This document shows, piece by piece, positions 1-64,000 of a stretch of DNA of 64,000 nucleotides; position 1 is the first letter of the stretch; each line of letters begins with the position of its first letter. Under the pieces are notes generated by a model. The model saw only the letters and a program-made list of their open reading frames with translations, was not told the DNA's origin and did not search any database. Position numbers and translations under genes: made by a program. Source of the DNA: Haloplanus sp. HW8-1. GTDB lineage: Archaea; Halobacteriota; Halobacteria; Halobacteriales; Haloferacaceae. The stretch covers positions 3,224,001 through 3,288,000 of the forward strand of contig NZ_CP098518.1 of NCBI RefSeq assembly GCF_023703795.1, given 5' to 3'.

Positions 1-689
1 TCGCGAACCACGACGCGCTCGATGCCGTCCGCGAGGCCGGCGCTCGACGCCGGCCGCGCGTAGATGCTCTTGTAGTTGTTGTCGTTCTCCTGCATGTTGT
101 AGAGGTAGCCCGAACCGTAGGCGAGGCCGTACGTCGAGGCCAGCCCCGTCGTCCGGGGTGCGGTGGGTTCGAAGCTCCCGAGGCCGAACAGCAGGCCGCC
201 GGAGGCCTGGACGGAGGGTGGCCCGCCCATCACGAGGACGCGACCGCCGGCGTCGGTGAAGGCTTCGACGCCCGCGAGTTCGTCGCTCGTGTACCGCTCC
301 TGGGGGCTGGCGACGACGAACGCGTCGGCCGAGCGGAGCGACTCGTTGAGGCTGCGGCGCTGGCCGCGGTAGAACCGCACCCGGTGGCCGTTCTCGACGA
401 GCGCCGAGAGCATGGGTTCGAGTTGGGTCTTCGAGACGCTGTTCCGATGGCCCACGTCGACGAGGACGGTCTTCCCGCTCGTCGAACTCTCCATGCTGAT
501 CTCGCCTTGCTCGGGCGTCTCGTCGGGGAGGACCGTGCCGGGCTGGAACTGCTGGTTCTCGACGGTCGTGGCGTCGCTCCCGGGGTCGTCGCCCGAGCCG
601 AGTGCGTAGGGGGCGACGGCCGCACCGCCGACGAGCACGACCACGATGACGACGAACAGGGCGGCGAGTCTGGACTTAGGCGCTGACAT
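1..689 (-). CDS. DUF4350-like membrane-anchored protein (3' end beyond window)
   Basis: Reading from the ATG at 689, a frame with no stop runs off the left edge, giving about 229 residues. An N-terminal hydrophobic segment (about residues 8-28) looks like a signal anchor. After a short acidic linker comes a GATase/DUF4350-like fold: a strand ending in VDVGHRN, a Ser/Arg-rich loop, then a glycine-rich turn (VLVMGGPP). Family assignment is from the general look of the translation. The start overlaps the end of the S49 peptidase gene by 14 bp, so the two are probably co-transcribed. The function is unknown; the family often sits beside membrane or MoxR-type gene sets, which cannot be checked here. 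Confidence 0.7.
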   Translation of the reverse strand, partial: MSAPKSRLAALFVVIVVVLVGGAAVAPYALGSGDDPGSDATTVENQQFQPGTVLPDETPEQGEISMESSTSGKTVLVDVGHRNSVSKTQLEPMLSALVENGHRVRFYRGQRRSLNESLRSADAFVVASPQERYTSDELAGVEAFTDAGGRVLVMGGPPSVQASGGLLFGLGSFEPTAPRTTGLASTYGLAYGSGYLYNMQENDNNYKSIYARPASSAGLADGIERVVVR

Positions 690-1575
690 TACCGATCACC
701 TCGTCTTGGGTTCGCACGTCCCCGTACACCATCAGGTAGGTGGGGGACTCGACGGCGTCGTAGCCGACCGGGCTCTTCTCGACGACGACCGTGCCGCCGT
801 CTTGCGTACTGAGGAGGAAGAGCCCGCCGGTCCGTGGCGGTTCTTTGCGATAGACCTCGTAGTCGTCGAGGCCGGCCGCGTTGGCGGCCTGTCGGATGGC
901 GTCCTGCGTCGAGCCGATGTCGTCGGCCATTCCGTTCTCGACGGCCCGGGCGCCGGTGTACACCTTCGCGTGGGCGACCTCGGTGCGGGTGAGTTCGAGG
1001 TCGTCGCTGCGGTGTTTCATGACGCTCCCGACGAACGCGCGCTGGAGGGTTTCGATCTGGGCGCGTCGCTGCTCGGCGGTGGCGCTGGCCTTGTCGGGGC
1101 CGCTCTTGATCTCTCCGGGGAGCGAGGGGCCGGGCGCCGCACCGCGGACGCCGACGCTACCGACGACGGAGGCCGGCGTGACGTAGATGTCGCGGGTCGG
1201 GAGCATCGCGTAGTAGGCGCCGGAGGCCCCGGTCGATTTGACGCTCGCGACCACGGGCATCACTTCGGCCGTTCGCTGGACCGACAGGTAGAGTTGTTCG
1301 CTCGCGGCCGCCCCGCCGCCGGGACTGTCGACGTTGAGGACGACCGCCTCGACCGATTCGTTCTCGCGGGCCTCGCGGAGGTCCTCCTGCACCTCGGACA
1401 CCGAGTTGGAGGAGATGAACCCTTCGACGGTGATGACGGCGACGCTGCCGTCGGGTTCGGTCGCCCGGTCGTACGCGACCGGGGCGAGGACCGCGCTCAA
1501 CAGGACGGCAGCGGCCACGACGAGGGCATAGGACTGGAACCTCGTCAGCGAACTGCCATCTGGACTGTTCGACAT
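676..1575 (-). CDS. S49 family peptidase, SppA-like (signal peptide peptidase)
   Basis: A 299-residue membrane-anchored serine protease of the ClpP/crotonase fold. Residues about 15-33 form one transmembrane anchor. The core shows the substrate loop NVDSPGGG (about 81-88), the serine region STGASGAYYA with likely nucleophile Ser118, and the helix that in archaeal SppA carries the general-base lysine (PDKAS, Lys162). Family knowledge: archaeal SppA uses a Ser-Lys dyad to degrade cleaved signal peptides. The ATG at 1575 is preferred over an upstream in-frame codon at 1596 because it leaves a normal short N-terminus. Its end overlaps the next gene (DUF4350-like) by 14 bp. Confidence 0.88.
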   Translation of the reverse strand: MSNSPDGSSLTRFQSYALVVAAAVLLSAVLAPVAYDRATEPDGSVAVITVEGFISSNSVSEVQEDLREARENESVEAVVLNVDSPGGGAAASEQLYLSVQRTAEVMPVVASVKSTGASGAYYAMLPTRDIYVTPASVVGSVGVRGAAPGPSLPGEIKSGPDKASATAEQRRAQIETLQRAFVGSVMKHRSDDLELTRTEVAHAKVYTGARAVENGMADDIGSTQDAIRQAANAAGLDDYEVYRKEPPRTGGLFLLSTQDGGTVVVEKSPVGYDAVESPTYLMVYGDVRTQDEVIGNVSA

Positions 1576-1651
1576 AGTGCATCCGCCCGTCCTCACTACG
1601 TCGGGTAATAAGCTGGCTAAACGAAAACGGCGATTGCACCTTGTGATGGTG

Positions 1652-2419
1652 TCACTCGGTCAGACCGTAGCCACGCTTGAACAGGACGAAATCGACGGAC
1701 AGCACGGCTACGGTCACGCCGGAGAGCACGAGGAGTGACGTGTTCGGGTCGATCTCTGTCACGCCGATCATCCCGTAGCGGACGCCGTTGACCATGTAGA
1801 CCATCGGATTCAGTAGCGACACGTCCCGCCAGAGCGGCGGGAGCACGTCGAGCGAGTAGAACACGGCCCCGAAAAACACCAGCGGGCGGAGGATGAACTG
1901 ATTCATCACGGTCAGATAGTCGAAATCGTCGGCCCACAGTCCGCCGATGATGCCGAGTCCGCCGAACAGCGTCGTGATGACAAGGGTAAACGCGACCAGG
2001 TACAGCGGGTGGGAGAGCGGGACGGCGGTGAACACCGACCCCACGCCGACGATCAGGATCGCGGTGAGGATCCCTCTGGTCGCGCTCGCGATCACGTAGG
2101 AGACGACCATGTTGAGATTCGACATGGGCGTCACGATCACGGCGTCGATGTAGTCGTTCCAGCGTCCGTGGAAGATGGAGAAGGAGGCGTTCTCGAAGGC
2201 GTCGGAGATCGCACCGAGGACCACCAGACCGGGGAGGACGAACTGGACGTAGCTCACGCCCGCGATGGGGCCGATGCGACTGCCGAGGATGACGCCGAAG
2301 ACGGCGAAATACAGCGTGTTCGTGATGATCGGCGGCAGGAAGGTGTTGTACGGCCGTCTGACGAAACGGAGGATCTCTCGTCGAACGAGCGTCTTCAGTT
2401 GGACGGTGCGTCGGCTCAC
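1652..2419 (-). CDS. ABC-2 type transporter permease
   Basis: A 255-residue integral membrane protein with about six hydrophobic segments and the ABC-2 layout: a basic amphipathic N-terminus (VRREILRFVRRP), a membrane segment entering ILGSRIG, and a C-terminal pair of helices. It forms the membrane channel for the ATPase encoded immediately upstream, whose stop overlaps this start by 4 bp (ATGA), so the two are translated as a coupled pair. ABC-2 systems usually export drugs, polysaccharides or lipids. The substrate cannot be read from the sequence. Length is normal for the DrrB/NodJ-like group. Confidence 0.88.
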   Translation of the reverse strand: MSRRTVQLKTLVRREILRFVRRPYNTFLPPIITNTLYFAVFGVILGSRIGPIAGVSYVQFVLPGLVVLGAISDAFENASFSIFHGRWNDYIDAVIVTPMSNLNMVVSYVIASATRGILTAILIVGVGSVFTAVPLSHPLYLVAFTLVITTLFGGLGIIGGLWADDFDYLTVMNQFILRPLVFFGAVFYSLDVLPPLWRDVSLLNPMVYMVNGVRYGMIGVTEIDPNTSLLVLSGVTVAVLSVDFVLFKRGYGLTE

Positions 2420-3369
2420 GGCTGCGCTCCGTCCGTGACCGTCGAGTCCTGTCGTGTCATCTCCACGAACACCTCCTCCAGCGACGTCCGCGAGACGTCG
2501 AGGTCGACGATTTCGTAGCCCGCGGCGTCGAGTTCGCGCACGAGGTCGGGGGCGACGAGCCCGCCTCGCGACGCCGAGACGACGAGGCGACCGTCCGCCA
2601 CGTCGACCGCTTCGATCTGGCCGTCGCCGACGGCGGTGACGGTCGGCGCGGTGTCGATTGGCTCGCGGAACGTGACGGTGATGCGGTCGGTACCGCGATC
2701 CATGAGGTCGTCGGGGGAGCTCACCGTCACGACCCGGCCGCCGTCGAGGATCGCCACCTCGTCACAGAGCCGTTCGGCCTCCTCGATGTAGTGGGTCGTG
2801 AGGAGGATGGTCGTCCCCCCCTCGTTGAGGTCGGTGATGAGATCCCAGAGGTCGTGGCGAAGTTGGACGTCGACGCCCGCGGTCGGCTCGTCGAGAATCA
2901 GGAGGTCGGGATCGGTGACCAGCGCCCGCGCGATGAGAAAGCGCCGCTTCATGCCGCCGGAGAGCCAGTCGAACCGCGTGTCGCGTTTCCCGTAGATACC
3001 GACCTGCTTCAGGGCCTCGTCGGCGCGCTCACGGGCCTCCGCCGCCGGAATCCCGTGATAGCCGGCCTTGTGTTCGAGGACTTCACGGATGGGAAAAAAG
3101 CGGTCGACGTTGAACTCTTGGGGCGCGAGGCCGATGCGGTCGCGCGCCTCGCGGTACTCCGTCGTGACGTCGTGCCCGAACACCTGCGCCTCGCCGCCGG
3201 TCTTCCGGACGAGGCCGACGAGGACGTTGATGAACGTCGTCTTCCCCGCCCCGTTCGGCCCGAGGAGCCCGAAGAAACTCCCCTCGGGAACCGACAGTGA
3301 GACGCCGTCGAGCGCCGTCACGTCGTCGTATCGCTTCCGAAGGTCGTCGGTCGCTATGGCGGCTACCAT
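2416..3369 (-). CDS. ABC transporter ATP-binding protein (ABC-2 exporter)
   Basis: A 317-residue ATPase of the DrrA/CcmA-like exporter class. Walker A is GPNGAGKT at 37-44, the signature is LSGGMKRR near 135, Walker B is LLILDEPTAGVD near 155, and the switch histidine follows in TTHY. About 100 residues after the ATPase core form the DUF4162-type C-terminal region common in this class, with a typical ending around LEEVFVEMT. It powers the permease encoded just downstream (4-bp overlap). Transcription probably starts in the AT-rich region right of 3369, which is also the upstream region of the isocitrate lyase operon on the other strand. Confidence 0.92.
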   Translation of the reverse strand: MVAAIATDDLRKRYDDVTALDGVSLSVPEGSFFGLLGPNGAGKTTFINVLVGLVRKTGGEAQVFGHDVTTEYREARDRIGLAPQEFNVDRFFPIREVLEHKAGYHGIPAAEARERADEALKQVGIYGKRDTRFDWLSGGMKRRFLIARALVTDPDLLILDEPTAGVDVQLRHDLWDLITDLNEGGTTILLTTHYIEEAERLCDEVAILDGGRVVTVSSPDDLMDRGTDRITVTFREPIDTAPTVTAVGDGQIEAVDVADGRLVVSASRGGLVAPDLVRELDAAGYEIVDLDVSRTSLEEVFVEMTRQDSTVTDGAQP

Positions 3370-3442
3370 CTGGAGACGACTCCGCGCCGAACGGAATTAA
3401 GCCCCGTGAACTCTCCGTGTCTTGCGGTAGCACGGAACACAT

Positions 3443-3593
3443 AAGGGGTTAAAACACATTAACGAATATTATCATGATCAATCATTAAGTTTATACACCA
3501 GTCAGTCGTCCCATCGGGTGCGATGTACGTACGCGACCACCACACCGAGGCAGGCCGAACCGCCGGACGACCCACGACAGACACACCACCTAC
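3443..3593 (+). promoter_or_regulatory. AT-rich promoter region and short leader of the aceA operon
   Basis: This is the most AT-rich stretch of the left part of the window. A good archaeal TATA element, AAGTTTATA, lies at 3487-3495, which would place transcription start near 3517-3522. Upstream, 3462-3486 has overlapping ATCATGATCAATCATTAA-type half sites that could bind a regulator. A 35-codon frame starts with ATG at 3523, almost at the predicted start site, and ends at 3630 inside the next gene; it may be a leaderless upstream frame or simply leader sequence. Confidence 0.55.
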
Positions 3594-3821
3594 ATGGATC
3601 CCACGACTCAGCGACCCGACGACGAACTAGCCCAGCAAGCACCCCTCGTGCCGGACCTCAGTCGACGCGATGGAGACCGTCCGCCGACGCGCCGCGTGTC
3701 CGTGACTGACGCGGCTACTCGGCGGACGAACGACGACGAACTGGCCCAGGCGGCGCCGCTCGTGCCGGATCTCGGCCGTCCGGAGCGTGCTTCCCCCGCC
3801 GACGCGGAGGCACCCAACTGA
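3594..3821 (+). CDS. 75-residue protein with duplicated [13 protein letters not shown] motif, coupled to isocitrate lyase
   Basis: I do not recognise this protein. It is hydrophilic, Pro/Arg/Asp-rich and probably disordered except for two copies of a 14-residue motif, DDELAQ(Q/A)APLVPDL, at residues 9-22 and 47-60 (13 of 14 identical). At DNA level the two copies differ at four synonymous codons and one replacement codon, which argues that the peptide itself is selected. Its TGA shares one base with the ATG of isocitrate lyase (TGATG at 3819-3823), so the two are co-transcribed and probably translationally coupled. The repeated motif could be a short linear peptide binding the enzyme or a partner; that is inference. 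Confidence 0.6.
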
Positions 3822-4894
3822 TGACTCCCGACGAACTCGACACCGACACGGTCACTCGCGACATCGACAACCCGGCGGCCGAACGGTTCCGCGACCGACT
3901 CGCGAACCAGCAGTTCGTCTTCGCGCCGGGGCTCTATCACGCCCTCGACGCCCGACTCGCCGAGATGACGGGTCACGACGCCGTCTACATGAGTGGCTAC
4001 TCGACGGTCCTCGGTCAGTTCGGCTTCCCGGACCTGGAGATGGTGACGATGACCGAGATGGTCGAGAACGCAAAGCGGATCGCGGAGGCCACGACGCTGC
4101 CGGTGATCGCCGACTGCGATACGGGCTATGGTGGTATCCACAACGTCCGCCGTGCGGTCCGCGAGTACGAGAAAGCGGGCGTCGCCGCGGTCCACATCGA
4201 GGACCAGACGACGCCGAAGCGCTGTGGCCACATCGCGGGCAAGCAGGTCGTCTCCCGCGAGGACGCCGAGGCCCGTTTTCGGGCGGCCGTCGACGCCAAG
4301 CAGTGTGACGACACCGTCGTCATCGCCCGGACCGACGCCTACGGCTCCGCCAACGGCGACTGGGAGGAACACCTCGAACGCGGGCGCATCTACGCCGACG
4401 CCGGGGTCGACCTCGTGTGGCCGGAGATGCCCGATCCCTCCCGTACGGACGCGGTCGAGTACGCCGAGACTATCCACGAGACCCACCCCGACCTCGATCT
4501 GGCGTTCAACTACTCTTCCTCCTTTGCGTGGTCCGAGGAGGAGGATCCGCTGACCTTCGCGGAACTCGGGGACCTCGGCTACAAGTACATTTTCATCACC
4601 CTCTTCGGGTTACACTCGGGCGCCCACGCCGTCTACGAGGACTTCGAGCGACTCGCCGAGGACGACGAGACTGCACAGTTCGACCTCGAAGACCGCTATC
4701 TGGGTCACCCCACGGAGAGCCACCACGAACTCTCCTTCGTCGACAGGTACCAGGAGGTCGAAGCCGCGTTCGATCCCGAGGCCCGCCGCCGCATGGCGGA
4801 GTCCGCGGGGTTCAGCGAGGAGACGAACGACCCCATCACCAGCGACGAGGACCGTGGAGGGACGCCCGAGACGCCGACGACCGACGACGACTGA
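3821..4894 (+). CDS. aceA: isocitrate lyase family protein
   Basis: A 357-residue member of the isocitrate lyase/PEP mutase superfamily, which cleaves isocitrate to succinate and glyoxylate in the glyoxylate bypass. The catalytic loop is TPKRCGH with Cys135; other expected blocks are [10 protein letters not shown] (metal-binding Asp residues), VHIEDQ, and IARTDAY. The C-terminus ends in an acidic Thr/Pro tail typical of haloarchaea. Length matches the short archaeal isocitrate lyases rather than the ~430-residue bacterial enzyme. No malate synthase gene is present in the window. A methylisocitrate lyase role cannot be excluded from sequence alone. It is the second gene of an operon beginning with the small protein at 3594. 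Confidence 0.88.
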
Positions 4895-4914
4895 CCCACG
4901 GCGTCTCGCCCCTT

Positions 4915-5253
4915 TCAGAGCAGGAACGTGACACCCCAGAGCGTCACCATCCCGGCTGCGAGCGTCGCGAACATGTTCTCCGTCGCCCACGCGACGCCCG
5001 CGGCGACGACGCCGGCGAACAGGCGGCCGTCGAAGAGTGTCGCGGCCACCGTCGGGCCGGGATCGAGGACGGACGGCGCCACGAGCGCAGCCAACACCGC
5101 CGCGGGGACATACCGGAGCGCTCGCTCGATCCGCGGCGGCATCCCGTCGACGTGGCCGAGGAGGTAGATAAACGAGTACCGGATGCCGAAGGTGAGGACG
5201 CCGACGACGAGGACGACCGCCCAGATCGCGAGCGGTCCGTAGGTGGTCGTCAC
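4915..5253 (-). CDS. azlD: AzlD family branched-chain amino-acid exporter subunit
   Basis: A 112-residue, four-helix membrane protein of the AzlD/YgaH type (GIRYSFIYLL near the N-terminus, VPAAVLAAL and a C-terminal MVTLWG segment). With AzlC it forms an exporter for branched-chain amino acids. The start is a GTG at 5253 that overlaps the AzlC stop codon (GTGA), which fixes the start and shows translational coupling. Length and hydropathy fit the family. An ATG further inside would remove the first membrane helix, so GTG is preferred. Confidence 0.85.
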   Translation of the reverse strand: MTTTYGPLAIWAVVLVVGVLTFGIRYSFIYLLGHVDGMPPRIERALRYVPAAVLAALVAPSVLDPGPTVAATLFDGRLFAGVVAAGVAWATENMFATLAAGMVTLWGVTFLL

Positions 5254-5936
5254 GAGGCCGTCCTCCCCTCGGCGACGACGCCCGCGGCGACGCCGGCGAG
5301 TGCCCCGCCGAGCAACCCGAGGTTCAGCGGCCACCCCGCACCGACGACGGCGATGCTCCCCCCGACGAGCGCCGCGACGGCACGCGGGCGATCCGACAGT
5401 TCGGGAAGCAGCAAGGCGAGAAAGACCAGCGGCACCGCGAAGGAGACTCCCCAGCGATCGGGGATACGCGCCCCGAGGACGGCGCCGGCGGCGGTGGCGA
5501 CCTGCCAGACGAGCCACATGGGAACCGCGACGCCGAGGTAGTACCACCGCCGGTCGGTCGGCCCGTCGGACCGGAACTCGGCGACGGCGAGCGCGTAGGA
5601 CATATCGGTCAGGAGATACGCACACGCCGCCTCCCACCGGCGCCGGAACGATTCGAAGTACGGGGCGATCGAGGCCGAGTACATGCTCATCCGCAGGTTG
5701 ATGACGACGGCCGTGAGGACGACCACGGCGAGGGGCGTGTCGGTGGCGAGGAGGTCGACGGCGGCGAGTTGGGAGGCGCCGGCGAACACGACCACCGACA
5801 GACCCACGGCCTGGACGGGTGAGAGCCCGGCGTCAACCGAGGCGACGCCGGCGACGAGGCCGAACGGAACGACGCCGAGGAGGAGCGGGAGCCCCGCCCG
5901 GACGCCGGTGCGGAGGTCGTCGGGAACCGGAGGCAT
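5250..5936 (-). CDS. azlC: AzlC family branched-chain amino-acid exporter subunit
   Basis: A 228-residue integral membrane protein with about seven helices. AzlC hallmarks are the N-terminal GLPLLLGVVPFGLVAG block, the VVFAGASQLA segment and INLRMSMYSAS. It is the larger subunit of the AzlCD exporter, placed directly before azlD with a 4-bp overlap. The ATG at 5936 gives the standard N-terminus; a TTG at 5963 would add nine poorly conserved residues. The gene order azlC-azlD is the usual one. The substrate is inferred from family knowledge only. Confidence 0.88.
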   Translation of the reverse strand: MPPVPDDLRTGVRAGLPLLLGVVPFGLVAGVASVDAGLSPVQAVGLSVVVFAGASQLAAVDLLATDTPLAVVVLTAVVINLRMSMYSASIAPYFESFRRRWEAACAYLLTDMSYALAVAEFRSDGPTDRRWYYLGVAVPMWLVWQVATAAGAVLGARIPDRWGVSFAVPLVFLALLLPELSDRPRAVAALVGGSIAVVGAGWPLNLGLLGGALAGVAAGVVAEGRTAS

Positions 5937-5987
5937 ATCGGACGGTGGACGGGGGACCGGCAACGACCTTTCGGTTCCGGGCCGGCG

Positions 5988-6368
5988 TCACCGACCGATG
6001 ACGACGGCGTCGCGGATTTCGAGAGCCGTCTCGAACTCGTCGCGACGGTCCGTCTCGGAGCCGATCCGCCGAAGCTGTTCGGCGTGGGCGCGTGCCACCG
6101 CCTCGGTCTCTCGACGGTCGAAGCCGAGGCGGTCGCCCACCGTCTCCCAGTGGTCCGTCGGGACGAGAAACACCTCGCGGCCGTCGTCGTCACCGTCGGC
6201 GACCCGTTCGAACTCGCGGCGGTAAGTGCCGAGGCCGTCGCCGAGGTCGACTTGGACGCTGGCAAGGAGATCAGAGAGTCGGCCGGGGCCGACGCTCGCC
6301 TTCGCGGCGGTGAGCATGAACACCTGCCCGTCGATGGGGGAGTTCGACACGCGGGACACGTCACCCAC
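5988..6368 (-). CDS. uncharacterised 126-residue protein downstream of the SAMP3-like gene
   Basis: I do not recognise a family. The protein is soluble and mixed alpha/beta, beginning around the strand QVFMLTAAKASV and ending in a helix with many Arg and Glu followed by AVVIGR. The best start is a GTG at 6368, which overlaps the end of the preceding gene by 8 bp; GTG at 6359 or 6350 are alternatives. It is the last of three overlapping genes (SAMP3-like, Gly-Gly-ending protein, this one), which suggests a role connected with the ubiquitin-fold protein or molybdopterin metabolism. No catalytic motif is visible. Confidence 0.65.
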   Translation of the reverse strand: MGDVSRVSNSPIDGQVFMLTAAKASVGPGRLSDLLASVQVDLGDGLGTYRREFERVADGDDDGREVFLVPTDHWETVGDRLGFDRRETEAVARAHAEQLRRIGSETDRRDEFETALEIRDAVVIGR

Positions 6369-6630
6369 CCGCACGCATCGCCTTCTGTGCGAAGCGTTCG
6401 ATGAGCGGATCGAGGGTGTCGGGATCACCCTCGAACACGAAGTCGATCTGGGTGAGCGACACCGACGGTCCGACGCCGACGGTCTGCGCCGAGAGGTCGG
6501 CCGCCCAGTCGTCGCCCTCGACGCGGTCGTCCGCCACCTGCTCGGCGCCGAGGGTCTCGAGGTACTGGATCGCCAGGCGCTTGGAAATTCCACGGAAGGA
6601 GCGCTCCCGGCGTACCCAGTCGTCGGTCAT
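6361..6630 (-). CDS. 89-residue protein ending in Gly-Gly, coupled to the MoaD/SAMP3-like gene
   Basis: A small soluble protein with a basic N-terminal helix (SFRGISKRLAIQYLE), then a beta segment (SVSLTQIDFVFEG) and a C-terminal helix, finishing MRAGG. It resembles, from memory, the DUF1952 domain that in some bacteria and archaea is fused to the C-terminus of MoaD; that would explain its position. The ATG at 6630 overlaps the stop of the upstream MoaD-like gene (ATGA), and its own stop overlaps the next gene. The C-terminal Gly-Gly is notable because the upstream ubiquitin-fold protein lacks a free diglycine end. Confidence 0.72.
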   Translation of the reverse strand: MTDDWVRRERSFRGISKRLAIQYLETLGAEQVADDRVEGDDWAADLSAQTVGVGPSVSLTQIDFVFEGDPDTLDPLIERFAQKAMRAGG

Positions 6631-6911
6631 GTGCCGCCCGCCACCGGCGGGAACACCGACAACGTGTCGCCGTCTTCCAGTACCGTCTCGGTTCCCTCCA
6701 TGTGGAGCACCTCCCGCCCGTTTTTCAGGATGTTGAGATTCGGCTGCAGGTCGCCCTGGTCGTCGATCAGTTTGCCTTCGAGGCCGTCGTACGCCGATTC
6801 GAGCGTCAGGAGAACCTCGCCGACGGTCGCGCCGTCCTCGAACTCGCGTTCGAGGGTCTTCTGGCCGACAGCCTCGCGGAACGTCGCGAAAAACCGCAGT
6901 TCCAAGTCCAT
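6627..6911 (-). CDS. ubiquitin-fold MoaD/SAMP3-like protein with GGT C-terminus
   Basis: A 94-residue beta-grasp protein. The N-terminus LELRFFATFREAVGQK and the block NLNILKNGREV are typical of MoaD and of haloarchaeal SAMP3-type small modifiers, which donate sulfur for molybdopterin synthesis and can be conjugated to protein lysines after adenylation of a C-terminal Gly-Gly. Here the predicted end is PPVAGGT: one threonine follows the diglycine because the last codons read GGC GGC ACA TGA. The ACATGA creates the ATGA overlap with the next gene. Either the Thr is removed after translation or the protein is not activated in the usual way. Start ATG 6911 is unambiguous. Confidence 0.85.
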   Translation of the reverse strand: MDLELRFFATFREAVGQKTLEREFEDGATVGEVLLTLESAYDGLEGKLIDDQGDLQPNLNILKNGREVLHMEGTETVLEDGDTLSVFPPVAGGT

Positions 6912-6969
6912 GTCAGCCGTTGGGGGCGCGGTCGTAAAAAGTCACGCGACGCGGTGTGTCGTCGCTACC

Positions 6970-7356
6970 CTAACGGTCGCTCAGGCGGATGCCGTCCTCG
7001 ACGGTTCGGTAGTTGCGCTCCCGATCGAGGCGCTCGGCGACCCAGCCGACCTCCTGAATCTGCATGATGAGGTCCGCCTGCAGGTTCCGCCACGCGATGG
7101 CGTAGATGGGCGACTGCCCCCACGCACGGAGTTCGGGGACGAACTCGTCGTACTGGTCGAGTTGATCCTCCAGTCGTTCGAGGGCGTCGACGACGCCCTG
7201 TGCGGCCTCGCGTTCGTCCGCCGCGGCGTCGACGGCCTCGTTGAGTCGGGCTTCGAGGCCGGCGACCGCCCGCTGCATGTCCTGCCGGGCCGCGTCGTCG
7301 TCGTCGGGGAGCGAGTCGAGGATCTGTCGGGGAACGCCGAGGTCGAATTCGTCCAT
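6970..7356 (-). CDS. uncharacterised alpha-helical protein (128 residues)
   Basis: An acidic, mostly helical protein with no recognised family. Residues about 15-75 have a spacing of Leu/Ala and charged residues compatible with a coiled coil, and a conserved-looking aromatic block (SPIYAIAWRNLQ) follows. No signal peptide, membrane helix or metal-binding motif is seen. The ATG at 7356 is chosen because the frame upstream of it is Cys/Pro/Thr-rich non-coding-like sequence. It stands alone between the SAMP3-like operon and the AOR/zinc-ribbon pair, all on the same strand. Confidence 0.65.
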   Translation of the reverse strand: MDEFDLGVPRQILDSLPDDDDAARQDMQRAVAGLEARLNEAVDAAADEREAAQGVVDALERLEDQLDQYDEFVPELRAWGQSPIYAIAWRNLQADLIMQIQEVGWVAERLDRERNYRTVEDGIRLSDR

Positions 7357-7396
7357 ACCGTCGGGTGGCTCGCGAGGTGTAAAAGGCTCCCGACAG

Positions 7397-7561
7397 TCAG
7401 TCCAGAAAGTCACGCAGGTCGGCCGCGCAGGACCGACAGAGCAACACTCGAAGCTCGCCGTCGGCGTCGAGGAGGTCGAGTGCCCCGTAGACGTGTCCCG
7501 GTTCGATCGTCCCACCACAGCGATGACAGTCGTGGGGGCGGGAGGGGTTCGACCCGGTCAC
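7397..7561 (-). CDS. 54-residue zinc-ribbon protein coupled to the AOR homologue
   Basis: A microprotein with two CxxC knuckles: CHRCG near residue 12 and CRSC near 43, separated by a short beta strand region (GHVYGALDLLDADGE). This is a minimal treble-clef/zinc-ribbon fold. The start is GTG at 7561, overlapping the stop of the AOR homologue by 4 bp (GTGA), so it is translated from the same message. Its job is unknown; possible roles are an electron-transfer-independent structural partner, a maturation factor or a regulator of the AOR-like enzyme. The pairing itself is the best clue. Confidence 0.7.
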   Translation of the reverse strand: MTGSNPSRPHDCHRCGGTIEPGHVYGALDLLDADGELRVLLCRSCAADLRDFLD

Positions 7562-9414
7562 CGTCCGTGGCCGTGGTTCCACCCGCGGCGGGGGCCGTCG
7601 TGTCGCTCTCCGTCGGCGGTCCGTGGACGGGTGGTCGGCGCGTCCCCGAGGGGCGTCCCGGCGTCGACGACGGACCCGAGGCCCAGTCGCTCGACCGTCT
7701 CGGCGGTCGGGACGCCGTCCGCCGACCACCCACGGGCCGCGTAGTAGGCGTCGAGCATGGTCTCGAACGCCTCGCGGTCGACGGTGCGGCCGGCGGCCGG
7801 CCCGTCGGGGAGCGGCTCCTCGAACAGCGCCGGCAGGGAGTCGTCGTCGCGGCCGAACCCCTCGCGGACGTTGAACAGGCGGACGAGCGTCCAGATCCGC
7901 TCGCCGACCGTCGCCAGCGACTCGCGGTCGTAGTCGAGGCCGACGGCCGACAGCCACTCCGCGCCGAGGTCCTCCCACATGGTTTCGCCGGCGAAGTCGT
8001 CGACGACGAGGCTCCAAAGCGTCGACCGGACGTTCTGTGCGCCGATCACGGTGGCGACGCGGTCGGCGGTCGTCCACGCGTCGCGGGCGAAGGCCTCCCG
8101 CTCGACGGGGCGGGCCCGGCGGTGACAGCCGCCGCGGTCGCTGGTGGCGTAGGCGAGTGCCATCCCCGCCGCGCCGCGCGGGTCGTACGCCGGCAGTTCC
8201 ATCGACTTCACCGTCGGCACCGCGCCGGCGCCGTAGTGCTCGCGGGCGGCCGCCACCCCGTCGGCGAGCGTGTCGCCGAGGGCGGTCGACCGCGCCGCGA
8301 TCGCCGCGAGCAACCCCTCGGCCGCGTCGGCGTCGCCGAAGGCGAGATCCGGCCCGGGATCGATCGCGCCCTCGGCCGCGGCGCGGGTGGCCCAGGCGAC
8401 GGCGTTGCCCGCGCTGATGGCGTCCATGCCGAGGTGGTCACAGGCGGCGACGAGACGGGCCACGTCCCCGAAGTCGTCGATGCCGAGTCCCGCCCCGAGG
8501 GACATGAGCGCGCCCCCCCGGGGGACCGACTCGCCGTCCCCGGCGTCGACGCGGAAGCCGCCCGGCACCGCGTCGTCCTCGTTCTCGCGACCGGTCGCCG
8601 CCTCGCGGACTGCCTCGACGCCGATGTCGCCGGCGTCCTCGAAGCGGCCGCCCTGCCAGCCGCGAGTCGAGAGGACGCCCACCTCGTTGGCGAAGTCGAC
8701 GCTCTCGACCGTCTCGCCGGCGGCCTGCCAGCGGCCGGTGTCGTCGTCGCGGTAGGCGGTGCCGTACCGCTCCCGGAGGTCGGCGAGCGCCGCGGGGGGG
8801 GCCGGCGGGTCGCCGCGCACCGCCACGGCCTTCAGGCGCTTTGCCCCCATGACGGCCCCGGCCCCGCCCCGACCGGCGTGGTGGTCGCCGCCGTCGCAGG
8901 CGATCGTGGCGTAGGCGACCCGCTTTTCGCCCGCCGGCCCGACGCAGGCCACGGCGCCGTCGAGGGCCGCGTCGGTTGCCGCGATGTCGGCCCCCCAGAG
9001 GTCGCTCGCGTTCTCGATCCGGACCTCGCCGTCCGCGACGACGAGCGTCGTCGGGGCGTCGGCGACGCCCTGGATCAGCAGGCCGAACGCCTCGGGGAGC
9101 GCGCCGGCGAGGGCGTCGGCGAACCGGCCGCCGCTGTAGGAGTCGAGGAAGGCGCCGGTCAGCGGCGACTTGGTGACCGCCGCGTATCGCGATTCGCCGG
9201 GGAGGTAGCCCGAGAGCGGGCCGAGCAGGAAACAGAGGCGGTTGTCCGGCCCCAGCGGGTCGGTGCCCGCGTCGAGTTCGTCGTAGAGGTAGCGGGCGCC
9301 GAGGCCCTTGCCGCCCAGCACCTCCCGCCGCCAGTCCTCCGGGACGCGCTCGCGGGAGACGGTCCCGGCGGAGAGGTCGACCCGCAACACGTCGCGCCGG
9401 ACTGGCGGTGACAT
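7558..9414 (-). CDS. aldehyde:ferredoxin oxidoreductase family protein lacking Fe-S cysteines
   Basis: A 618-residue tungsten/molybdenum bis-pterin enzyme homologue. Pterin-site blocks are well kept: GGKGLGARYL (N-terminus), TKSPLTGAFLDSYSGG, AGRGGAGAVMGAKRLKA, CDHLGMDAISAGN and RGGCHRRA. In characterised AORs a [4Fe-4S] cluster is held by a CxxCxxxC motif in the middle of the protein plus a fourth cysteine later. Neither is present: only five Cys occur in the whole protein and none are in CxxC spacing. The middle segment (after the TRGWQGG block) reads through acidic residues instead. The enzyme may bind cofactor without a cluster or act by another route. Coupled downstream to a zinc-ribbon microprotein. 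Confidence 0.82.
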   Translation of the reverse strand: MSPPVRRDVLRVDLSAGTVSRERVPEDWRREVLGGKGLGARYLYDELDAGTDPLGPDNRLCFLLGPLSGYLPGESRYAAVTKSPLTGAFLDSYSGGRFADALAGALPEAFGLLIQGVADAPTTLVVADGEVRIENASDLWGADIAATDAALDGAVACVGPAGEKRVAYATIACDGGDHHAGRGGAGAVMGAKRLKAVAVRGDPPAPPAALADLRERYGTAYRDDDTGRWQAAGETVESVDFANEVGVLSTRGWQGGRFEDAGDIGVEAVREAATGRENEDDAVPGGFRVDAGDGESVPRGGALMSLGAGLGIDDFGDVARLVAACDHLGMDAISAGNAVAWATRAAAEGAIDPGPDLAFGDADAAEGLLAAIAARSTALGDTLADGVAAAREHYGAGAVPTVKSMELPAYDPRGAAGMALAYATSDRGGCHRRARPVEREAFARDAWTTADRVATVIGAQNVRSTLWSLVVDDFAGETMWEDLGAEWLSAVGLDYDRESLATVGERIWTLVRLFNVREGFGRDDDSLPALFEEPLPDGPAAGRTVDREAFETMLDAYYAARGWSADGVPTAETVERLGLGSVVDAGTPLGDAPTTRPRTADGERHDGPRRGWNHGHGR

Positions 9415-9439
9415 CGGCTCACGTAGTCGGGAGGCGGTG

Positions 9440-11197
9440 TTAAGGGTTGTCCTCGCCCTCGACGTGACGCATCTCGACGGCGACGCCGCGCGTGCTCTCG
9501 CGCATCTCGGCGCCGTGCATCGCCGCGCGGCCGACGCCGAAGGCCGCCGGCCCCTCGACCACCACTTCGTCGCCGACGCGGACCGCGTCGTCGGCGTCGA
9601 CGACGCCCGGCGCGAGGACGCTCCCGTGTGGCACGAAGCCGTCGATTTCGACCCGCTTGGTCGGCGCCGCGCTCTCGGCCCAGTGGCGGGCGCCGGCGAG
9701 GGTAAAGGCGAGGACGCCGTACTGGGGCACCTGCGCCGCGAGTTGCGTGTCGTCGCCGTCGCGCACCTGCAGTTTGGGGTGGCGGCTCGTCGTCCGCAGA
9801 TCCGGAAAGAGGTCGTCGCCCGCGTCCGACCCGAACTGGTAGTCGGCGATGGCCCGGACCGTGTTGTGCTGGCGCTCCCGCTTCGAGTATCTGAGTTCGC
9901 CCGCCAGCGCGTCCGAGAGGTTCGACAGCGACGCCGACGTGGTGGGGTGGTCTTCGACGGTGAACTCGAAGGGGACGTCGACGCGGTCGGCCACCCGCTC
10001 ACAGATGTCGCGGTAGCCCTCGCCGGGGACGTGGGCGACCACCCGCGGGTAGTCGTTCCGGTCGAGGTACCGCTCCAGTACGCGGGCGACGAAGTCCTTC
10101 TCGCCCTCGGTCCAGTCGCCGGTGACCACCGCGTCGTAATGCTGGGCGGGGTACGTACACTCCAGTTCCTGGGGCACCACGCCGATGGGCGAGGTCATCG
10201 AGACGACGTGCCCGCGGTAGTCGATGGCGCGGTGGAACTGGGCGTGGCTCTGGGAGTCGCTGTAGGGCTTTCGCGCCGAACAGGGCAGGAGGACCAGCGG
10301 GTTCCCGAAGCGGTTGCGGTAGCGGGTCGTCACTCGGTCGGCGAAGCGCTGGATCTCCACCCGGTTCAGGGTGTCCTCGCTCGCCGCACTGAGTTCCGTA
10401 TCGCGGATCACCGGCGTGCGCTCCTCCAGGTAGCGGTACTCGTGGTCGAACCCGCGGAACGCGGCCGTCAGCCAGTTCTCGTGGCGGGCCTGCCCTTCGA
10501 GGTAGTCACGAAGACGCCCACGGCGGATCCGGGTGCGGACGGTTCGGAGTTCGGCCTCCAGGGCCGCGACGTTGTGGGCGACACAGTCCTCGCGGGTGAA
10601 CTCAGCGAGGGGCGGATCCGAGGGGAAGGCCCCGGGAAGTTCGTCCAGTTCGTCGAGGTGGTACGCGCCCTCGGTCGTGAGATACACGCCCTGTCGGCCC
10701 TTCACGCGGGCGAGTTTGGCGTCCACGAGGTCGGCGCCTGCGGCGACGAGGGAGGCGACGTTGCGCGGCGTGGCGACGCCGGCGAGGTAGAGTGCGGTGT
10801 CGGCGGGGACGGCCTCGCGGACGGCGATCAGTTCGTCGCGGAAGGTGGCGCCGTGGCCGACGACCCCCGGCGCGTTCGAGAGGACGTAGGCGTCACAGCC
10901 GTAGTCGGCGGCCGTCTCGGCGGTGACGACGCCGGCGCTCGGGAAGTCCACGTCGGGGTAGTCGACCGCGAAGGACTCCTGTACGGTCGGGTCGGTCCCT
11001 GCCGGAAACGAACGGTGGGGGAGCACCGTGAGGTCGGCCTCGCTCCCGTCGGGGTGGTCCCGGTCGCTCCCCCAGAGGCTCCCGGCGTCGACGACGACGT
11101 CGTCGGCGACCGCCGGGGTCGTCACGGGGTCGCGAAGGCGGAGTTCGCCCAGGCGGGCGCCCCCGTCCCGGGCGTGGACCTCGAAGTACTCGGTCAT
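9440..11197 (-). CDS. arcS: archaeosine synthase ArcS (TgtA2)
   Basis: A 585-residue protein that converts preQ0 at position 15 of tRNA into archaeosine (G+15). The N-terminal half is a TGT-like barrel (blocks such as LSNAPGVVGHG and AGVATPRNV) without the full transglycosylase active site. The central core has the ArcS signature PCSARKPYSDSQSH near residues 305-318, and the C-terminal ~80 residues form a PUA RNA-binding domain (FTLAGARHW, then VDADDAVRVGDEVVV). Start ATG 11197 gives MTEYFEVHARDG. The substrate-making partner TgtA is encoded on the same strand at 12458-13951, separated by small genes. Confidence 0.92.
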   Translation of the reverse strand: MTEYFEVHARDGGARLGELRLRDPVTTPAVADDVVVDAGSLWGSDRDHPDGSEADLTVLPHRSFPAGTDPTVQESFAVDYPDVDFPSAGVVTAETAADYGCDAYVLSNAPGVVGHGATFRDELIAVREAVPADTALYLAGVATPRNVASLVAAGADLVDAKLARVKGRQGVYLTTEGAYHLDELDELPGAFPSDPPLAEFTREDCVAHNVAALEAELRTVRTRIRRGRLRDYLEGQARHENWLTAAFRGFDHEYRYLEERTPVIRDTELSAASEDTLNRVEIQRFADRVTTRYRNRFGNPLVLLPCSARKPYSDSQSHAQFHRAIDYRGHVVSMTSPIGVVPQELECTYPAQHYDAVVTGDWTEGEKDFVARVLERYLDRNDYPRVVAHVPGEGYRDICERVADRVDVPFEFTVEDHPTTSASLSNLSDALAGELRYSKRERQHNTVRAIADYQFGSDAGDDLFPDLRTTSRHPKLQVRDGDDTQLAAQVPQYGVLAFTLAGARHWAESAAPTKRVEIDGFVPHGSVLAPGVVDADDAVRVGDEVVVEGPAAFGVGRAAMHGAEMRESTRGVAVEMRHVEGEDNP

Positions 11198-11223
11198 GAG
11201 GTGTCGTGGAGGGGGGCGCGGAA

Positions 11224-11481
11224 CTACGTTTCGTTCCCGGACTCCCGCCGCCCCGATCCGACTTCGTCGCGGACGACGTAGTAGAGGATCCAGACGACGA
11301 GGCTGCCGAAGAACGCGCCGAGGGCCCAGGCGAGCGCGTGCCGACTGTTCCGACCCGTCGCGTCTCGATAGACCAGATAGGAGACGGCGAGCGGAACGAC
11401 GACGGAGAACGCCATCACGGACAGGAGGATCAGGATCTCGATGCCACCGGGGACGCTGAACTGCAGTGCGGGGACCGGCAT
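11224..11481 (-). CDS. small two-helix membrane protein (85 residues)
   Basis: The protein has two hydrophobic helices, about residues 13-40 and 52-70, joined by a charged loop (YRDATGRNSRHA), then a short hydrophilic tail. This pattern is common among haloarchaeal phospholipase D nuclease N-terminal-like small membrane proteins, but no catalytic residues are visible and I leave it uncharacterised. ATG 11481 is the natural start, facing the divergent FMN-binding protein gene at 11576 with 94 bp between them. It lies between tgtA and arcS without obvious functional link. Confidence 0.7.
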   Translation of the reverse strand: MPVPALQFSVPGGIEILILLSVMAFSVVVPLAVSYLVYRDATGRNSRHALAWALGAFFGSLVVWILYYVVRDEVGSGRRESGNET

Positions 11482-11575
11482 GGTCGCGAATCGAACGACT
11501 GGCGACAAAAGTGTTCCTCGGACAACGCATCGCGACCACCCACGCCCTTTAGCCGACCGCGTCCCAACGCGGGGC

Positions 11576-12055
11576 ATGACCGAGTACACCGGCGAGTGGG
11601 ACCGGGCGGCGGTCGCGGCGTTTCTGGCCGACGTGCGGGTTCCCATCCGGGTGGCGTGTCGGACGCCCGGCGGCAGCCTCTGGATGCTCTCGCTGTGGTA
11701 CGACTTCGACCCCGACGCGGCGGAGTTCGTCTGTGCGACCGCCGCCGGGGCGGACGTGGTCGAGTACCTGCGTGCCGACGATGGGGTCGCCATCGAAGTG
11801 TCGACCAACCACCCACCGTACCGGGGCGTCCGGGGCAACGGGTCGGCGACGATCAGTCCCGACGACGGGACGGCGGTGTTGCGCGGCCTGCTGGAACGAT
11901 ATCTTGACGGCACCGACTCGTCGCTCGCCGAACGCCTCCTCGATCCGGACCGCGACGAGGTGGCGATCCGGATCGACCCCTCGCACATCTACTCGTGGGA
12001 CTTCAGCGACCGGATGCGCGACGTGAGCGTGGCGTCGGATCCCTCCAGCGGCTAA
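11576..12055 (+). CDS. pyridoxamine 5'-phosphate oxidase-like FMN-binding split-barrel protein
   Basis: A 159-residue protein with the split-barrel pattern: an N-terminal helix, VRVPIRVACRTPGGSLWMLSLWYDFD (strands 1-2), then FVCATAAGADVVEYLRAD and VAIEVSTNHPPYRGVRG, typical of the PNPOx-like family that binds FMN, F420 or haem. Function beyond the fold cannot be assigned. The ATG at 11576 is just 20 bases after a weak TATA-like CCCTTTAG, consistent with a leaderless transcript. It is transcribed away from the small membrane protein gene at 11224-11481. Confidence 0.78.
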   Translation: MTEYTGEWDRAAVAAFLADVRVPIRVACRTPGGSLWMLSLWYDFDPDAAEFVCATAAGADVVEYLRADDGVAIEVSTNHPPYRGVRGNGSATISPDDGTAVLRGLLERYLDGTDSSLAERLLDPDRDEVAIRIDPSHIYSWDFSDRMRDVSVASDPSSG

Positions 12056-12265
12056 CGCCGTCCCCCCTCGCATCACCGTGAAATCGCCAGCGTGGGGCGT
12101 GTCGAGCCACGTGGGGGTCGTATGCGCATCACCCGCTCCGCGGTCGGCACCGGCCGACTGCTCGGGCGTGGCTCCCGGTCCGTCGCGTCGTAGCAGTCGC
12201 CCCGGCCGCGCGTAGCCGCTCCGAGGGCCACGACCCCACGGGAGTGCCGGTCACGGACGCGCCGG

Positions 12266-12427
<162 letters not shown>

Positions 12428-12457
12428 ATGTGAGTGTCGGTAACACACTCCAAAAAA

Positions 12458-13951
12458 TCATTCCTCGTCGCGAGCGGGTCGCGCGCCGAGGCGCTCGACG
12501 GTGACCGACGCGGGCAGCAGGGACAGCGCCGTCTCCGCCCAGCCGTCGTGGGCCACCGTCACGTCCGTGTCGGGGTTGGCGTCGACGAGGCGGGCGACCC
12601 CGCGGGCGGCGGCCTCGTGGGCGGCCCGGCCGAGACGCTCGGGGCGTTCGGCCGTGAACGGGTACGTCTCCGAGAGCGCCCGAGGGACGGGACCGAAGGG
12701 TGGCAGGAGTCGCCACGAGCCGTCGAACCGGTCGCCCGACGGGGCCGAGCCCTCGGTCACGAGCAGCGTCTCGGGGGCGTCGAGCCGGCCGATCCGCTCG
12801 TGGTGGCGGATCACCTCCGGTCGGCGGGCGCTCTCGGCCGAGCAGTAAAAGAAGGTTCCCTTGGCGGCGGGGTCGTGGCGCTCCAGTTGGGCGGCGTGAT
12901 CCAGCAGGGCGCGGTAGCCGTCGAGCATCGCGGGGTGCCCGCGGGCACGCGTCTCGACGAGTTCGAGGAGAGCCCCCTCCCGGACGGCGTCCTTGACGCG
13001 CCGCAGTTCGCCGAAGGAGACGTGGAGGTTGTGTTCGGCGAGTAGGCGCTCGCGCTCGTCGTCGGATTCGGCCCGGAGGTCCTCGGGCGATCGCGAGGTA
13101 CAGATCGGACACTCACAGGGGAAATACGTGAGGTCTTCCAGATGCTTCGTCCCGCGAACGGTGAGATAGCGGTCGTCACGGGCGTAGATGGCGTAGGCGG
13201 CGGAGTCGAACAGATCACAGCCCATGGCGACGGCGAGCGCGAACATCATCGGGTGGCCGGCACCGAAGAGGTGGACCGGGCGGTCGGCGCCGAGGCCGCG
13301 CTTTGCGGCCGCGACCACGTCGACCACGTCGGCGTACCGGTAGGCGTTCATCAGCGGCACGACCGCCCCGACGGGGAACACGTCGAGTGCCGTGCCGTCG
13401 GCGTGGCGGGCGGCGGCCTCCCGGAGGTCGAGGTGGGTCGAGCCCTGTATCGGGGCGTTGACGAGCATCTCCCCGGTGTCGGCGGCCGCGGCGTCGGCGA
13501 GCGCCCGCTCGGTGGTTTCGAGGTCCGCCTCGGCCGTCTCGCGGGCGGCGTCGGGCGGCGTCGGCACGTCGACTGGCGTCGCCACATCCGAGCCGATTGC
13601 GTGTTGAAATTCCAGGATCTCGCGGGTCGTCACGTCGATGTCGCCGTACTCGGCGAGCTGGAAGGAGCCGGAGTCGGTGACGATGGCACCCGAGAAGTCG
13701 AGCATGTCGTGGAGACCGACCTCGAGGGCACGCTCGCGGAGGTCGTCGGCCCCGCGGATGATGTAGGCGTTGGTGATGAGGATCTCGGCGCCGAACTCGG
13801 CTTCGAGGCGGGCGGGCGACACCGTGCGGATGTTCGGGTTGATGACGGGCAGCAGGGCCGGCGTCTCGACGGTGCGGTCGGCGCGGGGGACGGTCAACTC
13901 CCCGATCCGGCCCAAGGCGTCGCCGTGGCGCTGCTCGAAGCACTCGCGCAT
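12458..13951 (-). CDS. tgtA: archaeosine tRNA-guanine transglycosylase TgtA
   Basis: A 497-residue enzyme that exchanges guanine-15 of tRNA for preQ0, the first committed step of archaeosine formation. The catalytic aspartate motif is in VTDSGSFQL near residue 95; a second catalytic region lies around [12 protein letters not shown]; the zinc site is CECPIC near 280 plus a distal histidine. After the barrel come the archaeal-type C-terminal regions (C1/C2). No PUA domain is evident, which is common in haloarchaea. Start ATG 13951 is followed by [17 protein letters not shown]. Works with ArcS encoded 3 kb downstream on the same strand. Confidence 0.93.
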
Positions 13952-14002
13952 ACCGCCACTGTTCGGGCCGCCGCGGTAAGGGTTCCGCTCCGAAGCGGAG
14001 GA

Positions 14003-14821
14003 TTACGCCGGCAGCGCGGCCACGCCGTCGAGGAGGAGCGCCGCCGTCTCGCCGGGTCCCGGCTCCTCGGGGAACGACCCCGACTCCGAGAGCCGAAAGG
14101 CCAGATACGCCAGCGAGAACAGCGTCGCGTTGTACGCGCCGTGGACGAGGGCGGGAACGACGAGGTTGTCGGTGAGTTCGTAGACGGCGCCGAAGACCAG
14201 TGCGGGGAAAAAGAGCACCGTCACCGTGACGAGTCGGCCGCCGGCGCCGCCGGTCAGCGCGACGAAGTGGACGGCCGCGAAGATGGCGCTGGCGAGGGCG
14301 ACGCCCGGAACCGGCTCGAACGTCTCGCGGAGGCGCCCCTGTACGATGCCGCGAAAGAGGAGTTCCTCGCCCGGACCGATGAGGAGGAAGGAGGCCGGGA
14401 TCAGCCACAGCAGGACGCTCGGATCGGCGCTGGCGAACTCGGTGACCTGGTTCTCGCCCGCGGGTGCGCTGGTCGCGCTGATGACGACCGCGCCGGCGAT
14501 GGCGGCCAGTAACGCCGTCACGTACCCCCCGACAACGAAAAGCAGGTCGCGAACCGAGGGGATCCGGACACCGAGATCCGGGAGTGACCAGCCACGGACG
14601 AGGAGGTAGCCGACGGCGACGCCGCCGAAGGCGATCCCCTGTATCGACACGAGCGACGCGACGAGGAGGACGAGGGGGGATGGCTCCACCCCGAGGCCCA
14701 CCAAGAGGAGAGAGAGAGCGAGTACGAGGCCGACGCCGACGCCGAGGCCGGTTCCGGACACCAACAGGACGACGACGACCGCCCGCAGGCGGGCGACCGT
14801 CCGATCGTCGAGCGAGGGCAT
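14003..14821 (-). CDS. CPBP family intramembrane metalloprotease
   Basis: A 272-residue membrane protein with about seven or eight helices. Conserved CPBP/Abi motifs are present: GEELLFRGIVQG (EExxxR) near residue 160, the FAAVHF motif near 190 and a third motif HGAYN near 240, which together bind the catalytic metal. Family members include the CAAX prenyl protease Rce1, but archaeal representatives usually have unknown substrates. The ATG at 14821 is chosen because the upstream extension is basic and lacks family character. It sits directly upstream of tgtA on the same strand, with 51 bp between. Confidence 0.87.
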   Translation of the reverse strand: MPSLDDRTVARLRAVVVVLLVSGTGLGVGVGLVLALSLLLVGLGVEPSPLVLLVASLVSIQGIAFGGVAVGYLLVRGWSLPDLGVRIPSVRDLLFVVGGYVTALLAAIAGAVVISATSAPAGENQVTEFASADPSVLLWLIPASFLLIGPGEELLFRGIVQGRLRETFEPVPGVALASAIFAAVHFVALTGGAGGRLVTVTVLFFPALVFGAVYELTDNLVVPALVHGAYNATLFSLAYLAFRLSESGSFPEEPGPGETAALLLDGVAALPA

Positions 14822-14915
14822 ACCCACCCGTGGGAGTGGGAGCCTCGAAAAGCTTCCCACCGGTCCCCGTCCGGGTTCGGGGACGTCGCGTGGGGACCCC
14901 GCCCACGCTCGGCGG

Positions 14916-16775
14916 TCACTCGTCGCCGGTGTCGGCGTCGGCGGGCGCCTCCACGCGGTTCCGGAACGCCCGTGCGGGGTGGCGTGCGCGGGACGGGGCG
15001 CCGAACAACCGCTCGCGGATCGACCGCTCGGAGGGGCGCTCGGCCAGCAACACCGAGCAGTCCACGTCGTGGATCACGTCGAGGTGCAACGAGTTCTGGA
15101 CCAGTCGGGAGAGCAGCCCCTGTTCGGTCGCGCCCATCATGAGCATCGTGCTGTCGGCGGCCGCGCGGGCGATGGCCGCCTCGACGTCGCCGGAGTCGAC
15201 GGTGATCGCCGCCCCCTCAAGATCGTGTTCGGCGGCCCAGTTCCGGAGGAACGCCTCGCCGGCGCGCTCGTCGGTCTCGTCGGCGACGACGTGGAGCAAC
15301 TCGACCTCCGCGTTCGTGACCTCCCGGAGCGCCCGGGCGACCGCCGCGTTCAGGTCGGAGTCGGGGCCGCCCGCGGTCGGGAGCAGGATCCGCGAGGGAT
15401 CGAGTCCGCGGTCGTTGGCGATCAGGAAATCACAGGGCAGCCGGTTGGTCAGTTCGTCCAGTGGTCGCTCGGCGCGGGCCGAACTCCACAGCCCCTCCCG
15501 GTCCCAGTCCATCACCACCAGATCGGGACTGGTCCGGCGGGCCAGCGTGAACATCTCCTCGAACGAGCGCGGCGTGACCACCGTCGAGGTTTCGAGGGTG
15601 ACGTCGTGGTTGCGGCCGATCCGGCGGGCGTCCTCGAGGAGTCGCTCGGACTCGCGCCCGATCCGGTCCTGCGGGGCCTCCTCGGCGTCCGTGGACCACC
15701 GTCGGGGCGCCTGGACGACGTGGACGACGTGGACCGTCCCCTTCTCGCGGCTGCTGGCCAGTTGGCAGGCCAGCCGCACCACCCCGGCCTCAGTCCGGGG
15801 GTTGGCGATGGGGACGAGGATCCGGTAGGTCTCCGGATCGCGGACGATCTCCTCGACGGTATCGAGGACGGGGACGTACGAGCGGCCGGCCAGCGACCCC
15901 GCCAGCCACTCCCGGAGCGAGAGTCGGCGAACGTTCCGGAAGCGGTCGATCTCCAGTCGCCGGTCGGAGGTCTGGTAGTAGTTGACCACCGTCACCAGCA
16001 CCACGCCGCCGAGGGTGTTGCCCAGCAACACCGGCAGCACGAACCCGGTCAGCGCGGGCAGCGGATCGGTGCCGGTGACCAGCGCCAGGTAGACCACCTC
16101 GGTGAACGACACCACGACGTGAAACAGGTTGCCCATGGGGATGGCGAGGAAGGCCAGATAGACGACGAGTAGCCGCGAGACGGTGTCCCGGGCGGCGAAG
16201 TTGATCCAGACCACGCCAGCGACGATCAGTCCGGCGAAGGCGGCCTTGACGAACAGGTCGGTGGCGGGGGTGGCGATGCCCTTCTCGGCGAAGCCGAGCG
16301 CCACGTCCGCGGTGGCGGCGTCGAACACTCCGCCGTAGGCCAACGCCACCGCCCCCAGTCCGCCGCCCACGAAGTTGCCCGCGAGTACGATTAGCCAGTG
16401 ACGACACAGCGTGGGGATCGAGACCAGTTGCTCCAGGGTGAGCGCCACCGGCGGCAGCGTGTTCTCGGTGTACAGTTGGTAGCCACCGATGATGATGTAG
16501 ACGAATCCCAGCGGGTACAGCAGGACGCCGACGAACTTGGTCTCGGCTGTCGCCGTCACCGAGGCGTACAGCAGGAAGGTGACGGTGATCGCAAATCCGG
16601 CAGCCAGCGCACTGAAAAACAACTCCCGGAGTCCGGAGGTGACCTCGTGGTCGGCGTCGGCGACCACCCGCTGGTACACCTCGTCGGTGGAGAGTTGGTC
16701 GGCGAGTACGTCGTCGTGCCCATCGTCGCCGCCAGAGTCGGTGGCTGACGTGGGGTCGGAGGTCGGACCGGCCAT
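14916..16775 (-). CDS. formate/nitrite transporter (FNT) channel fused to two UspA domains
   Basis: A 619-residue fusion. Residues about 45-300 are an FNT channel: six helices including ETKFVGVLLYPLGF, NFVGGGLGAVAL and LAIPMGNLFHV, the pattern of FocA/NirC-type anion channels. Residues about 325-460 and 475-600 are two tandem universal-stress-protein domains, starting YRILVPIANPRTEAG and RILLPTAGGPDSDLN. FNT proteins carry formate, nitrite or hydrosulfide; UspA domains bind nucleotide or sense state. The fusion would make a channel gated or monitored by a cytosolic USP pair. ATG 16775 is selected over further upstream codons because it begins just before the acidic N-terminal tail. Divergent from pepF. 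Confidence 0.87.
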   Translation of the reverse strand: MAGPTSDPTSATDSGGDDGHDDVLADQLSTDEVYQRVVADADHEVTSGLRELFFSALAAGFAITVTFLLYASVTATAETKFVGVLLYPLGFVYIIIGGYQLYTENTLPPVALTLEQLVSIPTLCRHWLIVLAGNFVGGGLGAVALAYGGVFDAATADVALGFAEKGIATPATDLFVKAAFAGLIVAGVVWINFAARDTVSRLLVVYLAFLAIPMGNLFHVVVSFTEVVYLALVTGTDPLPALTGFVLPVLLGNTLGGVVLVTVVNYYQTSDRRLEIDRFRNVRRLSLREWLAGSLAGRSYVPVLDTVEEIVRDPETYRILVPIANPRTEAGVVRLACQLASSREKGTVHVVHVVQAPRRWSTDAEEAPQDRIGRESERLLEDARRIGRNHDVTLETSTVVTPRSFEEMFTLARRTSPDLVVMDWDREGLWSSARAERPLDELTNRLPCDFLIANDRGLDPSRILLPTAGGPDSDLNAAVARALREVTNAEVELLHVVADETDERAGEAFLRNWAAEHDLEGAAITVDSGDVEAAIARAAADSTMLMMGATEQGLLSRLVQNSLHLDVIHDVDCSVLLAERPSERSIRERLFGAPSRARHPARAFRNRVEAPADADTGDE

Positions 16776-16878
16776 CTCCGTACGTACCGTCTCCCCGAGG
16801 GAACGGTAAGTAGCTTTGTGGACGGCGACCGGCACCGAGTACGAACCCTTACGGCGCCCCCATCCCAACGGCCCGTCG

Positions 16879-18669
16879 ATGAGTTCGGTTCCCGAACGCA
16901 GCGAGATCGACCCCGAGGACAAGTGGGATCTGGAGAGCATCTTCGCCACCGACGAGGACTGGGAGGCGGCGTTCGCGGACGTCCGCGACCGGATCGACGA
17001 CCTCGCGGCCTACGAGGGCCGCGTCACGGAGAGCGCCGAGACGCTCGCCGAACTCCTCGAACTGCGCGAGGACCTGCTCCGGGACGTCTCGAAAGTGTCG
17101 ACCTACGCCAATCTGCGGAGCAGCGAGGACACCCGCGAGAGCGAGTATCAGGCCATGTCGGCGCGGGCGGAGTCGCTCGCGGCCGACGCCCGGAGCGCCA
17201 CGAGCTTCCTCGAGCCCGAACTGCAGGAACTGGACGAGGCCGAGATCGCGGCGTTCGTCGAGGCCGAACCGGCCCTCGCCGAGTACGACCACTACTTCGA
17301 CGACGTGCTCCGGGGGAAGCCACACACCCGATCGACGGAGGTGGAGGAACTGCTCGCGGATCTCTCGGACGTGACCGACGCGGCGAGCGAGGTGTACTCC
17401 ATGCTCTCGAACGCGGACATGGAGTTCCCGACGGTCGAGGATCCGGCGGGCGAGGCGGTGGAGATCTCGCTCGGCAACTTCACCAAACTCCAGAAGCGGC
17501 CGAACCGCGCGTTCCGGCGCGAGGTCCACGAGGCCTTCTACGACCGCTGGGCGGACGTGCGTAACGGCGTCGGGACGGCGCTGAAAAAGAGCGTGACGAA
17601 GGACGTGAAAATCGCCCGCGCCCGCCACTACGACACCGCCCGCGAGGCGGCCCTCGACGGTCCGAACGTCCCCGTCGAGGTGTACGACACCTTGGTCGGG
17701 ACGGTGCGGGACAACCTCGACTACCTGCACCGCCACGCCGACCTGAAGGCCGAGGCGCTGGACGTCGAGGAGCTACGGATGTGGGATCTCTACGCCCCGA
17801 TGGCCGCGGGCGATCCGCCGGCAATCCCCTACGACCGGGCGGTGGAGTACGTCGTCGACGCCGTGGAACCGCTGGGTGGAGCGTACCAAGAGCGGATGGC
17901 CGAGGGGCTTGATTCCCGGTGGGTGGACGTCTACGAGAACCGGGGCAAGCGCTCCGGCGCGTTCTCGGCGGGCACCTACGACACCCAGCCGTTCATCCTG
18001 ATGAACTACCAGGACGACGTGGCCTCGATGTTCACGCTGGCCCACGAACTCGGCCACTCGATGCATTCGGAGTTGACCAACGAGACCCAGCCCTGGCAGT
18101 ACAGCAGCTACGACATCTTCGTCGCCGAGGTGGCCAGTACGGTCAACGAGACGCTGCTGACCCACCACCTGCTGGACACCGTCGAGGACGAGCATCTGCG
18201 ACGGCACGTCCTCGACGAGTATCTCGAACGCTTCCGGTCGACGCTGTATCGCCAGACCATGTTCGCGGAGTTCGAACTCCGCATCCACGAGGTGATCGAG
18301 GACGGCGGGGCGCTCACGCCCGACCGCTTCGACGAACTCTACCGCGGGCTGAAGGCGGACTTCTACGAGCCGGCGGTCGTCGACGACCGCATCGCCCGCG
18401 AGTGGATGCGAATCCCTCACTTCTACTACGGCTACTACGTCTACCAGTACAGCACGGGGATCAGCGCGGCGACGGCCATCGTCGAGCGCATCCGCGAGGA
18501 GGGGGCGTCGGCGGCCGAAGACTACCGCGAGGCCCTGCGTCTGGGGGGCAGCGCCTACCCGCTCGACGTACTGGAGACGGCGGGCGTGGACATGCGGACG
18601 GCCGCGCCGATCGAGGACGCCCTCGACGTGTACGGCACTTACCTCGACGAGATGGCGACGCTGCTCTGA
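16879..18669 (+). CDS. pepF: oligoendopeptidase F (M3 family metallopeptidase)
   Basis: A 596-residue cytosolic zinc peptidase cleaving medium-size peptides. The zinc-binding motif HELGH is at about 389-393 within TLAHELGHSMHSEL, and a downstream glutamate ligand lies in the block EVASTVNETL. N-terminal helical lobe starts with the family-typical KWDLESIFATDEDWEAA. Length equals bacterial PepF (about 600). ATG 16879 is used because the reading frame upstream covers promoter DNA shared with the FNT gene. PAN follows 94 bp downstream on the same strand, a reasonable neighbourhood for protein turnover. Confidence 0.92.
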   Translation: MSSVPERSEIDPEDKWDLESIFATDEDWEAAFADVRDRIDDLAAYEGRVTESAETLAELLELREDLLRDVSKVSTYANLRSSEDTRESEYQAMSARAESLAADARSATSFLEPELQELDEAEIAAFVEAEPALAEYDHYFDDVLRGKPHTRSTEVEELLADLSDVTDAASEVYSMLSNADMEFPTVEDPAGEAVEISLGNFTKLQKRPNRAFRREVHEAFYDRWADVRNGVGTALKKSVTKDVKIARARHYDTAREAALDGPNVPVEVYDTLVGTVRDNLDYLHRHADLKAEALDVEELRMWDLYAPMAAGDPPAIPYDRAVEYVVDAVEPLGGAYQERMAEGLDSRWVDVYENRGKRSGAFSAGTYDTQPFILMNYQDDVASMFTLAHELGHSMHSELTNETQPWQYSSYDIFVAEVASTVNETLLTHHLLDTVEDEHLRRHVLDEYLERFRSTLYRQTMFAEFELRIHEVIEDGGALTPDRFDELYRGLKADFYEPAVVDDRIAREWMRIPHFYYGYYVYQYSTGISAATAIVERIREEGASAAEDYREALRLGGSAYPLDVLETAGVDMRTAAPIEDALDVYGTYLDEMATLL

Positions 18670-18763
18670 GCGGACCGGACCGGAGCACGTCGGCGTCGAC
18701 GGGACGGAAACGACGCCGCGACCCAAAGGCACATTTACGCCGGCTACTTAGCGAACACAACCA

Positions 18764-19993
18764 ATGTCACGGAGTCCGTCGCTTCCGGATCGGCCGCGCC
18801 TCGATCTCGATCCGGAAATGTCAGACGCGGAGCGCCTCGACGCCATCCGCAAGCATTACGAACGCATGGTCCGCGTCAACGAAGAACTCTCGGAACGTCT
18901 CGACGAGACCGACGACCGTCGCGAGGAACTCATGGAGGAGGTCGACCACCTCAAGCGGCGCAACGAGGTGCTGAAGACCTCGTCGCTGTACGTCGCCACC
19001 GTCGAGGAAGTGGCTGACGAGGGGACGATCATCAAACAGCACGGCAACAACCAGGAGGTCCTGACGGAGCCGTCGCCGCGCATCCGCAAGGAACTCTCGG
19101 CGGGCGACCGCGTGGCCGTCAACGACTCCTTCAGCGTCCAGACCGTCCTCGACGACGAGACGGACTCCCGCGCCCAGGCGATGGAAGTCGAGGAGTCGCC
19201 GACGGTCACCTACGACGACATCGGCGGCATCGACGATCAGGTCCGTGAGGTCCGCGAGGCCGTCGAGGATCCGCTCTTGACGCCGGAACTGTTCGAGGAG
19301 GTCGGCGTCGACCCACCCTCGGGCGTCCTGCTCCACGGGCCGCCGGGCACCGGGAAGACGATGCTGGCGAAGGCCGTCGCCAACGAGACGGACGCCACCT
19401 TCATCAAGATGGCCGGCTCGGAACTGGTCCGGAAGTTCATCGGCGAGGGATCGCGGCTGGTCCGCGATCTGTTCGAACTCGCCGCCGAGCGCCAGCCCGC
19501 GGTCATCTTCATCGACGAGATCGACGCCGTCGCCGCCAAGCGGACGGACTCGAAGACCTCCGGCGACGCCGAGGTCCAGCGGACGATGATGCAGTTGCTC
19601 TCGGAGATGGACGGCTTCGACGATCGGGGCGAGATCCGCATCATGGCCGCGACCAACCGCTTCGACATGCTGGACGAGGCCATTCTCCGGCCGGGGCGGT
19701 TCGACCGCCTCATCGAGGTGCCGAAACCGGGCGTGGAGGGGCGGGCACAGATCCTCCGCATCCACACCCGCGATATGAACATCGCCGACGGCGTCGACTT
19801 CGAGGCACTGGCCGACGACCTGGACGACTACAGCGGCGCCGACATCGCCTCGCTGGCCACGGAGGCGGGGATGTTCGCCATCCGCGACGACCGCACCGAG
19901 GTCAGGATGAGCGACTTCCTCGACGCCAAGGCGAAAATCGAGGACACCGACGACTCCGGGCCCGTGATGGCCTTCACCGACTACCAGTACTGA
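18764..19993 (+). CDS. pan: proteasome-activating nucleotidase
   Basis: A 409-residue AAA ATPase that unfolds substrates and feeds them into the 20S proteasome. A coiled coil spans about residues 20-70, then an OB domain (SLYVATVEEV to VNDSFSV), Walker A GPPGTGKT at about 191-198, Walker B VIFIDEID near 246, sensor/arginine-finger region (NRFDMLDEAILRPGRFDR) and the C-terminal helical lid. The chain ends in DYQY: the last three residues YQY do not fit the strict HbYX gate-opening motif (penultimate Tyr) seen in methanogen PAN. Preceded by an AT-rich patch (ACATTTACG) near 18731-18740. 20S subunit genes are not in the window. Confidence 0.94.
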   Translation: MSRSPSLPDRPRLDLDPEMSDAERLDAIRKHYERMVRVNEELSERLDETDDRREELMEEVDHLKRRNEVLKTSSLYVATVEEVADEGTIIKQHGNNQEVLTEPSPRIRKELSAGDRVAVNDSFSVQTVLDDETDSRAQAMEVEESPTVTYDDIGGIDDQVREVREAVEDPLLTPELFEEVGVDPPSGVLLHGPPGTGKTMLAKAVANETDATFIKMAGSELVRKFIGEGSRLVRDLFELAAERQPAVIFIDEIDAVAAKRTDSKTSGDAEVQRTMMQLLSEMDGFDDRGEIRIMAATNRFDMLDEAILRPGRFDRLIEVPKPGVEGRAQILRIHTRDMNIADGVDFEALADDLDDYSGADIASLATEAGMFAIRDDRTEVRMSDFLDAKAKIEDTDDSGPVMAFTDYQY

Positions 19994-20093
19994 ATGCGGT
20001 GACGGACGGGTCGCGTCACGGATCTCCGTGTGGGAACCGATCGCACGCTCCGACGGCTTTTTATTTGGGCTTCGCGTATCTGGACCGACTCGG

Positions 20094-20477
20094 ATGAATG
20101 GAAACACGCCGTACGGAGGCGCACCCGGAGTAGTCGACGCGGGACAGCTGTCGACGGACGTCGAACTCACGACGGACCAACGGCAGTCCCTCCAGCGGGC
20201 CGTGGCTGGAATCGTCTCACAGACCCGATCCTATCTGCCCGACAGCTACACTGTCGGATCGGAACTGTCCTACGGATCGAGCGGGCCGACGGCGACCGTG
20301 GCCGTCCGGCCCCCGGCCGGCCACCCGGTCAGCGCGGGATTCGCACCCGACCTCGACGACCTCGAAGCGGGGATCGGCGCGGACGAACGTGACGAAGTCG
20401 CGCGCGGGTTGGCCGCCAGCGCGGCGCTGCAGGTGATGGACGCCGTCGGCGACGGAATCACGCCGACCGCCCGGTGA
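20094..20477 (+). CDS. conserved haloarchaeal small protein (DUF5811-like)
   Basis: A 127-residue soluble protein beginning MNGNTPYGGAPG and ending VGDGITPTAR, with a central strand-rich segment (ATVAVRPPAGHPVSAGF) and a helix (GLAASAALQVMDAVGDG). From memory this matches a haloarchaea-specific family, DUF5811; the name should be confirmed. Function unknown. A strong TATA-like TTTTTATTTGGG lies at 20058-20069, about 25-35 bp upstream, so the transcript is probably nearly leaderless. Its 3' end overlaps the converging small membrane protein gene by 20 bp. Confidence 0.75.
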   Translation: MNGNTPYGGAPGVVDAGQLSTDVELTTDQRQSLQRAVAGIVSQTRSYLPDSYTVGSELSYGSSGPTATVAVRPPAGHPVSAGFAPDLDDLEAGIGADERDEVARGLAASAALQVMDAVGDGITPTAR

Positions 20478-20697
20478 GGTCGGGTCGCGTCGGAGCGGCG
20501 ACGGTGATCGCGTAGCCGAACACCATCGCCGACAGGAGGCTGCCGGCGCCGACACCCAGTTCCAACGGCACGGACGTCAGTACCGACGCGAACGCACCCA
20601 GGAGCAACGGCAACGGAAGCAGTACCAACAACAGGTCGTACCGTGTCGGCGCGGTCGTCACGGCGGTACTGTCGCTCGGGGTCGTTCGAACACTCAT
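20458..20697 (-). CDS. small two-helix membrane protein (79 residues)
   Basis: Two hydrophobic helices, about residues 22-40 and 48-66, follow a Ser/Thr-rich N-terminus and precede the short tail TRPDLTGRSA. No family recognised. ATG 20697 is preferred; a GTG two codons upstream is possible. The gene converges on the DUF5811-like gene and shares its last 20 bp with it. To the right lies the 329-bp AT-rich interval with direct repeats, which likely contains the promoter. Confidence 0.62.
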   Translation of the reverse strand: MSVRTTPSDSTAVTTAPTRYDLLLVLLPLPLLLGAFASVLTSVPLELGVGAGSLLSAMVFGYAITVAAPTRPDLTGRSA

Positions 20698-21026
20698 CGG
20701 CACTCACCTCGCTATAACGTTACGCGTTTCTCCACTAAAACGTTTTCCCGAGTGTATCGAACCCGTCGAACGAAGGCTCAGGTAACTGCCGGAGAACGCA
20801 TTCGAAACCTCCGAGAATATTTTTGAAACTTCTGAAAATAATATGAGACCGCGAAGTGGCGTCGATACCGGCGGACGGGACCGCGGACGTTCGGCCGCGA
20901 CGTTCCGGCCGGAACTGGCCGCACGGTACCGGTCGGCGCGAACGGGACCGGACCCTCCGTCCTCGGTGACCGGGCGGACCCACAGCAACTATGTTCGAGG
21001 GCGCGGACGACACCACGGAGTCACGC
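20698..21026. promoter_or_regulatory. AT-rich divergent intergenic region with a 21-bp-spaced direct repeat
   Basis: No gene is evident here. Two copies of GAAACYTCYGARAATA lie at 20804-20819 and 20825-20840, exactly 21 bp apart (two DNA turns), in a low-G+C patch rich in A/T runs. TATA-like AATAATATG follows at 20837-20845. Both features suggest an operator/promoter controlling one or both divergent genes at 20697 (minus) and 21027 (plus). Confidence 0.5.
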
Positions 21027-21764
21027 ATGTCTGCCACGGCTCGTCGGCGCGACCTCGACAGGTTCTACGATCTCCTTCACGACCTCGAACGGCGAGTTGG
21101 CGGTCCGCGAAAGTTGAAACACTGCACCGGATACATGCAGTGGCCCGACCGCGGCGTCTACGTCTTCCTCGAACCGGGCGAGACGCGAAGCGCGACCGGC
21201 CGACCACGCGTTACCCGCGTCGGCACCCACGCGGTATCGGCAGGGAGCAGTACCTCGCTCTGGGACAGGCTCAAGCAACACTACGGGACGGGAAGCGGCA
21301 GTAGCGATCACCCCCATGGTGGGAACCACCGCGGTTCGGTGTATCGGAAGCGGGTCGGTGAGGCGATCATCGAGAAACACGACCTCCACGACGACTATCC
21401 CGACTGGGACGAACGATGGTCGAGCATCGACCGAGACCGCGCCGAGGTTCGCGACGAGGAATACATTCTGGAACGGCGCGTGAGCGCCTACATCCGCGAG
21501 CAGCCGTTTCTGTGGGTCGACGTCGACGACGAACCAGGTGCAGACAGTGACCGAGCATACATCGAGCAAAACGCCATCGCCCTGCTGAGCAACTTCGAGG
21601 ACCGGACGATCGATCCCCGTTCGGACGGATGGCTCGGGACGTACAGCCGGAGCCGAGAGATTCGAGCATCGGGCCTCTGGAACGTGAACCACGTCGCGGA
21701 GGCGTACGACCCTGACTTTCTGGATCTGCTGGAAGCCGCTCTCGACGACACGACGTCGCCGTGA
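21027..21764 (+). CDS. GIY-YIG-like nuclease-fold protein
   Basis: A 245-residue protein. Residues 43-85 match the GIY-YIG core in order: GVYVF (43-47), then RVGTH (64-68), and an LWDRLKQH helix carrying Arg81 and His85. A block HRGSVYRKRVGEAII follows near 100-115. The C-terminal half is family specific (WLGTYSRSREIRASGLWNV) and may bind DNA or another partner. I recall similar stand-alone proteins in diverse prokaryotes, without known function. ATG 21027 has a GGAG seven bases upstream; ATG 20991 would add 12 residues. The gene stands alone with an AT-rich upstream region and may be accessory. Confidence 0.72.
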   Translation: MSATARRRDLDRFYDLLHDLERRVGGPRKLKHCTGYMQWPDRGVYVFLEPGETRSATGRPRVTRVGTHAVSAGSSTSLWDRLKQHYGTGSGSSDHPHGGNHRGSVYRKRVGEAIIEKHDLHDDYPDWDERWSSIDRDRAEVRDEEYILERRVSAYIREQPFLWVDVDDEPGADSDRAYIEQNAIALLSNFEDRTIDPRSDGWLGTYSRSREIRASGLWNVNHVAEAYDPDFLDLLEAALDDTTSP

Positions 21765-21819
21765 GGCGACCCTGGTTGAGCGGTATCGGTCCCCCGGTGG
21801 CGTGCACACGCCCGAGCGG

Positions 21820-23622
21820 CTACTTGCCCCAGAACGGGTCCCGTCGTCGATGGTTGTCGAGAAATCCCTGCAGCGCTTCGAGTTCGTCGGCGGGGATCTC
21901 GTCGGTGAGTTCCTGTTCCAAGATCTTCGCGTGTTTCTCGGGCAGGTCGACCCAGAGTTCGTCGCCCTCGTCGATCTGTCGGCCGACCGTCGGGCCGTCG
22001 ATGGCGACGCTGACGCGTTCGCCGGCCCGGGCCTCGGAGACGTCGTCGCCGCTCTTCTGGATGCCGCTGAGTTGGCCCAGTCGCTCGAACTCGTTGCCGT
22101 CGAACCGCCCCACGTGGGTGTTGTTCTTCAGGGTGCCCGAGAGCACCTCGACGCCGACGACGGCCGGGTCGTTCTGTCGGAAGACGTGATCGGGGAGGAG
22201 TTGGAAGCGTGCCGGGCGGACGATCTTGTCCAGTACCGTCTCCTGTTGGGCGCGCTGACGCTCCTCGACGAACGCCTCGTAGTCCTCGACGAGCTGATAT
22301 ATTACGTCGTCGCGGAACAGACGCACGTCGCTTTCCTCCAGTTCGTCCTCGGCGTTCGTGAGGACGTCGACGTTGAACCCGAGGATGACCCGATGTTCGG
22401 CCTCGGCAGCGGTGCTGGCGACGGCCACGTCGCGGGGGGCCACGTCGCCGACCTCGGCACGGAGGATGGGCACCTCGGCGTCGACCAGAGCGTTGGCCAT
22501 CGCCTCCAGGCTCCCGAGGGTGTCGGCTTTCACGACGACGCCCTCCTCCTCGGTGTCGACTTGGATCTCGGCGAGTTCGGATTCGACGTCGGCGATCGCC
22601 GCCTCGCGGTCGCGGTCGCGGATCACGCGGACGGGCGCACCGGCCATCGCGTCTTCGAGGTCGGGGGCGGCGATCTTCACCCCGGCGGCGGCGGCGACCG
22701 ACTCGACCCGGTCGAACCGCTTTTCCGTTCGAATCTCCGCGAGCGGCTTGGGCTGGAGGAGCGCCCGTACCTCCGTGACGATCGGCGCCTGCATGCCGCC
22801 GACGACCATCTCGTCGCCCTCGCGGATCGTTCCGTCGTACATCACCACGTCGAGGGTGGTGCCGAACCCCTTCTCCTCTTTGACCTCCAGCACCGTGCCG
22901 GCTCCCGGCCCCTCCACGTCGATGGCCATCTGATCTTTCATATACCGCTGTGAGAGGCCCATCAGGACGGTCAGGAGGTCGGGGACACCCTCCCCGGTGA
23001 CGGCGGAGACGGGAACGACGCCGACGTTGCCCTGGAAGTCCTGGACGCGCCAGTAGAGGTCGGCCGAGAAGCCCGCGTCCGAGAGCTGGCCGATGATCTC
23101 GTAGAGGTTCTCGTCGAGACGGGAGCGGGCGCGGTCGCTCTGGGCCTCGTAGGTGGCCTGGATCGGCTCGCCCTCCTGTGGGTTCCAGCCGGGCGTGGTG
23201 TCGACCTTGTTGGCCGCGACGATGAAGGGCGTGCCGGTCCGCTTGAGGATGTCGATGGCCTCCTCCGTCTGTGGCTGGAAGCCGTCGTTCACGTCGACGA
23301 CGAGGACGGCGATGTCGGCCAGCGCCCCGCCACGAGAGCGGAGCGTCGAGAAGGAGTGGTGGCCGGGCGTGTCGATGAACAGGAGGCCGGGCAGGTCGAA
23401 GTCGTCGGGGTCGACGAGGCTCCCGGCGATCCCGGAGATGGTGTCGAGTGGGACGGCGGTCGCCCCGATGTGCTGGGTGATGGCGCCGGCTTCGCCCTCG
23501 CTGACGGCCGAGCCGCGGATCTTATCGAGCAAGCTAGTCTTCCCGTGGTCGACGTGCCCGAGCACGGCGACGATGGGGGTGCGAAGCGCATCCGGTCGGT
23601 CGCGTGTGTCCGAATCTGACAT
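21820..23622 (-). CDS. infB: translation initiation factor IF-2 (aIF5B)
   Basis: A 600-residue GTPase that promotes subunit joining and initiator tRNA placement. G1 is GHVDHGKT (22-29), G3 DTPGHHSF, G4 NKVD, followed by domain II, the alpha/beta/alpha domain III and the C-terminal beta barrel. The chain finishes HRRRDPFWGK. The archaeal form lacks the long bacterial N-terminus, and no intein interrupts the GTPase domain. ATG 23622 is directly after a TATA-like AATATTATG-type region on its strand. The PRC-barrel/Nob1 genes are divergent from it. Confidence 0.95.
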   Translation of the reverse strand: MSDSDTRDRPDALRTPIVAVLGHVDHGKTSLLDKIRGSAVSEGEAGAITQHIGATAVPLDTISGIAGSLVDPDDFDLPGLLFIDTPGHHSFSTLRSRGGALADIAVLVVDVNDGFQPQTEEAIDILKRTGTPFIVAANKVDTTPGWNPQEGEPIQATYEAQSDRARSRLDENLYEIIGQLSDAGFSADLYWRVQDFQGNVGVVPVSAVTGEGVPDLLTVLMGLSQRYMKDQMAIDVEGPGAGTVLEVKEEKGFGTTLDVVMYDGTIREGDEMVVGGMQAPIVTEVRALLQPKPLAEIRTEKRFDRVESVAAAAGVKIAAPDLEDAMAGAPVRVIRDRDREAAIADVESELAEIQVDTEEEGVVVKADTLGSLEAMANALVDAEVPILRAEVGDVAPRDVAVASTAAEAEHRVILGFNVDVLTNAEDELEESDVRLFRDDVIYQLVEDYEAFVEERQRAQQETVLDKIVRPARFQLLPDHVFRQNDPAVVGVEVLSGTLKNNTHVGRFDGNEFERLGQLSGIQKSGDDVSEARAGERVSVAIDGPTVGRQIDEGDELWVDLPEKHAKILEQELTDEIPADELEALQGFLDNHRRRDPFWGK

Positions 23623-23766
23623 AATATCCCCCGGCAGAACGTTCCTTGTTCCCGAAGAGCCGTGGACCGAAGTTAAGTCTTTCAACATGCTGGCGCCGAT
23701 CGGGGCCGTCGGCCGCCGGGGGACGACCCCGTGGCGTTTAAGGTCGTCCCCGCGAATAGCCCACTC

Positions 23767-24012
23767 ATGTCCGACGTACTCGCCGAAAACCTCTCGGGGA
23801 AGTCCGTGATGGGCTCCGACGGGACCGAACTCGGCATGCTGTACAACATCACCATGAACCTGAAGACGGGCGCCCTGAACGACCTCCTCGTCTCCCCGAA
23901 CGACGAGTTCCCGGTCGGCGACTCCCGCTTCCAGCAGGACGAGCAGGGACGGCTTCACGTCCCGGTCTCGCGCGTGCAGGCCGTGAAAGATTACATCGTC
24001 ATCGACCGGTAG
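23767..24012 (+). CDS. PRC-barrel domain protein
   Basis: An 81-residue single-domain PRC barrel: LSGKSVMGSDGTELGMLYNITMNLKTG, then a beta-rich stretch (DLLVSPND, GRLHVPVSRVQAVKDYIVI). Family members bind RNA or photosynthetic proteins; in archaea this type sits in front of nob1 and has been proposed to work in ribosome maturation (family context, not proven here). ATG 23767 is used because the upstream frame runs into promoter DNA (GGCGTTTAAGG). Its stop TAG ends one base before the nob1 ATG. Confidence 0.88.
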   Translation: MSDVLAENLSGKSVMGSDGTELGMLYNITMNLKTGALNDLLVSPNDEFPVGDSRFQQDEQGRLHVPVSRVQAVKDYIVIDR

Positions 24013-24471
24013 ATGCACGTCCTCGACTCTTCTGCGTTCATTCACGAGTACCACACCTCCGAGCAGATGGCGTCGATTCCGGCCGTCGAGGAGGAACTCG
24101 AAGACGAGAGCGCCTACCGCTACGACGCGATGGAGGGCGCGGGGATGCACATCCACATCCCGGCGGACAACACCGTCGAGACCATCGAGCGTGCGGCGAC
24201 GGAGACGGGCGACGCCGCGGAACTCTCGGCGACCGACGTGCGCCTGATCGCCGCCGCCTTCGAACTCGACGGTACGCTCGTCACCGACGACTACGCGATG
24301 CAGAACGTGGCCGAACATCTGGGCGTCGCCGTCGAAGTGATCGCCCGCGAGGGCATCTCCGAACAGCGCGACTGGCGCTTCCAGTGTCAGGGCTGTGGGC
24401 GCGAGTTCGACGACCACCGCGACCGCTGTCCCATCTGCGGGAGCGATCTCTCGCGGAAGAACCCGGCGTGA
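24013..24471 (+). CDS. nob1: rRNA maturation endonuclease Nob1
   Basis: A 152-residue PIN-domain RNase plus zinc ribbon that trims the 3' end of 16S rRNA. Acidic PIN residues are in VLDSSAFI (Asp4), the middle helix EDES, and LSATDVRLIAAA followed by LVTDDYAMQN. The ribbon is CQGCGREF and CPICGSDL near residues 125-145. It starts immediately after the PRC-barrel gene with no gap. The TGA stop codon takes its final A from the first base of the 82-bp palindromic element at 24471. Confidence 0.93.
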   Translation: MHVLDSSAFIHEYHTSEQMASIPAVEEELEDESAYRYDAMEGAGMHIHIPADNTVETIERAATETGDAAELSATDVRLIAAAFELDGTLVTDDYAMQNVAEHLGVAVEVIAREGISEQRDWRFQCQGCGREFDDHRDRCPICGSDLSRKNPA

Positions 24472-24552
24472 TACGGCTTATTGTAAGTCGATACCGGTGG
24501 TTCGCCGGACCATCTCGGAGACCCACCGGTAAACAGTTACAATAAGCCGTAT
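24471..24552 (-). repeat. 82-bp near-palindromic repeat, copy A
   Basis: Outer arms ATACGGCTTATTGTAA and TTACAATAAGCCGTAT are perfectly complementary; inner arms ACCGGTGG and CCACCGGT form a second stem, leaving a short loop. It aligns best with copies at 28553 and 46525 in the reverse orientation. It lies between the converging nob1 and LLM oxidoreductase genes and supplies the last base of the nob1 stop codon. Confidence 0.92.
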
Positions 24553-24555
24553 GAG

Positions 24556-25542
24556 TCACCTCCGCTCGTCCGGCGGTGCCAGCGTCGCGACCGTCCGCGT
24601 TCGCATCCGCTCGCCGACCCCCTCGGGCACGACCACCATGGGGTGATCGACGACGGCCGTCTCGGCCACCTCGCGGAACCGCTCTCGCGCCCGGGCGGGC
24701 GTCCCGGCGACCCCCAGAGCGTCGACCATCTCCGCGGTGACGGCCGCCCGGGCGGCGTCGCGGTCGCCCGAGCGCCACGCCTCGGCGATTCGCTCGCTCT
24801 CCGCCGGGAACGCCGACGCGACCGCCCGGCGATACCCCTCGCCGCTGCCGACGTAGTACGCGAGGTGCCGGCGGATGGCGGCGTGGGCCACCTCGGGGTC
24901 GTCGTCGACCGCCGCGGGGACGTAGGGAGCGACGGTGATTGCGTCCGGATCGCGCCCGGCCTCGCGGGCCGTCGCCGCGATCGTCTCGAAGGCCTCCGAC
25001 AGTTCGGGGAACGGAACGTTGTGGGGGAGCCAGCCGTCGGCGACACGGCCGGTCGCCCGCCGGGCGGCGGGACCGAGCGCCGCGGTGTAGACGGGCACGT
25101 CGACGTCGAGCGCCGGGAACTCCGAGACCGAGACGGTCTCGCCGTCGTAGTCGACGCGCCCCTCGCCCGCCGTGAAGGCGGCGACGAGTTCCGCCGTCTC
25201 GTGGAGGCGACGCACCGGACGGTCGTAGTCGCGGCCGTGCAGGTTCTCGATGGCCGTGGCCGTGCTCGGCCCGATGCCGAGGCGGACGCCCGCCGGCGCG
25301 ACGTCGGCGACCGACGCCGCGGCGGCCGCGAGCGTCGCAGCCGACCGCGAGAACACGTTGACGACGGCGGTACCGAGATCGATCCGGTCGACGGCGCCGG
25401 CGGCGGCGGTCAGCGCGACGAACGCGTCCCGGCCCCAGAGTTCGCCCGCCCAGCAGGCGTCGTACCCCAGTCGCTCACACCGGGCGGCGAACTCGCGGGC
25501 GTCGACCACCCCCTCCCGCGGCATCACGGCTCCGCGTGACAT
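24556..25542 (-). CDS. LLM-class (F420-dependent) oxidoreductase
   Basis: A 328-residue TIM-barrel protein of the luciferase-like monooxygenase superfamily. Typical blocks are the N-terminal CERLGYDACWAGELWGRD, LGTAVVNVFSRSAA (bulge that contacts F420), VRLGIGPST and the C-terminal VVVPEGVGERM. In haloarchaea such enzymes are usually F420-dependent dehydrogenases or reductases, with unknown substrates. ATG 25542 is used; ATG 25524 is possible but removes the start of the first strand. The gene is divergent from the Rieske fusion (78 bp apart) and stops four bases from palindrome copy A. Confidence 0.87.
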   Translation of the reverse strand: MSRGAVMPREGVVDAREFAARCERLGYDACWAGELWGRDAFVALTAAAGAVDRIDLGTAVVNVFSRSAATLAAAAASVADVAPAGVRLGIGPSTATAIENLHGRDYDRPVRRLHETAELVAAFTAGEGRVDYDGETVSVSEFPALDVDVPVYTAALGPAARRATGRVADGWLPHNVPFPELSEAFETIAATAREAGRDPDAITVAPYVPAAVDDDPEVAHAAIRRHLAYYVGSGEGYRRAVASAFPAESERIAEAWRSGDRDAARAAVTAEMVDALGVAGTPARARERFREVAETAVVDHPMVVVPEGVGERMRTRTVATLAPPDERR

Positions 25543-25620
25543 ACCGACGCTGGGTCCGGGCGTGGCATATATCCTCGGCCCGAGCGGGGGCTTATGCCGA
25601 CGGGCGTGGTACGGTGACAC

Positions 25621-27369
25621 ATGTCGAGATTCGAGCGCATCGGGGCGGTCGACGAGACCCGCGAGGCGTGTCCACAGGTCGTCCGGCTCGGCGGCCGGGC
25701 GCTCGGCCTCTTTTACCACGAGGGGTCGTTCTACGCCATCGACAACCGTTGTCCGCACATGGGCTTTCCACTCACGGACGGCTCCGTCGACGACGGGATC
25801 CTCACCTGTCCGTGGCACCACGCTCGCTTCGAACTCTCCTGTGGCGACACGTTCGATCCGTTCGCCGACGACGCGCGGACGTACCCCGTCGAGCGGCGCG
25901 ACGACGGGGTGTACGTCGACGTCGACCCGGAGCGGGAGGCGACGCCCGAAAAGCGGTGGACTGACCGACTCGAACACGGCCTGCAAGAGTCGCTCGCGCT
26001 CGTCGTCGACAAGGCCGTCATCGGACTCGGCGACGCGGGCGTGGACGCGACGGTCCCGTTGACCGTCGGCGCCACCTTCGGGACTCAGTACCGACGCCGT
26101 GGCTGGGGGAGCGGACTGACGACGCTGAGTGCGATGGCGAACCTGCGTTCCGACCTGCGGCCCGCCGACCGGCGGCGGGCGCTCGCGGTCGGTCTCGGGG
26201 CCGTGGCCGACGACTGCGCGGGCGAACCGCCCTTCTTCGTCCAGGACCCGCTTTCGACCGACCGCGTCTCGGCCGATCGCCTGACTGCGTGGTTCCGCGA
26301 CACGATCGAGGTGCGCGACGCCGACGGCGCCGAACGGGTGTTGCGGGCGGCGATCGCGGCGGCGGCGCGCGACGACACCGACGTCGATCGCTCGACGCTC
26401 GCGCGGCTGTTCGTCGCCGCCGGGACCGATCACCGCTATCTCGACTCCGGGCACCGCCTCGATTTCGTCGACAAGGCCTTCGAGTTGCTCGATCACGTCG
26501 GCTGGGCCCACGCCGACGCCGTCCTCCCCAGCCTCGTGCCGGCGCTCGCCGACGCGAACCGGGCCGAGGAGCGGTCGTCGTGGCGCCAGCCGATCGACGT
26601 GGCGGCGCTGGTCGAGGAGGCCGCGGCCGACCTGCCGGATCTCCTCGCCCGCGGCGCGGGGAAGACGTGGACCGAACCCGCAGAGTTCGTGGATCGGCTC
26701 CTCGACGACGACCCCCACGCGATCGTGGGGCAGTTGACCGACGCCGTCGCGGCGGGGGCGACGGCCGAACAACTCGCGAGCGCCGTCGCCGACGCCGCAG
26801 CCCGCCGGATCGCACGGTTCGGCACCGCCAACGAGTTCCGCGATTGGAACACGGTCCACCACACCTACACCTACGCCACCGCGGTGTGTGGACTGACCGA
26901 ACGGACCGACGCGCCCGAACGCTATCGTGCCGTCTTCGACGGTGCCGTGAGCGTCTATCTGGACCGGTTCCTCAACACGCCGCCGATTCCCCTTCCGGAC
27001 CCGGACGGCGATCGGGACCCCGGGGCCGCCCTCGACGACCTCCTGAAGACGTTTGAGGTCGAAGCCGACGGGACGGTGGATCGTGCCGGGCGCCACGCCG
27101 CCGAATACCTCGCGAGCGGCGGCGACGCCGCGCGGTTGAAGCGGGCGCTTGGAAAGGCGCTGTTGCGCGAGGACGCCGGCTTCCACCCCCGGCAGAACGT
27201 CGAGGCCGCGTTCGGCCGGTACGACGCGGTCGGGGCCGATCGGGGACGGCTCCACCTCGTCGCCACGGCTCGCTATCTCGCCGCACACACGCCGACGCGC
27301 CGCGAGGGCGAACAGACCTTCCGGATCGCCGAACGGCTCAGCCGGGGGGAGGCGATCCACGAGGGCTGA
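25621..27369 (+). CDS. Rieske 2Fe-2S domain fused to a large helical domain
   Basis: A 582-residue protein. Residues 1-100 are a complete Rieske ferredoxin with cluster ligands Cys44-x-His46 (CPHMG) and Cys63-x-x-His66 (CPWHH). The remaining ~480 residues are helical, Asp/Arg-rich, with conserved-looking patches GATFGTQYRRRGWGSGLT, GHRLDFVDKAFE and WNTVHHTYTY. I recall this architecture in actinobacterial and haloarchaeal proteins of unknown function; the His-rich patches could bind metal. Likely an oxidoreductase in which the Rieske domain passes electrons to the unknown domain. The OsmC gene follows 51 bp downstream. Confidence 0.85.
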   Translation: MSRFERIGAVDETREACPQVVRLGGRALGLFYHEGSFYAIDNRCPHMGFPLTDGSVDDGILTCPWHHARFELSCGDTFDPFADDARTYPVERRDDGVYVDVDPEREATPEKRWTDRLEHGLQESLALVVDKAVIGLGDAGVDATVPLTVGATFGTQYRRRGWGSGLTTLSAMANLRSDLRPADRRRALAVGLGAVADDCAGEPPFFVQDPLSTDRVSADRLTAWFRDTIEVRDADGAERVLRAAIAAAARDDTDVDRSTLARLFVAAGTDHRYLDSGHRLDFVDKAFELLDHVGWAHADAVLPSLVPALADANRAEERSSWRQPIDVAALVEEAAADLPDLLARGAGKTWTEPAEFVDRLLDDDPHAIVGQLTDAVAAGATAEQLASAVADAAARRIARFGTANEFRDWNTVHHTYTYATAVCGLTERTDAPERYRAVFDGAVSVYLDRFLNTPPIPLPDPDGDRDPGAALDDLLKTFEVEADGTVDRAGRHAAEYLASGGDAARLKRALGKALLREDAGFHPRQNVEAAFGRYDAVGADRGRLHLVATARYLAAHTPTRREGEQTFRIAERLSRGEAIHEG

Positions 27370-27420
27370 CGGCGCGTCACCCCCGGAACCCTTTTTCGGT
27401 CCATCCGCGCATGTGAGGGT

Positions 27421-27945
27421 ATGACGGATAGTGACCTCCGCGAGACACAGAAACCGCTGAAAGCGACCTACGAGGAGGACCCCGAGGCCGCGCGGATCAC
27501 CTTGACTGCGACGGGCGACGAGCGGGCCAACGCGACGAGCTGTCGCGTCGAGGTCGGCGAGGCCGTCTACGAGGCTCAGCTCCACGAGGGCGCCGGCGGC
27601 TCCGGCACCGCGGCGTGTTCGGGCGACCTCCTGCTCGGGGCGCTCGCCGCCTGCTCGCAGTTGACCGCGCAGGCGGTGATCGAGAACCTCGGTGCCGACG
27701 CCGAGGTGTCCGTGGGGGTCGAGGGGGACCTGGATCTTCGGGGAACGATGGGCGTCGCCGACGTTCCCGTCGGCTTCCAGGACATCCGCCTCGACGTGAC
27801 GCTATCTGGCGATCTGGACCCCGAGACGGCGGCGTCGATCCGCGACGCGACCGAGCGGTACTGCGTGGTGTACCGCACGCTCGTCGAGTCGCCGGGCGTC
27901 GCTACCGAGTGGACCTTCGAGGAGAGCGCCGAGGATGAGATTTGA
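27421..27945 (+). CDS. OsmC/Ohr family protein
   Basis: A 174-residue peroxiredoxin-like fold protein. The first redox cysteine lies in the helix LGALAACSQLTAQA, and a second in the C-terminal block ATERYCVVYRTLVES, matching the two-cysteine OsmC organisation used to reduce organic peroxides. A further Cys (AACSGD) lies close by. The 3' end overlaps the tRNA-Ser gene on the opposite strand by 19 bp: its last six codons are antisense to the tRNA acceptor stem and T arm. ATG 27421 is just after a CCCTTTTTCGG promoter-like patch. Confidence 0.88.
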   Translation: MTDSDLRETQKPLKATYEEDPEAARITLTATGDERANATSCRVEVGEAVYEAQLHEGAGGSGTAACSGDLLLGALAACSQLTAQAVIENLGADAEVSVGVEGDLDLRGTMGVADVPVGFQDIRLDVTLSGDLDPETAASIRDATERYCVVYRTLVESPGVATEWTFEESAEDEI

Positions 27946-28012
27946 ACTCATGTGTCCTGAACGGACAGTTGCTCTCGAAGCAACCGCCTTGGCCGGGCTA
28001 GGCTACCTCGGC
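27927..28012 (-). tRNA. tRNA-Ser (anticodon CGA)
   Basis: Reading the minus strand from 28012: acceptor GCCGAGG pairs with CCTCGGC; D arm GCC...GGC; anticodon stem GTTGC/GCAAC with loop TTCGAGA, anticodon CGA; long class-II variable arm TGTCCGTTCAGGACA; T arm ATGAG-TTCAAAT-CTCAT; discriminator G at 27927. No CCA is encoded and no intron is present. It reads the UCG serine codon. Confidence 0.96.
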
Positions 28013-28109
28013 TCACCCCAAGGTGGGATGGCGGGCGTTTAATCGGTTTCGATTCGCCGCCGCCGGTCGATCCCGCGGATTCAAGTCGCCGGCGTTCCCA
28101 GCGGCGGGC

Positions 28110-28553
28110 ATGGCGACCATCGACACGGCGATAAACGCGATCCACCTGTCGTTTGCCGGACTGTGGGCTGGAAGCGTACTCTTCGTCGCGTGGGGGCTTC
28201 TGCCCGCGGCCCGCGACGGGAACCTCGACGCGACGCCGCTCCGGTCGTTGATCGGGCGATTCCGAACGGGGTCGCGCGTCTCGTCGCTGGTGCTTTTCCT
28301 GACTGGTGGCCATCTCGCGGGGACGCGATACACCGCCCAGAGCCTGCTCGGATCGACCCGCGGGTACCTCGTCGTCGCGATGGTGCTGCTGTGGCTCGCC
28401 ATGACCGGTCTGATCGAGGTGGGGTCGGGACGACTCGTCGATGGCCTCGACGAACGGAAGATCCGAGAGCCGGCACGCGCGGCGACGCCGTTTCTCACGG
28501 CGGCTGCCGTCGCCGGTGTCGCGTTGCTCCTCATCGGCGGCGTCCTGCTCTGA
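28110..28553 (+). CDS. four-helix membrane protein (CopD-like)
   Basis: A 147-residue integral membrane protein with four helices at about 5-25, 52-68, 82-103 and 125-145. The first helix, AIHLSFAGLWAGSVLFVAW, has the His and Trp-Gly pattern of CopD/DUF2269-like small membrane proteins, so a role in copper handling or haem membrane chemistry is possible but not shown. ATG 28110 follows 97 bp after the tRNA-Ser 5' end, which is divergent. Its TGA stop shares its last base with palindrome copy B at 28553. Confidence 0.7.
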   Translation: MATIDTAINAIHLSFAGLWAGSVLFVAWGLLPAARDGNLDATPLRSLIGRFRTGSRVSSLVLFLTGGHLAGTRYTAQSLLGSTRGYLVVAMVLLWLAMTGLIEVGSGRLVDGLDERKIREPARAATPFLTAAAVAGVALLLIGGVLL

Positions 28554-28634
28554 TACGGATTATTGTAACTGTTCACCCGTAGTTCGCCGAGACGATCCGG
28601 CGAACCACCGGTACTGACTTACAGTAACCCGTAC
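28553..28634 (+). repeat. 82-bp near-palindromic repeat, copy B
   Basis: Left arm ATACGGATTATTGTAA; right arm TTACAGTAACCCGTAC, which has drifted from the consensus; inner arms AGTTCGCCG and CGGCGAACC. Same orientation as copy C at 46525 and opposite to copy A. As in copy A, the first base completes the TGA stop codon of the gene to its left. Confidence 0.9.
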
Positions 28635-28787
28635 GAAACGGTCGTTCCTGCCGTGACGGCACGTCTGCTCCCGCCCGCCCCCTACAGCGGGGTTCAAACC
28701 CACCCCGAAGCCCGGTAAGGACCGATTACCTAAGTTGTCGGCGTCGGGAGCCGCCCGTGGGGACGTCGTCACACGCTCCCCCCCCTT

Positions 28788-28916
28788 ATGTCACGCTGCC
28801 CGAACTGCGGGACGGAGATCCCACGCTGGCGGATCGTCGATCCCGAGAACGGTCGAGAGACGTACGCGGAGTGCCCGGACTGCTGGGAAGTGCATCCGGT
28901 GTCGTCGCCGGCGTAG
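28788..28916 (+). CDS. 42-residue zinc-ribbon microprotein
   Basis: A short frame from ATG 28788 to TAG 28916. It starts MSRCPNCGTEIPRW and carries a second knuckle CPDCWEV near residue 29, giving two CxxC pairs in a minimal zinc ribbon. Haloarchaeal genomes have many such DUF-type microproteins. A run of C then CTTATG precedes the start, so the transcript is probably leaderless. Supported by motif spacing rather than homology, so moderate confidence. Confidence 0.62.
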   Translation: MSRCPNCGTEIPRWRIVDPENGRETYAECPDCWEVHPVSSPA

Positions 28917-28985
28917 CGACGGGACGACACCGGGGTGGGTTGTCACGACGCACGGGGCGTGGCGATGCCGCCGGCGATCGCGCCG

Positions 28986-29102
28986 TCAGCCACGCGCCGG
29001 TTTCGACGCTCCGTAGACGATTCGCTCGACGATTTCGTCGAGGTCCGGTGGTGTGCGGTCACGTCTCGGTTCGTCGGCTGGCACGTGCGGGACGAGGGTC
29101 AT
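28986..29102 (-). CDS. possible 38-residue microprotein
   Basis: From ATG 29102 the frame encodes a basic/acidic peptide with a plausible helix (PPDLDEIVERIVYG) and ends at 28986. A TATA-like CTTTTGA lies about 36-42 bp upstream on the same strand, allowing a near-leaderless transcript. No homologue is known to me, so this is a low-confidence call; the rest of 28917-29157 shows nothing else. Confidence 0.3.
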   Translation of the reverse strand: MTLVPHVPADEPRRDRTPPDLDEIVERIVYGASKPARG

Positions 29103-29157
29103 TTGCCATCACCCCGCGCGTACGTGACGGTATCCTGATTCAAAAGCGTCCCGCCGA

Positions 29158-29448
29158 TCACCGGTAGGTGCCTCTGAGGAGGTCACCGACGGCGACGATG
29201 GCGACGCTCATCGTCGCCGCGGCACCGCCACCGACCGCGACGGCGGTTTTCACGAGCGTGCGGACCGCCGAACACGAGAGTTCGAGACTCTCCGCACCGG
29301 AGGCGCCGACGACCATCGTGCCCGCCGGTCCCCCGGCACAGGAGACCAGGAATCCGACCGCCGCGCCGGTGACGAGATACAGGAAGATCGGTGCGAAGAT
29401 CGTAACCGCGAGGAGGGTGCCGACCCAGCCGAGGACGTCACGGTACAT
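29158..29448 (-). CDS. small membrane protein (96 residues)
   Basis: Three hydrophobic helices, about residues 8-38, 60-72 and 73-90, with one Cys pair (SCAGG and ELSCSAV). The Gly/Ala-rich helices and short loops are typical of haloarchaeal small membrane proteins with no assigned function. ATG 29448 faces the divergent microprotein gene at 29546, with an AT-rich promoter region between. No operon partner is evident on its strand. Confidence 0.6.
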   Translation of the reverse strand: MYRDVLGWVGTLLAVTIFAPIFLYLVTGAAVGFLVSCAGGPAGTMVVGASGAESLELSCSAVRTLVKTAVAVGGGAAATMSVAIVAVGDLLRGTYR

Positions 29449-29521
29449 GTCGCGTCCATCTTCACCCGATCACAAATGTGTCGCGGTCGCGGGCCGGCGC
29501 ACGGAACCGCACCCTTTTTAT

Positions 29522-29537
29522 TTTAGGTACCCCTAAA
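29522..29537. promoter_or_regulatory. palindromic operator TTTAGG-N4-CCTAAA over the promoter
   Basis: A perfect dyad, TTTAGG at 29522-29527 and CCTAAA at 29532-29537, overlaps the 3' side of the TTTTTATTTT TATA region (29515-29524) and ends eight bases before the ATG at 29546. It resembles the TTAGG/CCTAA dyads recognised by DtxR-type metal regulators. The regulator is not encoded in view. Confidence 0.6.
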
Positions 29538-29545
29538 GACTGGCA

Positions 29546-29713
29546 ATGCCCACTGGCACGCAGTCGGGAGCCGACGACGAGGGGGAGCCGGAACTCCACG
29601 AACGGCCGACCGTCTCCGTCTGTGAGAGCTGTCCCGGCCGAACCGTCTTCATCGAATCCGGGAACACCGACGGCTGGATCGCGAGCGATCTGACGGTCGA
29701 GCCGACGCTGTGA
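29546..29713 (+). CDS. 55-residue protein with CxxC motif
   Basis: An acidic microprotein with a central CESCPGRTVF block, containing one CxxC, then WIASDLTVEP near the end. From memory it resembles a haloarchaeal short family (DUF7331-like), which has no function. The ATG at 29546 is 20-30 bp downstream of a strong TATA box and immediately downstream of the palindromic operator at 29522-29537, indicating a tightly regulated leaderless gene. The single CxxC could bind metal as a dimer. Confidence 0.62.
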   Translation: MPTGTQSGADDEGEPELHERPTVSVCESCPGRTVFIESGNTDGWIASDLTVEPTL

Positions 29714-29842
29714 TTGCTCTTCCTCGGCGACTCTCTCCCGTCTCGACCTACGTGTAACGTCCTCCACGAAGTCGTTCGCGCGCCGTCCCAGCGGCTGACA
29801 ACCGGCGTCCGAGTTTTTACCCCGCAGTGTCACCGTTTCCGT

Positions 29843-29947
29843 ATGCCACGCGACTACGGCCGACACCGGGGCTTAGCCCAGTGCCTCGGTCCGGAGTGGT
29901 GGTCGTTCGAGATTCCGGGGGAGGTGGCCGCCGATGGCGGGAAGTGA
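29843..29947 (+). CDS. 34-residue peptide overlapping the mini-molybdopterin-domain gene
   Basis: The frame from ATG 29843 encodes a short protein with a Trp-Trp block (GPEWWSFEIPGEV). It overlaps the next gene by 14 bp (29934-29947), the spacing of a coupled pair. A TATA-like TTTTTACC lies at 29814-29821, about 25 bp upstream of the ATG, matching a leaderless promoter. I do not recognise the peptide; it could be a partner subunit or simply the leader of the next gene. Confidence 0.5.
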   Translation: MPRDYGRHRGLAQCLGPEWWSFEIPGEVAADGGK

Positions 29948-30377
29948 GCCGGCGGTGGGTGCCGACTGGTCGGTCGCCGTCGACGGCGTCGGCGTCGTCG
30001 ATCCGACCGGCGCACCCCGCGGGACGGTGAGCGCCTCCTTCCGGTGTGCGAGCGGGGAGCGATGGACCGGCGAGTGGCGGGGCGTCCCGGTCGAGTGGAT
30101 CCTCGACCGTCTGCAGAGCGACTCCGCGGCGACACACCTCCGGATCCACGGGCCCGCCGACCACGTCGCCTGCGTGGCCCTCGCGGACGCGGTCGGCGGC
30201 GTCCTCGCGGAATCGCGACTGGACGGCCCGGCGCGGGCCGGCGGGGATGGGTGGCCGCGGTTCGTCGCCCCGCGGGTCGTCGGCGCGCGGACGGTCAAGC
30301 GGGTGCCGCGTCTCGAACCCGTCGCACTCGGGGCCGGTGAGGACGTCGACGCGTACGAAACCCTCGATACGGGCTAG
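29934..30377 (+). CDS. short protein resembling part of a sulfite-oxidase-like molybdopterin domain
   Basis: A 147-residue soluble protein. The order WRGVPVEWILDRL, then THLRIHGPADHVACVALADAVGG, LDGPARAG and RFVAPRVVGARTVKRV follows the C-terminal half of the Oxidored_molyb domain (W-GVP-LL ... G-PLRLV-P ... VKRV), but the cysteine that ligates Mo and the first half of the domain are missing. It may therefore bind no cofactor. The nearby full-length homologue at 31216-32694 on the other strand makes a relationship plausible. Overlaps the peptide gene at 29843 by 14 bp and the converging gene by 4 bp. Confidence 0.6.
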   Translation: MAGSEPAVGADWSVAVDGVGVVDPTGAPRGTVSASFRCASGERWTGEWRGVPVEWILDRLQSDSAATHLRIHGPADHVACVALADAVGGVLAESRLDGPARAGGDGWPRFVAPRVVGARTVKRVPRLEPVALGAGEDVDAYETLDTG

Positions 30378-30562
30378 CCTGCCGACCGCCGGCGCCACTC
30401 GTTGATCAGCGTCGGAACGAGGACGCCAACGCCAAGTAGCGCCGCGAGTTTCGCGGCGCTACTCGTCGTCACCTGTCGGACGAGGTACCACGAGGTGAGG
30501 CCGAGGCACACGAACAGGAGGACGATCCTCGTGTCGGTCGTGAGGAGGGCATCACGGACCAT
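30374..30562 (-). CDS. small two-helix membrane protein (62 residues)
   Basis: Hydrophobic helices at about 10-28 and 38-53, with a short hydrophilic linker (RQVTTSSAAK) and a basic C-terminus (NEWRRRSAG). No family recognised. ATG 30562 is used; an upstream start would add eight residues. The gene is next to the 99-residue membrane protein and the winged-helix regulator on the same strand, so it may belong to that cluster, 30 bp downstream. Confidence 0.55.
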   Translation of the reverse strand: MVRDALLTTDTRIVLLFVCLGLTSWYLVRQVTTSSAAKLAALLGVGVLVPTLINEWRRRSAG

Positions 30563-30592
30563 ACGGAGAGATGCGAGGCGGGCCACTTAGCC

Positions 30593-30892
30593 TCACCGCA
30601 AGGTCACGTAGGTCAGGAAGGCGAGCGCGACGAACTGCAGGGCGCGCATGGCGAGGACGGCCAGTTGCGCGGTCGAATCGGCGGCATAGAGCATCCCGGA
30701 GCTGAAAAAGAAGCCGATGGCGACGACGTTCTCGACCGCGAGGACGAGGGCGAAGGCGACGAGGCCGAGCGTGAGCGGCGTTCCGAACTGGCGGTAGTTG
30801 CGCCACCAGACGGTCAGCAAGGCGGCCAGTAGCGCGATGCTCAGCCCCGAGAGGGCGCTCGCGATCGTCAGAGTGGGGGTCATGGGTGCCAT
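30593..30892 (-). CDS. three-helix membrane protein paired with a winged-helix regulator (DUF7521-like)
   Basis: A 99-residue membrane protein with helices near 9-28, 40-62 and 80-97 and one conserved-looking acidic residue in the middle helix (LAVENVVAIGF). Haloarchaea commonly carry such a protein directly after a winged-helix transcription factor; from memory the family is DUF7521. Start ATG 30892 is one base after the regulator stop; an internal ATG at 30883 is possible. The pair likely forms a membrane-linked regulatory unit, which is inference. Confidence 0.68.
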   Translation of the reverse strand: MAPMTPTLTIASALSGLSIALLAALLTVWWRNYRQFGTPLTLGLVAFALVLAVENVVAIGFFFSSGMLYAADSTAQLAVLAMRALQFVALAFLTYVTLR

Positions 30893-30893
30893 G

Positions 30894-31166
30894 TTAGACG
30901 TGTTCCGTGATCGCCTCGAACCGGTCGCGGTGTCGGTCGAATCGGTCGGTGAGGAAGTAGAGCCGGCCGTACTCCTGGTCGCCGCTCTCGATCACGTCGT
31001 GGTCTTCGAGCATGTCGAGGTGGTGGCGGACGGAGTTGTAGTCCAGGCCGAGTTCCTCGTGTAGCTGGTTGGCGTTGCGCGGCCGCTCGTCGAGGAGACG
31101 GATGATCCGCGCGCGGTTCTTCCCGCCGCGCGTCCCGGCGAGCAGATACCAGAGTGCCTTCTCCAT
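30894..31166 (-). CDS. winged helix-turn-helix transcriptional regulator
   Basis: A 90-residue ArsR-like DNA-binding protein. A short N-terminal helix (ALWYLLAGTRGGKNRARIIRLL) is followed by the HTH NANQLHEELGLDYNSVRHHLDML, then the wing with VIESGDQEYGRLYFLTD. It carries no metal-binding motif. It is transcribed with the membrane protein encoded one base downstream. The probable promoter lies between 31166 and the end of the sulfite-oxidase-like gene, which is transcribed towards it. Confidence 0.85.
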   Translation of the reverse strand: MEKALWYLLAGTRGGKNRARIIRLLDERPRNANQLHEELGLDYNSVRHHLDMLEDHDVIESGDQEYGRLYFLTDRFDRHRDRFEAITEHV

Positions 31167-31215
31167 CGGCGGCCGTGTGTGAATTCGGTGGCGTGAGGAA
31201 AACAGTTCGCCCGCG

Positions 31216-32694
31216 TCACAGCGAGTCGGGGGCGACGGATCGTGACACCCACCCGCTCGGTCCACTGGGGAAGGCCCGCTTCTCGTCTTCGGGCTGGAGC
31301 GTCCCGGTGCCGTCGACGGCGCGGACGACCACCTCGTGTTGCCCGGGTGGATCGTAGCGGTAGACCCACTGGCGCCACACGTCCTCGCCGGGCAGAGGAT
31401 CGGAGAGGTCGGCCGCCGCCCAGGTGTCGCCGCCGTCGACCGACACCTCGACGGACTTGATCCCGCGGGTGCCGGCGTAGGCCGCGCCCGCCACCTCGAT
31501 CCGGCCGTCGTTGAGGCGGTTCGTCGCCCACAGCTTCGCCACCGTGTTCACCGGGCCGGTGCCGTGCCACCCCCGCTCCTCCCAGTAGCCCGTCGCCGGT
31601 TCGTCCAGGATCTCGATTTCGGTGAGCCACTTGACGTTGATTTCGCCCCAGTGACCGGGGATCAGCGCCCGCGCCGGCGCGCCGTGGGCGCGGGGCAGCG
31701 GCTGTCCGTTCATGCCCACGGCGAGGAATCCGGTTTCGAGCGCGTCGACCGGGAACTCCTCGTAGAAGCCGTCGGCGGCTCGGAGCATCACGTAGTCGCC
31801 CTCCGGGTCGGCGTCGTCGATCAGATCGGCGATCGGTACGCCCGTCCAGAGCGCGTTGTCGAGTTTTCGGCCGTTGAGCGACTCGCCGACACAGCGAAGC
31901 GAGACGAACCGGTGTTCGTGGTCCATCGCCTCGACGTCCGCGAAGGTGACCGTCGTCTCCTCGCCGACGGCGCCGTGGATCCGCACCGACCAGTCCTCGC
32001 GGGCCGGATCGGGGTCGACGTTCGCGACGTCGACGCGGTAGAAGTCGTCGCTGATGAGCGGTTCCAGTCCCTCGACGTCCAGCGACTTCTCCTCGGCCTC
32101 GGCGAGGAGGGCCGCCACGTCGTCCTCGACCGGCGCCCTCTCGACGGGGTCGCTGGGCGCGAACGCCCGCCGTCCGCCGACGCCGAGTGCGGCGACGGCG
32201 ATGGCGGCGGCGGCCGAGAGGAGCGCTCGCCGCGGGCCGTCGGTGGGGTCCCCGGTGGACTCGTCGCCGGCACCGAGGGCGGCGACGGTCGAGACGAGCG
32301 CCGCACCGACGACCGCGCCGACGGTCGAATCGAACGCGCCGGAGAGCGCGGCGGCCACGACGCCGACGCCGAGGGCGACGGCGACGGGTGCGAGTAGCGG
32401 ACGCCCGGCCCTTGCGGCGGCGATCCGGCCGACCGCGACCACGAAACCGAGGAGGGCCGCCGCGGCGGCGAGGCCGCCGCCGTAGGCCAGGTCGCTCCCC
32501 AAGTCGCCGAGGACGGTGATGGCGAAGGTGACGAGAGCGGCGGGCGCGAGCGTGACGGTCAGGTTCGAGACCGGCGCCGCGACGAAGGTAGGGGCGTCGC
32601 CGACGACGGCGTAGGAGCCGGCGACGGCCGCGATGCCGCCGGCGAACGCGGTGGCCGCGGCGAGGAGACGCCGACGCCAGGCGGTCGGGATCAT
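31216..32694 (-). CDS. membrane-anchored sulfite-oxidase-like molybdopterin oxidoreductase
   Basis: A 492-residue protein. Residues about 8-185 contain four to five transmembrane helices; a linker with an RR pair follows; residues about 225-400 form the Oxidored_molyb domain with the Mo-ligating cysteine in SLRCVGESLNG (Cys268) and the block RAHGAPARALIPGHWG; the last ~90 residues are the Mo-co dimerisation domain (VEVSVDGGDTW). It probably oxidises a sulfur compound or reduces methionine sulfoxide at the outer face, passing electrons through the membrane segment. ATG 32694 gives a positively charged N-terminus before helix 1. Confidence 0.88.
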   Translation of the reverse strand: MIPTAWRRRLLAAATAFAGGIAAVAGSYAVVGDAPTFVAAPVSNLTVTLAPAALVTFAITVLGDLGSDLAYGGGLAAAAALLGFVVAVGRIAAARAGRPLLAPVAVALGVGVVAAALSGAFDSTVGAVVGAALVSTVAALGAGDESTGDPTDGPRRALLSAAAAIAVAALGVGGRRAFAPSDPVERAPVEDDVAALLAEAEEKSLDVEGLEPLISDDFYRVDVANVDPDPAREDWSVRIHGAVGEETTVTFADVEAMDHEHRFVSLRCVGESLNGRKLDNALWTGVPIADLIDDADPEGDYVMLRAADGFYEEFPVDALETGFLAVGMNGQPLPRAHGAPARALIPGHWGEINVKWLTEIEILDEPATGYWEERGWHGTGPVNTVAKLWATNRLNDGRIEVAGAAYAGTRGIKSVEVSVDGGDTWAAADLSDPLPGEDVWRQWVYRYDPPGQHEVVVRAVDGTGTLQPEDEKRAFPSGPSGWVSRSVAPDSL

Positions 32695-32823
32695 CGCGTC
32701 GTCACCGGGGCCCGGGCGATTCGCTGCCGGTCGAACCGTGCGGTTCCATCCATACCGTCCAGAAGGCGGGCGGACGGGTAAGCGATTTTGCAAGATCCGC
32801 CCGAACTCCGTCTAGAATTCGTC

Positions 32824-34074
32824 GTGACTCGCGCCCTCGACCCGAAAGGCAGTAGAGGATGGCTCACCGCGTTCCGTCGACGGAGAGTCGTGTCCCGAAC
32901 CCGCAGTCGCGTCGCGCTCGCCGGCGTCGTGTACGCCACCCTGCTGGCGCAGGTACTCCTCTATCCCGGGATCGACACGCTCGTCGAGGCGCTCGGCGCC
33001 GCGACGCATCTCGACGCGAGCATGTGGTTTCTGGCCGCGGAGTTCGCGGCGTTCGTCGTCTTCGCGGTCCCCTGGGGACTGGCGAGCGACGCCGCCGGCC
33101 GCCGGGTCCCTTTCGTCGTCGCGGGCGCGCTGCTCGGCTCCCTCGGCTACCTGCTTCTCGCGGTCCTGCCCGGCGCCCTCGCCCTCTCCTTTCCCGCCGT
33201 GCTTGCGCTCCGGGCGTTCCAGGGTGCGGCGACCGTCGGCGCCTTCTCCCTCGCGATGACGATGCTCATGGATCTGGAGGGGTCACACGGCCGCAACATG
33301 GGGGCGACTGGCATCGCCATCGGCCTCGGGACGGCCACGGGTGCGCCCCTCGGTGGCGTTCTCTACGGACTGGGCCCGTTCGTCCCGCTGTACGCGGCCG
33401 CCGGAGTGTTCCTCCTGGTCGCCCTCGGTGTACCGTTCGTGGTGGACCGAGCGCCCGCCGCCGGGGAACGGGCGTCGCCGTTCGCGGGGCTCCGCCGGAC
33501 GCCGCGACTCGCCCTCCCCTACGTCTTCGGCTTCGCGGATCGCCTCACCGCTGGCTTTTTCTCCCTCGTCGGGACCCTCTACTTCCGCACCGTCTTCGAC
33601 CTGAGTCCGGCAGCCACGGGGGTGACGCTCGCGCTGTTTTTCGCCCCCTTCGCGCTGTTGCAGTACCCCTTCGGCGTCGTATCGGACCGGATCGGCCGGA
33701 CCCGTCCCATCGTCGCGGGGTCGGCGCTGTACGGCGGGGCGGTGATCCTCGTCGGTGCGGTGTCGAGCCTCCGGGCCGCACAGGGAGGGATGGTGTTGGT
33801 CGGCGTCCTCGGTGCACTCATGGTACCGGCGACGCTGGCTCTGGTGACGGATCTCGCGGCTCCCGGCGACCGCGGCGTCGCCATGGCGGGGTTCAACATC
33901 GCCGGGAGTCTGGGCTTTCTCGTCGGCATCGTCGGCGGCGGCCTCGTCGCGGACGCCTACGGCTATCGGGCTGCATTCCTGCTGATCGGCGGCCTCGAAA
34001 TCGGACTCGCGGCGGCGACGCTTCCCGCCTTCCGGCGGATCGAGTCGGGGCAGGCGACGGGGAGTGGTCCTTAG
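32824..34074 (+). CDS. MFS transporter
   Basis: A 416-residue major facilitator with 12 predicted helices. The cytoplasmic loop 2-3 motif reads GLASDAAGRRVP, the equivalent loop 8-9 reads GVVSDRIGRTRP, and loop 5-6 carries Gly-rich GLGTATGAPLGG. These fit drug/proton antiporters, but the substrate is unknown. The start is uncertain: GTG 32824 fits a TATA-like GATTTTGC about 40 bp upstream, while GTG 32890 gives a shorter N-terminus. The stop overlaps the converging flavin oxidoreductase gene by 4 bp. Confidence 0.83.
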   Translation: MTRALDPKGSRGWLTAFRRRRVVSRTRSRVALAGVVYATLLAQVLLYPGIDTLVEALGAATHLDASMWFLAAEFAAFVVFAVPWGLASDAAGRRVPFVVAGALLGSLGYLLLAVLPGALALSFPAVLALRAFQGAATVGAFSLAMTMLMDLEGSHGRNMGATGIAIGLGTATGAPLGGVLYGLGPFVPLYAAAGVFLLVALGVPFVVDRAPAAGERASPFAGLRRTPRLALPYVFGFADRLTAGFFSLVGTLYFRTVFDLSPAATGVTLALFFAPFALLQYPFGVVSDRIGRTRPIVAGSALYGGAVILVGAVSSLRAAQGGMVLVGVLGALMVPATLALVTDLAAPGDRGVAMAGFNIAGSLGFLVGIVGGGLVADAYGYRAAFLLIGGLEIGLAAATLPAFRRIESGQATGSGP

Positions 34075-35102
34075 AGCGCGTACGCCAGGCGTTCGCCGGT
34101 ATCCAACCCGTTCCGGACGGCGGCGTGCAGGCGGGCTTCGCCGTCGACCCAGTCACCGAGGACGTAGCATCCTTCCTCCTCGGCGGCGGTCCGCGCCCCG
34201 CGACGGAGCCCCGACTCGGGGAGGGCGTACCGCCAGCCCTGGTGGTCGGTCCAGGCGGGGTCGGCCAGGCGGTCGTCGGCAAGCAGCGTGGCCGCGTGGG
34301 CGGCTAGGTCGGCGACGTTTTCGGCCGGGTCGGCGTCGTATCGCTCGACCGACCACTCGTGGTTCGCCTGCACGACGAGCACCGACTGCCCCTCGGGGAC
34401 GTGGCCGGGCTTGCACTCCTCGCGGGAGATCCACCCGACTTCGTGCTCCTTGTCGGTGTTCACGACGGCGTAGTACGGCCGGTCGAGTCCGAACTCGTAG
34501 CCGAGGACGGCGGTCCAGACGGTCCGATAGTCCACGTCCCGTGTGGCCGCGAGCAGGTCGGTCCGGGCTTCGCTCTCCCAGTCCGCGGTCTCTAGGAGCG
34601 CCGCCGTCTGGGGTGCCGGCGGATTGAGGACGAGCGTGTCGAAAGAACCCCACTGCTCGCCGTCGTCGTCGGTCAGGGTCCACGCGTCCCCCTCCTTCGT
34701 CACGCTCTCGACCCGCGTCCGCCGGTGGACGGTCGCGTCGGTGGCGCCGAAGAGGTGTTTCGCCAGCCGGGTCAACCCGGTCCGGTAGGTCCACTTCCGC
34801 TCGTCGGCGTCCCGCCCCTCGTGGACCGCGCCCGAGCGGTCGAAGGCGTAGACCTCTCCGTCTACCTCGACGAGGCCGTCGTCGAACGTCGAGACGAGGT
34901 CGACCACCCGCTCGTCGTCGTCCTTGAGGTAGTTGGCGCCGTAGTCGTAGGTCACGTCGTCGCGGCGGCGGGTCGCAGCCCGACCGCAGAGTCCCCCCGA
35001 CTTCTCCAGTACGGTGATCGAGGCGTCGGGGACCGCGCCGTCGACGACGTACGTCGCCGCGGCGGCGGCCGCGCCCGCGCCCACGATGCCGATGTCGGTC
35101 AT
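34071..35102 (-). CDS. FAD-dependent amine-oxidase/renalase-like oxidoreductase
   Basis: A 343-residue Rossmann flavoprotein. The FAD dinucleotide site is IGIVGAGAAAAAATY (GxGxxA) at residues 3-17, followed by the ADP-ribose acidic end VLEKSGGLCGRAATRR. A C-terminal block CYVLGDWVDGEARLHAAVRNGL is the usual GD site closing on FAD. The middle contains the RHTRVESV region typical of the renalase/NAD(P)-binding group. The substrate is not inferable. ATG 35102 is preferred over a start 33 bp upstream because it places the glycine motif near the N-terminus. Confidence 0.87.
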   Translation of the reverse strand: MTDIGIVGAGAAAAAATYVVDGAVPDASITVLEKSGGLCGRAATRRRDDVTYDYGANYLKDDDERVVDLVSTFDDGLVEVDGEVYAFDRSGAVHEGRDADERKWTYRTGLTRLAKHLFGATDATVHRRTRVESVTKEGDAWTLTDDDGEQWGSFDTLVLNPPAPQTAALLETADWESEARTDLLAATRDVDYRTVWTAVLGYEFGLDRPYYAVVNTDKEHEVGWISREECKPGHVPEGQSVLVVQANHEWSVERYDADPAENVADLAAHAATLLADDRLADPAWTDHQGWRYALPESGLRRGARTAAEEEGCYVLGDWVDGEARLHAAVRNGLDTGERLAYAL

Positions 35103-35213
35103 ACGTCCACTACGACCGGAACGGCAAAACTCCACGGACCGGAAACGGGGCCCGGTCGCTCGCCCGCACCGTCCGCCCCGGTCGGAGCGGGTCGGCGCGT
35201 TCGCCGGGCAGTG

Positions 35214-36635
35214 TTAGTCGCCCGCGCCGGCCGTCACGTGTGCCCGCCCGAATGCCTTCCAGCGGTTCGACCGAACGCGGGAGACGTTCAGCGCGGCCGG
35301 CACGGCCGTCTCGACAACCATCGCCCCCAGCAACGCGCTCGTGCCGAGGGGCGTGACGAGGCCGAGCGCCGCGAGCGGGAGCGCACAGCCGTAGCGCCCG
35401 GCCAGCGAGGTGAAGAACGGATAGCGGGTGTCGCCCGCGCCTCGGAGCGTCCCGGTCGCGGCGCCGTCGACGCCGAGGAAGACGGCGCTGATGGCGGCGG
35501 CGGCGACGAAGGGACCGGCGACGGCGACGACGGCCGCGTCGTCGACGAACAGCACGGCGATCCGCCCCGACAGCCCGAGAACGACCGTCGATACGAGGAC
35601 GTACACGGTCGCCGAGAGCCGAACGATGGCTCGGGCGTAGGCCTCCGCGTCGGCCGCGTCGCCGGCGCCGAGTCGCTGGCCGACGAGCGTGCTCGCGGCG
35701 ATCGAAAAGCCCCACGAGAAACTACCGAGGAGGGTCCGGACCCGTCGCGCCACCTCGTAGGCGGCCACGACGGCCGGACCGAACGTGGCGGCGATGGCCA
35801 CGAGCGGGAAGGCGACGAGGGTCTCCGCGGTCCGGCGAGCCATCAGCGGCGCGGAGACGACGAGGAGGCGGCGGGTGAGGGGGACACCCCCGTCGAACCG
35901 GAGCGTCGCCCGCGTGACGGCGACGGGACAGGCGCCACGGCCGAAGTAGGTCCGCCCGGAGAGCCCCCACGCGAAGACGCCAGTCACGGCGCCGGTCGCG
36001 ATCGAGGTGCCGGCGGCGGCGCCGGCGACGCCGCGCCCGTAGCCGAAGATCAGGACCGCCGAAAGGACGACGTTCGCCAGCGCTCCGCCCGCGCGGATCG
36101 CCATGGGCGTCAGCGTATCGCCGACGCCAGCGTAGGTTCGGCTGGCGATCAGGTTCGGAAACTCGAAGAGAAGCGCGGGGGCGACGAGCGCGAGGTAGGT
36201 GGCGGCGTGACGGAGAGGTGCCGGCTCCGATCCCAAGACGGCGACGAGTTCGGGCGCGAAGGCGGCGTAGGTGGCGACGATCGGCGCCGCGACGACGGCG
36301 GCGACTGCAAGGGAGACGCCCACGGCGGCGCTCGCTCGGGCCGAGTCCCCGGCGCCGTAGGCCTGGGAGACGAGGGAGACCGTCCCGCCCGCGAGGCCGA
36401 TGCCCAGGAACTTCCCCACCTGCCAGTAGGCGTTGGCGAACGCGAGGCCGGCGACGGCCGCGGTGCCGACGTCCCAGCCGACCATGGCCAGATCGACCGT
36501 GCTCTTGGACATGATGGCGAACCCGGTGACGACCCGGGGCCAGGACAGATCGAACGTCTCGCGAAAGCGCCGGGGATCGATGATCCCGGCGCGGTCGAGG
36601 GCACGGGCGAGCGCGTCGAGACGAGGACCAGCCAT
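35214..36635 (-). CDS. MATE family efflux transporter
   Basis: A 473-residue membrane protein with 12 helices in two similar halves. The halves begin SWPRVVTGFAIMSKSTVDLAMVG and VSAPLMARRTAETLVAFPLV; the loops GDTLTPMAIR and GDTRYPFF are the two symmetric MATE signature loops. Such proteins expel cationic compounds in exchange for Na+ or H+, and Na+ coupling is plausible in a halophile. ATG 36635 is a clear start. It lies 111 bp from the stop of the hydroxyacid dehydrogenase gene upstream, same strand. Confidence 0.9.
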   Translation of the reverse strand: MAGPRLDALARALDRAGIIDPRRFRETFDLSWPRVVTGFAIMSKSTVDLAMVGWDVGTAAVAGLAFANAYWQVGKFLGIGLAGGTVSLVSQAYGAGDSARASAAVGVSLAVAAVVAAPIVATYAAFAPELVAVLGSEPAPLRHAATYLALVAPALLFEFPNLIASRTYAGVGDTLTPMAIRAGGALANVVLSAVLIFGYGRGVAGAAAGTSIATGAVTGVFAWGLSGRTYFGRGACPVAVTRATLRFDGGVPLTRRLLVVSAPLMARRTAETLVAFPLVAIAATFGPAVVAAYEVARRVRTLLGSFSWGFSIAASTLVGQRLGAGDAADAEAYARAIVRLSATVYVLVSTVVLGLSGRIAVLFVDDAAVVAVAGPFVAAAAISAVFLGVDGAATGTLRGAGDTRYPFFTSLAGRYGCALPLAALGLVTPLGTSALLGAMVVETAVPAALNVSRVRSNRWKAFGRAHVTAGAGD

Positions 36636-36746
36636 CGAGCGCCGTTACGCCGGCCGCATCTTGGAGGTTTCCACTCGTCCCGGGACCGACCGCCCTGACG
36701 ACGGAACCTGGGGCGTGGTTCGGGCATCCCACTCCGAACGTGGCTG

Positions 36747-37703
<957 letters not shown>

Positions 37704-37717
37704 CTAGCTTATCAACG

Positions 37718-37804
37718 TTTCGACAGATGTCGACGTACTGTTAGCCGTCCGTCCTACTTTTCGACAGATACCGAAGGCAAGCACCCATCTGTCCGTACTT
37801 TTAC
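37718..37804 (+). promoter_or_regulatory. GACAGAT boxes and TATA element in divergent promoter
   Basis: TTTCGACAGAT occurs at 37718-37728 and again at 37759-37769 (41 bp apart, four DNA turns), and the inverse ATCTGTC lies at 37787-37793. A TATA-like CTTTTACAAT follows at 37798-37807, about 30 bp before the ATG at 37834. The set looks like operator sites for a common regulator of the dehydrogenase and TPP enzyme genes. Confidence 0.55.
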
Positions 37805-37833
37805 AATCCCAGACGGTGGTACTGTTCAACGAT

Positions 37834-39447
37834 ATGATCGTAACGGATGCCGTCGCGGGGATCCTGGCCGAAGAAGGTGTCGAACACCTGGTCGGATTCC
37901 CGAGCAATCCTCTCTTCGACGACGACGCGGCCGAGGATGCCGGCATCCGGTCGATCGTCGTTCGGCAGGAGCGGACCGGCGCTCACATTCTTGACGGCAT
38001 CGCCCGCATCACGTCGGGCGATCAGGTCGAAGCGTTCGCCTGCCAGCACGGCCCCGGAACGGAGAACTCCGTCGGCGGCATCGCCCAGGCGTACGCGGAG
38101 TCGGCACCCATCGTCGCGCTGCCGGCCGGCTACTCCCGTGCGAAGACGAACACGGACCCGAAGTTCAGTTCGCTGATCAACTACCAGGCGGTCACGAAGA
38201 CGACCGAGCAGTTGACCGATCCGGCGGCGACCGAGGAGACGATCCGACGAGCGTTCCAGGCGGCGCGCAACGGTCGCCAGCGCCCCGGGCTGGTCGAGAT
38301 ACCGAAGGACGTCTTCTCGGAGGCGGTCGGCGAAATCGACTACGAGCCCACGTCGTCGACGCGGACGGCGCCCGATCCACGCGCCGTCGAGGCGGCGGTC
38401 GACGCGCTCCTCGACGCCGAGCTACCCGTCATCAACGCCGGACAGGGCGTCCACTACGCGAAGGCGTGGGAACCGCTGCTGGAACTGGCCGACCTGCTGG
38501 AGGCGCCGGTCGCGACCACGCTCAACGGCAAGAGCGCCTTCCCCGAGGACCATCCGCTCGCGCTCGGCGCGGGGTCGAAAAGCGAGCCCCGCCAACTCAA
38601 CCACTTCGTCAACGAGGCCGACGTACTCTTCGGTATCGGCTGTAGCTTCACCGAGACCGCCTACGGCATCACGCCGCCGACCGAGGACAACACTCTCATC
38701 CACTCGACGAACGATCCCGGCGACGTGGACAAGGACTACAAATCCGATCTCGCAGTCATCGGCGACGCGAAACTCGTCCTCGAAGCCATCGTCGACGGAA
38801 TCGAGGACCGCGTCGCCGACACGGGCTTTGGCCGGTACGACGACGTGACTGCCGAAATCTCGGAGGTCGAGGCGGCGTGGCGCGACGACTGGGCGGACGT
38901 CCTGACGTCCGACGAGACGCCGATCAACCCCTACCGCGTCGTCCACGAACTCGATCGGACACTCGACAAGGAGGAAGTCGTCGCCACCGCCGACGCCGGC
39001 AACACCCGTGACTTCATGGCGCCCTTCTTCGAGGTGACCGAACCTCTCTCCTATCTCGGCTGGGGGAAGACCACGCAGCTGGGATACGGGCTGGGCCTGA
39101 TGATGGGCGCGAAGCTCATCCACCCCGAGAAGACCTGCGTCCACGTCATGGGGGACGGCGCCATCGGCATGGTCGGCATGGACTTCGAGACGGCCGTCCG
39201 AGAGGATATCCCGATCATCGCCGTCGTGCTGAACAACTTCGAGATGGCGAGCTACGACACGCCGTTCTCGGGGCACTACGCCGACTTCGCCGAGTCGATG
39301 GGCGGCTACGGCGAACGCATCGAGGACCCCGAGAACGTCTCAGACGCCATCGAACGCGCCGTCCAGAAGACCGAAGCGGGCACGCCGGTCCTACTCGAGT
39401 TCCTCACCGCGACGTATACCGAGCTCTCGCGCCCCGACCTCGAGTAG
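37834..39447 (+). CDS. thiamine-diphosphate-dependent enzyme (acetolactate synthase-like)
   Basis: A 537-residue enzyme with the three-domain POX/ALS layout: N-terminal pyrimidine-binding domain with the catalytic glutamate in RQERTGAHILDG, central domain (INAGQGVHYA), and C-terminal diphosphate domain with the Mg/ThDP motif GDGAIGMVGMDFETAV...LNN. It has the fold of acetolactate synthase, sulfopyruvate and phosphonopyruvate decarboxylases; no FAD or quinone-site feature allows a choice. ATG 37834 is used; a GTG 18 bp upstream is possible. The divergent 2-hydroxyacid dehydrogenase could act on its keto-acid substrate. Confidence 0.87.
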   Translation: MIVTDAVAGILAEEGVEHLVGFPSNPLFDDDAAEDAGIRSIVVRQERTGAHILDGIARITSGDQVEAFACQHGPGTENSVGGIAQAYAESAPIVALPAGYSRAKTNTDPKFSSLINYQAVTKTTEQLTDPAATEETIRRAFQAARNGRQRPGLVEIPKDVFSEAVGEIDYEPTSSTRTAPDPRAVEAAVDALLDAELPVINAGQGVHYAKAWEPLLELADLLEAPVATTLNGKSAFPEDHPLALGAGSKSEPRQLNHFVNEADVLFGIGCSFTETAYGITPPTEDNTLIHSTNDPGDVDKDYKSDLAVIGDAKLVLEAIVDGIEDRVADTGFGRYDDVTAEISEVEAAWRDDWADVLTSDETPINPYRVVHELDRTLDKEEVVATADAGNTRDFMAPFFEVTEPLSYLGWGKTTQLGYGLGLMMGAKLIHPEKTCVHVMGDGAIGMVGMDFETAVREDIPIIAVVLNNFEMASYDTPFSGHYADFAESMGGYGERIEDPENVSDAIERAVQKTEAGTPVLLEFLTATYTELSRPDLE

Positions 39448-39606
39448 GACGGCCCGCTGTTCCGACCAAGATATAACCATTTCAAGTCACATAGGGGAGA
39501 CGAGTTATTGGTTGTAGTTATATTTACCCGCCAACCGGCCGTATCGTGAGCCATGGCACCGAACGGCACGATTGGATAGCCACGCCAGGCCCGGCGTCGG
39601 GCACTC

Positions 39607-39789
39607 GTGAAGACGCTCTGCTATCGCGTCCTGATGGTAGGTGTCACCGTCGCCGTCACCTTGCTCGTCGTCGGGGACATAGGCGACGCCGTGAGTGTCG
39701 GCCTCGTCGCCAACCTCGCCAAGACGGGCGTGTACTACGCGTACGAACGCCTGTGGGATCGGATCGAGTGGGGGCTGTCGCGGCCGTGA
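39607..39789 (+). CDS. DUF2061 family small membrane protein
   Basis: A 60-residue protein starting at GTG 39607 (MKTLCYRVL). The first hydrophobic segment is TVAVTLLVVG, followed by SVGLVANLAKTGVYYAYERLWDRIEWG, the family signature K-x(3)-YY-x(2)-ERLW. In bacteria such domains are found next to sulfate-assimilation genes, but no function is known. AT-rich DNA with GTTATATTTACC at about 39518-39529 supplies a promoter. An ATG 54 bp upstream is closed by a stop after eight codons. Confidence 0.85.
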   Translation: MKTLCYRVLMVGVTVAVTLLVVGDIGDAVSVGLVANLAKTGVYYAYERLWDRIEWGLSRP

Positions 39790-39831
39790 CCGTGGAAAAA
39801 GCTAACGAGTATCGAGCACGTAGGCCGCCCG

Positions 39832-40101
39832 ATGGCCTTCGAACTCGGCTTCCTCGTCGGGTCGCTGGCGCTGCTCGGTCTGTTGATCTACGTGACGCGG
39901 TTCCGTGGCCCCTCGCTCCCCCACGAGACGGCGGAGGGCGAACGGGAGATCCCGGAGGGCGACACTGTGGTCGACGGCGTCCACGCCCCATCGGCCGAGG
40001 CCACGGTCGAGCAGTGCGACCTCTGTGGCGAGAACCCGGCGACGCGCTCCGTCAGCGACATGCGGGTCTGTGGCGAGTGCGACGAGGACCTGCTGACGTA
40101 G
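39832..40101 (+). CDS. membrane-anchored zinc-ribbon protein
   Basis: An 89-residue protein with one N-terminal transmembrane helix (about 5-22, LGFLVGSLALLGLLIYV), a Glu/Pro linker, and a C-terminal zinc ribbon with knuckles CDLCGENPA and VCGECDEDL near residues 62-85. The orientation suggests the ribbon faces the cytoplasm. No function is known. It is 42 bp downstream of the DUF2061 gene on the same strand and converges on the aldo/keto reductase gene. Confidence 0.75.
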   Translation: MAFELGFLVGSLALLGLLIYVTRFRGPSLPHETAEGEREIPEGDTVVDGVHAPSAEATVEQCDLCGENPATRSVSDMRVCGECDEDLLT

Positions 40102-40132
40102 CCGCCGTCGCCCCGTCCGGGCCGCTGCGCCG

Positions 40133-40975
40133 TCACTCCGGAATGCCGTATACGTCGTCGGTCCAGTCCCGGGTCGGGGTGTCGTAGATCGGCGCGTTCC
40201 GATCCCGGTCGTCGAGTCGCTCCACATCGGCCTCGTCGAGCTCCCAGTCGGAGATATCGGCGTTCGCGCGGATGTGCGCGGGCGTGGACGACTTCGGCAG
40301 GACGGTGATGCCGCGCTGGATCGCCCACCGCAACACGACCGTCGCCGGCGACCGGTCGTACGTCTCGGCGAGTTCCCGGACGACCTCGTCCTCGAAGATT
40401 TCGGTCCTGGCCAGCGGGGCAGCCGCCTCGACGGCCACGCCCGTCTCGCGGCAGTACTCGACGAGATCCGGCCGCTGGAACCAGGGGTGGAACTCGATCT
40501 GGTTGACCGCGATCGGCACGTCGGCGACGCGCTGTGCGCAGCCGAGCTGGTAGGCGCTGAAATTCGAGACGCCGACGTTCCGGACCAGCCCGCGGTCGTG
40601 CAGCGTCGCCATCGCGTCCAGCGACTCCCGGAGTGACACGGCCGGGTTCGGCCAGTGGATCAGGTAGAGATCGAGGTAGTCGACGCCCAGTCGGTCGAGC
40701 GACGCCTCACAGGACTCGATTACCGACCCGTAGTGGAGATGCTTGGGGAGGACCTTCGAGGTGAGAAACACGTCGTCGCGGTCGTACTCCGCGAGGGCGG
40801 CGCCGACGGCGGCCTCGTTACCGTACCCCTCGGCGGTGTCGACGTGGGCGTAGCCGGCGTCGATGGCCGTCCGGATCGCCCGATCGATCGTCTCGTCGTC
40901 GAGGTTCCACGTACCGAAGCCGAGCCGTGGGAGTTCGTCGCCACTCGGCAGCGTCCGGGTCGGAACGGTCGTCAT
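40133..40975 (-). CDS. aldo/keto reductase
   Basis: A 280-residue NADPH-dependent TIM-barrel reductase. The catalytic tetrad is visible: Asp and Tyr in DTAEGYGNEAAVG, Lys in TSKVLPKHL, and His in YLIHWPNP. The cofactor-binding C-terminal block reads RGITVLPKSSTPAHIRAN, with the conserved Lys-Ser of NADPH-specific AKRs. Its closest type is the 2,5-diketogluconate reductase/prostaglandin F synthase-like AKR5 subgroup. ATG 40975 is the natural start. It converges with the zinc-ribbon gene at 39832. Confidence 0.92.
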   Translation of the reverse strand: MTTVPTRTLPSGDELPRLGFGTWNLDDETIDRAIRTAIDAGYAHVDTAEGYGNEAAVGAALAEYDRDDVFLTSKVLPKHLHYGSVIESCEASLDRLGVDYLDLYLIHWPNPAVSLRESLDAMATLHDRGLVRNVGVSNFSAYQLGCAQRVADVPIAVNQIEFHPWFQRPDLVEYCRETGVAVEAAAPLARTEIFEDEVVRELAETYDRSPATVVLRWAIQRGITVLPKSSTPAHIRANADISDWELDEADVERLDDRDRNAPIYDTPTRDWTDDVYGIPE

Positions 40976-41051
40976 ACCCGAGCCACCGTCCGGCGCCCAA
41001 TTGAAACTACGGGTCGCGGCGGCCGGCGGACGACCGCCGGCGCGGCTCGGC

Positions 41052-42179
41052 TTACCCCCGCAGCACCTCGACAGGGTTGGCCGTCGACGCCTTCCAGGCG
41101 GGGTAGACGCCGCTGAGCGTGCTCGCGACGACCGCGAAGCCGAACCCGAGCGCGAGGAATTCGAGGTTGCGCGGCTGGAAGACGAGCATCGGCTGCCCGT
41201 TGAGCTGTCCGTTGACGGTGTAGCCGACGAGCACCGACAGGACGACGCCGACGGCCCCGCCGACGACGCCGACCAGCGCGGCCTCGGCGACGATCATCCG
41301 CATCACCTCCCGGCGACGGATGCCGACCGCCCGGAACACCCCGATCTCGGCCCGGCGCTCCACGACGCTCATCAGCATCACGTTCAGGATGCTGACGCCG
41401 GCGACGACCAGCGAGATGGAACCGACGCCCAGCAACGCGGCGTTGAGGGTGGCGAAAAAGCCGCTGACGCTCTCCTGGATGTCCGCGGGAGTGAACGTGT
41501 CGACGACCTCCTCGCGCTGGTTTACCTCCGCTGGGATCTCCGCCGCGAGTCGCTGGGCGTCTTCCCCGTCCTCCGCGACGACGGTCACTTGGTCGTAGCC
41601 ATCCCGGTCGATGTCGTCGAGTGGGACGACCACGGAGACGCCCTGGCCGAAGCCGCCGGGTTCGTCGAGGATGGCGATGATCCGGTACGAGCGACCACCG
41701 ATCGAGACGGTCTGCCCGAGTTCCACGCCGAGTTCGTCCGCGAGTTCGGCGTTGAGCAGGGCACCGCTCCGCATCGGCGACGGGATGGTCCCCTCGGCGG
41801 CGTCGTAGAGCGCGGCGGGGCGGGAGACCGCCTCGACGCTCACCTGCCGGCGCTCGGAGCGGGAGGCCACCTCCAGCGTCTCGGTTCGCTGGGGAGCGAC
41901 CACCGCGCCGGTCGCCACCCGCTCTATCGAGTCGACCTGCGCGTCGGTGATGACGTTCTCGGCGTTCTCCTCGCCGGGAAACACCGTCACCGTGTTCGAG
42001 AGCCCGCCCAGTTCCTGCGTAGCACCGTACTGCAGCGCCGTGCCCGTGATGCCGATGGCGGCGATGGCGACGACCCCGATGACGATTCCGAGGGTCGCCA
42101 GCCCGGTTCGGAGCTTGTTCCGCCAGAGGTTGAGCCACGCCATCCGGAGCGCCGGAAACTCGAGCGAATCGAGCGTCAC
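41052..42179 (-). CDS. MacB/FtsX-type ABC transporter permease
   Basis: A 375-residue permease with four helices: one near the N-terminus (RTGLATLGIVIGVVAIAAIG), a large extracytoplasmic MacB-like periplasmic core domain (about 45-240), and three C-terminal helices (SISLVVAGVSILNVMLMS, IVAEAALVGVVGGAVGVVLS, EFLALGFGFAVVASTLSG). The GxxKA ending (PAWKASTANPVEVLRG) is typical of the class. It works with the ATPase encoded upstream (4-bp overlap). Such transporters act on envelope peptides, lipoproteins or signals rather than true transport. Confidence 0.92.
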   Translation of the reverse strand: MTLDSLEFPALRMAWLNLWRNKLRTGLATLGIVIGVVAIAAIGITGTALQYGATQELGGLSNTVTVFPGEENAENVITDAQVDSIERVATGAVVAPQRTETLEVASRSERRQVSVEAVSRPAALYDAAEGTIPSPMRSGALLNAELADELGVELGQTVSIGGRSYRIIAILDEPGGFGQGVSVVVPLDDIDRDGYDQVTVVAEDGEDAQRLAAEIPAEVNQREEVVDTFTPADIQESVSGFFATLNAALLGVGSISLVVAGVSILNVMLMSVVERRAEIGVFRAVGIRRREVMRMIVAEAALVGVVGGAVGVVLSVLVGYTVNGQLNGQPMLVFQPRNLEFLALGFGFAVVASTLSGVYPAWKASTANPVEVLRG

Positions 42180-42865
42180 TGAATCACCCCGTCGACGAGT
42201 TCGACCGTCCGGTCGGTGAACTCCGTCACCAGTTCGTCGTGGGTGACCGCCACCACACCCACCTCCTCTTCAGTGCTGATGCGCTCGAACTCCTCCAGGA
42301 TGTTGCGCCCGGTGTCCCGGTCCAGGTTGCCAGTCGGTTCGTCCGCAAGCAGGAGCCGGGGTTCGTTCACCAGCGCCCGCGCGATGGCGACGCGCTGGCG
42401 CTGCCCGCCAGAGAGCTGATCGGGTCGGTGGTCGAGTCGGTCGCCGAGCCCCATCCGGCCGAGGAGGTCACGCGCCCGTGGGGTCCGATCACCCTCGACG
42501 AACATCGTCGGTACGAGGACGTTCTCGGTGGCCGTCAGCATGGGGACGAGATGGAAGGACTGGAAGACGAAGCCGATGGTTCGCCGTCGGGCCATCGTGC
42601 GTGCCTCGTCGTCGTAGTCGGTCACGTCGTCGTCGTCGAGACGGACCGTCCCGGCGGTGGGAACGTCGAGGAGGCCGAGGATGTTGAGCAGCGTGCTCTT
42701 TCCGGAGCCGCTGGGGCCGATGACAGCGACCATCTCGCCGGGATCGACGGCGAAATCGACGTGTGAGAGGGCGGCGATGGTTTCGCCGCCGCTCCGGTAC
42801 TCCTTGGTGACGTCGTCGAGTGTGGCGACCGGCCCGGTCGCGCCGCCGCGGGGGTGTTCGGTCAT
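42176..42865 (-). CDS. MacB/LolD-type ABC transporter ATPase
   Basis: A 229-residue ATPase. Walker A GPSGSGKS lies at 50-57, the Q-loop is FVFQSFHL, the signature LSGGQRQR, and Walker B LLLADEPTGNLD, the ADEPTGNLD form characteristic of the MacB/LolD/FtsE group. Start ATG 42865 overlaps the stop of the exported CARDB-type protein gene (ATGA), and its own stop overlaps the permease start, so three genes form a tight operon. Confidence 0.93.
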   Translation of the reverse strand: MTEHPRGGATGPVATLDDVTKEYRSGGETIAALSHVDFAVDPGEMVAVIGPSGSGKSTLLNILGLLDVPTAGTVRLDDDDVTDYDDEARTMARRRTIGFVFQSFHLVPMLTATENVLVPTMFVEGDRTPRARDLLGRMGLGDRLDHRPDQLSGGQRQRVAIARALVNEPRLLLADEPTGNLDRDTGRNILEEFERISTEEEVGVVAVTHDELVTEFTDRTVELVDGVIQ

Positions 42866-44385
42866 GCCTCGTCGTCGCCGCGGCGTTGCCACCAGTAGAT
42901 CAGTCCGCCGCCCACGGCGACGACGGCCGCCAGGCGAAGCAGGATGCCGACCACGTCGATCCGGCCGAGGCCGAGGACGCCGCCACCGCCGGGCGGCCCG
43001 TCACGGTCGGGGGCGCCCTCCGGTGGCCCGGCAGCGGCGCCGGTGTCGCCGATCGCCACCTCGGTCACCCGGGTGTACTGCTCGCCGTCGGCGATGTAGC
43101 TGATGCGGATCGGGACGGTGTCGGTTCGGTTGCCCGCCAGTCGCGCCGTCAGTTCGAACGAGGTGAACTCGCCCGCGGGGACGTTGCCGACGAAGTAGTT
43201 TTTCGTCGGCGAGACGGGCGTCACGCGCTCGGTGTCGACGACGCCCACGACGGCGCCAGTCACGGCCGTCTCGCCCGTGTTCGAGGCGCTCCCGGCGAGC
43301 CTGATCGATCCGCCGGTCGGGATCACCTCGATGCCGGTCAGCGTGATGTTGCCGTCGGTCGTCGGCGCGAAGTCGACGGTCGTCGTCGTCTCGTGGCGCT
43401 CGCCGGCGGCCTCGTAGACGGCTCGCAGGGTCACGGGGCCGGCCGGGAGGCTCGACTCGCCGACGGTGATCTCGCGGGTCGACTCGGCGACCACGTCGGC
43501 CACGAGTTTCCGGGCGACCGTCTCGCCGCCGGCCTCGGCACGCAGTCTGACATCCTCCAGCGGCACGTTGCCGAAGTTGGTGAGCGACGCGTCGATCCGT
43601 GCCGTGTCGTTCTCTCGGACCACCTCCGCGTCCAGTTCGGCGTCGACCCGGGCCGGATCGACGTCGAACGTCCGGGAGGTGGAGACGGTCTGCCGGTCGC
43701 CGCCGCCGTCGCGGTAGACGAGCGTCGCGGTCAGTGGGGTGGCGCCGGCGCCGGCGAAGCTGACGTCGTACCCGACGATCCGTTCGCGGCCGGCCGGCAG
43801 CGAGGCGTTCACGCGTCGCGGATCCTCGACGGTGGCGTTCGGCCCCGAGAGCGTCAACTGGAGGTTGGAGATGTCGTTCGGGGCGCCGTTGGCCACGGTG
43901 ACGTTCACGCGACCCTCGGTGGAGGGGTCGGACGGCGTCTCCAGTGACAACTGTACGTCGCTGTCGCGTTCGTCGACCGACACCGACACCGGGTACTTTA
44001 TCGAGAACACGCTACCGTCGGTGCCCTGGGCGTAGACGTGGAGGGTGAGATCCTTCCGTCCCGGCGATCCGAACGTGGTCGTCAGCGGGACGTCGATCGA
44101 TCCGCCGGAACCGATCTTCCCCAGATCAGACGCCGAGGCGACCCGCCGGCTCCCGGCGCGGAGCGACACCTGGTTGATCCGGGCCGCGTCGGTGCTGCTC
44201 TCGAAGTTTCGAATCGTCGCGTTGATCGTCACGTCCTCGCCGACGCGAGGATCGGACGGGGAGACGGTGACGGACTGGACCGCGACCTGACTGTCCGCCG
44301 TCGCGACACCGGCGCCGAGCGTGACGGCACTCGCCGTCAGGGCGACGATCAGCGCGAGGACGGCGACGACGGAGCGGTCAGGCAT
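42862..44385 (-). CDS. exported CARDB-like protein of the ABC operon
   Basis: A 507-residue surface protein. A signal peptide occupies about 1-31 (VVAVLALIVALTASAVTLGAGVATA). Tandem immunoglobulin-like CARDB modules follow, recognisable from repeated blocks such as VSPSDPRVGEDVTINATIRN, PLEDVRLRAEAGG and SGPNATVEDPRRVNA. The C-terminus has a Gly/Pro linker, one transmembrane helix (VVGILLRLAAVVAVGG) and a charged tail. As the first gene of an operon with the ATPase and permease (4-bp overlap), it likely delivers or binds a surface partner for the transporter. Confidence 0.86.
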   Translation of the reverse strand: MPDRSVVAVLALIVALTASAVTLGAGVATADSQVAVQSVTVSPSDPRVGEDVTINATIRNFESSTDAARINQVSLRAGSRRVASASDLGKIGSGGSIDVPLTTTFGSPGRKDLTLHVYAQGTDGSVFSIKYPVSVSVDERDSDVQLSLETPSDPSTEGRVNVTVANGAPNDISNLQLTLSGPNATVEDPRRVNASLPAGRERIVGYDVSFAGAGATPLTATLVYRDGGGDRQTVSTSRTFDVDPARVDAELDAEVVRENDTARIDASLTNFGNVPLEDVRLRAEAGGETVARKLVADVVAESTREITVGESSLPAGPVTLRAVYEAAGERHETTTTVDFAPTTDGNITLTGIEVIPTGGSIRLAGSASNTGETAVTGAVVGVVDTERVTPVSPTKNYFVGNVPAGEFTSFELTARLAGNRTDTVPIRISYIADGEQYTRVTEVAIGDTGAAAGPPEGAPDRDGPPGGGGVLGLGRIDVVGILLRLAAVVAVGGGLIYWWQRRGDDEA

Positions 44386-44659
44386 GCCACCACCGCGGCA
44401 CGCGGGTGGCTCGTTCGACGGATGGGGCGGTGTGGCCGGTATCGAATCCCAAACGGGAGACCATCACCGGTCTATCGGTGCCATCGGGACTTATGCTGTT
44501 GGATGACTGGAATCGAGATTTTCGTTACCGACGGCCGATCGTCACTCCTCGTCCGCCGGCGACTCGGTGGTCGTTTCCGATCTCGTTCGGTCCGCGTCGG
44601 TCGCGATGGCGTTGCCGAGTCCCTGCAGATCGGCGGGTCCCGACGCCGGTCGCGCCCGG

Positions 44660-45208
44660 CTATAGCATCCCCTCCTCGCGGGCCAGCAGTATCCCTTCGA
44701 CCGTGGCGTCGTTGGTCGGTTGGGCGCGTGCCACGTCGAGGGCATCTTCGATAGGGATCGACCGAGGCCGGAGGAACTCGTTGCCGTCGAAGTCCCGACG
44801 CACGGGCGTCAGCCCCTCCGCGAAGACGATGCCACGACGGTGGCGGAGGACGCCCGTACACGTCCAGAACTCCTGGAGGAGTGCGGTCGTATCCGGGGCG
44901 ACCCCCGTCTCCTCGCGGAGTTCGCGCGCCGCGGCGGTCGTGAACGACTCGCCGTCCTCGACGATGCCCGCGGGGAGTTCGAGGTGGGTCTCGCGGATCG
45001 TCGGACGGAACTGCTCGACGAAGAGGACGTCGTCGTCGGCGACGGCGACCACCACGGTGGCGGGTGGTAGTTCCGCCCAGTAGTACCGCTTGGTCGAGCC
45101 GTCCGGCTGTTCGACGAGGTCGTAGCCGCCGGTGTACCAGCCGGTTTCGTACTCGGTCACCGACTCGATCACCGGCCAGTCGTGCTCCGACTCGTCGGCG
45201 TCGCTCAC
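44660..45208 (-). CDS. NUDIX hydrolase (ADP-ribose pyrophosphatase-like)
   Basis: A 182-residue NUDIX enzyme. The box GIVEDGESFTTAAARELREETGV matches Gx5Ex7REUxEExGU, with an LPAG lead-in typical of ADP-ribose/NDP-sugar hydrolases. The N-terminal half (TGWYTGGYDLVEQPDGS...RYYWAEL) is the domain-swapping region of the ADPRase group. GTG 45208 overlaps the stop of the upstream gene (GTGA), fixing the start. 44386-44659, between this gene and the CARDB gene, holds no convincing feature. Confidence 0.9.
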   Translation of the reverse strand: MSDADESEHDWPVIESVTEYETGWYTGGYDLVEQPDGSTKRYYWAELPPATVVVAVADDDVLFVEQFRPTIRETHLELPAGIVEDGESFTTAAARELREETGVAPDTTALLQEFWTCTGVLRHRRGIVFAEGLTPVRRDFDGNEFLRPRSIPIEDALDVARAQPTNDATVEGILLAREEGML

Positions 45209-45582
45209 GCTCGAACCACCTCGATCAGATACCGGTCGCCGCCGTCGACGACGACGACGGCACCGTCCCGCCGTGCATCGGGGTTGCGAGCGACCAGCCC
45301 CTGGCGCTCGTCGAACGGCGAGTGTGAGAACGTCTCCTTCAGGCCGACCGGGCCGCGGCGGTAGGCATCCGATCGCCCCGAGTCGATGGCCTCGGTGAGG
45401 TAGGGGTAGCGACGCTCCGAGAGTCCCGTGACGTTGACCGCCGGCCCGTCGGCGTCCGTCGGCGTCGCCGTCAGATGGTAGGGATCGCCGGTACCCAGCA
45501 GCGAGGGCAGGGCGCCGAGTGCGAGCAGAGCGAGGACGACGACGACGAAGCCGAGTACCGCGCGGCGCGTGATCGGTCGCAC
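45205..45582 (-). CDS. membrane-anchored protein coupled to NUDIX hydrolase
   Basis: A 125-residue protein starting at GTG 45582. One N-terminal transmembrane helix (about 9-27, LGFVVVVLALLALGALPSLL) is followed by an extracytoplasmic domain with strands (DPYHLTATPTDADG ... RRYPYLTEAI) and ending DRYLIEVVRA. From memory this resembles the haloarchaeal DUF7979-like family. No function known. It is translationally coupled to the NUDIX gene by a GTGA overlap. Confidence 0.7.
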   Translation of the reverse strand: MRPITRRAVLGFVVVVLALLALGALPSLLGTGDPYHLTATPTDADGPAVNVTGLSERRYPYLTEAIDSGRSDAYRRGPVGLKETFSHSPFDERQGLVARNPDARRDGAVVVVDGGDRYLIEVVRA

Positions 45583-45624
45583 GGAGGCCGTTGGGTCGGT
45601 GCGGGGAAAGCGATTTCGCCCCGG

Positions 45625-46038
45625 CTATAGCCGGTCGCGGTAGCAACGGCCGAAAGCCTGCCGGCGGAGCGTGGCCACCGCCGCGTCGCGCTCGTCCTGA
45701 AACGTGGCGGCGACGGCCGCGTCCGCGAAGGGGGCGACGTGCCAGACCACACGCTCCACGTCCGGACTGCCGAGGACCGTCACCTCGACGTCGGTGTCGG
45801 CACGCCAGGACTCGAACGTGTCGCGGTCGGCGATCCGGACGACGAGCAGCGAGGCGAAGATGGCGTCCCGAGCCGCCTCCACCACGTCGCTCGTCACGCG
45901 GTCTCCGTACTCCTCGCCGTCGAAGTCCATCGCCGTCGCCGTCTCGCGGACCGCGGTTTGGGCCGCTGGCCCGACCGACTCGTAGGCCTCGCGGGCCGCC
46001 ACGAGTGTCTCGGGATCGAACACACCCTCGGTCTCCAT
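45625..46038 (-). CDS. conserved haloarchaeal protein (DUF5809-like)
   Basis: A 137-residue soluble protein. It opens METEGVFDPETLVAAREAYESVGPAAQ and contains YGDRVTSDVVEAARDAIFASLLVVRIADRDTFE, typical of a haloarchaea-only family that I recall as DUF5809. The last third is a helix with Cys (RQAFGRCYRDRL). It follows the DUF5810-like gene by 24 bp on the same strand; the two Pfam families have consecutive numbers and usually travel together. Function unknown. Confidence 0.78.
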   Translation of the reverse strand: METEGVFDPETLVAAREAYESVGPAAQTAVRETATAMDFDGEEYGDRVTSDVVEAARDAIFASLLVVRIADRDTFESWRADTDVEVTVLGSPDVERVVWHVAPFADAAVAATFQDERDAAVATLRRQAFGRCYRDRL

Positions 46039-46062
46039 ACGTATCCCTCCGGATGCCCCGGC

Positions 46063-46500
46063 TTACGCCTTTCCGTCCGCGTCGTCGTGGTCGTCCCCGT
46101 CAGCGTCGTCCGGACCGCCGTCGGTGGGAGCGCCATCCGTCTCGCCGTCGAGCATCGCCCGCGTCATCTCGCGGGCCTCCGTGAGGGTACGTCGCGTGTC
46201 GTCGTCCAGGTCGTCCGTCACGACCGTCGGTGTGTCGCCGGTGGGAACGGGACGGTCGTGTGCGTGGTCGTGATCGTCGGGAACGGACTCCTCGAACACC
46301 TCCTCGTAGACGGCTTCCTCGGCGTGTTCGGCGACGACGGGACCCAGTTCCGCGGCACCCTCCCCGGCCCACCCCGGGACCGTCTCGTCCAGCCACCGCT
46401 CGTGGGCGTCACCGTGGAGCATGGCGGTAAAGGCGAGGTGGTTGGCGAGATGTTCGGCGTCGCGCTGGGGTGTCTCGCACACCGGACAGGCAAGTCCCAT
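46063..46500 (-). CDS. conserved haloarchaeal zinc-finger-like protein (DUF5810-like)
   Basis: A 145-residue acidic protein. The N-terminus MGLACPVCETPQRDAEHLANHLAFTAM has a CxxC followed by His-x(3)-His, consistent with a C2H2-like zinc site; a helical middle (EEAVYEEVFEESVPDD) and a very acidic Asp/Gly tail follow. From memory this is DUF5810. ATG 46500 is chosen: upstream codons in frame come from palindrome copy C and are not protein coding. Co-directional with the DUF5809-like gene. Confidence 0.8.
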   Translation of the reverse strand: MGLACPVCETPQRDAEHLANHLAFTAMLHGDAHERWLDETVPGWAGEGAAELGPVVAEHAEEAVYEEVFEESVPDDHDHAHDRPVPTGDTPTVVTDDLDDDTRRTLTEAREMTRAMLDGETDGAPTDGGPDDADGDDHDDADGKA

Positions 46501-46524
46501 GGGCCGTGTAGACGCTCCCGCCTG

Positions 46525-46606
46525 ATACGGATTATTGTAACTGTTCACCGGTGGTTCGGCGGACCGTCTCGGCGAACCACCGGTAGTGACTTACGATAAA
46601 CCGTAT
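46525..46606 (+). repeat. 82-bp near-palindromic repeat, copy C
   Basis: Left arm ATACGGATTATTGTAA and right arm TTACGATAAACCGTAT; inner arms ACCGGTGGTTCG and CGAACCACCGGT are perfectly complementary. Same orientation as copy B; the 10 bases after both copies (GAAACG.TCG) also agree. It separates the rimI-like gene and the DUF5810-like gene, both on the minus strand, so it is transcribed if they share a message. Confidence 0.92.
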
Positions 46607-46627
46607 GAAACGTTCGACGCTCGGTAC

Positions 46628-47110
46628 CTACTCGTCCCGCCAGTCGGCCACGTCGAGCACCATCACGAGGGCGTCCTCGCTGTCGCGGTAGTACCGTGAC
46701 ACCCGCCGCGCCGTCTCGAAGCCCACGTCGCGGTAGAGCGCCTGGGCCGGGTCGTTGCTCTCGCGCACTTCGAGTTTCACGAGCGACGCCCCCTCGACGG
46801 CGAGGGCGGCGAGCGACTGGACGAGCAGCGACCGTCCGATCCCGCGCTGTCGGGCCGGAGCCGCAACCGCGAGATCCTTCACGTGTCCGATGCCGCGGCC
46901 GAAGTTGGGCGTCACGTCGCCGACGACGTAGCCGACGACGGCGTCCTCGCGGGTGGCGACCAGAAAGCCGGATTCGCCGAGAAAGCGCTCGAAGGCGGTG
47001 TAGGGCCACGGCTGGCCGAACGCCGCCCGCTCGATCCGTACGACCGCTCCCAGATCCGACTCCTCGGCTCCGCGGATCGTCACGTCGGTGGGCTGGGGTG
47101 GAACGGCCAC
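46628..47110 (-). CDS. rimI: RimI-type ribosomal protein N-acetyltransferase (GNAT)
   Basis: A 160-residue GNAT protein: strand TIRGAEESDLGAVVRIERAAFGQPW, the acetyl-CoA pyrophosphate loop RQRGIGRSLL, and the YRDVGFETARRVSRYYRDSEDALVM ending found in RimI/Naa10-type enzymes that acetylate protein N-termini. No ATG fits; GTG 47110 is the best start because it comes just before the conserved domain, although in-frame sequence continues to 47260. It precedes copy C of the palindrome. Confidence 0.87.
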   Translation of the reverse strand: MAVPPQPTDVTIRGAEESDLGAVVRIERAAFGQPWPYTAFERFLGESGFLVATREDAVVGYVVGDVTPNFGRGIGHVKDLAVAAPARQRGIGRSLLVQSLAALAVEGASLVKLEVRESNDPAQALYRDVGFETARRVSRYYRDSEDALVMVLDVADWRDE

Positions 47111-47281
47111 GCGCCGGGATACGGGCGACGGGCGCAAAAGCCCTCGGGCCACGTCGCGCCCCGACCGTTTCGGCGCGGCAACACCGTCACTCACGGCGTC
47201 GTCCCGGGTGGGATTCCGCTCGTCCTCCGTTGTCGGTGTCGGTCGCGTTCTCGGCCGCAAAAAAGTGCGCAGCGACGGGGC

Positions 47282-49258
47282 TCAGTCGTCGGCGGGCGCC
47301 GCGCCGCTACCGTCCTCTTCGTACTGCTGTTTCGTCAGGGTGAGTTTGCCGCCGGCCGCGAGGATCTCGCGCTCGCGCTCGGAGGCGTCGAACCCGGCGG
47401 TCGCCTCCCAGTCGTCGTTGACACGGATGGTGAACTCCTCAACGCCGGACGCGACCGCGTCGGCGACGTCGTCGACGACCTCGACGTGGTCGCCCTGCTC
47501 GATCCGGTCGTAGGTCTCCTCGTCGATGGTCAGCGGGAGGAGGCCGAAGTTGTACAGGTTCGCCTTGTGGATACGGGCGAAAGACTGTGCGAGGACGGCC
47601 TCGACGCCGAGATACATCGGGCACATCGCGGCGTGCTCCCGGGAGGATCCCTGCCCGTAGTTCTCGCCGGCGACGAGGACGCCGTGATCCGACGCCTTGG
47701 CCCGCTCCGCGAACGTCTCGTCGACGCGGGAGAGCGTGAACTCGGAGAGCTTGTCGATGTTCGAGCGGTACATCAGGATGTCCGACGTGGCCGGGATGAT
47801 GTGGTCGGTCGTGATGTTGTCGGGCATCTTCAGCAGCGTCTCGCCGGCGATGTCGGCGCCCAGCGGGTCCTTCAGCGGGACGTCGCCGATGTTCGGACCT
47901 TTGATCAGGTCGTCGTCGACCGCTTCGTCGGGCTCGATGATGTCGGCCTTCGAGCCGTCGTATCGGTCGGGGAGTTCGACGCCCGGCGATTCCAGATCGC
48001 CCAGTTCGTCGGCCAGGTCACGCGGATCGACGATCTCGCCTTTGAGCGCGGCCGCGGCAGCCACCTGCGGCGAGCAGAGGTAGACCGAGTCGTTCTCGAT
48101 GCCCGACCGACCCTCGAAGTTGCGGTTGAACGTCCGCAGGGAGACGGAGTCGGAAGCGGGGACGTGGCCGATGCCGATGCAGGGCCCGCACGTCGACTCG
48201 GAGACGTTGACGCCAGCAGCCATCAGTTCGGAGGTCCACCCCTCGCGGGCCAGGAGTTCGCCGGCCTGCTTCGATCCGGGCGCGACGATCATCTCCAGGT
48301 CCTTCTTGATCTCACGGCCCTCGACCATCTTCGCCGCCGGGAGGATGTCCGCGTATCCGCCGTTGGTACAGGAGCCGATGATGACCTGTTCGACGTCCTC
48401 GCCGGCGACCTCGCGGACGGGGACGATGTTGTCGGGCATCGACGGCGTGGCGATCAGCGGTTCGAGTTCCGAGAGGTCGACGACGATCTCGTCGGCGTAC
48501 TCGGCGTCCTCGTCGGGTGACAGTTCGACGTACTCGTCGCCACGGCCCTGCCGTTCGAGGTAGTCTTTCGTCCGCTCGTCGGTCGGGAAGATGGAGGTCG
48601 TCGCACCGAGTTCCGTCCCCATGTTCGTGATCGTGGTTCGCTCGGGTACCGAGAGGCTCTCGACGCCCGGGCCGGTGTACTCGAACACCTTGCCGACGCC
48701 GCCCTTGACCGAGAGGCGGCGCAGCATCTCGAGGATGAGGTCCTTCGCACTCGCCCACTCGGGGAGTTCGCCCTCCAGACGGACGTTCACGACCTCTGGC
48801 ATCTCGACGAAGTACGGCCCGCCGCCCATGGCGACGGCCACGTCGAGGCCGCCGGCGCCGATGGCGAGTTCGCCCAGACCGCCGGGCGTCGGCGTGTGGG
48901 AGTCGGAGCCGAGCATCGTCTTGCCGGGGGCGGCGAAGTTCTCCTTGTGGACGTTGTGGCAGATGCCGTTGCCCGGGCGGGAGAAGTACGCGCCGTACGT
49001 CCCGGCGGCCGAGCGGAGGAAGCGGTGGTCGTCGGTGTTCTTGAAGTCGAACTGGTATGTCTGGTGGTCACAGTACTGCGCGGCGAGTTCGGTCTGAACT
49101 TCGTCGAGTTCGAGCGCCTCGAACTGCAGCCAGACCATCGTGCCGGTCGTGTCCTGTGTGAGCACCTGATCGATCTCGATCCCGATCTCCTCGCCGGGTT
49201 CGAGATCACCCTCGACGAGGTGGTCGTCGAGGATCTTCTCTGTGAGCGTCTGTCCCAT
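47282..49258 (-). CDS. acn: aconitate hydratase
   Basis: A 658-residue [4Fe-4S] enzyme interconverting citrate and isocitrate. Cluster cysteines are in GSCTNGG and in STCGPCIGIGH (Cys-x-x-Cys); substrate-binding blocks include GSDSHTPTPGGLG, KMPDNITTDHIIPA and GENYGQGSSREHAA. The length, about 650, fits the short archaeal/mitochondrial-like aconitase type rather than the ~890-residue AcnA. ATG 49258 is preceded by AT-poor leader sequence. Functionally it supplies isocitrate to the isocitrate lyase encoded at 3821. Confidence 0.95.
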   Translation of the reverse strand: MGQTLTEKILDDHLVEGDLEPGEEIGIEIDQVLTQDTTGTMVWLQFEALELDEVQTELAAQYCDHQTYQFDFKNTDDHRFLRSAAGTYGAYFSRPGNGICHNVHKENFAAPGKTMLGSDSHTPTPGGLGELAIGAGGLDVAVAMGGGPYFVEMPEVVNVRLEGELPEWASAKDLILEMLRRLSVKGGVGKVFEYTGPGVESLSVPERTTITNMGTELGATTSIFPTDERTKDYLERQGRGDEYVELSPDEDAEYADEIVVDLSELEPLIATPSMPDNIVPVREVAGEDVEQVIIGSCTNGGYADILPAAKMVEGREIKKDLEMIVAPGSKQAGELLAREGWTSELMAAGVNVSESTCGPCIGIGHVPASDSVSLRTFNRNFEGRSGIENDSVYLCSPQVAAAAALKGEIVDPRDLADELGDLESPGVELPDRYDGSKADIIEPDEAVDDDLIKGPNIGDVPLKDPLGADIAGETLLKMPDNITTDHIIPATSDILMYRSNIDKLSEFTLSRVDETFAERAKASDHGVLVAGENYGQGSSREHAAMCPMYLGVEAVLAQSFARIHKANLYNFGLLPLTIDEETYDRIEQGDHVEVVDDVADAVASGVEEFTIRVNDDWEATAGFDASEREREILAAGGKLTLTKQQYEEDGSGAAPADD

Positions 49259-49475
49259 AACGTCCGGCCATCGACCGCCGACGGATATAAATCCCGCGCC
49301 TTTCGGAACGCTAAATCCGTCCACCGGGGCGTCTACCACAAGTTTTAGACCGTCTCGGGGTGTATAACTGCGCCGCAGCCTGCTGCCGTCACCCCCGTTC
49401 CCGGCGGGTTCACGCCGTAGCGGTGATCGCCGCCCGGATCGGCACGGTTTTGTCGTCCCTGTTCGATCGGCCCGT

Positions 49476-49943
49476 ATGTTCCGTGCCGGTTCGTTCGTCG
49501 CCGACCACGTGACGCCGATCACCCCCGAGCAGGTCCAGCCGAACGGCGTCGATCTGACGGCCGCGGCGGTCTTCGAGACGGAGGGTGGCCGGATCGGTCG
49601 CGACGGCAAGCGGATCGGGGACCGTCGGGCGATCGATCCCGACCCCGACGCCGCGGCGTGGACGCTGTCGCCCGGCGGATACGTCCTGCGCTACGGCGAG
49701 ACGGTCCGGATCCCGGAGGGCCACGTCGGCTTCGTCTATCCCCGGTCGTCGCTCATGCGCAACGCCGCCATGCTCCACACCGCCGTCTGGGACGCCGGCT
49801 ACGAGGGTCGCGGCGAGGGGCTGCTGGCCGTCCACGCGGGGATCGAGATCGAACCCGACGCCCGGGTGGCCCAGCTCGTCCTCGCCGAGGCGAACCACGA
49901 CGGCACGTACGACGGGAGTTATCAGGGCGAGAACGTGGAGTGA
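49476..49943 (+). CDS. dut: deoxyuridine triphosphatase (dUTPase/dCTP deaminase family)
   Basis: A 155-residue beta-barrel enzyme hydrolysing dUTP to dUMP. Family motifs in order: QPNGVDLTAAAVFE (motif 1-like), FVYPRSSLMRNAAML (uracil/ribose binding), WDAGYEGRGEGLLAV and RVAQLVLAE. The Arg-Ser-Ser and the Asp-Ala-Gly pair are those of the trimeric dUTPase/DCD group. A TATA-like GTTTTGTC lies about 27 bp upstream of the ATG at 49476, so the mRNA is likely leaderless. A tRNA-like remnant begins 18 bp after its stop. Confidence 0.92.
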   Translation: MFRAGSFVADHVTPITPEQVQPNGVDLTAAAVFETEGGRIGRDGKRIGDRRAIDPDPDAAAWTLSPGGYVLRYGETVRIPEGHVGFVYPRSSLMRNAAMLHTAVWDAGYEGRGEGLLAVHAGIEIEPDARVAQLVLAEANHDGTYDGSYQGENVE

Positions 49944-49960
49944 GCGGCCGCCGTCGCTCG

Positions 49961-49990
49961 CGGGCCGGGATGGAGTCGAACCACGGTCGT
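49961..49990 (-). repeat. degenerate copy of a tRNA 3' half next to tRNA-Lys
   Basis: GCGGGCCGGGATGGAGTCGAACC at 49961-49983 resembles GCGGGCCGGGAGGGAGTTGAACC at 50084-50106, the 3' acceptor strand and T arm of tRNA-Lys, in the same orientation. Only the T-arm/acceptor portion is present; no complete tRNA can be folded from it. The pattern fits an attachment-site leftover from integration at the tRNA 3' end, or a deletion remnant of another tRNA gene. Confidence 0.6.
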
Positions 49991-50041
49991 TCCGCTCACT
50001 ACGTTCGCTTCACTCTCTGGTTCAACTCCTCCGTCCGCCGT

Positions 50042-50071
50042 TCACGCGACACGGCTCCTTGCGTCGCGTGA
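50042..50071. repeat. inverted repeat downstream of tRNA-Lys
   Basis: TCACGCGAC at 50042-50050 and GTCGCGTGA at 50063-50071 form a perfect 9-bp stem with a 12-base loop. It lies 14 bases beyond the tRNA-Lys 3' end in the direction of transcription, where it could act as a processing or termination signal; no T-run follows, so a classical terminator is unlikely. Confidence 0.5.
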
Positions 50072-50084
50072 TGTCGCGTAGAAG

Positions 50085-50158
<74 letters not shown>

Positions 50159-50263
50159 TACGCGTAGCGAGGTAAGCGGAGGTGTAAACACTTACGATGG
50201 ACCGTCCGCCGGAGCCCGCGGCCGCCGCCGTTCAGCGCGAACGCACCGGGGCCGGCCCACCGC

Positions 50264-50935
50264 TCACAGCTCTAGAAACTCGTCCAGCGCCTCGGCCACT
50301 AGGTCGTCCGGATGTCGGTTCTCGATCGACGCCCGACGACGGAGTTCGATGTACTGGGCCGGGGGGAGCGTCACGCCCATCCGGCCGAAGGTGACGTCGC
50401 GGTCGTCGAGGGTCGCCTCGACGTCCTGCCCGTCGCTCACCTCGCTCGCGAGGCGACGAATCTCGCGGACGGTGAGGTCGTGTTCGAGCGTCGCCCACGC
50501 CAGGGCGTAGCGGTCGTCACCCGAGACGCGAGCGATGTGTTTTGCCGCCGTCGGGGCGATGGTACCGCGGGCGACGTGACGACGGATCGCCTGTGGGAGG
50601 TCGTGTACGCGCGCCCACTTCCGGATGAAGGCGACCGAGACGTCGCCGCCGGCGCGTTCGGCGGCGGCTTTGTACGATCCGACGCCGCGGACCAGCGCGG
50701 CACACGCCGCCGCCCCCCGGAGCATGTAGACGTGATCCTCGGAGCCGACCGTGTTCTCGGCGAACGAGCGAACCACGTCCGCGGCGAGTTGGACGCTCTC
50801 GGGGTCGTCGGGGTCGAACCCGACGGCCTCCTCCGCCCGCTCGCCCGTCACCGACGGATCGGCACGGACGACCGGTTCGCCGACCGGCGACTTCCGGTCG
50901 GCCGGGCGGTCGGGCACATCGGAATCGTCGCTCAT
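50264..50935 (-). CDS. conserved haloarchaeal protein (DUF7119-like)
   Basis: A 223-residue protein. After an acidic N-terminus comes GEPVVRADPSVTGERAEEAVGFD and a helical core (GSYKAAAERAGGDVSVAFIRKWARVHDLPQAIRRHVARG) resembling the helix-turn-helix region of ParB-like proteins, ending with a ribbon-helix-like VTLPPAQYIELRRRASIENRHPDDLV. From memory the haloarchaeal family is DUF7119. A nucleic-acid-binding role is likely but unproven. ATG 50935 is used; an ATG 12 bp upstream is possible. Divergent from nothing; it follows the M23-like gene region on the same strand. Confidence 0.75.
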   Translation of the reverse strand: MSDDSDVPDRPADRKSPVGEPVVRADPSVTGERAEEAVGFDPDDPESVQLAADVVRSFAENTVGSEDHVYMLRGAAACAALVRGVGSYKAAAERAGGDVSVAFIRKWARVHDLPQAIRRHVARGTIAPTAAKHIARVSGDDRYALAWATLEHDLTVREIRRLASEVSDGQDVEATLDDRDVTFGRMGVTLPPAQYIELRRRASIENRHPDDLVAEALDEFLEL

Positions 50936-51000
50936 CGTACGGTCCATTCGGCGAGGACGTTCAAAAGTCTCCCGTGCGCGTGTGCCGGCATCGTCGGAGC

Positions 51001-51822
51001 TCACTCCCGGGCCACCGACACGCGGACGCGGTCGCCGGGCGCGAAGTCGTGGTCCGGACAGACGAGTTTCGCGCCGAAGTCGGCGTCCTGTGCGACGAAC
51101 AGCGACAGTCCCGTGATCGGACGGCCGTTCGCGCGAACGGTGACGGGACCCCAGGTCACGGCCCGGCCGTCGGCGACGCCGACACGGTCGCCCGCCACCG
51201 AGACGGGTGTCGGGGCGTCGAGCGCGGGGAGGACGCCGCCGCCCTCGTAATGTGGGCAGCCGCCGTCGAGGACGACCCCCGGGGCGGCGGCGAGTCCCGC
51301 CCACGACCCCGGATCGGGGTGGTGCGGACGGTCGAGGACGACGTACGTCTCGCCGGCCTCGCGGACGACGCCCGTGCCGTCCCAGTCGAGGGGGCGTACC
51401 GGCACGTCCACCTCGACCGGCAGGGAACCGGCGGCGCGGTAGGGGTTCGCGTCCGGGTCGCGGAACCCGAGGTGGACGTGGTTGTCGACCCACGGGCCGA
51501 AGAACCCGGATCGAACCATCTCGCCCAGGACGTCGCCCACGGCGACTCGGTCGCCCGCCGCGACCTCGGGGTCGACGTGCAGGATCCGGGCGACGTGGTC
51601 ACCGGTGTCGATCAGGATCAGATGATCCTCGCTGACCGCGTACGGGCGGGACGGCGCGCGCACGCTCCGGGTGTCGACGACGACGCCCGCGACAGGCGAG
51701 CGCCCGCGGTTCGTCTCGGGATAGAGATCGACGGCACATCCGCGGTCGTGGGCGTCGTAGGGGGAGTTGAACAGGGAGAACCGTCGGTAGCGCGACAGCG
51801 TCGACGCCGGGACCGTGACCAT
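51001..51822 (-). CDS. M23 peptidase-like / lipoyl-barrel protein
   Basis: A 273-residue protein. The order SPYDAHDRGCAVDLYPE, then RSPVAGVVVDTRSV, HLILIDTGDHVARILHVDPEVAAGDRVAVGDVLGEMVRSGFF and VDNHVHLGFR follows the M23 (lysostaphin-type) metallopeptidase layout, with His residues equivalent to the zinc ligands (HDRG and HVHLG). The C-terminal third is a separate beta-rich domain (SLFVAQDADFGAKLVCP). Archaea lack peptidoglycan, so the substrate must differ or the protein is non-catalytic. ATG 51822 is preferred to an upstream start. Confidence 0.7.
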   Translation of the reverse strand: MVTVPASTLSRYRRFSLFNSPYDAHDRGCAVDLYPETNRGRSPVAGVVVDTRSVRAPSRPYAVSEDHLILIDTGDHVARILHVDPEVAAGDRVAVGDVLGEMVRSGFFGPWVDNHVHLGFRDPDANPYRAAGSLPVEVDVPVRPLDWDGTGVVREAGETYVVLDRPHHPDPGSWAGLAAAPGVVLDGGCPHYEGGGVLPALDAPTPVSVAGDRVGVADGRAVTWGPVTVRANGRPITGLSLFVAQDADFGAKLVCPDHDFAPGDRVRVSVARE

Positions 51823-51937
51823 ACCGGGGATTCGGACGGGGAGGCTTATACCGTCGGGTCGCACACGACGGACGGCAGGTGTCGGCGTCGCCGTCGACTC
51901 GCGGGGCAGTTATGTGCGTCCGTCGCCCATATCCCGT

Positions 51938-52615
51938 ATGCGTGTCCTCAGTGGACGGGCAGCGACGATCGACGCCGACCGGGAGCGGACCGCCACGATG
52001 CTCGCACGGACGGCCGAGACCGGCGAGCCGGCGGTTCGGGTGTGGCGGCCCCATCGACAGGTCGCCTTCGGTCGCCGCGATGCGATCGAGTCGGGGTACG
52101 ACCGTGCCCGTGCCGCCGCACGAGACCGGGGGTTCGATCCCGTCGAACGGGAGGTCGGCGGACGGGCCGCCGCCTACACCGGGTCGACGCTGGCGTTCGC
52201 CCGTGTAGTCCCGGTCGACGACGCCCGCACCGGCCTGGACGACCGGTACGAAACGGCGAGCGACCGGCTCCAGCGGGCGCTGTCGCGTCTCGGCGTCGCC
52301 GCGACGTCCGGCGAGCCTCCCGAGTCGTTCTGTCCGGGCAGCCACTCGCTGCAGGCCGACGGCAAACTCGTTGGGATCGCCCAGCGGGTGCGGTCGGACG
52401 CGGCGCTGGTGGCGGGGTGTGTCGTCGTCGCCGACCGCGAGGAACTGGCGTCGGTCCTCGCGGCGGTGTACGACGCCCTCGATCAGCCCTTCGATCCGGC
52501 GAGCGTCGGGAGCGTCGCGGCGGCCGGCGGCCCGGCCGATCCGGAGCGGGTCCGGACGGCGGTCGAACGGGAACTCGTCGGCGACGCGGCGACCGTACGC
52601 CGGATCGCGGTGTGA
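51938..52615 (+). CDS. lipoate-protein ligase/biotin ligase-like protein
   Basis: A 225-residue protein of the BPL/LplA/LipB catalytic fold: VRVWRPHRQVAFGRRDAIESG (substrate-binding strand), FDPVEREVGGRAAAYTG with the RGG-like segment, and the adenylate lysine in QADGKLVGIAQR. The C-terminal accessory domain of full LplA is absent, as in many archaeal two-part ligases; no second subunit is nearby. It probably attaches lipoate or octanoate to dehydrogenase or GcvH subunits. Start ATG 51938 follows the TATA-like CCCATATCCCG. Confidence 0.83.
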   Translation: MRVLSGRAATIDADRERTATMLARTAETGEPAVRVWRPHRQVAFGRRDAIESGYDRARAAARDRGFDPVEREVGGRAAAYTGSTLAFARVVPVDDARTGLDDRYETASDRLQRALSRLGVAATSGEPPESFCPGSHSLQADGKLVGIAQRVRSDAALVAGCVVVADREELASVLAAVYDALDQPFDPASVGSVAAAGGPADPERVRTAVERELVGDAATVRRIAV

Positions 52616-52656
52616 GCGAACGGGACACTTACGGCGGCCGGGCGACAGGTGGTGGT

Positions 52657-53964
52657 ATGCTCGTCAGAAACGCACGACTGGCCGACGGTCGCGTCCGCGA
52701 CGTCCGGATCGACGGGGAGCGGATCGCCGCCGTCGGCACCGGTCTCGATGCTGCGGGTGACGCCGTCGACGCGCGGGAACGACTGTTGCTCCCCGGCGCC
52801 GTCGACGCGCACGTCCACTTCCGGGAGCCGGGTGCGCCACACAAGGAGACGTGGCAGACCGGGTCGCGGAGCGCCGCGGCGGGCGGCGTCACGACCGTCG
52901 TCGACCAACCCAACACCGATCCACCGACGACGACCGGCGCGGCGTTCGACCAGAAGGAGCTGTGTACTCGTGACTCGATTGTCGAATACGGCATCAACGG
53001 CGGCGTCACGGCCGACTGGGGCCCCGACACGCTGTTCGACCGCCCCCTGTTCGCCCTCGGCGAGGTCTTCCTCGCCGACTCCACCGGCGACATGGGCATC
53101 GAGGGCGACCTGTTCGAGGACGCGCTCCACCGGGCCGCCGAGGCCGGCGTGCCCGTGACCGTCCACGCCGAGGACGCGACGCTGTTCGACGAGGGTGCCC
53201 GCGCCGCCGCCGGCGACGAGGTGGGTCGGGACGCCGGAGCCGACGTCTGGAGCGCGTATCGAACCGCCGAGGCCGAGATCGTGGCCGTGGAGCGCGCCGT
53301 CGAGATGGGTATCGACGCGGGCGCCCGCCTCCATGTCGCTCACACCAGCACGCCCGAAGCCGTGGATATCGTGGCCGACGCACCCGAGACCGTGACCTGT
53401 GAGGTGACGCCTCACCACTGCCTGCTCTCGCGGGCCGACCTCGACGAGTTGGGGACGTACGGCCGGATGAACCCGCCGCTGCGGAGCGAGGAGCGCCGAA
53501 CAGCCCTCTACGAACGGGTAGTCGACGGCCGGGTCGACCTGATCGCCACGGACCACGCGCCCCACGCTCGCGAGGAGAAGGAGACGTCGCTGCTGTCGGC
53601 ACCGAGCGGCGTCCCCGGCGTCGAGACATTGGTGCCGCTCCTACTCGCCGAGACGCGGACGGGACCATTGACCGTCGAGCGCGTCCGCGACCTGGTCGCC
53701 ACGGCGCCGGCGGCGACGTTCGGCCTGGAACGAAAGGGACGGATCGAGGCAGGGATGGACGCCGATCTGGCGCTGTACGATCTGGAGCGGTCGCGAACGG
53801 TGCGTGGCGACCGGCTCCACTCGAAATGTGGGTGGACGCCCTTCGAGGGGTTCGAGGGCGTTTTCCCCGAGTGGACGCTGGTTCGTGGCGACCGCGTCTA
53901 CGACGGCGTGACGGACACCTTCGGGACGACGGCGGGCGAGAACGTGCGCCGGGACTCGTCCTGA
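52657..53964 (+). CDS. pyrC: dihydroorotase
   Basis: A 435-residue amidohydrolase closing carbamoyl-aspartate to dihydroorotate in pyrimidine synthesis. Metal ligands His52 and His54 (DAHVHFREPG), the substrate loop NTDPPTT, the His of VHAEDATL, the His pair of TPHHCLLS, and the catalytic Asp of IATDHAPHA are all present; YGRMNPPLR is typical of class I dihydroorotase. Length fits the class I enzyme. ATG 52657 is 41 bp after the ligase-like gene on the same strand. Confidence 0.94.
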   Translation: MLVRNARLADGRVRDVRIDGERIAAVGTGLDAAGDAVDARERLLLPGAVDAHVHFREPGAPHKETWQTGSRSAAAGGVTTVVDQPNTDPPTTTGAAFDQKELCTRDSIVEYGINGGVTADWGPDTLFDRPLFALGEVFLADSTGDMGIEGDLFEDALHRAAEAGVPVTVHAEDATLFDEGARAAAGDEVGRDAGADVWSAYRTAEAEIVAVERAVEMGIDAGARLHVAHTSTPEAVDIVADAPETVTCEVTPHHCLLSRADLDELGTYGRMNPPLRSEERRTALYERVVDGRVDLIATDHAPHAREEKETSLLSAPSGVPGVETLVPLLLAETRTGPLTVERVRDLVATAPAATFGLERKGRIEAGMDADLALYDLERSRTVRGDRLHSKCGWTPFEGFEGVFPEWTLVRGDRVYDGVTDTFGTTAGENVRRDSS

Positions 53965-54028
53965 GTCGCGGCCGCTCCCCGTCCCCTCGGGGCGACGACA
54001 GTCTATTCGGCGGTTGCGACGCGAGCGA

Positions 54029-54652
54029 CTACTCCAGGTCGTCGCGCAGTTCCTCGCTCGATTCGCGGACCTCGCGCATGACCTCGGAGATGCGGTCCTC
54101 GGCGTCGAGTTCCTCGGCGACCGAGAGGTCGACGCCCTCGACTTCGAGGAGGAACTTCGCCACCTCGGTCACCTCGTACATCATCTCGTCGAGTTCCTCG
54201 GCCGTAAAGAAGCCGGACATCGCGCCGTAGAGGAACGTCGCACCGGCCTTCTGGACCTTCTCCTCGAAGGCGGTGCGGGCCTGATTGACCGCCTGTGGCG
54301 TGTAGGTGTCGGTCATGAAGGGGACGAGACGGGGCAGGTTCTCGCCGATCTTGGTCATCTCGACGCCGGTTTCGGTCCGGAAGTCGACACAGAGGCGGGC
54401 GATGGCCCACTCGCGAGCCGTGATGTACGTCCGGTCGCGAAGAAAGGTGTTGACGCGGTCGTACTGGGCGCCGTCCATCTTTTTGAACCGCTCGTATTTG
54501 CGGACGTCGGCGGGTACCGACCCGTCGGCGGTCGACGACCCGGACGCCGCCGGCCCACTTGCGTCCGCGGGGGTTCCGGCGTCGTCCCCGGCCGACCCGT
54601 CGGAGGACCGTCGCTCCTCGCCGTCACCGGACTGCGGCGCGTCCTCACTCAT
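54029..54652 (-). CDS. conserved haloarchaeal protein (DUF5806-like)
   Basis: A 207-residue protein. After a low-complexity acidic N-terminus (residues 1-48), a well-ordered helical domain begins KYERFKKMDGAQYDRVNTFLRDRTYITAREWAIARLC, then TETGVEMTKIGENLPRLVPFM and PQAVNQARTAF, then KAGATFLYGAMSGFFTAEELDEMMYEV. From memory this is the haloarchaeal DUF5806 family. The regular helices and absence of membrane segments suggest a nucleic-acid or protein-binding adaptor. ATG 54652 is preferred over one 27 bp upstream. Converges with pyrC. Confidence 0.82.
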   Translation of the reverse strand: MSEDAPQSGDGEERRSSDGSAGDDAGTPADASGPAASGSSTADGSVPADVRKYERFKKMDGAQYDRVNTFLRDRTYITAREWAIARLCVDFRTETGVEMTKIGENLPRLVPFMTDTYTPQAVNQARTAFEEKVQKAGATFLYGAMSGFFTAEELDEMMYEVTEVAKFLLEVEGVDLSVAEELDAEDRISEVMREVRESSEELRDDLE

Positions 54653-54757
54653 GCGCCGGCGTTCCGCGCGCCGACGCAAAAGGGTTCCGTCGCCGTCAGC
54701 CGACCGTCCGACGGCGGGTCGCGTACCTTTTTCACCCGGCGCGCCGAGGCGTCGGAC

Positions 54758-55126
54758 ATGAAGCTACTGCTGGGAATCGGTGGGAGCGACGACTCGTTGC
54801 GCGCCCTGGAACGCGCCGTTTCCCGCGTCGCCCAGACGGGCGACGAGCTGACGGTCGCCGTCCTCCGGAACCCGGCAACTGAGACGGATCCGGAGACGAT
54901 CGAACGGCGCGTGCGGGCGGTCCTCGACGACGCGGACGTGACGGCGCCGGTCCGCCACCTCGACGGGGATCCAGGGAGCCGGCTGGTGGAACTCGCGGAG
55001 CAGGAGGGGTTCGACCGAATCGTCCTCGGTGGCGGCGAGACCAGTCCGATGGGGAAGATCAAACTGGGGGGTATCGCGGAGTTCGTCCTCTTGAACTCCC
55101 ACGTCTCGGTGACGCTGATCAGATGA
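54758..55126 (+). CDS. universal stress protein family protein
   Basis: A 122-residue UspA-fold protein: LLLGIGGSDDSLRALERAV at the N-terminus and FDRIVLGGGETSPMGKIKLGGIAEFVLLNSHVSVTLI at the end, where the usual nucleotide-binding GxxGxG-S is GGETSPMG, a variant. The middle strand LTVAVLRNP lacks the HV signature, so ATP binding is doubtful. ATG 54758 lies 25-34 bp after TACCTTTTTCACC, a good promoter. Its last four bases overlap the acetyltransferase gene, which is probably co-expressed. Confidence 0.85.
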   Translation: MKLLLGIGGSDDSLRALERAVSRVAQTGDELTVAVLRNPATETDPETIERRVRAVLDDADVTAPVRHLDGDPGSRLVELAEQEGFDRIVLGGGETSPMGKIKLGGIAEFVLLNSHVSVTLIR

Positions 55127-55659
55127 CCGACGACAGCACCTTCCCCGACGAGGTGGCGGGGCCGTTCCCCGAACCGCCGACGACGTTCGAGGATCGCGAT
55201 GAGCGGTCGATCACGATCAGGCGCTACGACCCCGGCGCGGATCGCGAGGCGTTGACGGCGATGTACGAGGCGTTCGACCCCGCGGACCGCGCACAGGGCA
55301 TCCCGCCGACGAACGAAGCGCGCATCGCGAACTGGCTGGACACCATCACGGGCGGCGAGACGGTAAACGTCGTCGCGGTCGACGGCGAGACGGTCGTCGG
55401 CCACGCGACGCTCGTCCCCGACGAACCCGAGGGGACCGCCGAACTCGCCATCTTCGTCCTCCAGGACTACCAGCACGCTGGCATCGGCACCCGGCTACTG
55501 GAGACGCTCCTCGGCGCCGGTGCGGCGGCCGGCTTCGACCGCGTGTGGCTCACGGTCGAGCGCTGGAACGACCCCGCGATCAACCTCTACGAGAAGGTGG
55601 GATTTCGCGCCACCGACACCGAGAGCTTCGAACACGAGATGGCGCTGCGCCTGGATTAA
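55123..55659 (+). CDS. GNAT family N-acetyltransferase
   Basis: A 178-residue acetyltransferase. The acetyl-CoA pyrophosphate loop is QHAGIGTRLLETLL and the signature strand reads AELAIFVLQDYQ; the C-terminal catalytic region is NLYEKVGFRATDTE. The N-terminal RRYDPGADREALTAMYEAFDP is typical of GNATs acting on small amines or peptides; the acceptor is not known. ATGA overlap (55123-55126) with the universal stress protein gene shows coupling. The 3' end converges with another UspA gene (4-bp overlap). Confidence 0.9.
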   Translation: MTDDSTFPDEVAGPFPEPPTTFEDRDERSITIRRYDPGADREALTAMYEAFDPADRAQGIPPTNEARIANWLDTITGGETVNVVAVDGETVVGHATLVPDEPEGTAELAIFVLQDYQHAGIGTRLLETLLGAGAAAGFDRVWLTVERWNDPAINLYEKVGFRATDTESFEHEMALRLD

Positions 55660-56108
55660 ACCGAGAGAACGGGCTGGCTGGCATAGAGGAGGACGTACTC
55701 CGCGGCCTTCGCCAGTACCTCCTCGGAGTCGCCCGAGACGGGTTCGCGGGGGACGACCACGAAGTCGGCGCCGAGTTCCTCGGCCGTGTCGAGGACGACG
55801 CTCCCCGGATGTCTCGAGAGCCGGCGGGTAGAGAAACCGTAGGTCATCGACATCGAGAGTGGGACGCCCACGTCGTCGACGGTCTCGACCACCGCCTCCA
55901 GAAACGCCTCGGTGTCGGCCGCGAGCGTCGCGTCGTCGACGGCGCCGGTGTCGATGGCCCGAGCCATCTCGTCGTTGACGACGTAGAGCGCGTGGATCGT
56001 GGCAGCGTACTCCTCGGCGATGGCCGCGGCGTACTCGACGGCCACGAGCGACTCCTCGCTCCCGTCAACGGGGACGAGGACGAGCGACGGCGAGAGCGAA
56101 TCGGTCAT
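55656..56108 (-). CDS. universal stress protein
   Basis: A 150-residue single-domain UspA protein: LVLVPVDGSEESLVAVEYAAAIAEEY at the start and the strand HALYVV; near the end LGADFVVVPREPVSGDSEEV replaces the common GxxGxxGxxxGS loop, so nucleotide binding is uncertain. It is divergent from the next UspA gene (56190) and converges on the GNAT gene. ATG 56108 is preceded by GGGTTTATG-like bases on the other strand, which belong to the neighbour's promoter. Confidence 0.87.
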   Translation of the reverse strand: MTDSLSPSLVLVPVDGSEESLVAVEYAAAIAEEYAATIHALYVVNDEMARAIDTGAVDDATLAADTEAFLEAVVETVDDVGVPLSMSMTYGFSTRRLSRHPGSVVLDTAEELGADFVVVPREPVSGDSEEVLAKAAEYVLLYASQPVLSV

Positions 56109-56189
56109 GCTCGGACGTGCGCGGGCCACGGGCAAAAACTCTCCCCGTGTGACACCGGGTTTATGTCTCGACCGCCCGAAACCACGCGC

Positions 56190-56660
56190 ATGTTCGATAC
56201 CATCGTCATCGCGACGGACGGCTCCAAGAGCGTCCGGCGGGCCGTCAGCGTCGCTCTCGACCTGGCCGAGCGGTTCGACGCGGCGGTCCACGCCCTCTAC
56301 GTCGTCGACGAGGGGGAGGTCGAGAGCTCGCCCGAGCGGGTACGCGAGGAGATGCGCGCCGCCCTCGACGAGTCCGGCGAGGAGGCACTGGCGGCGATCC
56401 GAGACGCCACGGATCGCGAGGTGACGACCGCCGTCCGTGAGGGCCGGCCGGCGACGGAGATTCGGGAGTACGCGAACGACTACGACGCCGACGTGGTGGC
56501 GATGGGGACCCGCGGCCGTCACGGCGAGAACCGCTTTCTCATCGGTAGCGTCGCCGAACGGGTGGTCCGGACCTGTCCAGTCCCCGTGTTGACCGTGCGA
56601 CAACTCGGGAAGGAGGAGCGCGACGACGAGGAGGGCGTCCGCGACGCAGCTCCCGCCTGA
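56190..56660 (+). CDS. universal stress protein
   Basis: A 156-residue UspA protein. It has the full ATP-binding C-terminal loop: VVAMGTRGRHGENRFLIGSVAERVVRTCPVPVLTVR (G-x2-G-x9-GS). N-terminal strand FDTIVIATDGSKSVRRAVSVAL is standard. This is the canonical member of the three UspA genes here. ATG 56190 is the usual family start; an in-frame ATG at 56163, right after GGGTTT, would add nine residues and fits a leaderless transcript. Divergent from the UspA gene at 55656. Confidence 0.9.
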   Translation: MFDTIVIATDGSKSVRRAVSVALDLAERFDAAVHALYVVDEGEVESSPERVREEMRAALDESGEEALAAIRDATDREVTTAVREGRPATEIREYANDYDADVVAMGTRGRHGENRFLIGSVAERVVRTCPVPVLTVRQLGKEERDDEEGVRDAAPA

Positions 56661-56709
56661 GAGTCGGGCGAATCGCGAGATACTTCGGGGCGGCCCCCGT
56701 CCGGTCGGT

Positions 56710-57894
56710 ATGGACGACGACCTGATCGACGGCGACGGACTCTCCCTCTCGCGGAAGTCGCGGCTCCCCGGCGAGGGCTTTTTCTACCCCGACTCGCTCG
56801 ACGAGGAGTACGCGGACCGGCGCGCCCGGGAGGCAATCGAGGGTGCGGAGGTGGTGGTGGTCGCGGACGGCGACGCCGACGGGTTGGCTTGTGTTGCCCT
56901 TCTCCGCGAACGCTACGACGCCGCACTCGACGTGGCGCCGTTCGAGGCGTCGCTCGCCGCGCGGACCGATCCGAGCCTCGGTGCGGACGAAGCGGACGAT
57001 GACGATGCGGACCGTGAGGACTCCCCCGTCGGCCTCGTGACCGCCGGGCCCCACTCCCTGCCGGACGCCCTCGACCGCGTCGCGGCGTACGCCGACCCCG
57101 GCGTCGACGTCTACGTCTGTGACCTCTGTCCGGACGACGAGTCCGTCACCGAAGTCGTCGACGCGGTCGTCGAGCGCGCGGACCGCGTCCGCTGGTTCGA
57201 CCACCACCAGTGGGACGACGAGGTGGCGGCCGCGGTCCACGACGCGGGCGTCGACCTCGTCGTCGGCGAGAGCGACGAGGAGTGTACGGCGGACGTGGCG
57301 CTTCGCTCCCTCGAGTACGAGTTCCCGGACCACCTCGCCGACCTCGCGGCGGTCACCCGCGACCACGACCTCTGGATCAAGGCGGATCCCCGAAGCGACG
57401 ACCTGGCGGATTACGCCCACTGGGCCAGCGCCGAGGAGTACGTGACCGTCGTCGGGCAGTACGGAGCCGCCCTGCCGGATCCGGTGGTCGAGTACCTCGA
57501 CGAGCGGCGGGTCGAGAAAGAGCGGTTGATCGAGGCGGCCGTCGACCGGGCCGAGTTGCGGTCGGTCGGCCCGTGGACCATCGGCGTCACCTACGGTCGG
57601 TGTTCGCAAAACGAGGTGGCGGAGGCGCTGCGCGAGCGGGGTGCGGACGCCTCGGTGATCGTCAAACCCGCGGGTAGCGCCAGCATTCGCGGGAGTGAGG
57701 GCTTCGAGCGCTGCCACGAGGTGGCGGGACAGGTAAACGGCGGCGGCCATCCCCGCGCCGCAGGCTGTAAACCCGACATCTACGAGGACATGCTCGACTA
57801 CGCCCACCACTGGACGACGGAAGGGTACGCGACCAGGCAGGTGATCCTGGCGGCGTTCGAGCGGGTCGCCGCGACGGACCCGGTGGACGAGTGA
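56710..57894 (+). CDS. DHH family phosphoesterase (RecJ-like/GdpP-type)
   Basis: A 394-residue metal-dependent phosphoesterase. DHH motifs appear in order: DGDADGLACVALL (I), VCDLCPDD (II), RWFDHHQWD (III), and TRDHDLW (IV); the DHHA1 substrate domain ends in VAGQVNGGGHPRAAGCK. Archaeal members cleave short RNA or cyclic dinucleotides (RecJ-like) or act in replication as GAN/Cdc45 homologues. The middle acidic insertion (ADEADDDDADREDSP) is haloarchaeal. It is followed by the converging DUF5807-like gene one base beyond its stop. Confidence 0.87.
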   Translation: MDDDLIDGDGLSLSRKSRLPGEGFFYPDSLDEEYADRRAREAIEGAEVVVVADGDADGLACVALLRERYDAALDVAPFEASLAARTDPSLGADEADDDDADREDSPVGLVTAGPHSLPDALDRVAAYADPGVDVYVCDLCPDDESVTEVVDAVVERADRVRWFDHHQWDDEVAAAVHDAGVDLVVGESDEECTADVALRSLEYEFPDHLADLAAVTRDHDLWIKADPRSDDLADYAHWASAEEYVTVVGQYGAALPDPVVEYLDERRVEKERLIEAAVDRAELRSVGPWTIGVTYGRCSQNEVAEALRERGADASVIVKPAGSASIRGSEGFERCHEVAGQVNGGGHPRAAGCKPDIYEDMLDYAHHWTTEGYATRQVILAAFERVAATDPVDE

Positions 57895-57895
57895 G

Positions 57896-58318
57896 CTACG
57901 CGTCGGCGACGACCCAGCGGTCCGAGAAGGCCGTGCCGTCGGGACAGGCCGCGTAGGCGTGGATCACGTCTCCCTCGGCGTAGATGCCGCCCACCTCCTC
58001 GTTTCGCGCTTCGGCGAACGCGAGGACGAAGGCGACGCCCTCGCCGCAGTCGGGGCAGGCGCCCCCGGTCAGGCCGTGGTCGATGTCGCCCTCTGTTCCC
58101 ATCGCCTCCTTGGCGAACGCCATGGCGTCCATGCCGGTGCCGGCCGAGAACAGCTGTCGGCCCTTCTCGCCCGGGACGACGAGGACGACGCCGTCCTCGA
58201 CGGCGGTGCCGTACTCGGCGAGGGTCCCGTCGTCGTCGAGGTAGTCGTCGGTGAGAAAGAGCGCGACGTGGTCGAGACGGTCGCCCGCGAGGAAGGCATC
58301 GAGTTCGGGGTCGCTCAT
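57896..58318 (-). CDS. conserved haloarchaeal protein (DUF5807-like)
   Basis: A 140-residue soluble protein: MSDPELDAFLAGDRLDHVALFLTDDYLDD, a helix with GMDAMAFAKEAMGTEGDIDHG, and a CPDCGEGVAFVLAFAE knuckle with one CxxC. The end reads HAYAACPDGTAFSDRWVV. From memory this is DUF5807, found only in haloarchaea. One CxxC plus a later Cys could bind zinc. ATG 58318 is chosen because the upstream frame is basic and unlike haloarchaeal protein. Confidence 0.78.
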   Translation of the reverse strand: MSDPELDAFLAGDRLDHVALFLTDDYLDDDGTLAEYGTAVEDGVVLVVPGEKGRQLFSAGTGMDAMAFAKEAMGTEGDIDHGLTGGACPDCGEGVAFVLAFAEARNEEVGGIYAEGDVIHAYAACPDGTAFSDRWVVADA

Positions 58319-58429
58319 ACCGGTCGGTGGCGGTCGAGCGGTAAAGAACGGTCGCTTCGGCGTTTGCACCGTCACCGTTTTGCCTGCCCTCCCCGTGGCT
58401 GGGACGTGGATCGGACGCGACTCACGCGG

Positions 58430-58684
58430 ATGACGTACCTCCTGTTCGGCATCGCACTGCTGGCGAGCAACGCCCTCTCTCTGGGATCCTCGGTCGCCCC
58501 CCTCCCCCTCGTAGCGGTCGTCCTGAGCGTTCTGGTCGTCGTCGCGTCGGTCGCCGGACTCGTGTACCCGGAGGCGGCTCCGTTCGGCGTGAGCGTCGAT
58601 ATCGGCCCACAGCCGACGTGGGCGCTCACCCTACTGTGGCTCGGGAGCGCACTGCTGCTTGCGGGCGTCGCACTCCAACTGTAA
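58430..58684 (+). CDS. small membrane protein (84 residues)
   Basis: Three hydrophobic helices at about 2-18, 25-43 and 62-82 with very short loops, and a PQPTW turn before the last helix. No family or function recognised. ATG 58430 is preferred; GTG 58406 would add eight residues (DRTRLTR) that could form a positive cytoplasmic tail. It converges on the DUF7112-like gene one base past its stop, and is divergent from the DUF5807-like gene. Confidence 0.6.
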   Translation: MTYLLFGIALLASNALSLGSSVAPLPLVAVVLSVLVVVASVAGLVYPEAAPFGVSVDIGPQPTWALTLLWLGSALLLAGVALQL

Positions 58685-58685
58685 C

Positions 58686-59120
58686 TCAGCGGTCGTCGGT
58701 CAGGGTCTCCGCGATGTCGGCGAGCGACGAGTCCGGTTGCCGCGTCACCGTGTACACGGCGCGACGGCCGGGGACGCGGACGCCGTAGAGATAGCCGGGC
58801 GTCACCTCGTCGACGTCGACGCTCCGACCGACGTCGAGGTCGGTGCCGCGAACCCACTCGACGAGGCGGTTCGTCCCCTCGCCGCCGGTCCGCGCGAGGC
58901 GGCGGTTGTCGTAGGCGCCACGAATCAGGGGTCCCTTCGCGTCCGACTCGACGCGGGCGTGGGTCTCGTCGCCGTCGAGGACGAGTCGGATCAGGTCGCC
59001 GGACGTGACGGCGACGTCGTCGGGGAGACGGAGACAGGGCCGACGGGTGCCGCCGCTCCGGGCGAGTTCGGCGCGGTGTGTCGTCACCGCCGCCCCGTCG
59101 CTGGCGACGCGGTCGGACAC
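58686..59120 (-). CDS. conserved haloarchaeal protein (DUF7112-like)
   Basis: A 144-residue protein starting at GTG 59120. Blocks include TRRPCLRLPDDVAVTSGDLIRLVLDGDETHARV, then LVEWVRGTDLDVGRSVDVDEVTPGYLYGVRVPGRRAVYTV, resembling a double-psi or AbrB-like small barrel; from memory DUF7112. It is one base downstream of the S6e gene and probably in the same operon, which hints at a translation- or RNA-linked role. Confidence 0.75.
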   Translation of the reverse strand: MSDRVASDGAAVTTHRAELARSGGTRRPCLRLPDDVAVTSGDLIRLVLDGDETHARVESDAKGPLIRGAYDNRRLARTGGEGTNRLVEWVRGTDLDVGRSVDVDEVTPGYLYGVRVPGRRAVYTVTRQPDSSLADIAETLTDDR

Positions 59121-59121
59121 G

Positions 59122-59505
59122 TTACTCGTTGTCGGCCTCGTCGTCGCCGAAGCCGGCGTCGCCGTCGACGACCTTCGCGTTGATCTGGACGACGGCGTCG
59201 CTGATCTCGCGACCCCGAACGGTCACGCGCTTTCGCTCGCCGTCGCGCGACGGGTCGAAGCCGACGCCACCTTCGAGGAGGACCTCCTTGAGGGACGGAC
59301 CGGCGACGTCAGCGCGGAGGGGGCGGCCGGCGTCGTCCGACCCGCCCGTCAGTTCGAGCGTCGTGCCGTCGAGGCCGACGGCGCCGCCGTCGACCTCGTT
59401 CCCGAGTTCGCGCCCGAGAAACCGGTTCGCGTCCTGTCCGTCGGCCTCGAACTGTTCCGTTCGACCCGTATCCGGGTCCGAAACGACGACCTTGAAGTCT
59501 GCCAT
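59122..59505 (-). CDS. rps6e: 30S ribosomal protein S6e
   Basis: A 127-residue component of the small ribosomal subunit. It starts [20 protein letters not shown], contains [29 protein letters not shown] and ends with a basic block [26 protein letters not shown], all conserved in archaeal S6e. A haloarchaeal acidic tail ([11 protein letters not shown]) follows. ATG 59505 is preferred to an upstream in-frame codon. The DUF7112-like gene follows one base later. To the right, 59506-59693 holds the divergent metal-ATPase promoter. Confidence 0.94.
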
Positions 59506-59660
59506 GCCCGGATTCAGACGGTCGGCGATAAAAAGCACGTCGAAACCGAGCGTCACCCGCCGAGCGACCGAACGGCGGCGGCCCGCCGCCGTATGATTTA
59601 CTAGATCACACTCTAAGAATTATCAATCATTCCCCCTCAAATCCCTGTTTTTGGCAGTAG

Positions 59661-59670
59661 GATTAATATA
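59661..59670 (+). promoter_or_regulatory. TATA box of the metal ATPase gene
   Basis: GATTAATATA at 59661-59670 lies 24-33 bp before the ATG at 59694, the position expected for a short-leader archaeal transcript. The preceding 50 bp (59610-59660) are AT-rich with TAAGAATTATCAATCATT, a possible binding site for a metal regulator. Confidence 0.6.
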
Positions 59671-59693
59671 GACGTGACGGCTAGCCTCGACCG

Positions 59694-62366
59694 ATGACCG
59701 ACGAGTTCGGGAGTGACGCGGACGGCGAGGGGGACGACCACGCCGGTCGTGACCGCGGGGCGGCGGCCACCGCGGACGCGACGTTCCGGGCGTCCGTGCC
59801 GTCGATGGACTGCTCGTCGTGTGCGGGCAAGGTCGAGCGGAGCGCCCGGGACCTCTCGGGCGTGACGTCGGTCGAGACACGGCCGACGTCGGGGACGCTG
59901 GTCGTCGGCTACGACCCGGCAGCGACGACGCCCGAGGCGATCCGGGCGCGGGTGACTGCGGCGGGGTACGCCGTCGCGTCCACGGAGACGGAGACGTTCG
60001 CGGTGCCGTCGATGGACTGTTCGTCGTGTGCGGGCAAGGTCGAGTCGGCACTGTCGGCGGTCGACGGGGTCGTGGAGTGCGACACGCGGCCGGCCGCGGG
60101 TCGCGTCGAGGTGACCTACGACCCCGACCGGGCCGGACGGGGCGACGTGCTGGCCGCGATCGAGAACGCGGGGTACGAGGTGGTCGAGGGCGAGACGGCG
60201 TCGGCGTCGGTGTGGCGGAGCGGGCGGGCGCTCAAGACCGCCGTCGGCGCCGTCGCCCTCCTCCTCGGCGTCGGCTTCGAGTACGTCTTCACCGGGGCGA
60301 ACGCGACGCTGCTGACGGCGTTCGGGCGGACGATCACGGTCGACTGGGCGCTGTACGTCCTCGCGGCCGCGGTGGCGGGCCAGGCCATCCTCCGGAACGG
60401 GTGGTACTCGGCGCGCACCCGGAGCCTGGACATCGATTTCCTGATGAGCGCCGGGGTCGTGGGCGCCGTCGCGGTCGATCTGCCCTTCGAGGCGGCGACG
60501 CTCGCGGTCCTGTTTTCGGTGTCCGAACTCCTCGAACGCTACTCGATGGACCGTGCCCGGTCGTCGATGACGGAGTTGATGGATCTCTCGCCCGATACCG
60601 CGACCGTGCGGCGCGAGGCGGCCGGGGAGGACGACGACGGCAGGGACGAAGTGACGGTGTCCGTCGACGAGGTGGCCGTCGGGGACGTGGTGGTGGTCCG
60701 ACCGGGCGAGCGCATCCCCGTCGACGGCGTCGTGATCGAGGGATCGAGCGCGGTCGACGAATCGCCGATCACGGGCGAGAGCGTGCCCGTCGACGCCACC
60801 GAGGGCGACGAGGTGTACGCGGGCAGTATCGTCGAGGAGGGATATCTGGAGGTGACGGCGACGGCGCAGGCCGACGAATCGACGCTGGCGACGGTCATCC
60901 AACTCGTCGAGGACGCCGAGCGCGACAAGTCGGAGCGCGAGCGCTTCGTCGACCGGTTCGCGTCGTACTACACGCCCGCGGTGGTGGCGCTCGCGGCCGT
61001 GACGACCCTCGGGCCGCCGCTGTTCGTCGGCGCACCCTTCGAGACGTGGTTCACACGAGGGCTGACCCTCCTGGTGATCGCCTGTCCCTGCGCGTTCGTC
61101 ATCAGCACGCCCGTCAGCGTCGTCTCGGGCATCACGAGCGCCGCACGCAACGGCGTCCTCATCAAGGGCGGCGATCGTCTGGAGGCGATGGGCGAGGTGG
61201 ACACCGTCGCACTCGACAAGACGGGGACGATCACGACGGGTGACCTCGGCGTCACCGACGTCGTGGCGTTGAACGGGACGAACGAGGACGACGTGGTGCG
61301 GTCCGTGGCGGCGCTGGAGCGGCGGAGCGAACATCCCATCGCGAGGGCCATCGTGGAGCATGCGGACGAACGGGGCGTGGCCCCGGGTGCCGCGGGACGC
61401 CCGCGGGAGGCCGACGGTGACACCTCCGAGATCACCGACTTCGAGTCGATCACCGGCGAGGGCGTCCGTGCCGACCTAGACGGCGTCACCCACTACGCGG
61501 GCAAGCCGGCGCTGTTCGAGGATCTCGGGGTCGACCTGGAACACGCCCACGTCGAGACCGACGGCGGACTGGTCGTCGACGACGACGTCGAGCCCACGGA
61601 CTGCGATCACGGCTCCTACCTTGATCTGGTGAACGACGTGGTGCCGCGCCTGCAGGCCGAGGGCAAGACGGTCGTCCTGGTCGGCAGGGTCGGAGACGCT
61701 CCGACGGACGGACGGCCGCAGTCCGGCGACCCGGCGATCGAACTGGTGGGAATCGTCGCCGTCGCGGACACGGTCCGTCCCGAGGCTGCCGGCGCCGTCG
61801 AGCGCCTGTCCGATCTGGGCATCGATCGGGTCGTCATGCTGACCGGCGACAACGAACGGACGGCCCGCGCCATCGCCGAGCAGGTGGGCATCGACGAGGT
61901 GCGCGCCGATCTGCTGCCCGACGAGAAGGTGGCCGCGATCAGGGAGTTCACCGCGGACTCCGAGGCGGCCGCCGCCGAGGACGCGCGCCGTCTGCCCTGG
62001 AACCGGACGAACGGCGGCGTGGCGATGGTCGGCGACGGCGTCAACGACGCCCCGGCGCTCGCGGCCGCGACGGTCGGCGTCGCGATGGGCGCCGCGGGCA
62101 CCGACACCGCCATCGAGACGGCCGACGTGGCGCTGATGGGCGACGACCTGACGCGACTGCCCTACCTCGTCGCCCTCGCCCGGAAGGCAAACGGCGTCAT
62201 CAAGACGAACATCTGGTCGTCGTTGGGCGTGAAACTGGTACTCGCCGCGGGCGCGCCCCTCGGCCTCGTGGGCGTCATCCACGCCGTCGTGATCGGCGAT
62301 ATGGGAATGAGTCTCGCCGTGACGGGCAACGCGATGCGGCTGGCGAACGTCGAGCCGGGGGAGTGA
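59694..62366 (+). CDS. P1B-type heavy-metal ATPase (Zn/Cd-like) with two HMA domains
   Basis: An 890-residue metal exporter. Two HMA metal-binding domains come first, each with MDCSSCAGK (Cys pairs near 38-41 and 108-111). Eight membrane helices include the transport-site motif CPCAFVISTPVS near 463-474, followed by DKTGT (phosphorylated Asp) near 508, the SEHP motif and GDGVNDAPAL. The last helices carry a Lys (VKLVLAAG) and an Asp-x-Gly (VIGDMG), the pattern of P1B-2 Zn/Cd/Pb pumps rather than CopA. About 40 extra residues with the sequence VVDDDVEPTDCDHG are inserted in the nucleotide domain. The leading TATA box at 59661 fits ATG 59694. Confidence 0.9.
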   Translation: MTDEFGSDADGEGDDHAGRDRGAAATADATFRASVPSMDCSSCAGKVERSARDLSGVTSVETRPTSGTLVVGYDPAATTPEAIRARVTAAGYAVASTETETFAVPSMDCSSCAGKVESALSAVDGVVECDTRPAAGRVEVTYDPDRAGRGDVLAAIENAGYEVVEGETASASVWRSGRALKTAVGAVALLLGVGFEYVFTGANATLLTAFGRTITVDWALYVLAAAVAGQAILRNGWYSARTRSLDIDFLMSAGVVGAVAVDLPFEAATLAVLFSVSELLERYSMDRARSSMTELMDLSPDTATVRREAAGEDDDGRDEVTVSVDEVAVGDVVVVRPGERIPVDGVVIEGSSAVDESPITGESVPVDATEGDEVYAGSIVEEGYLEVTATAQADESTLATVIQLVEDAERDKSERERFVDRFASYYTPAVVALAAVTTLGPPLFVGAPFETWFTRGLTLLVIACPCAFVISTPVSVVSGITSAARNGVLIKGGDRLEAMGEVDTVALDKTGTITTGDLGVTDVVALNGTNEDDVVRSVAALERRSEHPIARAIVEHADERGVAPGAAGRPREADGDTSEITDFESITGEGVRADLDGVTHYAGKPALFEDLGVDLEHAHVETDGGLVVDDDVEPTDCDHGSYLDLVNDVVPRLQAEGKTVVLVGRVGDAPTDGRPQSGDPAIELVGIVAVADTVRPEAAGAVERLSDLGIDRVVMLTGDNERTARAIAEQVGIDEVRADLLPDEKVAAIREFTADSEAAAAEDARRLPWNRTNGGVAMVGDGVNDAPALAAATVGVAMGAAGTDTAIETADVALMGDDLTRLPYLVALARKANGVIKTNIWSSLGVKLVLAAGAPLGLVGVIHAVVIGDMGMSLAVTGNAMRLANVEPGE

Positions 62367-62454
62367 CCGCCGTTACGGCGCCGGACGATACGGCCGTCCG
62401 ACCGACTGCGGCGTCACTGCTGTGTTCAGAGACGGAGCAAGAGTGAGACGGTGC

Positions 62455-62482
62455 GATTTTCGAGTGCTCGATGCTCGAAATC
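62455..62482. terminator. inverted repeat after the metal ATPase gene
   Basis: GATTTTCGAG at 62455-62464 and CTCGAAATC at 62474-62482 pair as a stem (one bulged T) with a 9-base loop, 90 bp after the ATPase stop and 70 bp before psiE. It could mark the end of the ATPase transcript or be an operator for the next gene. No long T-run follows. Confidence 0.4.
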
Positions 62483-62550
62483 ACACGCCCCGACGTTGGG
62501 ACCCGCCCCGGTCCCGTCGCTTTTATATCTCGGAACGGTAGTTTCGCGGC

Positions 62551-63084
62551 GTGTCGCGCGACGACGGGAACGCGAACGGAAGCACCGAGGGTGACGAGCC
62601 ACCCACGGAGTCGCTCGATCCCGAGGGCCGCGAGACCTCGGTCGGATCGAGTTGGGTGGCCGACGCGACCAATCGGTTCATCCACGGCGTCGAACTCGTC
62701 GCGGCCGCCGTCTTCGCCCTCCTCTTTGCCATCGGCGTCGTCGACCTCGTGATACAGATCGTCCAGGCGGCCCTCGCCGGACGGATCACCGACCCGCTCG
62801 TCGTCATCGGCTTCATCGACACTGGTCTCCTCCTCCTCATCATCGTCGAAGTGTACGAGACGGTCATCGCCTACACCGAGGAGAGCGAGACGCGACGGAT
62901 CGTTCGTCTGGTTATCTACACCGGCGTCATCGCGATGGTGCGAAAGACGATCATCTTCCGAACCGGGGAGTACGCGACGTCACAGGACGCCCTCTTTGCC
63001 GCCATCGCGTACACCATCCTCATCTTCGGTCTCGTCGCGTTGCTCCTCGTCGAACGCGGGCAGGGCGAACGACTCCTGAACTGA
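62551..63084 (+). CDS. phosphate-starvation-inducible PsiE family membrane protein
   Basis: A 177-residue protein. The N-terminal 40 residues are acidic and soluble; four helices follow (GVELVAAAVFALLFAIGVVDLV, VVIGFIDTGLLLLIIVEVYE, RLVIYTGVIAMVRKTII, AIAYTILIFGLVALLLV). The TGLLLLIIVEVYETV and IAMVRKTIIF blocks match the PsiE family, whose molecular function is unknown. GTG 62551 is the start; a good TATA element CTTTTATATCTC lies at 62520-62531, 20-30 bp upstream. Confidence 0.87.
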   Translation: MSRDDGNANGSTEGDEPPTESLDPEGRETSVGSSWVADATNRFIHGVELVAAAVFALLFAIGVVDLVIQIVQAALAGRITDPLVVIGFIDTGLLLLIIVEVYETVIAYTEESETRRIVRLVIYTGVIAMVRKTIIFRTGEYATSQDALFAAIAYTILIFGLVALLLVERGQGERLLN

Positions 63085-63119
63085 CGCGGGCTTTTGTGCC
63101 TGCGGCCGTACGCCCGGAC

Positions 63120-64000
63120 GTGACCGACCCCGTCCGTCCGCGTCCGTCCGAAGGCGAGTCGACCGTCGTCGAGAGCAACGGCGTTCGCCTCCACGTCGTC
63201 CGAACCGGTCCGCCCGACGGGACGCCGGTCCTACTCTTGCACGGCTTTCCCGAGTGCTGGTACGGGTGGACGCCGGTGGCCGGTCACCTCGCCGACGCGG
63301 GCTACCGCGTGCTCGTTCCCGACCAGCGCGGGTACAACGCCAGTGAGAAGCCGTCTGGCGTCGGCGCCTACCGGCTCCCGACGCTCGCCGCGGACGCCGC
63401 GGGCGTGTTGGACGCCGTCGATATCGGGGCCGCTCACGTCGTCGGTCACGACTGGGGGGCTGCGGTGGCCTGGTGGCTGGCGCTCGATCACCCCGACCGG
63501 GTCCGATCGCTCGCGGCGCTGAACGTCCCGCATCCGACCGTGATGCGGCGGACGCTCGGCCGGTCGTGGGACCAGCGCCGCCGGAGCTGGTATTTCGCCG
63601 CCTTCCAGGTGCCACGCGTCCCCGAACTGGTCGCGAAGGCGGGGAACTACCGCCTCTTCGAGCGGTCGATGCGAGAGTCGAGTCGTCCGGGGACGTTCGA
63701 CGACGCCGACTTCGAGCGATACCGGGCGGCGTGGCGACAGCCCGGGGCGCTCACCGCCACGGTGAACTGGTATCGGGCGGTGGCACGGTACCCCCCCGAC
63801 GAGCGCACCGATCCGGTCGAGCCGCCGACCCGCGTCGTTTGGGGTGCGCAGGACCGCTTCCTCCGGGCGACGATGGCAAGGGAGAGCGTCGCCTACTGCC
63901 GGGACGGGCGGGCGATCCTGCTCGACGACGCCACCCACTGGCTCCACCACGAGTTCCCCGACCGGGTGGCCGGCCACCTGCGGGACGGGTTCGAGGCGGC
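63120..64000 (+). CDS. alpha/beta hydrolase (epoxide/haloalkane hydrolase-like), 3' end outside window
   Basis: From GTG 63120 the frame stays open to the right edge (about 293 residues). The oxyanion strand is LLHGFPECWYGW (HGxP), the nucleophile elbow is GHDWGAAVAWW with Asp as nucleophile, and the histidine region DDATHWLHHEFPD is near the end, so the catalytic Asp-His pair of epoxide hydrolases is present. The cap domain contains ERYRAAWRQPGALT. Substrate unknown. The C-terminal few residues are cut off. Confidence 0.87.
   Translation, partial: MTDPVRPRPSEGESTVVESNGVRLHVVRTGPPDGTPVLLLHGFPECWYGWTPVAGHLADAGYRVLVPDQRGYNASEKPSGVGAYRLPTLAADAAGVLDAVDIGAAHVVGHDWGAAVAWWLALDHPDRVRSLAALNVPHPTVMRRTLGRSWDQRRRSWYFAAFQVPRVPELVAKAGNYRLFERSMRESSRPGTFDDADFERYRAAWRQPGALTATVNWYRAVARYPPDERTDPVEPPTRVVWGAQDRFLRATMARESVAYCRDGRAILLDDATHWLHHEFPDRVAGHLRDGFEA

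Follow-up and report, generated by a model that had tools for sequence, protein, structure and literature searches.

The question raised by this locus was how a protein of the MoaD/SAMP type could act when its diglycine was not at the C-terminus as encoded, and what part was played by the overlapping gene, the product of which did end in Gly-Gly. MoaD, ThiS, and the SAMPs, as carriers, need a free glycine carboxylate. The window, by which we mean the whole 64,000-nucleotide stretch analyzed, was part of a haloarchaeal chromosome (Haloplanus sp. HW8-1; C1:3224001-3288000 of the source genome, G000). Gene A (6627..6911, minus strand), assigned from family profile matches and translation, encoded a SAMP3/MoaD-like beta-grasp protein of 94 amino acids with the end VAGGT. 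Its 3′ codons, GTG GCG GGC GGC ACA TGA, read V-A-G-G-T-stop in the window sequence, and the Gly-Gly is exposed only on removal of the Thr. The segment GGC GGC ACA TGA (6627..6638, minus strand), translated and compared over 90 loci, comprised the Gly-Gly, the added Thr codon, and the stop; the ATGA at 6627-6630 served both as the stop of A and as the start of B, giving a 4-bp overlap. Gene A matched ThiS in Pfam (E 7.5e-16) and the SAMP1 model in NCBIfam (E 1.1e-31), where moaD_arch was also over the cut-off, and its closest solved structure among the PDB sequences was 2m19 (E 3.7e-35), which we take to be the Haloferax volcanii protein known as SAMP3 (HVO_2177). The identity of A with this protein was 64% over the full length; both belong to the same family, and A has one Thr more. 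Gene A is therefore a MoaD/SAMP protein of the beta-grasp MoaD/ThiS sequence family. The 3′ codons of gene B (6361..6630, minus strand) were GCG ATG CGT GCG GGT GGG TGA, read as A-M-R-A-G-G-stop, the last three of them (6361..6369, minus strand) being the terminal Gly-Gly and stop by translation, a feature conserved in relatives. The original prediction that A ended GGT and that the 89-amino-acid product of the overlapping next gene ended AGG was thus correct on both counts.

To see what follows the Gly-Gly of A in relatives, gene A was gathered across the family of the source genome (148 genomes), and 90 loci were inspected in detail. The FPPVAGG of A was identical in all 90 loci, the window's included. 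A ended exactly at the Gly-Gly in 29 loci, and additional sequence was present beyond it in the other 61, which belonged to 14 genera. This additional sequence consisted of 1-2 residues in 27 loci and of 3-47 residues in 17; in a further 17 loci, from six genera, A was fused in frame to B with a linker of variable length and no stop between them. The first residue past the Gly-Gly in the 61 loci was Ala (24), Thr (12), Ser (9), Gly (4), or Val (3), and more rarely Cys, Arg, Asp, or Ile (2 each) or His (1). When genera were sorted by the end of A, something past the Gly-Gly was found in 14, a clean end in 11, and both in three. Of 12 species in the window's own genus, 10 had an added Ala or Thr and 2 had no added residue. 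Comparable tails in 9 further species of this genus and in 13 further genera, from independent genomes, contradicted the idea that the end of A had been misread or misassembled; no support for such an error was found, and we regard it as a practically negligible explanation.

The extra ACA codon had also been ascribed to the ATGA overlap with gene B. One-residue tails did mostly coincide with ATGA overlaps in the loci compared; however, three loci (L018, L019, and L024) had GGA TGA, which yields the same ATGA overlap with A ending at the Gly-Gly. The overlap does not force a Thr, and it was rejected as the cause of the extra codon. The same coincidence could be taken to mean that the extra residue is neutral, having been fixed by the overlap with B, and that A either functions without processing or is a copy in decay. 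This is very unlikely, since the Gly-Gly was still invariant in front of tails as long as 47 residues as well as in whole-domain fusions, tail-less overlaps occurred in the three loci above, and the known carriers have the requirement for a free glycine stated at the outset. The conservation of A stopped exactly at the Gly-Gly and the next residue was variable, which points to a trimmed precursor. A buried or useless Gly-Gly should decay in tailed or fused copies of A, and because none did, the simplest reading is a precursor that would be cut after the Gly-Gly. SAMP3 of H. volcanii, like the proteins most closely related to it, ended cleanly at the Gly-Gly, so trimming is not required throughout the family. 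Naturally occurring forms range from a free Gly-Gly over tailed ends to complete fusions, a gradation which indicates that the SAMPs of archaea, like ubiquitin, are often synthesized as precursors.

Trimming of A would be in line with what has been published for related proteins. HvJAMM1 cleaves a linear fusion of SAMP1 and MoaE precisely behind the Gly, both in vitro and in cells (PMC4443979), and a cut after the Gly-Gly of Mycobacterium tuberculosis MoaX, a MoaD-MoaE fusion, is required for its function (PMC4326299). In MoaX and other MoaD-MoaE fusions the Gly-Gly lies hidden behind further C-terminal sequence until a protease takes this off (PMC4326299), as we propose for A, and the pro-ubiquitin of Caldiarchaeum has a C-terminal extension of the same kind, likewise removed by a protease (PMC6043591). 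The partner of MoaD in MoaX is MoaE, and the Caldiarchaeum extension is a short tail, whereas A is joined by a DUF1952-type partner with a Gly-Gly of its own. The source genome encoded two JAMM proteins with HSHP...SxxD motifs and two ThiF/E1-like enzymes. The original prediction had offered two alternatives, that the Thr must first be trimmed, as in pro-ubiquitins, or that B had taken over the role of A. The first has strong comparative support and is probable: the Gly-Gly was kept in 61 of 61 loci in which it was not terminal, including the 17 fusions, and JAMM cleavage of a SAMP linear fusion has been published (PMC4443979). The second was not supported as worded, since the Gly-Gly of A never decayed. 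B resembled a DUF1952 relative rather than a ubiquitin-fold substitute; B as the replacement of a decayed SAMP3 was rejected on the invariance of the Gly-Gly of A.

B, too, had a conserved end: its last seven residues were KAMRAGG in 89 of 90 loci, and in the one exception, L097, the frame ran on. In SAMP3-linked copies of B from further families of the order the end was MRAGG, IRAGG, or VRSGG, and in divergent paralogues located away from SAMP3 the Gly-Gly was lost, with the ends FRAPG and FRASG. Taken together with the FPPVAGG of A, the KAMRAGG of B placed the two ends beyond chance, and coincidence was rejected for the Gly-Gly of B, which was also retained across families. A Gly-Gly of B that was not conserved in orthologues had been named as evidence against the original prediction; the opposite, strong conservation, was observed. 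Judging from this conservation, both Gly-Gly ends, that of A and that of B, appear to matter. In a near-identical Haloferax-type locus (L075), A was identical to 2m19 at 91 of 92 positions and B lay one base downstream with the end KAMRAGG; the B gene of H. volcanii, directly after A as in the window, was inferred from this locus. The continuation in L097 (G087:C31), a SAMP3-B fusion, was low-complexity sequence beyond KAMRAGG and is possibly a frameshift or a real extension. One genome carried two unlinked paralogues of B: L129:3103-3480, closely similar and preceded by an alpha/beta hydrolase gene, and L130:3093-3437, which ended KAFRAPG.

The sequence of B showed no significant match in Pfam, NCBIfam, or the PDB sequences, and weak matches to DUF5376 and HALC2_065 were treated as chance. 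We found a counterpart in the Thermus MoaD-related protein (PDB 1v8c, PF09189), a single polypeptide in which a MoaD domain ending VAGG is followed by a similar, glycine-ended domain and the gene of which adjoins that of aldehyde:ferredoxin oxidoreductase (AOR); in the window, A and B are instead two overlapping genes. A scan identified about 20 Thermaceae MoaD genes of this type, most of which extended past VAGG into a domain of approximately 80 residues ending RGGG, or RGGA in two of them. The domain behind VAGG in Thermus was Pfam DUF1952 (PF09189, E 4e-43). Against the Pfam model of PF09189 the window's B gave no match, and one of 18 relatives gave E 0.13; however, profile comparison of B with the Thermus DUF1952 domain by hhalign gave a probability of 91.7 and E 8e-7 over 80 columns, covering the whole length with the Gly-Gly aligned. 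An AF2 model of B built from its sequence alone, with no alignment, had a pLDDT of 73.6, and its best Foldseek match was 1v8c_A (E 7.8e-3), the aligned part being the C-terminal domain (residues 82-165). A model built with an alignment reached a pLDDT of 90.5 and matched 1v8c_A with a TM of 0.77 and a Z of 12.4 (rmsd 3.0, 84 aligned; next best Z 8.6), values that are partly circular because that alignment included Thermus sequences. The predicted order was strand-helix-strands-helix, and the best match was the C-terminal domain of 1v8c, not its MoaD domain. On the basis of profiles and predicted models, B is a relative of DUF1952 that falls under the Pfam cut-off, a divergent DUF1952/TBP-like domain. 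It is not recognizable as a beta-grasp protein in its models, which gave a beta-grasp reading no support, an absent match of this kind excluding nothing. Two Thermaceae bins (L153 and L154) contained the same type of MoaD without the DUF1952 domain, one ending cleanly at VAGG and the other with an unrelated tail ending RARGG.

B most likely corresponds to arCOG06308, which in the part of Makarova and Koonin (2010) considered here is a small TBP-like protein of Halobacteria with GG at its C-terminus, encoded beside the MoaD-like arCOG00536 and two small proteins (PMC2948915). Every feature stated in that part fits B, the match being one by description. The same part of the article does not mention a SAMP3 fusion, tails past the Gly-Gly of SAMP3, or a strict co-occurrence with AOR (PMC2948915). 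It does propose arCOG06308 as an analogue of ubiquitin-like proteins (PMC2948915), and B might accordingly be a ubiquitin-like modifier or sulfur carrier in its own right, a second one lacking the beta-grasp fold, with a Gly-Gly that would be adenylated by an E1 for attachment to proteins or delivery of sulfur alongside SAMP3. The terminal Gly-Gly in every SAMP3-linked copy examined and its loss in the divergent unlinked paralogues agree with this, as does the near absence of any tail past the Gly-Gly of B (none in 89 of 90 loci). However, E1 activation of B is purely hypothetical, the last Gly is not absolute in the two Thermaceae fusions that end RGGA, and the unlinked paralogue L129 retains KAMRAGG; we consider this reading possible, if somewhat doubtful.

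The genes around A and B pointed to a specific pathway. Upstream of A lay gene D (6970..7356, minus strand), encoding a 128-amino-acid protein with a homologue near A-B in at least 60 of 90 loci, a lower bound as the flanks were only 1-2 kb, and, farther upstream on the same strand, an AOR gene (7558..9414, minus strand) identified by AFOR_C (E 3.2e-92) and AFOR_N (E 3.3e-65). Directly downstream of B, gene C (5988..6350, minus strand) encoded a small protein that matched no Pfam family; having a homologue near A-B in 85 of 90 loci, it may be part of the A-B module. AOR was within 10 kb of at least 52 of 124 A genes when the best AOR matches per genome were considered. In each of the 11 named Thermus loci that encoded the MoaD-DUF1952 fusion, the fusion was directly behind an AOR gene; in the Thermaceae bins it was not adjacent, and AOR was present somewhere in 11 of 11 Thermaceae genomes tested.

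Among 251 genomes combined, 188 had both B and AOR, three had AOR only, none had B only, and 60 had neither, a co-occurrence that is a correlation among related species. In the family sample B and AOR were each found in 125 of 148 genomes, and the AOR-less genomes listed were all among those without B; one genome (G114) gave only a weak B match (E 0.003) and would be the 126th with B. Of the 117 genomes in the order sample, 75 had both A and B and none had just one of the two; AOR occurred in those 75 and in three more, which were incomplete (78-88% complete). Regardless of AOR, MoaE was present in 146 of the 148 genomes of the family and in every one of the 129 of good quality. Because MoaE is nearly universal in the family, the distribution of A and B follows AOR rather than molybdopterin synthesis as a whole. 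In at least eight genera, species of both states were found, with A, B, and AOR switching together, indicating joint gains or losses on several occasions. The nearly exact co-occurrence of the pair with AOR, an aldehyde oxidoreductase of the tungsten type, suggests a dedicated carrier module that would require trimming before it functions.

SAMP3 has been studied as an archaeal ubiquitin-like modifier of unsettled metabolic purpose. A direct involvement of SAMP3 in molybdopterin synthesis was discounted, since DMSO reductase works without it, and it was found as a conjugate on K240 of MoaE (PMC4443979); these results suggest a regulatory role and speak against a carrier. SAMP3 could accordingly be mainly an inhibitor or modifier of MoaE that tracks AOR because cells with AOR must switch molybdopterin synthase between uses, the tail of A being removed solely for conjugation. 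We think this rather unlikely: among the family's well-sequenced genomes, the 17 without AOR all kept MoaE and lacked both A and B, and AOR-linked MoaD proteins elsewhere have been proposed or shown to be carriers (PMC1779556; PMC11323500). Iyer et al. (2006) proposed that MoaD genes adjacent to AOR serve the tungsten cofactor, in a list that contains Thermus and from which haloarchaea are absent (PMC1779556), and in Thermococcus kodakarensis an enzyme with a tungsten cofactor depends on the MoaD-type UblB and on the two glycines of that protein (PMC11323500). AOR and DMSO reductase are different enzymes, and the dispensability of SAMP3 for DMSO reductase therefore says nothing about a role for AOR. 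That SAMP3 tracks AOR and not MoaE predicts AOR as the exact enzyme on which SAMP3 should be tested.

We consider it probable that A is a pro-SAMP3 that is trimmed, and that A and B form a module dedicated to the metal-pterin cofactor of AOR, with A as the sulfur carrier. The residue or residues past the Gly-Gly of A would be cut off, most likely by a JAMM metalloprotease, and the Gly-Gly of trimmed A would be activated by an E1 enzyme (UbaA) through adenylation and thiocarboxylation. As a thiocarboxylate, trimmed A would then bring sulfur to molybdopterin synthase for the AOR cofactor. We infer these steps of protease action, sulfur transfer, and direction to AOR from what was directly observed: the sequences, their conservation, the fusions, the relation of B to Thermus DUF1952, and the co-occurrence with AOR. 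B would be the obligate partner of A, encoded by an overlapping or a neighboring gene or supplied as the C-terminal half of a joint polypeptide, and its Gly-Gly may act in the same pathway as a docking tail or second carrier. For gene B, flagged in 2010 and apparently uncharacterized since, the analysis provides a relative by structure, a counterpart in bacteria, and a pathway in which it likely takes part. A bolder version, which we hold to be quite improbable, is that haloarchaea and Thermus share a two-headed sulfur carrier for the AOR cofactor, in which a beta-grasp MoaD and a TBP-like domain would both be activated by E1. If true, two proteins of unrelated folds, both Gly-Gly-ended and sometimes cut from one pro-protein, might supply, for example, the two sulfurs of the dithiolene, and B would be a Gly-Gly sulfur carrier without the beta-grasp fold, the first of its kind.

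Some further features of the source genome were observed. It contained six AFOR_C matches, and several AORs could share the single SAMP3-B module. Genes for the AzlC and AzlD branched-chain amino acid exporter (window 4915-5963, minus strand) lay directly downstream of the module. SAMP1 of the source genome (L001, G000:C1:1923253-1923525) was also tailed, ending VSGGTQ; SAMP1 of three congeners ended VSGGRQ or VSGGRA, and most other SAMP1 genes inspected stopped at the Gly-Gly. A third ubiquitin-like protein, of the ThiS type, ended ASGGRV with residues beyond its Gly-Gly, and its gene lay with those of a ThiF E1-like enzyme and a JAMM protease inside 3.6 kb (G000:C1:2374351-2377957; L005, L201, and L223), possibly forming a separate Ubl-E1-JAMM cassette.
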